This document shows, in pieces, positions 1 to 35,516 of a DNA stretch of 35,516 bases. This stretch comes from Candidatus Peribacteria bacterium. Lineage in GTDB: Bacteria; Patescibacteriota; Gracilibacteria; UBA1369; UBA12463. Below the pieces are notes generated by a model. That model worked only from the letters and a program-made list of their open reading frames with translations, did not search any database and had not been told where the DNA came from. The stretch lies in NCBI GenBank assembly GCA_943349045.1, contig CALQZC010000007.1:1-35516 (forward strand), written 5' to 3'. Every line of letters starts with the position of its first letter. Position 1 is the first letter of the stretch. Both the position numbers and the translations under genes were made by a program.

Positions 1-721
1 CTTCGTCAACTGCTTTGATGACTCCAGGGGTATACATAAGCTTGAAAACACTCTTTTCGCGAGCCACCACAAAAATAATCGCTCCGGTCTTCAGATCAAC
101 CCGTCTATACCCAAAAAGCTTCCGTGGCCCGATGAGATTTTTCGTCGACATCTTCGCATCACCGGTGAAGGTACTCAGTGCCAAATTTTTATCATTCGTC
201 AACTTTTCGATGGTGATCACTCCAGATTTTTCCTTCGCTCGAGTAAATGTCAGCAGTGTTGAGGTCTGGGCAACCTCCCAGTTTCCTCGTCGTCGAAACT
301 TCAGTCCAAGCGTCTTTTCTTCAAAATTTTCCCAAGCATCAGACACCTTCTCTGCATCACTCATGATCTGCTCCTGGATCAATCGAACACGCAAAACCTG
401 AATCAAATCTTTTCCACTCGAGGTCTGGGTAAGTCGCCCCTCAACCTCTACCGTTTTTTGAACATACTCATCGAGATTAGCTCCGAGACCAGCCAACAAA
501 ATAGTGCTTTGATCCGGTCGTGTCAAAAGGTGCGTCCCAGAACCAGGAACCGCGATGCTCCCAAGCGACGATATAATTCCGAGAACCTGTGACTCTTTGA
601 TCGGCTCTTCTTGAACGTCTCCGTGACCGGGGGCCTGATCATCTTTTTTACCTCCTTCAAAATAGACATATACCCCAATGGCTAACAAAAAAATAACAAC
701 AAACGGTAAAAAACGCTTCAT
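1..721 (-). CDS. Hypothetical secreted/membrane-anchored protein (C-terminus outside window)
   Basis: Minus-strand ORF open to the window edge, so absent from the ORF track. Starts MKRFLPFVVIFLLAIGVYVYFEGGKKDDQ (one N-terminal TM/signal segment) and continues ...VLGIISSLGSIAVPGSGTHLLTRPDQSTILLAGLG.... Confidence 0.7.
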   Translation of the reverse strand, partial: MKRFLPFVVIFLLAIGVYVYFEGGKKDDQAPGHGDVQEEPIKESQVLGIISSLGSIAVPGSGTHLLTRPDQSTILLAGLGANLDEYVQKTVEVEGRLTQTSSGKDLIQVLRVRLIQEQIMSDAEKVSDAWENFEEKTLGLKFRRRGNWEVAQTSTLLTFTRAKEKSGVITIEKLTNDKNLALSTFTGDAKMSTKNLIGPRKLFGYRRVDLKTGAIIFVVAREKSVFKLMYTPGVIKAVDE

Positions 722-727
722 AGGAGA

Positions 728-1780
728 TTAAGAAAAAAGTGATGAGGTGAAAGGAATACCGAGATGTTCATACGCATGCTTGGTCGCAATTCGGCCACGA
801 GATGTCCGCTCCAGAAATCCGAGCTGCAAGAGATAGGGCTCATAAATATCCTCAATAGTCTCCTGTTCTTCAAATAGAGCCGCGGATAAGGTATTGAGTC
901 CAACGGGCCCACCCTGGAATTTTTCAATAATAGTTTTCAGTAACTCAATATCAACTCGATCAAGTCCAAGTGGATCAACCCCAAGCGCCCGAAGCGTCTC
1001 CTCCACGATATCAACCGTGATATGAGTCGCGCCTTTGTGTGCTGCAAAATCCCGCACCCGTCGCAAAAGTCGATTTGCGACACGCGGCGTCTGTCTCGAC
1101 GACTTCGCAATCATCTCAGCCGCATCTTCACTGAGTTCACACTCCAGAATTTTCGAGGATCGATAGAGAATATCCTGAATCTCCTCAAACGAGTACAGCT
1201 CAAATTTATAAATATGTCCAAAACGCGATCGCAAAGGTGACGACAGCATATTCAACTTCGTCGTCGCCCCAATCAACGTAAACCTCGGCAAACTCAGTCG
1301 CATCGACCGTGCCGATGGACCCTTTCCAATCATGAGATCAAGACAGTAGTCTTCCATCGCCGTATAGAGAACCTCTTCAACGATAGGTCGCAACCGATGA
1401 ATTTCATCAATAAACAGGACCTCGAAGTCTTTCATGTTACTCAAGATCGAGGCAATATCTCCCTGCTTTTCAAGAGCGGGTCCAGAGGTAACTTTAATAC
1501 CCACCCCCATCTCTTTCGCCAGAATACTCGCAAGGGTCGTCTTTCCCAAACCTGGCGGGCCATACAGTAAAACATGCTCAAGTGGCTCACCACGGCTCTT
1601 TGCACCACTCATACCAATCGTAAGATTTTTCCGAATCAAGCTCTGCCCGATATACTCCTCGAGCATCTTTGGTCGAAGGATATTTTCAAACTGCTGAGCC
1701 TGTGGCGAGGCTTCGAGTGCAGGCGTCAAAACGGTATCGACCGCAGACGGTTCAGTGAACTGTTGATCACGCTTAATCAT
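728..1780 (-). CDS. ruvB: Holliday junction branch migration helicase RuvB
   Basis: [16 protein letters not shown]...[22 protein letters not shown]...[40 protein letters not shown]...[24 protein letters not shown] of MIKRDQQF at 1780 preferred over the longer ORF start at 1849. Confidence 0.97.
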
Positions 1781-1799
1781 GCGCCCAGTATAGCACCTT

Positions 1800-2273
1800 T
1801 TAAGCGACTGAAAAAATGAATCGCTTGATCTTATCCGGATTGGGTGCAAGGTCGAAGTGTACAGAAAGCTTGCTGGCAGATGTTTCTATCGTCAGCGTTC
1901 CGTAGTTAAGAAAGGGGATAAAGGCAAGAACACCCTTATCCTTAATCGTGATATCCTGAATATCTTTCAGCTCCGCATCATGCTCTTCTGTGACATTGAG
2001 TAACTTCCAGTTCACATGAATCACCCGATGGTTGGTGATGACAAGTCGATCCGCCCAGTAAATAAATGCCACATACAGAAAGACGAAAATAAAGAGCAGA
2101 GTAACAAGTGAAAAACCAATATAAAACTGCGCGGTCGTAAGGCCATTTTCCAATGCAAAGAGTATGAAATAAAACGGCGCGCTCGCGGCAAGAAGCTTGA
2201 GCATTTGGAGCGCAAACGGAAAATAGTGGTGTCGGTACGTCTGCTGAATGGTCTCGTGATCTCGGAGGTGCAT
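1800..2273 (-). CDS. Membrane protein with bacterial PH-like domain (YdbS/DUF304-type)
   Basis: Two hydrophobic segments, then [60 protein letters not shown], typical of the bPH_2 layout. Confidence 0.65.
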
Positions 2274-2328
2274 GATGAATTACTAGCATATTTCTAGAAA
2301 GTTTCCTAATATACGCGAGTCATAATGC

Positions 2329-2403
2329 GCTCTCATAGCTCAATGGATAGAGCAACGCCCTTCTAAGGCGAAGATGAAGGTTCGATTCCTTCTGAGAGCA
2401 CCA
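2329..2403 (+). tRNA. tRNA-Arg (anticodon TCT), CCA encoded
   Basis: GCTCTCA acceptor pairs with TGAGAGC; D stem GCTC/GAGC; anticodon stem-loop ACGCC-CTTCTAA-GGCGA; T arm GAAGG-TTCGATT-CCTTC; A discriminator + CCA. Confidence 0.95.
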
Positions 2404-2405
2404 TA

Positions 2406-2450
2406 TACACGAGTGCGTAGCACGAGTGTACTGACCCCGTCCCCGCATTT
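2406..2450 (+). repeat. REP-like element: imperfect hairpin + TGACCCCGTCCCCGCATTT tail
   Basis: TACACGAGTGC-GTA-GCACGAGTGTA hairpin (tandem G-A mismatch inside) followed by TGACCCCGTCCCCGCATTT. A close relative lies 3' of tRNA-Leu. Confidence 0.5.
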
Positions 2451-4434
2451 AGGTATTCCCCAACCCAGCCGTATAACTGCTCGATCCCGTCTTGACGACG
2501 AGCATCAGACGATAGATGATCTCAGCAACCTCAGCGCGGGTAATCTCCTCATCCGGTTTGAATCCATCGGTCGCACGTGGAAGAATATTTTTCTGTTTGC
2601 CGAACTGGGCGAAAACCGCATACCAGTCATCCTTGGCGACATCTGGATACGGTGATTCGTTGACCGCAGGATCGATAGAAACCGGAGTCGCGAGGAGAAG
2701 AATCTTCAGAAACTCAGCGCGCGTGACATTCTGATTTGGCTTGAAAAATCCACCAATATATCCCTGGGTAATTCCGTTAAGCTGCGCGGTTGCAATGTAA
2801 GGAATATACCAGGCATTTGGATCAATATCCTGGTAACTCAGAGCACCCTGGAGGGGAAGAAGTGGTCGATTGGCCGAGACGAGCGCAACCTTCAAAACTT
2901 CCGTTCGAGAGATAACTTGGTCAGGCTTGAAAGATCCATCCTGATATCCGGAAAAGATACTCTTATCCTTCAGGTACTTGATCGCATCATAGAAGTTGGC
3001 AGAGCCACCCACATCTGCAAAGAGCGATGGGCGATTATTGGCAACCTGCGGAGTAACAACCGGTGGTGCGACGATGACAGGAGCTGGATTCACAATAGTA
3101 AATGATGCAGACTTCGTCTGAACGCCGTTATACAGAACGGTAAGTTGACCCTCTCCTACCTTTGGCGTTTGGACAATGATATCTATCTGTCCGCTAGAAA
3201 GATCACTACTATTGATATCTGACTTTGAGATGATACCTACATCTCCACTCAAGAGAAGGAGAGCGGCATTCGTAAGTGCGGTCGCCGTATTACCCTGTTC
3301 ATCCTTCGCCATAACGGTAATCCGAATCTCTTCGCCAAGCTGATAGCTCGACTTCTGAGTGAAGGTGAAGTTCACAATTTTTGCAGGTGTAGGTGTAACG
3401 ACAGGCACCGGAGTTGGTGCTACCACAGGAGGCTCTACGACTGGCGCAGGCGGTGGAGCCACGACAGGAGCGACAGGTGGTGGTTCACTCGGAGCTACCG
3501 GAGCGCCCGTCAAATATTTCTGAACAAACATCATTGGATTGATCGTATATTGGAGCGACTTCTCTTTTCCAAGTCCGGCGTTGATAGCTCCAACGAAGTC
3601 GAGACCTGCGGTGGTCTGCTCCTGGAAGGTAAATGGCCAGAATGGATGCCAAGGAGCCTCGACACGGTCGATCTGGAAATGAACGTGTGGCGTTGTCGCA
3701 AAACCAGTTTCGCCAGAAAGTGCGACATGCTGACCGCGCAGTACGACATCACCCTCGGAAATCAGAACCGTTCCAAGGTGACTATAGGATGAGAAATAGG
3801 TGGTCTTCACGGATGGATTCTCAAATGAAGGAACGTCGGTATGCTGAATCACCAGGTGTTTCCCAAAACCACTCGTCGCGTTACTGATCTTGGTAACGAC
3901 CCCATTTGCAATCGCACGAACCGGAGTATTTCGTGGAATCTTGATATCAACCGCGAGGTGACTTCCATCCATCTCTTTTCCATTCAGTCGGTAGCTGCCC
4001 ATATACGGAACCGAGTAGGTGATCTTCTGATTTCGGATCGCATCATCTGCGGAGTTTCCCCACTTCAGTGTGTCGATGGTTCGTTCGAGATTTGCGGCAT
4101 TATAGACCGGCGCCTCGATAAGTTTCTCAGATGGAATCTGTTCGTAATTATATTTATACTCTTCGCTTTTTAACTTTACCCAGTTCGGTGCCTTCTCAAT
4201 AGGAGAGACCGTTCCATCAAACGCAGGTGCCTGCTTCGTTGGCAGAACACTGACGGTGAGATTCAATCCATTCTGATGAAGGGCAAGAACCGACGCAATC
4301 ATAAGGAGTGAAAGTCCAGCCCACGCTGCCTTGTGACGACGTGACCGTCGAGACTCCATCTGATGGATAGGGCTTTGAATGATGAGATCGGAACCATCTC
4401 CTCCTGCTAAAGAACTGTTGGGTGTGTCAGACAT
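2449..4434 (-). CDS. Membrane-anchored M23 (LytM) peptidase with C-terminal S-layer homology (SLH) domains
   Basis: N-terminal TM; HLAVDIKIPRNTPVRAIANGVVTKI...HLVIQH...TPHVHFQID (M23 motifs); Pro-rich linker; three SLH-like repeats (FADVGGSANFYDAIKYLKDKSIFSGYQDGSFKPDQVISRTEVLKV; YQDIDPNAWYIPYIATAQLNGITQGYIGGFFKPNQNVTRAEFLKI; YPDVAKDDWYAVFAQFGKQKNILPRATDGFKPDEEITRAEVAEI). Confidence 0.92.
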   Translation of the reverse strand: MSDTPNSSLAGGDGSDLIIQSPIHQMESRRSRRHKAAWAGLSLLMIASVLALHQNGLNLTVSVLPTKQAPAFDGTVSPIEKAPNWVKLKSEEYKYNYEQIPSEKLIEAPVYNAANLERTIDTLKWGNSADDAIRNQKITYSVPYMGSYRLNGKEMDGSHLAVDIKIPRNTPVRAIANGVVTKISNATSGFGKHLVIQHTDVPSFENPSVKTTYFSSYSHLGTVLISEGDVVLRGQHVALSGETGFATTPHVHFQIDRVEAPWHPFWPFTFQEQTTAGLDFVGAINAGLGKEKSLQYTINPMMFVQKYLTGAPVAPSEPPPVAPVVAPPPAPVVEPPVVAPTPVPVVTPTPAKIVNFTFTQKSSYQLGEEIRITVMAKDEQGNTATALTNAALLLLSGDVGIISKSDINSSDLSSGQIDIIVQTPKVGEGQLTVLYNGVQTKSASFTIVNPAPVIVAPPVVTPQVANNRPSLFADVGGSANFYDAIKYLKDKSIFSGYQDGSFKPDQVISRTEVLKVALVSANRPLLPLQGALSYQDIDPNAWYIPYIATAQLNGITQGYIGGFFKPNQNVTRAEFLKILLLATPVSIDPAVNESPYPDVAKDDWYAVFAQFGKQKNILPRATDGFKPDEEITRAEVAEIIYRLMLVVKTGSSSYTAGLGNT

Positions 4435-4490
4435 TTGGTTTTTGTTGATATGTATCGTATTATTATAGCAGCTTTAGTGAAAAAACTCAA

Positions 4491-4943
4491 ATGCCACCAC
4501 GAACTTCAAGACATACCACGAAATCAAGCCAGGAAACGCAAAAAATAGCTTCAGATCTCCTTAAAAAATTAAAACACAAAGGAGTAATATGTCTGTATGG
4601 AGGACTCGGGGCTGGGAAAACCACCTTCACCAAAGGCCTTTCCGACTCGCTGGGCATCTCGGAAATGAGGATCAAGAGTCCTACCTTTACCTATATTCGC
4701 GAGTACGAAACACCATCGCACAAAATTTTTCACGTCGACTTCTATCGCCTCGAAGGAAAAGAACACGCCGCAGTCGCCATGCTCGAAGAGATGACTGAAC
4801 GCGAACCAGATCTCATCATCATCGAGTGGGCCGAGCACCTCGGAAAACACCTTCCAGAAAAACGCACCGATGTTCACATCCATCGAAAGAGTGATGAACA
4901 TCGAGATATTCACATTCAACATCATGGACTGGAGTCACATTAA
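4491..4943 (+). CDS. tsaE: tRNA threonylcarbamoyladenosine biosynthesis ATPase TsaE
   Basis: LYGGLGAGKTTFTKGLSDSLGI...IKSPTFTYIREYETPSHKIFHVDFYRLEG...LIIIEWAEHL. Confidence 0.95.
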   Translation: MPPRTSRHTTKSSQETQKIASDLLKKLKHKGVICLYGGLGAGKTTFTKGLSDSLGISEMRIKSPTFTYIREYETPSHKIFHVDFYRLEGKEHAAVAMLEEMTEREPDLIIIEWAEHLGKHLPEKRTDVHIHRKSDEHRDIHIQHHGLESH

Positions 4944-5520
4944 TCAGCTCTACAAACAGTGCCACACCCCACGCCATGTGCAAAAGCATATGGAAAAAGT
5001 TGCCGAAGTCGCCACCCTGCTCGCGGCTCAAATCGACACGAAGGGACATAAAGTCGATATGATATTTGTCGAACACCTCGCACTCGTCCATGACCTGATG
5101 AAGGCCATTGCATTTCGAACCTACGACCCACGCTCATTCCAAAAAAAACCGACGAAGGCAGACATCGCCTACTGGATAGAGATGAAAAAAAAATACCGGG
5201 GGAATGATATCGAGGCGACATCGGACATGCTGAAAAAAATGCGGTTCAAGAAACTCGCCGCCGCCGTCCTCTCGCAGCAGTTCGACGCCGTTATTTCGAA
5301 GGCCTATCCACTGAAAACCTTGGAAGAAAAAATAGTCTTCTACGCTGATAAGAGGGTCGCGCACACAGAAATTGTTCCGCTATCTATCCGTCTGAAAGAG
5401 GGTCACCTCCGGTACAACGCCGGTGTAAAAAAACCAAAATCTGATCGACTCAAAAAAATCGAGCTTGCGATTCACATGCTCGAGGAAGAGATCTGGACTC
5501 TGGGTGACATGAGTTATTAG
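4924..5520 (+). CDS. HD-domain phosphohydrolase
   Basis: MDWSHINQLYKQCHTPRHVQKHMEKVAEVATLLAAQI...VEHLALVHDLMKAI...YADKRV: HD-type His/Asp pattern. ATG at 4924 preferred over ORF start 4870; overlaps tsaE by 20 bp. Confidence 0.75.
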   Translation: MDWSHINQLYKQCHTPRHVQKHMEKVAEVATLLAAQIDTKGHKVDMIFVEHLALVHDLMKAIAFRTYDPRSFQKKPTKADIAYWIEMKKKYRGNDIEATSDMLKKMRFKKLAAAVLSQQFDAVISKAYPLKTLEEKIVFYADKRVAHTEIVPLSIRLKEGHLRYNAGVKKPKSDRLKKIELAIHMLEEEIWTLGDMSY

Positions 5521-5524
5521 AAAC

Positions 5525-7243
5525 CTACGACGCCTGACTGAACGCATTGATAAACGCTCGTGTCTTCGGACCGATAGTTCCGGCACCCATTTCACTCTCA
5601 GAAGCGATAATTCGATTGGCCTTCTGGAAAGTAATCAGCGCCTTTCGGCTCTCGTCGGTCATAGTACCTGTGACGTGCTGAGTCTGGAGGAATCCCTTTG
5701 CTTGGAGAAATTTTTGAACCTTCAGAAGTTCAGTATCCAGCGACTCCGAAGGAGCAGTCGCATTGGCAATCATAGGAGCTGTTGATCTTCCATTTTTCAG
5801 CGCGATGGTTTTGATGGTGTGAAATCGTGATGCAATAATCGCATTCATTCGCTCGCGGGTACTCGACTCAAAGGTCGTAGCACCGCTGTCGGACTCGACC
5901 GTCGCGAGCCCCTGAGATTGTTTGAATTTGAAAACAGCGTGGGCGGTTGCAGGACCATAGAAGCCAGTTGGATCGATACGCAAGTAGTTGAGCTTCATGA
6001 GCTCCTGCTGGAGCTGTCGAACAGCAATACCGGTGCTGTTGAGTGCGAGATCTTGAACGAGATATGAGGGAACATCCACGATCACGACCGCACGTGAGTC
6101 GCCAATCGATGCCATATATTTCGTCTCAAGCGCCGCCTTGGTTCGTAGGCCGAAGTATCCAGCACCTCGCTCATTATCAGTTTTGACGACACGCTGCTCC
6201 TTTTGAAATTGAAGAAGTGCTGCCTCAGTCTGTTCATCGAACGTTCCGGTGATTCCGACATCATATCCCAGAGATCGGAGAATATGCTGAAGCTTCAAGA
6301 CATCCTCACCTCGCTCACCACGTCCAGCCTGTCGAACGGGGAGTCGTGCCTTTCGTCGTTCATGAACAGCCTTCTCGAGAGCCACTCGAGTTGCAGGACC
6401 CGTGTGTCCGGCTCCAAGTTCGAGACCGCTATCAAAGAGATTCTGTGCCTTCTGAAATGCATACACAGCCTCCTTGGTTTCATCTCCATAGAAACCATCG
6501 ATGGCACTCTTATAATAATCAAGGAAACTGAGTGCCTGCTGAACCTTCACGACCGACTCGCCACTACTCATGTACCAGACATCCTCTGGAAACATTGGTG
6601 GCTTCACCACAACAGGAACCACGTTCTTCTGTGAAGGTGGACGTGAAACCGAGGAGGCAATTCGTTCGCTCTCATCATAGTTACTGAGTTGAATATCCTC
6701 GCGGATAGAGGCGTCGACACCATAAATAGTGACCTTCACCGTTCGTCGTCCCCAGCCCAAGGCCCGTCGAAGACCCTTGTCCCCGAAGCCCATCCAGATA
6801 TCGAGACGATCATGTCGACCATTCTGCGCGGAAGAGACGATCGCTCCACCACGGTCATGGACGGCTACCGTTCCAACACCAGGAATCATTAACTTCGTTC
6901 CAAACGCATAGGTCTTTGGTGCGGCAACCATACCCGGGTAGACCGGCGTACCATCAGCCCCATTCGTACCGCGTCCATTGAGTCGAATATCAGACTCATA
7001 GCTTCCCGTCACGTACTTCTCTTGATTCGGTAAGGGAGAATAATAGGCAGTGATATCGAGAATTTTTTCCTGTGGAAACTGAGGTGCAGCCGGCACCGTC
7101 ACGGGAATTGAAGTTTCAACCTTCACCTCTGGAACCGTCTCGGCCTCCTGCGCAAAAGCAACGAGTCCATTGAAAGAGATAGCCAGGATGAAACTGACAA
7201 TAAGGAGATGGGCACCCGGAGTATATAGAGGACGATTCGCCAT
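5525..7243 (-). CDS. Secreted protein with 3D domain and multiple peptidoglycan-binding (PG_binding_1) repeats
   Basis: Signal peptide; VYPGMVAAPKTYAFGTKLMIPGVGTVAVHDRGGAIV...RHDRLDIWMG (3D domain); repeats such as VVKVQQALSFLDYYKSAIDGFYGDETKEAVYAFQKAQNL and DVLKLQHILRSLGYDVGITGTFDEQTEAALLQFQKEQ. Confidence 0.88.
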   Translation of the reverse strand: MANRPLYTPGAHLLIVSFILAISFNGLVAFAQEAETVPEVKVETSIPVTVPAAPQFPQEKILDITAYYSPLPNQEKYVTGSYESDIRLNGRGTNGADGTPVYPGMVAAPKTYAFGTKLMIPGVGTVAVHDRGGAIVSSAQNGRHDRLDIWMGFGDKGLRRALGWGRRTVKVTIYGVDASIREDIQLSNYDESERIASSVSRPPSQKNVVPVVVKPPMFPEDVWYMSSGESVVKVQQALSFLDYYKSAIDGFYGDETKEAVYAFQKAQNLFDSGLELGAGHTGPATRVALEKAVHERRKARLPVRQAGRGERGEDVLKLQHILRSLGYDVGITGTFDEQTEAALLQFQKEQRVVKTDNERGAGYFGLRTKAALETKYMASIGDSRAVVIVDVPSYLVQDLALNSTGIAVRQLQQELMKLNYLRIDPTGFYGPATAHAVFKFKQSQGLATVESDSGATTFESSTRERMNAIIASRFHTIKTIALKNGRSTAPMIANATAPSESLDTELLKVQKFLQAKGFLQTQHVTGTMTDESRKALITFQKANRIIASESEMGAGTIGPKTRAFINAFSQAS

Positions 7244-7414
7244 ACGGATATGTGTCTTTATTTTTTGTGTTCTCTCAAGTATATCACAAAAACAGACAGG
7301 GCTGGTTATATACCATTGCCATATTATTGGAAAGTTCCAGAACTTAAAAAATTAAAGCTAAGTAAAGCTAATAACTTAGAGTGGCAGATTCCAAAAAATA
7401 GTTCAAAATAGGCT

Positions 7415-9964
7415 TTAGAAGCCAAACGGATCAGCTGGAGGGGGGAGTTTTGCCGCTCCACCAGAACCTCCCGACAAGCCGAGTCGTCGGATAATTTCTC
7501 GGTCAACGAAGTCCTTATCTCGACCATACTTCAGGCGTGAAAGCTGTTTGAAGGCCTCAGCGGCTTTCTTGTCACCCTGTTCCAGATAAGGATTTAAAGG
7601 AGTGATACTAAACGGTCGAGAAGGTTGCGTATCGATCGAGAGCTTCATCACCGCCTTGAACTTATCCAGATTCACCATATCTTGGTCACTGAAGACCGGA
7701 GCCATTTCCTTTGCCATGTACTCGGCATCCTGCGCACCTATTTTATAGGCCAAAATTGAACCGACGTTACCAAAGATCGCCTCCTTAATGCTCGAACCCT
7801 TTTTATTCAAACCTCCACCCTTGTCCTCGAGCTGGGCCAAATACTGGTGAGCGACCGCGAGACCCAGGCGATACTTACGAGCCTCAGAGAGAATCACTTC
7901 AATCGAGTCAGTAACGTAGTTCTGGAACTCATCGATATAGAGGAAGAAGTCGCGAGGCTTTTTTCCGGTCTTCAATATTTTCTGTCTCCCGAGTGCCGCC
8001 ATCTGAATCTTCGACACCATAATCAAACCGAGAAGCTTCGAGTTCATCTCACCAGTTTCCCCCTTAGAGAGATTCACGAGAAGGATCTTTCCATTCTCCA
8101 TCACATCAGCAACATTGAAGGCCGACTTCGCCTGACCGATAATGTTACGCATCATCGTATTCGTGACGAACTGACCGAATTTCGCCGCCAAGTACGGAAT
8201 CATTTCTTGCTTTTCACGCTGACCCGTCTTCGCCATCTGGTTATCCCAGAACGACTTCACGATCGGATTCGTCACCTTTTCAGTTTTGTACGCCGCATAC
8301 TCATCATCCGTGAAGAGACGCACGATATCGGTAATAGAGCCACCCTCAGGATCGGACATCAAAGTAAGACAACCGTTTCGGAAGTAATCCTGAATACGGG
8401 GACCAAAGATTTCTTCACCGAACAATTTGATCATAATGTTCATCGCCTCCATCGAGACGAGCTCTTTTTCTTCCCATGAGTCACCCTCGAGCAGGTTCAA
8501 GCCCATCGGTCGATCCATATCACCAGGGTTGAAGTAAATCACATCATCCGCACGCTCTCGCGGAATGAACGGCATGATATCTTCAATCAAACTTCCGTGC
8601 GGGTCGATAATCGCAAGTCCATCACCATTTCGGAGATCCTGTCGGATCATCGCCTGGAGAATCGAAGACTTACCCGTACCCGTCTGACCGATGACGTAGA
8701 AGTGTCGGAATCGATCATCTCGCTTCATGCGAATCTCTTTCGTCACGCCTCGATAGGTGTTGTGGCCGAGAAGAATTCCCTCGGTTGGAATATTTGGTGG
8801 AGCCGGCGCAACTTTATAGTTCTGCCAGACGATATGCGGATTCATATTGTATCGGATGCTCGGGAGATGATAGAGCGATGCAAGATCCTCAGATGAGAGA
8901 ATCATATGACGCTTCCCCTCGAGCGGATGAAGATCACGAAACAGGCTACGTCGGAATCGTCGATAGATGAAGTCCTTCACGAGCTTGTCGACGGAGTGGT
9001 ACTTCGAATACTCGAACGCATTTCCATTGGAAAAATCAAACTGACCAAACGCCTTATGAATATTTGAGACATTCATTTTTGCCGCACGAAGTGTTGGTGC
9101 ACTACAGACAATTCGAATGACCGTATCAAAACCAGGATGCGAGTTTTTTTCATCGAGCGCCTTGATCTCTTCTTCTCCAGCTGCCGTCACGCGGTTCTGC
9201 TCTTCTGGATGGTCTTTCTTTTCATGATGCATGAGGAGATCGAGAATAGCCGCAATCCAACTCAACGGATTGTACCAGGCAAGACCAGAGTGCTTTTTGT
9301 TTTTTGAGCGTTCCTGAGCGATTTCTCGGCCCTCATGCTGCCAATGATTATTGACGGGTTTGATGAGAATCTGAATCGCCGCACCCTCACTATTTTCAAA
9401 TTTTGAGAGCGCATTCACGATCGCATTGAGCGGATCAGAGTTGAGACGATTATAATTTTTAATCGGCAGATGATAGTCCTCCTCAAGTTCAAGGTAGCAG
9501 CCATACACCTCTGAGTCGGGCTTGAAGATATTGTAGTCCATCACCTTTTCGATGTGACAGTCAGTATAGAAGCTCGTAATCTGCTTTTCCAGAAACACGA
9601 CGAGGTCACGAGGAACTCCCATGAAAAAGAGAATTTCCCCATTCACCACCGCATACTCCAGCGAAAGATAGTCCTGTCCCATCCAGTGATACTTCCAACT
9701 TTTGTCGTACATACTATGCAGCGACTCATAGAAGTGGGTCATGATACCGATAATCTCCTTGAAGCTTTTCTGGGATGAGTACGTCTGCGTCTCCTTTTCC
9801 ACATCATCCTTCGACTCCTTTCTCGGCACACGTATTTGCAAAAACACCATGTCCCTCATTCGATGTGAGTCATAGTGATGATGAATAACATAGTGCACCA
9901 GCTCGTACAGTCCGAAGCCGGCTACCGCGATCCCAATAAGCGTAAATGCGAGTTCAATATTCAT
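7415..9964 (-). CDS. TraD/TraG/VirD4-like type IV secretion-type DNA-binding ATPase
   Basis: N-terminal TM; RHFYVIGQTGTGKSSILQAMIRQDLRNGDGLAIIDPHGSLIEDIMPFIPRERADDVIYFNPGD (Walker A); DFFLYIDEFQNYVTDSIEVILSEARKYRLGLAVAHQYLAQL (Walker B/sensor). Confidence 0.9.
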   Translation of the reverse strand: MNIELAFTLIGIAVAGFGLYELVHYVIHHHYDSHRMRDMVFLQIRVPRKESKDDVEKETQTYSSQKSFKEIIGIMTHFYESLHSMYDKSWKYHWMGQDYLSLEYAVVNGEILFFMGVPRDLVVFLEKQITSFYTDCHIEKVMDYNIFKPDSEVYGCYLELEEDYHLPIKNYNRLNSDPLNAIVNALSKFENSEGAAIQILIKPVNNHWQHEGREIAQERSKNKKHSGLAWYNPLSWIAAILDLLMHHEKKDHPEEQNRVTAAGEEEIKALDEKNSHPGFDTVIRIVCSAPTLRAAKMNVSNIHKAFGQFDFSNGNAFEYSKYHSVDKLVKDFIYRRFRRSLFRDLHPLEGKRHMILSSEDLASLYHLPSIRYNMNPHIVWQNYKVAPAPPNIPTEGILLGHNTYRGVTKEIRMKRDDRFRHFYVIGQTGTGKSSILQAMIRQDLRNGDGLAIIDPHGSLIEDIMPFIPRERADDVIYFNPGDMDRPMGLNLLEGDSWEEKELVSMEAMNIMIKLFGEEIFGPRIQDYFRNGCLTLMSDPEGGSITDIVRLFTDDEYAAYKTEKVTNPIVKSFWDNQMAKTGQREKQEMIPYLAAKFGQFVTNTMMRNIIGQAKSAFNVADVMENGKILLVNLSKGETGEMNSKLLGLIMVSKIQMAALGRQKILKTGKKPRDFFLYIDEFQNYVTDSIEVILSEARKYRLGLAVAHQYLAQLEDKGGGLNKKGSSIKEAIFGNVGSILAYKIGAQDAEYMAKEMAPVFSDQDMVNLDKFKAVMKLSIDTQPSRPFSITPLNPYLEQGDKKAAEAFKQLSRLKYGRDKDFVDREIIRRLGLSGGSGGAAKLPPPADPFGF

Positions 9965-9995
9965 GTGAGGAGTCTATTCAAGAGACATACTACCA

Positions 9996-10013
9996 TCACT
10001 CCATTATATCACA
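9996..10013 (-). promoter_or_regulatory. Extended -10 promoter candidate (TGATATAAT) for the TraD-like gene
   Basis: Minus strand reads TTTTGTGATATAATGG about 40 nt upstream of the 9964 start. A near-identical TTTTGTGATATACT lies upstream of the 5525-7243 gene. Confidence 0.5.
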
Positions 10014-10078
10014 AAAGCTAGCTTTGGGGAAGCTATATGGCTTAAAGGTCGGTGTACTCAGATCCTCAAAGCTAAAAA

Positions 10079-10106
10079 TTGACACATAGCCAATTAAGAG
10101 TAATGT
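10079..10106 (+). promoter_or_regulatory. Possible promoter TTGACA-16-TAATGT upstream of 10137 ORF
   Basis: TTGACA at 10079-10084, 16-nt spacer, TAATGT at 10101-10106, ORF start at 10137. Confidence 0.4.
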
Positions 10107-10136
10107 AAAGCGCCGATAAAATTCTAAATTATATCT

Positions 10137-10919
10137 ATGGATCGAATTCCAGAAGGCCAGGGTCTCGCTGTCACGAGAGAGACACGGCAAGATGTGGCCA
10201 CAGCAGAAATTTTCGACGATAGAGGCGCTTCTACGCAGACAAGGCATGCTCTTGTCCAATGTTTTAGAAATAACGAAGATGCTAAAACGCCAGAACAGAT
10301 GGCAACCGTGAATAGAATCGCATCTCAGTATAATTCAAGTGTCGCGACTTGGACGAGCCTTGGCGTTGCAGTTGATGGAATTCAGACGGAGGAGCAAGTT
10401 ACAACTTGGCTCAACAGTCTTCCAAGTAAAGCACTCGAAAGCCTCGGAGCATATGGCGAGATACGATTGAAATTTATTCCACCAGTAAAAACATTAGAGC
10501 TCGCGAATGCGGCGTGTCACCATGATGATGCTAGAGAGATGTGGAATCATGTAGGAGCGAGCGAGTGGGAATTTGGCCTTACAGTAGACGCAGAAAATAT
10601 GCCACTAGATCCAGAAATATATTATGTGAATGGAATAAATGAGAAGAATGGAACTCGAAAAAATATAGAGATGGTTGATCTCTATGAGAAAAGGTATCAG
10701 GCAGAAGGACTGGATCTCATGCCGCAAAATGCCTACGTTCCATCATTGGCAGACGCCAGAATTCGAAAACTTTCTTTTGATAGTATATCTTGTACGTATT
10801 TTAAACTCCCAGAAGGAACTGAGTCTATACCACGTGGTGAGGTCGAGTTATCTTGGAGTTATCCGAAGGGTTCAGATAAGGATCTTCGATGTCGTCCGTG
10901 GCTACAGGGAAAGAGCTAG
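10137..10919 (+). CDS. Hypothetical protein (260 aa), no recognised domain
   Basis: Complete ORF MDRIPEGQGLAVTRETRQD...LRCRPWLQGKS with promoter-like sequence upstream. Ends tail-to-tail with the 10916-12214 gene through overlapping stop codons (CTAG). Confidence 0.7.
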   Translation: MDRIPEGQGLAVTRETRQDVATAEIFDDRGASTQTRHALVQCFRNNEDAKTPEQMATVNRIASQYNSSVATWTSLGVAVDGIQTEEQVTTWLNSLPSKALESLGAYGEIRLKFIPPVKTLELANAACHHDDAREMWNHVGASEWEFGLTVDAENMPLDPEIYYVNGINEKNGTRKNIEMVDLYEKRYQAEGLDLMPQNAYVPSLADARIRKLSFDSISCTYFKLPEGTESIPRGEVELSWSYPKGSDKDLRCRPWLQGKS

Positions 10920-12214
10920 ATCCTCTCATACGTCTCCCGTTGGTACTCGGTGAGGAACTTGTGAACCTGGCGGTCGACTTTTACATCGCTTTTTCGGATT
11001 GGTTTTTTGAGCCGTATTCCCTCAAAAGTTCGGCATCTGCTCAAGGCCACATAGGTCTGACCCGAGGCGAAACTTCCATTTCCGAGGTCGATAACCACTT
11101 TATCAAACGTCTTTCCCTGACTCTTGTGAATGGTAATGGCCCAGGCAAGTTTCAATGGAATCTGCTCAAAGGCACCAGCACTTTTTTGAGAAAGAGATTT
11201 AGAAGAAGAGTCGTACTCATACCGGTAAAGTTTCCACTCATGGGCAGTAACATGAACTTCTTTGCCGCCATGAATTTTGACAATCACCGCGCTCGGAAGA
11301 ATTTCCGTGACTTGTCCGACAGTTCCATTGACCCAGAGGCCGTCCATATCGTTGTTGGCGAACATGACCTGTGCCCCAACTTTGAGGATGAGTGACTGTT
11401 CGGTAGGGTATTGCTTCATGTCGAAATTTCCCTTGATGGTACTCGTGAAACGCTGTGCTGGCGCCTTGAGTTGTGTAAGTCGTGCATGATTGATATCGGC
11501 TGCGAGCTGGTTCGTCGAGGTGAGGTGAATACTATCTTCATGTTCCGAACTACGGTCAAGAACTCGCATATTGATCGCATTGATCTGGTGGTCAGTAACG
11601 GTATTTACGCGTATAGCATTCAGTAATTCAATAAATGCATTGTCACTCTGACGGTAAATTTTATCGAGCTCAACGAGTTCCATGTAGAATCGTTCATCGA
11701 CAACCGCCTTCGAGTGAAAGAACCAGGGACTCTGATAAAACTCTTCAAAAAAATCCTTCTCATGATTCATCACGATCGGTGGGAGCTGATAGAGATCTCC
11801 AATAAAGACCATCTGGACGCCACCAAACGGCTCCTTATTTTTTCGTGCCGCCTTGAGAAATTGATCTACGCAGTCCGCAAGATCCGCCCGCACCATCGAC
11901 ACCTCATCAATAATAATCGTCGTGAGTTCTTGATAGAGCTCATTCTTCGTCGCCTTCGCCCCCTTTTTCTTCGCCTTATCCACGGTCATATTCGGCATAA
12001 ACCCAAAAAACGAGTGAATCGTCTCACCCTGCACATTCAGCGCCGCCACACCCGTAGGCGCGAGCACCACCACATTTTTCTTCGTATGCTTCATGAAATG
12101 CGACAGTAACGTCGACTTTCCCGTTCCCGCCTTACCCGTCAGAAATACATTATTATGCGTAATTTCCATGAGCTCCATCGCCCGTTTAAACTGCTCGTGT
12201 TGTTCAATAATCAT
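10916..12214 (-). CDS. PIF1-like/RecD-like superfamily 1 helicase
   Basis: NVFLTGKAGTGKSTLLSHFMKHTKKNVVVLAPTGVAALNVQGETIHSFFGF...TIIIDEVSMVRADLADCVDQFLKAAR...QMVFIGDLYQLPPIV...LAWAITIHKSQGKTFDKVVIDLGNGSFASGQTYVALSRCRTFEGIRL. Confidence 0.93.
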   Translation of the reverse strand: MIIEQHEQFKRAMELMEITHNNVFLTGKAGTGKSTLLSHFMKHTKKNVVVLAPTGVAALNVQGETIHSFFGFMPNMTVDKAKKKGAKATKNELYQELTTIIIDEVSMVRADLADCVDQFLKAARKNKEPFGGVQMVFIGDLYQLPPIVMNHEKDFFEEFYQSPWFFHSKAVVDERFYMELVELDKIYRQSDNAFIELLNAIRVNTVTDHQINAINMRVLDRSSEHEDSIHLTSTNQLAADINHARLTQLKAPAQRFTSTIKGNFDMKQYPTEQSLILKVGAQVMFANNDMDGLWVNGTVGQVTEILPSAVIVKIHGGKEVHVTAHEWKLYRYEYDSSSKSLSQKSAGAFEQIPLKLAWAITIHKSQGKTFDKVVIDLGNGSFASGQTYVALSRCRTFEGIRLKKPIRKSDVKVDRQVHKFLTEYQRETYERI

Positions 12215-12267
12215 ATGAGCATTGTAGGGGAAAAGAGAAAGTTTCTACAGAAGAATTTTTGTGTCAG

Positions 12268-12300
12268 GAATTTGTTAAGAATTTGTAAGGAATAATTTAA
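12268..12300. repeat. Three tandem 11-nt units upstream of the PemK-like gene
   Basis: GAATTTGTTAA / GAATTTGTAAG / GAATAATTTAA, contiguous, 11-nt period (about one helical turn). Confidence 0.5.
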
Positions 12301-12351
12301 CATTTACGGTTTATGGAAGCCATTTTTTGAGGTAATATAACAGATACATTA

Positions 12352-12741
12352 ATGACATATATGGCAAAGGATTTTACAAAATGGCATAAATTGAAATCGC
12401 GATTGGATAGTAGACAAGGAACTGCTTCATTTAACGAACGAGAAATATGGTGGTGTTCAGCAGGTATGAATATTGGGAATGAAACAGATGGGAAGAATGA
12501 ATATTTCGAACGTCCAATGCTCATAATTCGAAAATTAAGCAGGGAGATATTTTGGGCCATGCCGCTTACAACAAGAATAAGAAAAGGGAGATTTTACTAC
12601 ACATTCATGTATAAGAAATCGCAACAAACGGTGATTTTATCACAATTAAAAGCTTTAAGCTGGAAAAGACTCCAAAGGCCAATGGGGAAAATTGACCCAC
12701 AAATTTTCCGAGAAATTAAGAGAGCAGCAGGAGTAGTATAA
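12352..12741 (+). CDS. PemK/MazF-family toxin-like protein, no adjacent antitoxin ORF
   Basis: FNEREIWWCSAGMNIGNETDGKNEYFERPMLIIRKLSREIFWAMPLTTRIRKGRFYYTF...TVILSQLKALSWKRLQRPMGKI matches the PemK/MazF layout (W near N-term, RPxLIIRK, PLTT, SQLKxLxxKRL). Start at 12352 or 12361. Confidence 0.75.
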   Translation: MTYMAKDFTKWHKLKSRLDSRQGTASFNEREIWWCSAGMNIGNETDGKNEYFERPMLIIRKLSREIFWAMPLTTRIRKGRFYYTFMYKKSQQTVILSQLKALSWKRLQRPMGKIDPQIFREIKRAAGVV

Positions 12742-12771
12742 TAAAAAAGGACTCTTCTTACGGCAGAGTCC
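12742..12771 (-). terminator. Rho-independent terminator of the candidate small RNA
   Basis: Minus strand GGACTCT GCCGTAAGA AGAGTCC TTTTTTAT: 7-bp perfect stem and T6 tract. Confidence 0.8.
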
Positions 12772-12878
12772 CCAGTGCCAAGTGGCAATTATACCTCCAC
12801 TACGATCTAACCCGTAAGTCGTAATGAAAGCGAAGCGGAATCCTTTCGGAAACCTCGAGTGCCTCGGCTGGCCATAAC
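12742..12878 (-). ncRNA. Candidate structured small RNA with own promoter and intrinsic terminator
   Basis: Minus strand: promoter TTGACT-17-TATACT (12913-12885), then about 136 nt without a convincing ORF. Contains a 12-bp stem CUUUCAUUACGA/UCGUAGUGGAGG (four G-U pairs), a UCC-GAAA-GGA hairpin, long-range CCA-GCCGAG/CUUGGC-AC-UGG pairing, and terminator GGACUCU-GCCGUAAGA-AGAGUCC-UUUUUU. Confidence 0.72.
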
Positions 12879-12884
12879 AAGCGA

Positions 12885-12913
12885 AGTATAGCAAAACCAA
12901 GACCACAAGTCAA
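12885..12913 (-). promoter_or_regulatory. Sigma70-type promoter of the candidate small RNA
   Basis: TTGACT (12913-12908), 17-nt spacer, TGC-TATACT extended -10 (12890-12885). Confidence 0.75.
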
Positions 12914-12954
12914 AAACCATATTATTTTTAAATTGAATTTGCAGCGCGCGGAAC

Positions 12955-12983
12955 TTGCCAAAAAGACAAAAATAATGTATAAT
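12955..12983 (+). promoter_or_regulatory. Promoter for the 13016 small ORF
   Basis: TTGCCA (12955-12960), 17-nt spacer, TATAAT (12978-12983), about 33 nt before the ATG at 13016. Confidence 0.65.
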
Positions 12984-13015
12984 AAAACTAATTTATATTA
13001 TAAAAACAAAAATCT

Positions 13016-13267
13016 ATGGGAAAAGTCAATAATGCATCACATGCAGGACCAGAAGGAAGTAAGGTTCAGGAAACAGGTCTTGGGGCAAAGGTAACAAAAG
13101 GTGCGAAAGCCGTAGCTCAAAAAGTATCTGATATGGGGGGAGCAGTAAGAGATAAAATACTTGAAAAGGTACTTGGAGGGTACCTCGATAAGGCAGGAAA
13201 AAAACTCGGTGATGGCTTTGGTCGCATGGCTCACGGAGGAGGACATCCTAAAAATAGAAAAAATTAA
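13016..13267 (+). CDS. Small basic Gly/Lys-rich hypothetical protein (83 aa)
   Basis: Complete ORF MGKVNNASHAGPEGSKVQETGLGAKVTKGAKAVAQKVSDMGGAVRDKILEKVLGGYLDKAGKKLGDGFGRMAHGGGHPKNRKN with a good promoter upstream. Confidence 0.6.
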   Translation: MGKVNNASHAGPEGSKVQETGLGAKVTKGAKAVAQKVSDMGGAVRDKILEKVLGGYLDKAGKKLGDGFGRMAHGGGHPKNRKN

Positions 13268-13279
13268 ACAACGCGTAGC

Positions 13280-13999
13280 GTGCTCTATAAAAACGATATT
13301 ATAGCGAATTTTCCAGAAGATTTTTCCTGGATGAAAAAAATCCTGACGAATATCTGGTATAAATTTGGAAGTACGATAATTCACACAAGAGAGAATAACC
13401 TCTCAAGCCGAGATAAAAGAAACGCAAGAAAAGAGCTTGAGCCGGGTGACGTTATTCTCGTAGGAGCACTGCGAAGAATGCATAGCCTCTATATAGGTGG
13501 AATTTTTACCCATGCGCTTATGTATGTAGGAGCAGGAATGTGTATCCATGCGATCGCCCATGGGGTTGGCACCGTTTCATTGCATGATGTTTTGAGTGAA
13601 TATGATACAATGGCTATCTTGCGACACAAAAAGCGGAATAAAGAGAAGATTAAAAAAGCTATCCAATACGCAGAGCAGCAAATCGGAAAACCATTTGATT
13701 TCACCTTTGAGAATGATGCAGATAAGCTCTATTGCACTGAGTTACTCCAGCATGCATTCACAAAAGGGCACATGGGTATGAAGAAAATAGCAAAAAAAGA
13801 CATGCTCCATCCTATGGATCTTTTGAAAGGTTCATTCAAAACCATCTTCACATCACACAATATCAAGGAGTCAGAAAAAGGGTTGGTCTATCATTCCAGT
13901 AATCATCCTCAAGGCCTACACTGGTTTATGATACATGCTGCTAAAAAAGGAGTCATGATGCTCAAAAAGATCATGAATCTCAATCACTACAAGAATTAG
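13280..13999 (+). CDS. YiiX/YebB-like permuted papain/NlpC-P60-fold amidase
   Basis: LEPGDVILVGALRRMHSLYIGGIFTHALMYVGAGMCIHAIAHGVGTVSLHDVLSEYDTMAILRHK...IQYAEQQIGKPFDFTFENDADKLYCTELLQHAF: GDV..H.A..VG..IHA and Y-C-TELL motifs. Confidence 0.72.
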   Translation: MLYKNDIIANFPEDFSWMKKILTNIWYKFGSTIIHTRENNLSSRDKRNARKELEPGDVILVGALRRMHSLYIGGIFTHALMYVGAGMCIHAIAHGVGTVSLHDVLSEYDTMAILRHKKRNKEKIKKAIQYAEQQIGKPFDFTFENDADKLYCTELLQHAFTKGHMGMKKIAKKDMLHPMDLLKGSFKTIFTSHNIKESEKGLVYHSSNHPQGLHWFMIHAAKKGVMMLKKIMNLNHYKN

Positions 14000-14010
14000 T
14001 TACCGAGAAC

Positions 14011-15780
14011 TTACACCTCTTCCTTCGCAATCTCAATATGCATCTCATCGATCTGCTCTTTTGGCAGTTCGGAAGGAGCGCCCATCATGAGATCTTTCGC
14101 CTTGGAATCCTTTGGGAAGGCCATGACTTCGCGGATATTTGGTTCGTCGCGGAAGATCATGACGAGACGGTCGATTCCCCAGGCGATACCGCCGTGCGGA
14201 GGAGCGCCGTACTCGAAAGCGTGGAGCATGTGGCCAAATCGGAGTTCACAGTCTTCTGGAGAGATGCCGAGCACCTGGAAAATTTTTGCCTGTTCGACCG
14301 CGTCGTGAATTCGGATACTTCCACCGCCGATTTCAGAGCCATTGAGAGCGAGATCATACGCCTTCGCACGAACTGCACGTGGATTGGAATCGAGCATCGC
14401 CACATCCTCAGCCATCGGAGCCGTGAATGGATGGTGCGCAGAAACAAGTCGCTTATCTTCCTTGCTGAACTCAAAAAGAGGGAACTCATAGATCCAGCAG
14501 AACGCGAGCTCATCAGATTTTCGCAAACCAAGCGTATCGCCACACGCGAGACGAACCTGACCAAGAGCCGTAGCCGCAATATCAAACTCATCAGCGCCGA
14601 AAAAGACAATGTCTCCCGTCTGTGCGCCTGTCGCCTCTACCAATTTCTTCATCTCATCTTCTGTGAAAAACTTCGCAATAGGGGACTTTACTCCAGCCTC
14701 TTCCATGACGATATAGGCGAGACCCTTCGCGCCATAGACTTTTACCAATTCAGTTAAATCATCAATCTGTTTTCGGGTAAATCCAGCCGCACCAGGCACG
14801 CGCAACGCAAACACCACACCCTCGTGCGCGACCGCATCAGCAAATACCTTGAATCCGCAACCCGCAACAAGCGAGCTCACATCACAGATCTTCATATCAA
14901 ATCGCAAATCCGGTTTGTCAGAGCCATACTGAGACATCGCATCCTTCCAGGTCAGTCGCGGAAAAGGCTTCTTCAAAAGTTTTTTATGTGGAACATACTT
15001 TTCTACAAGTTCAATCATCAAGCCCTCATTCAAACTCATCACATCCTCCGCGTCGACAAACGACATCTCAACATCGAGCTGCGTGAACTCAGGCTGTCGA
15101 TCGCCACGCTGATCTTCATCTCGGAAACATCGCGCGATCTGGAAGTACCGGTCCATACCAGCAACCATCAAGAGCTGCTTCATCTGTTGCGGAGACTGTG
15201 GCAAGACAAAAAATCGACCCGGGTAGAGTCGTGAAGGCACAATATATTCACGTGAACCCTCTGGCGTTCCTTTGATCAAAATCGGCGTCTCAATTTCTAC
15301 AAAGTCGTGCTTATCCATATAATCACGGATCGACTTTACAATCTTGTGACGGATCACGATGTTATTCTTCATACGCTCGCGCCTCAAATCCAAGTATCGG
15401 TACTTCAAACGGAGCTCCTCGTTCGGATCCTGCGGAACATCAATTTCAAAAGGGGTCGTCTTCGCTGCGTTCAAAATCTTCATCTCGCTCACCACGAGCT
15501 CAATCTCACCCGTCGTCATATTTTTATTCTCAGAACCCTCAGGCCTTCGGCGCACGCTCCCCGTTACCTGCAGCACAAACTCACTTCGAACATCTTCGGC
15601 CATACCGTGGACCGCCTCCTGTGAAGGATCGATCACCACCTGCGTGAGTCCGTATCGATCTCGGAGATCGATAAAAATGAGACCTCCGTGGTCTCGTCGA
15701 CGGTGAACCCAACCCGCGAGAGTGACAGGCTGACCAACATGGGATGCGTTCAGTTCAGAGCAGGTATGGGTTCGGTACAT
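14011..15780 (-). CDS. aspS: Aspartyl-tRNA synthetase
   Basis: MYRTHTCSELNASHVGQPVTLAGWVHRRRDHGGLIFIDLRDRYGLTQVV...FVLPQSPQQMKQLLMVAGMDRYFQIARCFRDEDQRGDRQPEFTQLDVEMSFV...GGIAWGIDRLVMI. Confidence 0.97.
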   Translation of the reverse strand: MYRTHTCSELNASHVGQPVTLAGWVHRRRDHGGLIFIDLRDRYGLTQVVIDPSQEAVHGMAEDVRSEFVLQVTGSVRRRPEGSENKNMTTGEIELVVSEMKILNAAKTTPFEIDVPQDPNEELRLKYRYLDLRRERMKNNIVIRHKIVKSIRDYMDKHDFVEIETPILIKGTPEGSREYIVPSRLYPGRFFVLPQSPQQMKQLLMVAGMDRYFQIARCFRDEDQRGDRQPEFTQLDVEMSFVDAEDVMSLNEGLMIELVEKYVPHKKLLKKPFPRLTWKDAMSQYGSDKPDLRFDMKICDVSSLVAGCGFKVFADAVAHEGVVFALRVPGAAGFTRKQIDDLTELVKVYGAKGLAYIVMEEAGVKSPIAKFFTEDEMKKLVEATGAQTGDIVFFGADEFDIAATALGQVRLACGDTLGLRKSDELAFCWIYEFPLFEFSKEDKRLVSAHHPFTAPMAEDVAMLDSNPRAVRAKAYDLALNGSEIGGGSIRIHDAVEQAKIFQVLGISPEDCELRFGHMLHAFEYGAPPHGGIAWGIDRLVMIFRDEPNIREVMAFPKDSKAKDLMMGAPSELPKEQIDEMHIEIAKEEV

Positions 15781-15807
15781 AGTGCATGGGTTAATTCGCC
15801 CCGCATA

Positions 15808-18800
15808 CTAACCTATTTTTTCACGCTCGAAAAGAGCAGAAAGCTGCTCGAGAATAGGCCCATCGAACCGGACCCCAAAAGGAAGCTTAATTCGCTTCAC
15901 CTCAGAGCCTTGTTTCAAATGGAGCTCAACCGGATGATCGCCCGTATGGGAAAGAAGGATAACCTTCAGCCCATTCATAACCTCAGGCTTCGTATCATGT
16001 GGGAGAGAAATAATCAGCGTATCTTCTCGAATGCTCGCACCAGACGCTGCTGGAGCTTCTTTAGAAACCGGTGAAACGACAACACCTCCATCTTGACCTT
16101 CATCAACACCCTCATCACTGATCACCGCCTCTTTTTTCACCTCATCTGGTGCGGCAGCAATCAGCTGACGTCGAACGCGCTCGCTCGGATCATAGAGATT
16201 CGACTCCTTCGCCCGCTCAATCATACTATCGAGAGACATACTCGCCACACTATCAACCGTCAGATTGTACTCACTTCGTCGCAGATCGAGACGACCAGTG
16301 ATCGTCACAATGTGATCTTCCTTTAATTTTTCGGCAAACATGGCATATGACTTCGGAAACACGACGGCACTGATGCGACCCGTCGGATCTTCCAGATAAA
16401 ACTGCATCATATACGCTCCCGACTTCGTAAAAATCTTCTTCGGATTCGCGACGAGCCCAGCAAACTGCAAACTCTTCCCAAGATATTTTTTCGTAATTTT
16501 TTCGGTGAGGAGTACTTTTTTATTCAAGTACCGTCGTAGGCCCTGAAGGGGATGACTCGAGACATAAAGACCGAGGTACTCCTTTTCCCAGCGGAGACAA
16601 TCGAGCCGCGACGCAGGAGCGGCTTTCGCAAGAGCAAATGCCGGAGCAGCCGCATCACCAAAATCGTCAAAAAGTCCTGCCTGACCTTGCGCAACACCTC
16701 CCTGATGCGACTTAGCATGGCCAACAATCCGCTCAAAATTTTCAACCATAACCATACGTTCGCCAAACTCCTCGAGACCACCACAGTAGGCGAGGGCCGT
16801 AAAAAGTTTTTTATTGATAAGATTTGGCGGTACACGCTCTGCAAAGTTCTGGACCGAACTAAACGCTCCAAACTTTTTTCGAATCTCGATAATTTCTCCA
16901 ATGGGCGCAGTTCCCACACCCTTCACCGCCGATAATCCAAAACGAATTTTACCTGGCTCAACGAGGGTAAAATCGACATCCGACTCATTAATAGAAGGAG
17001 GAAGAACCTGAATGCCCATCGACTCACACTCTTCAATTTCAATAGCCACTCGATCCATGTCACCCTGATCGCACATGAGGAGGGCCGTCATGAACTCGTC
17101 CGGAAAATTTCCCTTCAAGTACGCCGTCTGGTACGCAATCATCGCGTAACATGCCGCATGCGCTTTATTGAAACCATAGCCCGCAAACGGCTCAATCACG
17201 TCCTTAAACACCTCTTCAGCGAGTTTCGCCGTGTGGCCTTTCTCCACCGCCCCCCGTACGAATTTTTCCTTCTGCTCCTCAAGCATCGAAAGAATTTTTT
17301 TACCCACCGCCTTTCGCAGAATATCGGCCTCACCAAGTGAGTATCCAGAAAACTGCTGAGCGATCTGAAGAATCTGCTCTTGATACACCGCCACACCGTA
17401 CGTTTCGTTGAGAATCGTCTCGAAACTCTTATCGAGATATTTGACACTATCAGGCTGATGCTTCCCGCGAATATAACTTGGAATCCAATCCATCGGACCC
17501 GGACGATATAGGGCCACCATCGCAATGATGTCTTCGAAGCGTGTAGGAATAAGTTCCTTCAAATAACGACGCATACCGCCAGATTCAAGTTGAAACACGC
17601 CCGTCGTTTCACCCTTCTGTAAGAGCTCAAACGACTTTGAGTCGTCCATTGGAATTCGCTCCAGATCGATATCGATGCCGCGTGATTTTTTAATAATCAA
17701 CAGCGTCTTCTCCATGATGGTTAAATTTTTCAAACCCAGGAAGTCCATTTTCAAAAGCCCAATCTCCTCAATGGGTTTCATCGAGTACTGCGTGACGACA
17801 TCTTTCTGTTCGCCGGCGCCAAACTGGAGCGGCGTATACTCAACGAGAGGGCGCGAAGAAATCACCACCGCACAGGCGTGAGTACCTGCATGACGAACCG
17901 TACCCTCGAGCTCGATCGCATCGGTCAGAAGTGCCCTCGCCCGCTCATCTTTCGCGTAAAGATCTTTCAATTCAGGATCCTTTTCGATGGACTCTGTGAG
18001 CGGTACATGACGACCCTGAATCGGTGGCGGAATTTTTTTTGCAATCGCATCGACCTCACCATATGGATAGCCGAGAGCTCGTCCAACATCGCGCACCGCG
18101 GCTCGAGAAGCCATGGTTCCGAAGGTGATAATTTGTGCGACATTCGCACGACCATATTTATTGATGACATAATTAAGGACCTCACCACGACGATCATCCG
18201 CAAAATCCACGTCGATATCAGGCATTGAGATACGCTCAGGATTCAAGAATCGTTCAAAGATCAAACCGTACTTCAGTGGATTGAGCTGAGTAATATTGAG
18301 CGAGTACGACAGCAGCGAACCCGCCGCAGAGCCACGACCAGGACCTACCACGATGCCCATATCTTTCGCCGCCTTGATAAAATCCCACACAATGAGAAAG
18401 TAGGTATCAAATCCCATCTGATGCACGATACCAAGTTCATACTCGAGCTGTTTCACGGCCTCCTCAGTTGGATGTCCATCGAAACGTGCACTCAAGCCAT
18501 CGAAACAGAGTTGTCGTAAATACGAATCAGCAGGTTCGTTGTTCGGAGTGTCGTAGTCAGGCAGCAAGTTCTGATGAAAGGGGATCTCGATATCGCACAT
18601 CGCTGCAATCTTCACGGTATTGGAGATCGCCTCGGGCACATGCGCGAAGGCCTCCTTCATCTGATCGGGAGTTCGGAGAGAAAAGTCTCCAGAAAATTTC
18701 ATTCGGTTCTCATCATAAATATTCGTACCGGTCTGAATCGACAGCAAAATATCATGCGAGTGATGCTCCTCTGATGTCACATAGTGCGAATCACCGGTAG

Positions 18801-19407
18801 CCACAAGTGGCACTCCCAACTCAGCCGAGAGCGCGATAAGCGCCTTATTCACCACGGCCTGCTGCTCAAGTAACGGATTATCCTGAATTTCCAAATAATA
18901 GTGATCGGGACCCATCATATCTCGGTACTTCACGATCAGCTCTCGTGCGAGTGCCATATTTTCACTGAGAATGGCGCGGCTGATCTCACCATTGAGACAG
19001 CCACTCAGCACAATAAGATCCTCCTTATAGACACCAAGGAGCGCGTGGTCGATTCGAGGTTTGTAGTAAAAGCCATCAAGATTTGCCTTCGTCACCAGCT
19101 GCATCAGGTTTTGATACCCTTTATAGCTCTTTGCGAGGACGGTTAGATGGAATGGCTTATTATCAATGCCAGACGTCTTGTCGAAGCGAGTTCGCTGGGC
19201 TACGTACATCTCACAGCCAATAATTGGCTTAATTCCAGCTTTTTTAGCGGCTTTATAGAAATCAATAGCACCATAAAGAACCCCATGGTCAGTGAGCGCC
19301 AAAGCTGGACAGCCCATCTCCTTCACCCTATCCACCATAGCGTCAGGGGATCGCAAGCCATCCAAAAGGCTATAATAGGAGTGGGAATGGAGGTGGACGA
19401 AGGACAT
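15808..19407 (-). CDS. dnaE: DNA polymerase III subunit alpha
   Basis: PHP start FVHLHSHSYYSLLDGLRSP; VGPGRGSAAGSLLSYSLNITQLNPLKYGLIFERFLNPERISMPDIDVDF; C-terminal OB fold. Confidence 0.97.
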   Translation of the reverse strand: MSFVHLHSHSYYSLLDGLRSPDAMVDRVKEMGCPALALTDHGVLYGAIDFYKAAKKAGIKPIIGCEMYVAQRTRFDKTSGIDNKPFHLTVLAKSYKGYQNLMQLVTKANLDGFYYKPRIDHALLGVYKEDLIVLSGCLNGEISRAILSENMALARELIVKYRDMMGPDHYYLEIQDNPLLEQQAVVNKALIALSAELGVPLVATGDSHYVTSEEHHSHDILLSIQTGTNIYDENRMKFSGDFSLRTPDQMKEAFAHVPEAISNTVKIAAMCDIEIPFHQNLLPDYDTPNNEPADSYLRQLCFDGLSARFDGHPTEEAVKQLEYELGIVHQMGFDTYFLIVWDFIKAAKDMGIVVGPGRGSAAGSLLSYSLNITQLNPLKYGLIFERFLNPERISMPDIDVDFADDRRGEVLNYVINKYGRANVAQIITFGTMASRAAVRDVGRALGYPYGEVDAIAKKIPPPIQGRHVPLTESIEKDPELKDLYAKDERARALLTDAIELEGTVRHAGTHACAVVISSRPLVEYTPLQFGAGEQKDVVTQYSMKPIEEIGLLKMDFLGLKNLTIMEKTLLIIKKSRGIDIDLERIPMDDSKSFELLQKGETTGVFQLESGGMRRYLKELIPTRFEDIIAMVALYRPGPMDWIPSYIRGKHQPDSVKYLDKSFETILNETYGVAVYQEQILQIAQQFSGYSLGEADILRKAVGKKILSMLEEQKEKFVRGAVEKGHTAKLAEEVFKDVIEPFAGYGFNKAHAACYAMIAYQTAYLKGNFPDEFMTALLMCDQGDMDRVAIEIEECESMGIQVLPPSINESDVDFTLVEPGKIRFGLSAVKGVGTAPIGEIIEIRKKFGAFSSVQNFAERVPPNLINKKLFTALAYCGGLEEFGERMVMVENFERIVGHAKSHQGGVAQGQAGLFDDFGDAAAPAFALAKAAPASRLDCLRWEKEYLGLYVSSHPLQGLRRYLNKKVLLTEKITKKYLGKSLQFAGLVANPKKIFTKSGAYMMQFYLEDPTGRISAVVFPKSYAMFAEKLKEDHIVTITGRLDLRRSEYNLTVDSVASMSLDSMIERAKESNLYDPSERVRRQLIAAAPDEVKKEAVISDEGVDEGQDGGVVVSPVSKEAPAASGASIREDTLIISLPHDTKPEVMNGLKVILLSHTGDHPVELHLKQGSEVKRIKLPFGVRFDGPILEQLSALFEREKIG

Positions 19408-19417
19408 ATAAAGCTAA

Positions 19418-19459
19418 AAATACGGGAGCGGGGTCAAGAGACGCCCTTCGGGCGTCTCT
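19418..19459 (-). repeat. REP-like element: perfect hairpin + TGACCCCGCTCCCGTATTT tail
   Basis: Minus strand, directly after tRNA-Leu CCA: AGAGACGCCC-GAA-GGGCGTCTCT then TGACCCCGCTCCCGTATTT; tail nearly identical to that after tRNA-Arg. Confidence 0.55.
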
Positions 19460-19460
19460 A

Positions 19461-19544
19461 TGGTGCCTGGGAGAGGACTTGAACCTCCACGCCTTTCGGC
19501 ATTAGCTCCTAAGGCTAACGTGTCTGCCATTTCACCACCCAGGC
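19461..19544 (-). tRNA. tRNA-Leu (anticodon TAG), CCA encoded
   Basis: GCCTGGGTGGTGAAATGGCAGACACGTTAGCCTTAGGAGCTAATGCCGAAAGGCGTGGAGGTTCAAGTCCTCTCCCAGGCACCA: anticodon loop CTTAGGA, long variable arm. Confidence 0.95.
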
Positions 19545-19610
19545 GAGCCGATACATTTGTACCATGACCAGCGCTATTATTAAAGCCAAATTCACATTCC
19601 CCACGAAAAC

Positions 19611-19639
19611 TTGACAAAAAATAACTTAATGCCTACAAT
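19611..19639 (+). promoter_or_regulatory. Sigma70-type promoter upstream of sigma4/HARE gene
   Basis: TTGACA (19611-19616), 17-nt spacer, TACAAT (19634-19639). Confidence 0.65.
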
Positions 19640-19733
19640 GTGATCTTACATACGAAACAGGGTTCTCCGAGTACTTGACACACGTAAAAAAAGTACCTAG
19701 TCTATACCCCGCTCAACATAACCTAAGAAATGT

Positions 19734-20816
19734 ATGGAAAACGTACTTGATCTTGAAACTTCCCAGAAGCTTCCACCACAAAAAATTCAGTTAGGACAGC
19801 TCATGGACGAGATGCTTCTCGTTCTTTCGCCAAAAGAAAAGGAAGTCATGATCAAGCGATTCAGCCTCGACAGCAAGCCACGTCTCACTCTCGAAAAAAT
19901 CGGACAGAAGTTCGCCGTCACACGAGAACGAGTTCGACAGATTGAAAAAATCGCCCTCACTAAACTTCGACGAACGGTTCAGAACAGCAAACTCCAGACC
20001 ATTAACGAGCTCGCATCAGTATTCATTCGAAACAATGGAGGTCTCTCGCTCGAGTCAAAAATTCTCGCAGAAATTCTCAACGCGATCGGATCAGACAGCA
20101 CGATCGACGGAAGCATCATCCGACTTTCCCTCAATATCAACCCATCACTCGTAAAGTGTGAAAAGAACAACCAGCTCCACGCATTCTGGAGAGTAAAAGA
20201 GATGTCGACCAAAGATGTTCAGCGAATGATTGAGGTCGGTATTCAGAAGCTTCAGGAGGCAGGCGACGTCGTTGGATTTGAGCAGATCGCCGAACAGATC
20301 AAGAACACGCTCGTCGAAGAAGGAAAAACGTGCGAACCTTCAACAATTCTCTCAGCCCTTGAGGTAGACAAGCGCCTCCGAAAGACAAAAGAAGGCTTTG
20401 GTCTCAATACCTGGAGACACATCAACCCACGAAGTATCCGCGACAAGGCCTACATCGTCTTGAAGAAAATCAACCAGCCTCTCCACTTCGTCGAGATCGC
20501 CAACAAAATCATCGAGAGCGGATTCGACAAGAAAATCGTCACCGTCCAGGCCGTTCACAACGAACTCATCCGTTACGAACAGTTCGTCCTCGTCGGCCGT
20601 GGCCTCTACGCGCTCAAAGAGTGGGGCTACAAAAAAGGCACCGTCTCCGAAATCATCGAGAGCCTTCTCAAAAAGAAGTCCCCAATGACCAAACAAGAAA
20701 TCATCAACGGCGTCCTCAAACAGCGCCAAGTCAAGAAAGGTACTATTTCTTTGAACCTTCAGAAAAACGACCAGTTCCTGCGAGTGGGAAGGGCCGTGTA
20801 TGCGCTGAAGAAGTAA
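19734..20816 (+). CDS. Sigma-70 region 4-like HTH + HARE-HTH protein
   Basis: LSPKEKEVMIKRFSLDSKPRLTLEKIGQKFAVTRERVRQIEKIALTKLRR (sigma region 4) and LHFVEIANKIIESGFDKKIVTVQAVHNELIRYEQFVLVGRGLYALKEWGY (HARE-HTH). No sigma region 2 seen. Confidence 0.88.
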   Translation: MENVLDLETSQKLPPQKIQLGQLMDEMLLVLSPKEKEVMIKRFSLDSKPRLTLEKIGQKFAVTRERVRQIEKIALTKLRRTVQNSKLQTINELASVFIRNNGGLSLESKILAEILNAIGSDSTIDGSIIRLSLNINPSLVKCEKNNQLHAFWRVKEMSTKDVQRMIEVGIQKLQEAGDVVGFEQIAEQIKNTLVEEGKTCEPSTILSALEVDKRLRKTKEGFGLNTWRHINPRSIRDKAYIVLKKINQPLHFVEIANKIIESGFDKKIVTVQAVHNELIRYEQFVLVGRGLYALKEWGYKKGTVSEIIESLLKKKSPMTKQEIINGVLKQRQVKKGTISLNLQKNDQFLRVGRAVYALKK

Positions 20817-20825
20817 TTAAAAAAC

Positions 20826-21146
20826 ATGGAAGCTCAAGTAATAAGTCGTAGCGCCGATAGAGAGGGTTCGGGAAAAGAATATATTCCTCTTCCGGATATA
20901 TATATCGGACGGGACACGGTACGTGTAATAAAAACACGAGAATTGGGAGTCGGGCTAATAGAAGAAGATCAACAGATTCCGGACGATGCTGAGTTAGTTG
21001 GGACATTTAAAGTAAATACCAGAGGGAAAAAAGCTATTATGAATGAAATGAGTCCGCTTCACGTTCGCGGTGAAATCAAAAGAGAAATATGCACATATAG
21101 ACATCTCGTGCACGCACTCTATGCGAAGAGCATGATGGAAGGATAA
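20826..21146 (+). CDS. Hypothetical protein (106 aa)
   Basis: Complete ORF MEAQVISRSADREGSGKEYIPLPDIYIGRDTVRVIKTRELG...HALYAKSMMEG immediately downstream of the sigma4-HARE gene. Confidence 0.5.
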   Translation: MEAQVISRSADREGSGKEYIPLPDIYIGRDTVRVIKTRELGVGLIEEDQQIPDDAELVGTFKVNTRGKKAIMNEMSPLHVRGEIKREICTYRHLVHALYAKSMMEG

Positions 21147-21304
21147 AAATAGAAACGTGCACGCGCAACTTGCCACTCCTCAAAAAGAATGGTCTTTTAT
21201 CTTTGCCCGGGCAAAGAATTGAATTATACCACAAAACCATTCTTGCCTAACCGCGACAAAAAAGCCACTATAGTCATAGATAAAAACCTGAACCAACACA
21301 CCAC

Positions 21305-21622
21305 ATGCCCACCGACTGCCTCTTCTGTAAAATAATCTCTCAGGAAATTCCATCACCACTGATCCACCAGGACGAGAAGTGTGTGGCGTTCGCCGATATC
21401 CATCCGAAGGACTCAACGCATCTCCTCATCGTTCCACGTGAACATATCGCAACCGTCGCCGATGCAACCGAACAGCAAGAACCGCTCCTCGGTCATCTCC
21501 TCGTCACCGCAAAAAAACTCGCGCAGCAAAAAAATCTCAAAGGCTACAAACTCCAATTCAACGTCGGCAAAGAAGGAGGACAGGAGGTCTTTCACATTCA
21601 CCTGCACTTGATCGGGCATTAA
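21305..21622 (+). CDS. HIT-family (HinT-like) nucleotide hydrolase
   Basis: DCLFCKIISQEIPSPLIHQDEKCVAFADIHPKDSTHLLIVPREHI...FNVGKEGGQEVFHIHLHLIGH (HxHxH). Confidence 0.95.
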   Translation: MPTDCLFCKIISQEIPSPLIHQDEKCVAFADIHPKDSTHLLIVPREHIATVADATEQQEPLLGHLLVTAKKLAQQKNLKGYKLQFNVGKEGGQEVFHIHLHLIGH

Positions 21623-21641
21623 TTAAGCGCGAAACGCGCCA

Positions 21642-22625
21642 CTAATTCTGCACCTTGATCTCCATCGAGAAATCCAGGCTCACGGCAGAGTGGGTAATTT
21701 CACCAACGGAAATGATGTCGACACCACACCCGGCGTAGTGCTCAATATTTTCCAGACGGATACCACCGGATGCCTCATACAAGAGCATCTCACTCTCACA
21801 GCCCGCCTCGCGGATGGCCGCGATAGACTCACGAATGCCAGAGGCCTTCATATTGTCGAACATGATGACGCCGGGAACTTCGAGTCCACCAGGCGTGTGT
21901 AACTTTTTGAAAGTCCGAGCCGCCTCAAGCGCCCGCTCCTTCGTCTCAACCTCAATCTCGAGAAACCGCCCTGGATTATTCGCACACGTCCGAATCATGT
22001 AGCCGATATCATGATTCAGAATCACCGAGTGATTATCCTTAATCATCACCGCATCAGACAAATCCAAACGATGGGTACCACCACCACCAACCACGACGGC
22101 ACGTTTGTCGAGTAACCCCCAGACCGTTTTCCGGGTTGGAACCAGTAACGCGCCACACTCAAGTCGCCGCAGCAGATCGACATACCGCCCCGTCACCGTG
22201 GCGATACCGCTCATGCGCTGCAACAGATTCAACAGAATCCTTTCAACTTTCAAAACATCCTGCACTCGACCCTTCAGTCGTAAAATAATATCTCCAGGCG
22301 CAATTACATCTCCATCTTTTTTCAAAAAATCGGCCATCAATCGCCCAATGCGTGGCTTGAACGCCGGATCACTTCCAACCAGAAAATAGTTCGCCTCCTG
22401 GATACCAGCCAACACACCTTCCGAATTCGAAATGACAAATCCCTCAATCTCCACATCATCAGGAAAAAGGGCATCGGTCGTAATATCTCCACGCTCACCA
22501 ATATCTTTATCCAACTCCAAAAACGTATATCGGAAGATCCACTGCTTATACAGCGGATCGCTCGGATGTAAGCGCTGCGCGGAGTTATGAGTTTTTTGAG
22601 CGAGGAGGTGACGATCCTGATTCAT
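21642..22625 (-). CDS. nadC: Quinolinate phosphoribosyltransferase (nicotinate-nucleotide pyrophosphorylase)
   Basis: ERGDITTDALFP...VERILLNLLQRMSGIATVTGRYVDLL...PTRKTVWGLLDKRAVVVGGGGTHRLDLSDAVMIKDNH...LEASGGI-like LYEASGGIRLENIEHYAGCGVDIISVGEITHS. Confidence 0.93.
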   Translation of the reverse strand: MNQDRHLLAQKTHNSAQRLHPSDPLYKQWIFRYTFLELDKDIGERGDITTDALFPDDVEIEGFVISNSEGVLAGIQEANYFLVGSDPAFKPRIGRLMADFLKKDGDVIAPGDIILRLKGRVQDVLKVERILLNLLQRMSGIATVTGRYVDLLRRLECGALLVPTRKTVWGLLDKRAVVVGGGGTHRLDLSDAVMIKDNHSVILNHDIGYMIRTCANNPGRFLEIEVETKERALEAARTFKKLHTPGGLEVPGVIMFDNMKASGIRESIAAIREAGCESEMLLYEASGGIRLENIEHYAGCGVDIISVGEITHSAVSLDFSMEIKVQN

Positions 22626-22634
22626 GGCAGAAAA

Positions 22635-23588
22635 TTAGGAGACAAGGGACGGGATATTGCTGGCAACTCGAGTAAGTTCAAACATATACTGGAAACTTTT
22701 TCGTGCACGCACCGCTACCTCTTCAGGAATCTCGATGCGGAACCGCTCCTCAACGAGAGACTCATATATTGACTCGAGCGTCGTCTTTTTCATATCGTAA
22801 CACATATTGCAGACCGAGAGGAATTTCTTTTCCGGCATCGTTTTGATCATGCGCTGGGTCAGCCCACACTCAGTGATGACGATGAACTCCTGTCCGGGAC
22901 TCTGCTCCGCATACTTCATCATACCCGTCGTACTCGCCACCTCATCAGCAATCTGGAGAATGGCATCAGGGCACTCGGGATGCGCAATAACCTTCGCGTT
23001 CGGATGGTCAGCCTTTGCCCGCATGACCTGATCGACGGTAATTCGATGATGAATTGGACAGAATCCTTCCCAGGCGATGATCTCTTTTTCGGGAACTTGT
23101 TTCGCGACAAACTGCGCGAGATTTTTATCAGGAACAAAGAGAATTTTTTGAAAGGGAAGGGCACGCGTCACGGCAACGGCATTTGCCGAGGTACAGATCA
23201 CATCCGACTCAGCCTTCACCTCGGCAGAGGAGTTGATGTAACAAACGACTCCGGCACCAGGATGCAACACTCGAAACTCGCGCAGCTGCTCGGCCGTAAT
23301 CATATCTGCGAGCGCACAGCCCGCATCGTAGTTTGGGAGCAAAACTTTTTTATCTGGTAAAAGCAGCGCCGCACTTTCCGCCATGAAGTGCACGGCAGAA
23401 AACACAACGATATCAGCATCAGTCTTGGCAGCCTCCTCACAGAGCCCAAGTGAGTCACCCACATAGTCAGCCACATCATAAACCTCCGGTCTCAAATAAT
23501 TATGAACCAGAATAACGGCATTCTTATCCTTCTTTAAAGCGTGGATTTTCTCGATCAGTTCAATCTGGTGGAGGGTTTGGGTTGCCAC
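22635..23588 (-). CDS. nadA: Quinolinate synthase
   Basis: HNYLRPEVYDVADYVGDSLGLCEEAAKTDADIVVFSAVHFMAESAALLLPDKKVLLPNYDAGCALADMI...ICTSANAV...VITECGL...CNMCYDMKKTTLESI. Confidence 0.95.
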   Translation of the reverse strand: MATQTLHQIELIEKIHALKKDKNAVILVHNYLRPEVYDVADYVGDSLGLCEEAAKTDADIVVFSAVHFMAESAALLLPDKKVLLPNYDAGCALADMITAEQLREFRVLHPGAGVVCYINSSAEVKAESDVICTSANAVAVTRALPFQKILFVPDKNLAQFVAKQVPEKEIIAWEGFCPIHHRITVDQVMRAKADHPNAKVIAHPECPDAILQIADEVASTTGMMKYAEQSPGQEFIVITECGLTQRMIKTMPEKKFLSVCNMCYDMKKTTLESIYESLVEERFRIEIPEEVAVRARKSFQYMFELTRVASNIPSLVS

Positions 23589-23600
23589 ATCCAGATCATA

Positions 23601-24068
23601 CTATACCGAAAGCTTATGTACAAACTGAAGCCAGAGGGTCTTCAGATACTCGAAAGTGACACCGGCAAGCTCAGCGAGAATATCTCGGAACTGTCGGATT
23701 TTGGCCACAATGGCATTAAGTTCATGAAAATGAGCAGGGTGGTGAGACTGTTTCTCAAGCTCAGCAAGTTCCTGCTGAAGGGTATTTTCGACTTGTCGCT
23801 TCATATAGCGCTCCGCCCGATCCTGTTCTTTTGGAAGGCGTGCGAGAAGTTCAGCTTTGCGCTCCTGGGGAGTCTTGGTCGTTGGAAGTTGTCGTGATTG
23901 AGTGCCAGCAGCACCACTCTGTTCCTTTGGGAGTTTGCCAATAACCTCATGCACATCAGAAGATACGCTCGTTTCTAGTCCTGCCTGCGTAGGCTCAGCA
24001 GAAAGAACTGGAGCATTTCCAGCTTCATTTTCAGGGGTAGAGTTGTGCAACTGCGTTGTATCAGCCAT
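23601..24068 (-). CDS. Hypothetical charged coiled-coil protein
   Basis: MADTTQLHNSTPENEAGNAPVLSAEPTQ...ERKAELLARLPKEQDRAERYMKRQVENTLQQELAELEKQSHH. ATG at 24068 preferred over ORF start 24104; promoter TTGACA-17-TATAGT (24121-24093, minus) upstream. Confidence 0.6.
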   Translation of the reverse strand: MADTTQLHNSTPENEAGNAPVLSAEPTQAGLETSVSSDVHEVIGKLPKEQSGAAGTQSRQLPTTKTPQERKAELLARLPKEQDRAERYMKRQVENTLQQELAELEKQSHHPAHFHELNAIVAKIRQFRDILAELAGVTFEYLKTLWLQFVHKLSV

Positions 24069-24092
24069 AAAGGAGCATATGTATACGACGTA

Positions 24093-24121
24093 ACTATATA
24101 CCAAAAAGTCAACGTTGTCAA
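24093..24121 (-). promoter_or_regulatory. Promoter for the 23601-24068 gene
   Basis: Minus strand TTGACA, 17-nt spacer, TATAGT. Confidence 0.6.
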
Positions 24122-24181
24122 ATAGTTTGGCATATATCTAAAGCTCATTTATCATGCATGGGTACATAAAATCAACCCCAG

Positions 24182-26848
<2,667 letters not shown>

Positions 26849-26919
26849 CACGCCATGGCTAAAGCCGCTTATATATGGTATAATGGTAGGATATATCAGA
26901 ACCTACAAGTACCACACCC

Positions 26920-27849
26920 ATGGCAGATATACAGGACGTTCTCAATCAGTACATCGACCGCGCACGCCTTCTTCTCACCGAAGGAAAAATCAAAGATGCC
27001 TATACACTCTGCATGAAGGTCGTTGAAACCGATCCGACACACAGCGGTGCGCTTGAACTTCGAAAAACAATCGAAGACAGTATTCAAAATTACAATCTTC
27101 ACACCATCGACGAAAAGCTCGAGCTCCTCAAACCACTCTGGGAAAAAGGTGAGTACGATAAACTCATCAAGGAACTCACCGAGCTCTACCGTTACGCGCC
27201 ACACTACGAGAAACTCGAAGAGGCCCTCGCACAGGCGCAAGCCATGTATCGAAACATCTATAACACGCAGTCAGAGACAAAAGTGACAGGATACCAGGAA
27301 AGCTTGGAGCAACTTTTCCAACAGAAAAAATATAAGGAGCTCATTGAGATGACCCAGAAAAACGCGCGACAGGCTTCGCAAGACCCTACAGTTCGTGACT
27401 TGCACGCAAAATATCGAAAAAAAATAATTTCCAGTAAACTTGCCGAAAAAAAATCTCTCTTTGAGAGTGAAAAGTACGAAGAAATCGTCAACTATCTCTA
27501 TCAGCTCCAGGACATAGATAGAAACTCAGAAGAGCTCGCCCAGCTCTTGCGTACCTATCGCGAGCGACTCCTCAGTTCACAGATCGACGATAAGCGGGAG
27601 TTCATTCTTCGTGCCAGTGAGAACGCAAAAAATCTCTATCAGTTAGGAAAATTCGAGAAGGCGATGGTCGTCGCCGAAGAAATTCTTCACATCGACCCAA
27701 AGAGCGGATTTGCGAAAAACATATGGAGGTCGGCGAAGAGCAAATTTGAGACGGCGATTCAAGACGAAACAGAAGATCAAATATCCTCGAACTTCACGAC
27801 CTTCACCGAAGAGGTGAAGGCAACACCTCAGAACTTTATTAAGCTTTAG
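26920..27849 (+). CDS. TPR-like/coiled-coil repeat protein
   Basis: Helical repeats: DVLNQYIDRARLLLTEGKIKDAYTLCMKVVETDPTHSGALELRKTIE; NLYQLGKFEKAMVVAEEILHIDPKSGFAKNIW. Extended -10 (TGGTATAAT) at 26876-26884 upstream. Confidence 0.7.
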   Translation: MADIQDVLNQYIDRARLLLTEGKIKDAYTLCMKVVETDPTHSGALELRKTIEDSIQNYNLHTIDEKLELLKPLWEKGEYDKLIKELTELYRYAPHYEKLEEALAQAQAMYRNIYNTQSETKVTGYQESLEQLFQQKKYKELIEMTQKNARQASQDPTVRDLHAKYRKKIISSKLAEKKSLFESEKYEEIVNYLYQLQDIDRNSEELAQLLRTYRERLLSSQIDDKREFILRASENAKNLYQLGKFEKAMVVAEEILHIDPKSGFAKNIWRSAKSKFETAIQDETEDQISSNFTTFTEEVKATPQNFIKL

Positions 27850-28906
27850 CCAGCTTGTAGCGCTTTCGACCAGTACGAGTGAAGATATCGCTATTTTTCA
27901 GAGCGAGAAGAATCGTAATACGCTTGACCTGTCGACGCTCAAGTACCGACTTAACGATCTCCTCCTGTTCCATTTCACCATGCTGTCGAAGTATCGACTC
28001 GATAACATCCAGAACCGTGCCAGATTGGTAGCCCCACTCCTTGAGAGCGTAGATACCTCGACCGATCAATACGAAATCGCCACAGCGAATGAGTTCATTG
28101 TGAACCGCCTGCAAGTTGACACGCTTGGTATCGAAATGCATCTCAATAATTTTGTTGGCAATATCGACGAAGTGTAATGGCTTGCGAGCCTCGCGGAGAA
28201 TGAAGAAAATCTTATCTCGAAGTGTGCGCGGATGAATATGTCTCCAGCTGAAAAGGCCAAAGCCCTCAGGAAGGACCTTTATATTCTTATCAAGGTGTAA
28301 CGATGAATCAATAAACGCCGGTGAGACATTCGTCTTTGACTGGTAGAGACCGAAAACCTCACGGACAAAATCCTGTTTCGGAGCAACATCACTCTTTTCT
28401 TCAAGAAGACGAGTAGCGGTCGCACAAACCTCAACAATGGCATCATCAGAAATATGCTGGAGTCTGATGTAGGGATGGAGTTTGATAGTATTACCAACGA
28501 CGACATAGGCAGGATCAAGTTCGAAGGCGAGTGAAAGTGAATCAACATCGGCAGATCCACCATTCATAATACGCTGAATGAGTTCATTATAAAAAAGGTC
28601 CTGTTTCATCACGCCTCCATGCTCAATAATAATCTCGGTTGCGAGGGTAAAGAGAGAAGAAAGCGGAGTCGTGAAGACATTTCGTCGAAGTTTTTGAAGA
28701 GCGCTCTTTTCAATTTGACGAATTCGCTCTCGTGTGACCTTGAAGTGTTTGCCAATTTCCTCAAGTGTGGCCTTATTAGTGTGATCCAAATTGTAGCGTC
28801 GCTCAATAACGAGTCGCTCCTTAGGCGACAATAAGCGCAAAAGCTGGGATACAACCTCAGGAACCTTTGAGAAAACGTCAATGACTTGTTGTGATACAGT
28901 TGCCAT
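27839..28906 (-). CDS. Sigma-70 region 4-like HTH + HARE-HTH protein (paralog of 19734-20816)
   Basis: LSPKERLVIERRYNLDHTNKATLEEIGKHFKVTRERIRQIEKSALQKLRR and LHFVDIANKIIEMHFDTKRVNLQAVHNELIRCGDFVLIGRGIYALKEWGY. Overlaps the 26920 gene tail-to-tail by 11 bp. Confidence 0.88.
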   Translation of the reverse strand: MATVSQQVIDVFSKVPEVVSQLLRLLSPKERLVIERRYNLDHTNKATLEEIGKHFKVTRERIRQIEKSALQKLRRNVFTTPLSSLFTLATEIIIEHGGVMKQDLFYNELIQRIMNGGSADVDSLSLAFELDPAYVVVGNTIKLHPYIRLQHISDDAIVEVCATATRLLEEKSDVAPKQDFVREVFGLYQSKTNVSPAFIDSSLHLDKNIKVLPEGFGLFSWRHIHPRTLRDKIFFILREARKPLHFVDIANKIIEMHFDTKRVNLQAVHNELIRCGDFVLIGRGIYALKEWGYQSGTVLDVIESILRQHGEMEQEEIVKSVLERRQVKRITILLALKNSDIFTRTGRKRYKLAKA

Positions 28907-28996
28907 AAGAATGAGTGAAGTTGTAAGACGTCGTGCATAAGAATTATAGAATAATTATAAAAGATGAAAAGGAATTGGTATTGTCTAATAATAAAA

Positions 28997-29659
28997 TTAT
29001 ATTATAGACTCAGTTGACCAAAGGTATCCCACACACGGTACCGTCTGTAAACGCTGAGCAGCATCACACAACTTCAATTTATTTCGCAAACGACTTACAT
29101 GAACATCAACCGTGTTTGTTGCAAGCGACGCATTGCGATCCCAGACATATTCAAGCAAATCTGACCGTGAAAGAATTCTTCCTTCATTCAAAAAGAAAAA
29201 TTGCATGAGCATAAACTCCTTATTTTTTAACGGAATAATAAACTGCTCCTTGATCAACAGCCGCTTATGGAGATCCAGGCGAATACTTCCCATGTGTAAC
29301 TCTCTCGGAAGAAGTTTGTCGCGCTTCTCAACGACCTTTTTTTGAATATGTAACGCAATCACCGCATATGAAAATGGTCGAAGAAAAACGAGATCCATCT
29401 GCGTAAAAGCCCCAGGGTAGATAGGGTCAAGAAGTACCATGACCGCTCCCGGTTTCACGCACGTCGCAATACTCATAAAGGCAATATCATCAGGACCAAG
29501 CTCTTGATGAAAAAGAAAAATATTCGAAGGAGTATAGAGATGCTTTTTATGTGAATGATCGGCAGGCGTCACCACATCAACCTTGATATTTTCATGCCGC
29601 AATCCTGCAATGAGCGAAACACACCGTGACGAATCTTTCGTGAAGAGAACAGCATGCAT
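28997..29659 (-). CDS. OmpR/PhoB-type winged-helix regulator with divergent receiver-like N-terminus
   Basis: C-terminus ELHMGSIRLDLHKRLLIKEQFIIPLKNKEFMLMQFFFLNEGRILSRSDLLEYVWDRNASLATNTVDVHVSRLRNKL...VPCVGYLW is a Trans_reg_C domain; N-terminus lacks the usual acidic pocket/phospho-Asp context. Confidence 0.82.
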   Translation of the reverse strand: MHAVLFTKDSSRCVSLIAGLRHENIKVDVVTPADHSHKKHLYTPSNIFLFHQELGPDDIAFMSIATCVKPGAVMVLLDPIYPGAFTQMDLVFLRPFSYAVIALHIQKKVVEKRDKLLPRELHMGSIRLDLHKRLLIKEQFIIPLKNKEFMLMQFFFLNEGRILSRSDLLEYVWDRNASLATNTVDVHVSRLRNKLKLCDAAQRLQTVPCVGYLWSTESII

Positions 29660-29818
29660 AATAATATGGGGTAAATAATATGATGAATCCCCATTCTGAG
29701 AAAAAATGAAAAGAAGTCAAACTCGTAGTATATGAAAAAACCGTGATTTATATGAGTGCACACCGTAAAAAATGCATTCAACAAAAGTGCCAGTTATTCC
29801 AGACAACAAACAAATAGA

Positions 29819-29847
29819 TTACAAAATAATAACAGATACGGCATAAT
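29819..29847 (+). promoter_or_regulatory. Possible promoter for dtd (TTACAA-17-CATAAT)
   Basis: Hexamers with 17-nt spacing directly upstream of ATG 29857. Confidence 0.4.
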
Positions 29848-29856
29848 GCGTGCACC

Positions 29857-30303
29857 ATGAAAATTCTCATACAGCGCGTCAAGAAAGCATCGGTCTCCGT
29901 CGACTCGGAAATCATCAGTTCGATCGAAACAGGCCTCCTAGTTTTTATGGGAGTTCAGCCATCAGACACCATCGCAGAGGCCGAGTATCTTGCAGAAAAA
30001 GTAGCGAACCTTCGACTCTTTCCGCGCGAAGAGCAGGAGTTTGACCTCTCCGTGATCGACGCCAAGGCATCACTTCTCATTGTCTCTCAGTTCACGCTGT
30101 ACGGCTCCTGCGAAAAGGGGAGACGTCCAGATTTCGCCAACGCTGCCCGCCCAGAACAGGCCGAACCGCTCTACGAGTCCTTCGTAAAACTCCTCAAAGC
30201 CAAAAATATCGCAGTAGAAACTGGAAAATTTGGGGCGCATATGGTAGTTTCCCTAGAGAACGACGGCCCCGCCACGTTCACTCTTGAAAAAAATCACTTA
30301 TAA
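29857..30303 (+). CDS. dtd: D-aminoacyl-tRNA deacylase
   Basis: MKILIQRVKKASVSVDSEIISSIETGLLVFMGVQPSD...LLIVSQFTLYGSCEKGRRPDFANAARPEQAEPLYESF...VETGKFGAHMVVSLENDGPATFTLE. Confidence 0.95.
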   Translation: MKILIQRVKKASVSVDSEIISSIETGLLVFMGVQPSDTIAEAEYLAEKVANLRLFPREEQEFDLSVIDAKASLLIVSQFTLYGSCEKGRRPDFANAARPEQAEPLYESFVKLLKAKNIAVETGKFGAHMVVSLENDGPATFTLEKNHL

Positions 30304-30313
30304 CATCTTAATT

Positions 30314-31720
30314 ATGGCAAAGCCACAAAACCCCGGTTCAGAAAAAATGGAAAAGATCGTATCGCTCTGTAAGCGACGCGGATTCATCTTTCCTGGAAGC
30401 GATATCTATGGCGGTCTCGCCAACTCATGGGACTACGGGCCACTCGGTGTCGAGCTCAAGAACAACATCAAAAAACTCTGGTGGAAAACCTTCGTCCAGG
30501 AACGTGATGATGTCGTCGGTCTCGATGCCGCCCTGATCATGAACCCAAAAGTCTGGCAGGCCTCCGGCCACGTCGCGAACTTCAACGATCCGCTCGTCGA
30601 AGACAAAAAAACCAACGAACGCTACCGTCTCGACCACCTCCTCGAAGAAAAGGGTGTGAACGTCTCCGGCATGTCATTTGACGATATGGTCGCCAAAGTC
30701 GCCGAACTCAATCTCAAATCCCCAAAGGGCAACGAGCTCACCGCGCCAAAACAGTTCAACATGATGTTCCAGACGCACCTCGGACCAACCGCAGACGCCG
30801 AGAACACGGTCTATCTGCGTCCAGAAACCGCACAGGGTATGTTCGTCGATTTCAAGACGATCCAGGAAACCAGCCGTCAAAGAATTCCATTCGGTATCGC
30901 TCAGATCGGCCCTGCCTTCCGAAACGAAATCACTCCAGGAAACTTCATCTTCCGAACTCGAGAATTCGAGCAGATGGAAATTGAGTTCTTCATTCATCCG
31001 AACGATTGGGAAAAATGGTTCGAGTACTGGCTCGATCAGCAGAAGGCATGGCTCAAGCAAATCGGCGCCAAAGATGAGGACCTCGTCTTCCACGAAATCC
31101 CCGATGCCGAACGCGCCCATTATTCCAAGCGATCCGTCGACACCGAGTACCAATTTCCATTCGGTCAAAAAGAACTCTACGGCCTCGCATACCGCACCGA
31201 CTTCGACCTGAAGGCCCACGCCACCGCCTCAAAACAAGATCTCCAGTACCGCGACCCGATCACGAATGAAGTCTTCATGCCACACTGCGTCGAACCAACC
31301 TGGGGTGTCAACCGCACCCTCCTGGTCGTCCTCTGCTCCGCCTTCGAAGAACTCGACGCCCGCTCCGGCGAAGAAGACGCCATCCACGAAAAGGAAGTCG
31401 TCCTCCGCCTCCCTCGCAAACTCGCCCCCATCAAAATGGCCGTCCTCCCACTCTCCAAAAAAGAACCTCTCGCCACCATCGGCCACGACATCGCCATGAA
31501 GTTAAAAAAGCACTGGATGTGCCAATACGACGAAACCGGCTCCATCGGCAAAAGATATCGAAGGCAGGATGAGATCGGCACACCATATTGTATCACCGTC
31601 GACTTCGACACCGTTGAAGATAAAAAAGTCACCGTTCGCGATCGAGACACCATGGCTCAGGAGCGGGTTGCGATTGATGAGTTGGTAGCGTGGTTTGGGG
31701 ATAAGGGGCTGACGATATAA
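30314..31720 (+). CDS. glyS: Glycyl-tRNA synthetase (dimeric type)
   Basis: MEKIVSLCKRRGFIFPGSDIYGGLANSWDYGPLGVELKNNIKKLWW...YLRPETAQGMFVDFKTIQETSRQRIPFGIAQIGPAFRNEITPGNFIFRTREFEQMEIEFF. ATG at 30314 preferred over 30284. Confidence 0.96.
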   Translation: MAKPQNPGSEKMEKIVSLCKRRGFIFPGSDIYGGLANSWDYGPLGVELKNNIKKLWWKTFVQERDDVVGLDAALIMNPKVWQASGHVANFNDPLVEDKKTNERYRLDHLLEEKGVNVSGMSFDDMVAKVAELNLKSPKGNELTAPKQFNMMFQTHLGPTADAENTVYLRPETAQGMFVDFKTIQETSRQRIPFGIAQIGPAFRNEITPGNFIFRTREFEQMEIEFFIHPNDWEKWFEYWLDQQKAWLKQIGAKDEDLVFHEIPDAERAHYSKRSVDTEYQFPFGQKELYGLAYRTDFDLKAHATASKQDLQYRDPITNEVFMPHCVEPTWGVNRTLLVVLCSAFEELDARSGEEDAIHEKEVVLRLPRKLAPIKMAVLPLSKKEPLATIGHDIAMKLKKHWMCQYDETGSIGKRYRRQDEIGTPYCITVDFDTVEDKKVTVRDRDTMAQERVAIDELVAWFGDKGLTI

Positions 31721-31735
31721 AGCCTAATATCACAT

Positions 31736-31993
31736 ATGCCAAAACCGATTAAAAAAATCGTAGCCATCGGTGGTGGGAAAATCAGAACTGCTGGCACATT
31801 AGAAATTGATAAAGAAATAATTCGACTATCAGGAAAGAAGCACCCGAAATTGCTCTTTTTACCGACCGCAATGTCGGATAGTGAGAAGTATTGGCTTCAT
31901 GTTCAAAAATACTTTGGAGAAAAATTAGGATGTAAAACAGATGTGCTTTTTCTGATAAAAGAACGGCAAAATTTATTTCAAAAAAAAGCCTAA
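31736..31993 (+). pseudogene. N-terminal fragment of a peptidase E/S51-like protein (truncated)
   Basis: MPKPIKKIVAIGGGKIRTAGTLEIDKEIIRLSGKKHPKLLFLPTAMSDSEKYWLHVQKYFGEKLGCKTDVLFLI resembles the S51 N-terminus but stops at 85 aa, with the next gene 12 nt later; the catalytic part is absent. Confidence 0.6.
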
Positions 31994-32005
31994 ACTCATT
32001 TATAT

Positions 32006-33139
32006 ATGCGACAAAATGTTTTTGTTCTTGGTGCGACGGGAAAGGTGGGAAGGGAGCTGCTTGGCCAGATGGCAGAGAATGATGTTCCGGAGTTGAAGAG
32101 ACATCAAAATCCGACGGTGGTGATTGGCCTCGCAGATAGTAGACATTACGCGATCAATCAGGGCGGGTTTTCTCAGGAATTTCTTCGACAGTTTGCTGCG
32201 ACGAAACAGCGTGTAGGTGAAGTAATAGGCGCAATTGACCACTCATCAGAGGGGATTGCGGAACTTCCTCGTATTCTTCGTGAAACGGGGACTTGGTACG
32301 GAAAAGAACTTGTGTATGTCGATGCGACGAGTGAGCAGGAGCTGGCGCGTGATCTCCATCTTGATATTATAAGAAATACCGACTCAAAAATCGCTACAGC
32401 AAATAAAAATCCTGTGGGTCGATATGATCATGAAACATATAAAACACTTACCGCTAACCCAACTCGCTATCGCTATAGTGCCACGGCAATGGCCGGTCTT
32501 GGTGCGGTACCATGGCTGAGTGAGCGTCATATGATTGGTGATCGCGTGCATCGCATCGATGCTTCCCTTTCTGGTACGCTTGGATTTATCACGGACGCAA
32601 TGGCGAATGGTATGAAAATGTCCGAGGCAATACAAGCTGCCCGGGCAGCAGGGTATACCGAACCGGATTATCGGGATGATCTCAATGGAATCGATGTGGC
32701 GCGTAAATTAACCATTCTTGCTCGTGAGGCTGGATTTCCTGTTGAGTTCGCCGATATCCAGCTAGAGCCATTTTTACCCCGAGAGTATTTCGATATTTCC
32801 GATCCAGAGGAGTGCCTCGAGGAAATATCCGAGAAGCTCGATGTATCCATGCAGTCAGAAGTGGATGATGCCAAGCATTTTGGATTAACTCATCGATATC
32901 TTGCTTCGCTCGAGCATCTCGATGGTAAGCCAGTTTTGAAGGTCGGTATGCAGCGCGTTCCATTGAGTAGTGGTTTTGCGAGATTGCAGGGAACGGATAA
33001 TCGCATCCAGGTCGTGACGGATATGTATACGGACAAAAAGCCTTATCGCCTCGAGGGTCCAGGTGCCGGTTTAGATATTACCGCATCTGTTTTGCGCAGA
33101 GATCTGGTAAATTTACAGAGTCAGGTTGCGAGATTTTAA
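32006..33139 (+). CDS. hom: Homoserine dehydrogenase
   Basis: FVLGATGKVGRELL...VDATSEQELA...IATANKNPV...SLSGTLGFITDAMANGMKMSEAIQAARAAGYTEPDYRDDLNGIDVARKLTILAREAG. Confidence 0.85.
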   Translation: MRQNVFVLGATGKVGRELLGQMAENDVPELKRHQNPTVVIGLADSRHYAINQGGFSQEFLRQFAATKQRVGEVIGAIDHSSEGIAELPRILRETGTWYGKELVYVDATSEQELARDLHLDIIRNTDSKIATANKNPVGRYDHETYKTLTANPTRYRYSATAMAGLGAVPWLSERHMIGDRVHRIDASLSGTLGFITDAMANGMKMSEAIQAARAAGYTEPDYRDDLNGIDVARKLTILAREAGFPVEFADIQLEPFLPREYFDISDPEECLEEISEKLDVSMQSEVDDAKHFGLTHRYLASLEHLDGKPVLKVGMQRVPLSSGFARLQGTDNRIQVVTDMYTDKKPYRLEGPGAGLDITASVLRRDLVNLQSQVARF

Positions 33140-33154
33140 TTTTTTTATGAACCC

Positions 33155-33592
33155 ATGCTTCACTCCACCAAACCCACAAATTTTTCACCGCGATTTGAAG
33201 TAGTAAGTTGCTTTTTTCTTTGTGATGACAGATTTCTGCTCCTCCATCGACAAGATGATGTAAAGCTTGAACCGAACAAGTGGGGACTCCCAGCAGGAAA
33301 GAAAGACAAAAAAGAAACTGAACTGGAGGCGATGATGCGAGAGATAGAGGAAGAGACGGGACTCAAACTTTCAAAACCAAAATTCAAACAGCATCACACG
33401 CTCTACGTTCGTTATCCAGAGTATGATTTCATCTACTATCCATTTCACGTAAACTTCTATGAAGAGCCGGAAATTACACTGAATCCAGCCGAACACAAAG
33501 CCTTCAGATGGGTAACGCCGAAGGAAGCGCTTAAGATGAAGCTGATTCGGGACATGGACGAGACGATAAAGGTATTTTTCAAAACCCTCTAA
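33155..33592 (+). CDS. NUDIX hydrolase
   Basis: WGLPAGKKDKKETELEAMMREIEEETGL: Nudix box GX5EX7REUXEEXGU. Confidence 0.93.
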   Translation: MLHSTKPTNFSPRFEVVSCFFLCDDRFLLLHRQDDVKLEPNKWGLPAGKKDKKETELEAMMREIEEETGLKLSKPKFKQHHTLYVRYPEYDFIYYPFHVNFYEEPEITLNPAEHKAFRWVTPKEALKMKLIRDMDETIKVFFKTL

Positions 33593-33610
33593 GTAAGGTA
33601 CTCTACGCGC

Positions 33611-34720
33611 ATGGAACTGATTGCAACCTGCGCCTTTGGACTCGAAAAACTGGTATACGACGAACTGAAGAAGCTCGGGCTTTGGGTGATTAAAACCGAA
33701 GATGGGCGGGTCATATTTGAAGGTGACGACCTGGCGCTGATACGGGCGAACCTCTGGCTTCGCTGTGCAGATCGCATACAGATCAAAATAGGGGAGTTCA
33801 AGGCTCTGACCTTTGATGAACTCTTTGATCAGGTCAACGCGCTGCCATGGGAAAAATACATCAGCAAAAACGATGCCTTTCCGGTCGATGCCGTGAGCGT
33901 AAAGTCAGCGCTGCACTCCGAGCCGGCAATTCAAAGCATCGTCAAAAAATCGATTGTGAAGCGACTTCAACTCAAACATACCACAGAAATACTCTCAGAA
34001 AATTCAGGCATCGAGTACCAGATCATGGTGAAGTCGAACAAAGATCAGTTCATCGTCACGATCGACTCGTCGGGAGACAGTCTGCATAAACGCGGATACC
34101 GCATGAAGACGAAAGAGGCACCAATGAAAGAAACACTCGCAGCCGCACTGATTCAACTCTCAGGATGGACGCCAGATCGCGCGCTCATCGATCCGTTCTG
34201 CGGAAGTGGAACCATCGGAATCGAGGCGGCACTCATCGCGCACAACGCCGCACCAGGTTCCCGACGAACCTTCGCCTTTCAGAAATGGCCATGGATCGAC
34301 CAGGAGCAGATAAAAAAAGCATATCAAGAAATTCGAGATTCCTTTAAGCCAGATATAAAACTCAAAATATCGGGCTTCGATATCGACCCCGAGGCACTCG
34401 AAATAGCTCAAAAGAATGCCAACAACGCCGGATTCAAAAATATCAACTTCAAACACTCAGACTTCAACGATCTCGACTTTAGCCAGTTCGAAAACTGCAC
34501 CTTCATCTGCAACCCACCCTACGGCGAACGTCTCGAAGACCTCGCACATGTCGAAAAAATGTACCGTGAATTTGGCAAAAAAATCGCCGAAACCAAAAAC
34601 TGCTCGCTCTTCCTCATCACCGCCAACGAAAACTTCCCGCACTTCTTCGGACGACCCGCCAACAAAAACCGAAAATTATTCAACGGAGGAATCCGATGCT
34701 ATCTTTTTTCATATCTTTGA
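33611..34720 (+). CDS. THUMP-domain class I SAM-dependent RNA methyltransferase (RlmL-N/YpsC-like)
   Basis: MELIATCAFGLEKLVYDELKKLG...DRALIDPFCGSGTIGIEAALIAHNAAPG...FDIDPEALEIAQKNANNAG...CTFICNPPYGERLED. Confidence 0.92.
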   Translation: MELIATCAFGLEKLVYDELKKLGLWVIKTEDGRVIFEGDDLALIRANLWLRCADRIQIKIGEFKALTFDELFDQVNALPWEKYISKNDAFPVDAVSVKSALHSEPAIQSIVKKSIVKRLQLKHTTEILSENSGIEYQIMVKSNKDQFIVTIDSSGDSLHKRGYRMKTKEAPMKETLAAALIQLSGWTPDRALIDPFCGSGTIGIEAALIAHNAAPGSRRTFAFQKWPWIDQEQIKKAYQEIRDSFKPDIKLKISGFDIDPEALEIAQKNANNAGFKNINFKHSDFNDLDFSQFENCTFICNPPYGERLEDLAHVEKMYREFGKKIAETKNCSLFLITANENFPHFFGRPANKNRKLFNGGIRCYLFSYL

Positions 34721-34902
34721 CACTTCGAAGATATTGCAAAAGTCAAAAAATATTGCATAATCGAGTAATTTCGCCGGCTTACTGTGTCCCCTTGGGGGAG
34801 AAATTTTCAGCTTCAAAAACAGCCATTTTTCACCAAAAACATGATAAAACCACCGTTTTACCTAAAATCAACCTCCGCCAAGACCACGCCCATCACCCCA
34901 GC

Positions 34903-34931
34903 TTGCTCACAAAGCCAAAATCTGCTATAAT
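34903..34931 (+). promoter_or_regulatory. Promoter for the 34965 gene
   Basis: TTGCTC (34903-34908), 17-nt spacer, TGC-TATAAT extended -10 (34926-34931). Confidence 0.65.
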
Positions 34932-34964
34932 AAAGAGAAACACTAAAGCCAAATAAAAAACCAA

Positions 34965-35516
34965 ATGAACTTCAATATCGACACCAAACAGCTCATTCTC
35001 ATCTGGAACAATCTCGTCGAGTTCATGCGAACGAATTCAATTGAAATCGTCGCCATAGTTGTCGGCGTACCACTCGGACTCTGCTTTATCAAATGGCTTT
35101 TTCGTTACTGGTACATCGGTCAGACAAAAAACGTCTATTTCCGAGTTGTCTTACCACGAGAAGATTCACAGAAAGATAAGGAGAAGGAGGTACAAAAAGA
35201 CCTCAAAGAAAAAATAGGCATTATGGAACAGTGCTTTCGCTCTCTGATGGAGCTGCGAGAACTTAATATCATGAATGCCATTCGAAGCTTCATTTTCGGC
35301 TCAGATATCGTCTCATTTGAGATTATGGTCGAGAAGAAAGTTATTACCTTCTATGTCGTCACCGTCGAGTACTACAGCAAAATCGTAGAAAAGCAGATTA
35401 CCTCATTCTACCCAAACGCAGAGATCGAACCCGTAGATCCTGTGCTCCTGGAGAAAAAGCCAGGACAATCCATGAAGAGCTTTTATGCCTATCAGCAGCA
35501 GCCTTTCTGGTTTCCT
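34965..35516 (+). CDS. TraD-like protein N-terminal region (runs off window), paralog of 7415-9964
   Basis: MNFNIDTKQLILIWNNLVEFMRTNSIEIVAIVVGVPLGLCFIKWLFRYWYIGQTKNVYFRVVLPREDSQKDKEKEVQKDLKEKIGIMEQCFRSL...VEKQITSFYPNAEIEPVDP aligns with the N-terminus of 7415-9964 (RVPRKESKDDVEKE..., LEKQITSFYTDCHIEKVMD). Confidence 0.75.
   Translation, partial: MNFNIDTKQLILIWNNLVEFMRTNSIEIVAIVVGVPLGLCFIKWLFRYWYIGQTKNVYFRVVLPREDSQKDKEKEVQKDLKEKIGIMEQCFRSLMELRELNIMNAIRSFIFGSDIVSFEIMVEKKVITFYVVTVEYYSKIVEKQITSFYPNAEIEPVDPVLLEKKPGQSMKSFYAYQQQPFWFP

Follow-up and report, generated by a model that had tools for sequence, protein, structure and literature searches.

What does a small RNA gene do when it converges on a MazF/PemK-like toxin gene that lacks a protein antitoxin? 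The question is raised by the window, a 35,516-nucleotide stretch of DNA that is part of contig C7 of a 1.01-Mb genome (G000). The original prediction placed a single small RNA gene on the minus strand and guessed that its product was a partner or antitoxin of the neighbouring orphan toxin. The locus comprises the following features.

12361..12741, plus strand: MazF/PemK-like toxin gene, 126 aa (in-frame ATG also at 12352), assigned by Pfam, HMM and fold
12885..12913, minus strand: sigma-70-type promoter of the RNA, with TTGACT (12913-12908), a 17-nt spacer, TATACT (12890-12885) and TGn before the -10 box
12742..12878, minus strand: predicted RNA of ~136 nt, start near 12878, delimited by its promoter and terminator; z of the fold -2.8
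12743..12748, minus strand: T-run (T6) of the terminator, read from the sequence; a single base separates it from the toxin stop codon (12739-12741)

The predicted minus-strand promoter, TTGACT-17-TATACT with TGn, was found as described, and its place and spacing are kept in homologues. The terminator, predicted as a 7-bp stem and T6 adjoining the toxin stop codon, is likewise in place (stem 12771-12765/12755-12749, 9-nt loop, T6 at 12748-12743); our scan overlooked it because it permits loops of only 8. Taken alone, the window promoter does not exceed chance expectation: 2 such sites were found, and shuffles give 2.8. The minimum free energy (MFE) fold of the 139-nt RNA, at -47.7 kcal/mol (z -2.8), beats 199 of 200 shuffles. 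A search of the region against Rfam returned no match even at E<=10, which agrees with the earlier remark that it was not recognised as 6S, SRP RNA, tmRNA or RNase P RNA, and these housekeeping RNAs were rejected. A peptide-coding reading was also set aside: the minus-strand open reading frame at 12655-12906 has its GTG start codon upstream of where the RNA is predicted to begin, and the ~50-nt homologues of the RNA are too short to hold an ORF. The small RNA gene is real as a locus; its transcription has not been shown. Next to the RNA locus, the plus strand encodes a YiiX/YaeF-like permuted papain amidase (Peptidase_C92; 13280-13999). Elsewhere in the window, the minus strand at 7415-9964 is predicted to encode 849 aa with type IV secretion coupling-protein/HerA-like domains, beside a peptidoglycan-binding protein (5525-7243).

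The toxin matches Pfam PemK_toxin (PF02452) at E 1.1e-7 and 32.5 bits, above the cut-off of 23.1, and B. subtilis MazF/EndoA at E 6e-7 in an HMM comparison. Its AlphaFold model has a pLDDT of 87, and the best 50 Foldseek matches to it are all MazF-type toxins. The catalytic residues are Arg51 and Thr70, numbered from the ATG at 12361; in the columns aligned with B. subtilis MazF Arg25 and Thr48, all 28 sequences carry R, and 25 carry T and 3 carry S. The family differs from canonical MazF in an N-terminal helix with the motif W-x3-K, in which W8 and K12 are invariant; the model has no other extra domain. By sequence and by predicted fold, then, the toxin is a MazF. Neither PADLOC nor NCBIfam has a specific model for the family, the sole match being generic MazF. 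Across 100 loci we found no conserved upstream protein that could be an antitoxin, and no upstream ORF family was common to more than two toxins, in keeping with the earlier claim that the toxin has no protein antitoxin. Broken or truncated copies (L056, L059 and L164) occur, as expected of toxins. One further family toxin (L184/L091, G234:C6:40185-40568) has a single in-frame TGA in its N-terminal part and is either a broken copy or a case of recoding.

When the 139-nt RNA was searched by blastn against genomes of the order, only L003 was a true homologue; the match at L002 lay inside an ORF and the remaining matches were due to chance. At this congeneric locus (L003/L033) a PemK-like gene is immediately followed by the RNA gene, which is encoded on the other strand, has a promoter and a terminator to itself and measures only ~50 nt. 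With one convincing homologue in hand, we gathered relatives of the PemK gene instead of the RNA: 12 of the 89 genomes of the order contributed 33 copies, and 80 further loci were taken from the 356 relatives that a public genome collection yielded. The 3' flanks of nearly every locus hold a promoter, a short leader, a hairpin, a linker and a second hairpin with a T-run, always in convergent orientation, and the RNA ends at or slightly past the toxin stop codon. The original prediction had proposed looking for homologues downstream of PemK-like genes in relatives, and there they were, strongly conserved. The family extends across Patescibacteria and to Alphaproteobacteria and Saprospiraceae MAGs and viral contigs.

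The RNAs fall into two classes. Class A has a (U)ACAAAU leader, hairpin 1, a CCGAG-like linker and hairpin 2 with the terminator, and its hairpin-1 stems include GGCC/GGCC, UGCC/GGCA, GGC-UUCG-GCC, GGAC/GUCC and UGGC/GCCA, among others. Class B has a UACUUU-like leader, a CGGG/CCCG or CGAG/CUCG hairpin, CGA and hairpin 2. Both hairpins covary strongly, as a check put forward with the original prediction had asked. In class A, two-sided changes affect 10 of 11 pairs (85 cells against 19.8 in shuffles; 99.3% paired) and in class B 8 of 12 pairs (56 against 17.6; 98.8% paired); in slid controls the signal collapses for both. These alignments were fitted to the covariance-model structure, which biases the counts towards that structure; the variety of hairpin-1 stems is evident in the raw sequences too. 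Covariation backs two nested hairpins only, and no specific search for pseudoknots was made. A promoter with at least 9 of 12 matches stands at the RNA start in 89% of 81 homologous loci, against 5% of control positions, and in 71 of the 72 loci with a good promoter 10-13 nt separate the end of its -10 box from hairpin 1; with this spacing fixed, the transcript should begin at the conserved leader. ACA is present in 49 of 79 class A leaders. Rfam gave nothing at the RNA position in 19 homologous loci at E<=1 or in 20 at the gathering score. The family is large and previously uncatalogued. Most loci hold a single unit; two units stand as separate genes at L061, L064, L082, L098, L107 and L053. 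Tandem pairs at one toxin (these six loci, L042 and L218) often differ in sequence type. At L100, L104, L109, L189, L201 and L203, whose toxins mostly cluster on the tree, hairpin 1 is lengthened by an inserted longer stem.

Seen against this family, the window RNA consists of two copies of the ~50-nt unit of 5' leader, hairpin 1, linker and hairpin 2 (terminator). Scores are from covariance model R1, built from six other loci, and its refinement R2, whose seed likewise left the window out.

12832..12881, minus strand: RNA unit 1 (R1 18 bits, E 0.067 over 370 kb; R2 16.7 bits, E 0.015)
12872-12861, minus strand: hairpin 1 of unit 1, GCC-AGCCGA-GGC, followed by the linker ACTCGA
12854-12837, minus strand: hairpin 2 of unit 1, GGTTTCC-GAAA-GGATTCC, with a 2x2 mismatch and no T-run
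12793..12831, minus strand: spacer hairpin between the units, 12-13 bp with G-U pairs, from the MFE fold; no homologous column in the family
12744..12796, minus strand: RNA unit 2 (R1 23.8 bits, E 0.0011 over 370 kb; R2 24 bits, E 1.1e-4)
Parts of unit 2, minus strand: leader GTATAAT; hairpin 1 TGCC-ACTT-GGCA (12787-12776); linker; hairpin 2, which is the terminator stem (12771-12749)

The earlier description of one RNA was thus right about the gene and missed that it is a two-unit version of a short RNA family. Unit 1 keeps a -10 to hairpin-1 distance of 12, the mode of the family, and is degraded in its hairpin 2; because that hairpin is mismatched and has no T-run, transcription probably reads through unit 1 and the spacer hairpin into unit 2. 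A congeneric locus (L032) also has two units within one transcript. The 12-bp stem predicted between 12819-12830 and 12794-12805 is present in the MFE fold, with three G-U pairs and not the four described, a fourth arising only if G12831-U12793 is included. A long-range pairing proposed to close the 5' part on the 3' part survives in the MFE fold as 4 bp, but it competes with the local hairpin 1 (2.6 kcal/mol apart) and has no support in the family, which favours local hairpins; it is probably not the native fold.

How tightly is the RNA tied to the toxin? In 89 genomes, a strong RNA match lies within 150 bp of 28 of 33 family toxins and of none of 67 other PemK/MazF genes (Fisher p 5e-20); the five family toxins without one include the window's own and a degraded copy. 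Conversely, the class A and B models yielded 32 strong matches in these genomes, and for 31 of these a family toxin is no more than 300 bp away. The one left (G028, L164) adjoins a toxin remnant (tblastn E 9e-21), so that the RNA has outlived its toxin there, and an RNA also persists at the broken toxin of L059. In a phylum-wide sample of 192 genomes, reading of the flanks placed the RNA at 24 of 25 family toxins and at 0 of 4 canonical MazF genes. All five toxin relatives on viral contigs have the RNA, four of them adjacent and one (L219) slightly further off with a modest score (E 0.009); a pattern scan of viral sequences for one RNA type gave no match. No RNA is visible at L199, a family member, and none was found at L138; its presence could not be judged at L121, because of a contig end, or at L096, where the frame was not parsed. 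The R2/R3 matches at L179 (a tRNA) and at L211, L212 and L213 (inside ORFs) were discarded as false positives. From these sequence comparisons, the RNA gene has been shown to be almost obligately and specifically paired with one MazF-like toxin family.

That the matches are merely strong terminators or chance hairpins might be argued from hairpin 2, which is an intrinsic terminator, and from the window promoter, which alone does not exceed chance. The genome-wide search refutes this: the models miss the other terminators of 89 genomes, their strong matches all lie by a family toxin or remnant, and promoter, leader and hairpin 1 are conserved with covariation, leaving the idea a chance close to nil. 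Membership of the MazF lineage would also suit a type II toxin whose unrecognised protein antitoxin lies elsewhere while the RNA does another job; without an upstream ORF family common to more than two toxins, and with an RNA that is nearly universal, we regard this as extremely unlikely.

Some units stand apart from the usual arrangement. At L164 (1501-1710; G028:C1:82299) a class B RNA is retained next to the broken toxin remnant, and at L178 (1037-1094; G234:C8:240836) an orphan unit with a promoter has no toxin remnant nearby, a complete pair being present elsewhere in that genome. Extra class A units lie upstream of class B toxins in two genomes (G048:C4:152714-152768, L214 815-869; G042:C2:66443, L154 1501-1556). 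These toxins also own a class B RNA, and the loci are composite, perhaps with captured antitoxins.

RNA and toxin have also changed together. Mapped on a tree of 121 toxins, the hairpin-1 type (assigned by pattern, with some manual correction) requires 23 changes, against 76.2 with shuffled labels, and none of 200 shuffles was as low. Class B forms one clade on the toxin tree (99/89). Toxins of one genus are scattered over the tree, each with its matching RNA type, and multi-copy genomes carry several toxin types, again each with its matching RNA (in G004, UGCC, UUCG and two B pairs). The clade of the window toxin takes in Doudnabacteria, Woesebacteria, Uhrbacteria and Nomurabacteria. As inferred from these phylogenetic patterns, the toxin–RNA pair moves together between hosts. 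Coevolution this tight suits any obligate complex, including one in which the RNA, as a cofactor, guide or sensor, activates the nuclease or directs it, for instance in phage sensing, and does not simply inhibit it; the extra divergent units at L061, L064, L082, L098, L107, L053 and L042 could be read the same way. However, RNAs that outlive broken toxins suit an antidote better than an activator, and the toxin has no added domain beyond the N-terminal helix. We consider such a role quite unlikely.

In nearly every locus the two genes converge and the RNA terminator reaches or overlaps the toxin stop codon, as would be expected if the RNA gene repressed the toxin in cis only, through colliding transcription or an antisense overlap with the toxin 3' end. 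Such repression could do without covariation in hairpin 1, a conserved leader and RNA types specific to toxin types, and it fits poorly with extra units upstream of toxins (G048, L066), by a dead toxin (L164) or alone (L178); we consider repression in cis only unlikely. A small RNA adjoining a toxin gene could also act in trans, pairing with the toxin mRNA to block translation as in type I systems. Predicted duplexes with the whole mRNA show slight cognate preference at most (mean rank 0.412), but those with the toxin start region show none (mean rank 0.474), and what is conserved and covaries is structure, not complementarity, which makes antisense control very unlikely and direct protein binding the likelier mode. 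Because start-region pairing is absent, units occur in extra and orphan positions and the RNA outlives broken toxins, we infer an antitoxin that acts on the protein. We think it likely that the product of 12742-12878 (minus strand) is the RNA antitoxin against the MazF-like ribonuclease encoded convergently at 12361-12741, without data on transcript, toxicity, neutralization or binding. The original guess of a partner or antitoxin is thus supported by conservation, covariation and the absence of an Rfam match, its activity remaining to be shown; the RNA could still regulate toxin transcription by collision or serve as a cofactor.

In the antitoxin mechanism that we propose, a strongly promoted small RNA would fold into units of leader, hairpin, linker and hairpin. 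These would attach to the toxin protein, probably in the region of the N-terminal W-x3-K helix, and block its active site. Known MazFs cut at ACA or UACAU. The UACAAAU leader resembles such target sites and, being single-stranded, could occupy the active site as a substrate would, either intact or cleaved; substrate mimicry is a lead and not a result. If the RNA were lost or diluted, the toxin would be released to cleave cellular RNA, as in addiction or phage-triggered shutdown. A fuller version, in which a convergent two-hairpin RNA replaced the protein antitoxin of a MazF-lineage ribonuclease and, besides inhibiting it, presents a substrate-like leader and serves for sensing (of phage, for example) or as a targeting ligand, with extra units giving cross-immunity to foreign toxins, is speculative and we consider it unlikely.

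Patescibacteria carry many PemK/MazF genes that appear to be orphans without an antitoxin, and a dedicated RNA partner would explain how they are tolerated. The RNA family that it adds is large and uncatalogued, 356 toxin relatives having come from one genome scan. The pairs make switching of antitoxins between protein and RNA testable and, with RNAs of only ~50 nt and many natural variants, are usable for work on specificity. A literature search on PemK or MazF with an RNA antitoxin in CPR/Patescibacteria, which left preprints and most subscription journals out of reach, returned nothing relevant. To our knowledge there is no earlier case of the MazF lineage proper under RNA control, and the present pair would be the first.

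Among known systems, type II MazEF/PemIK shares the toxin fold and active-site residues, and the MazF/PemK domain criterion is met, whereas no conserved upstream protein family that could supply the adjacent antitoxin exists across the 100 loci, the toxin has the extra W-x3-K helix and the partner is an RNA. Type I systems also have an RNA gene that overlaps or adjoins the toxin gene on the opposite strand; here the toxin is a 126-aa folded ribonuclease and not a membrane peptide, and the criterion of cognate antisense pairing at the start region is not met (0.474). The likeness to type III (ToxIN/CptIN/TenpIN) is closer in kind: an endoribonuclease of MazF/Kid-like fold and a small structured RNA gene with an intrinsic terminator, the RNA sometimes in more than one unit. 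Type III RNAs are pseudoknotted repeat arrays upstream of the toxin in one operon (PMC5086642). By contrast, the toxin studied here matches MazF proper with the catalytic Arg/Thr kept, and its RNA is convergent, has its own promoter and is mostly one unit of two plain hairpins. Proven pairs of a MazF-fold protein and an RNA have a pseudoknot or a ToxI-like repeat array; this RNA family has no such array, and the pairs supported by covariation form two nested hairpins only. PDB profile matches of the toxin contained no ToxN/CptN homologue up to E 1, while MazF relatives were present. Because toxin homology, an upstream RNA in one operon with a terminator between (unmet in nearly all loci) and a tandem repeat array all fail, we do not file the pair as type III. 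Outside ToxIN, the nearest mechanistic precedent, by analogy, is AbiF/RCd22, in which a small RNA with two short hairpin motifs neutralizes a protein by direct binding (PMC12373285). The likeness lies in a small RNA with short hairpin motifs (Rfam RF03085, abiF motif); AbiF, however, belongs to the Abi_2 family and its RNA is upstream and co-transcribed, whereas the present RNA has no RF03085 match. The best reading, with antitoxin activity and binding untested, is an RNA-antitoxin system that follows a type III-like logic in a new architecture, with a toxin of genuine MazF lineage and a convergent, mostly single-unit RNA.
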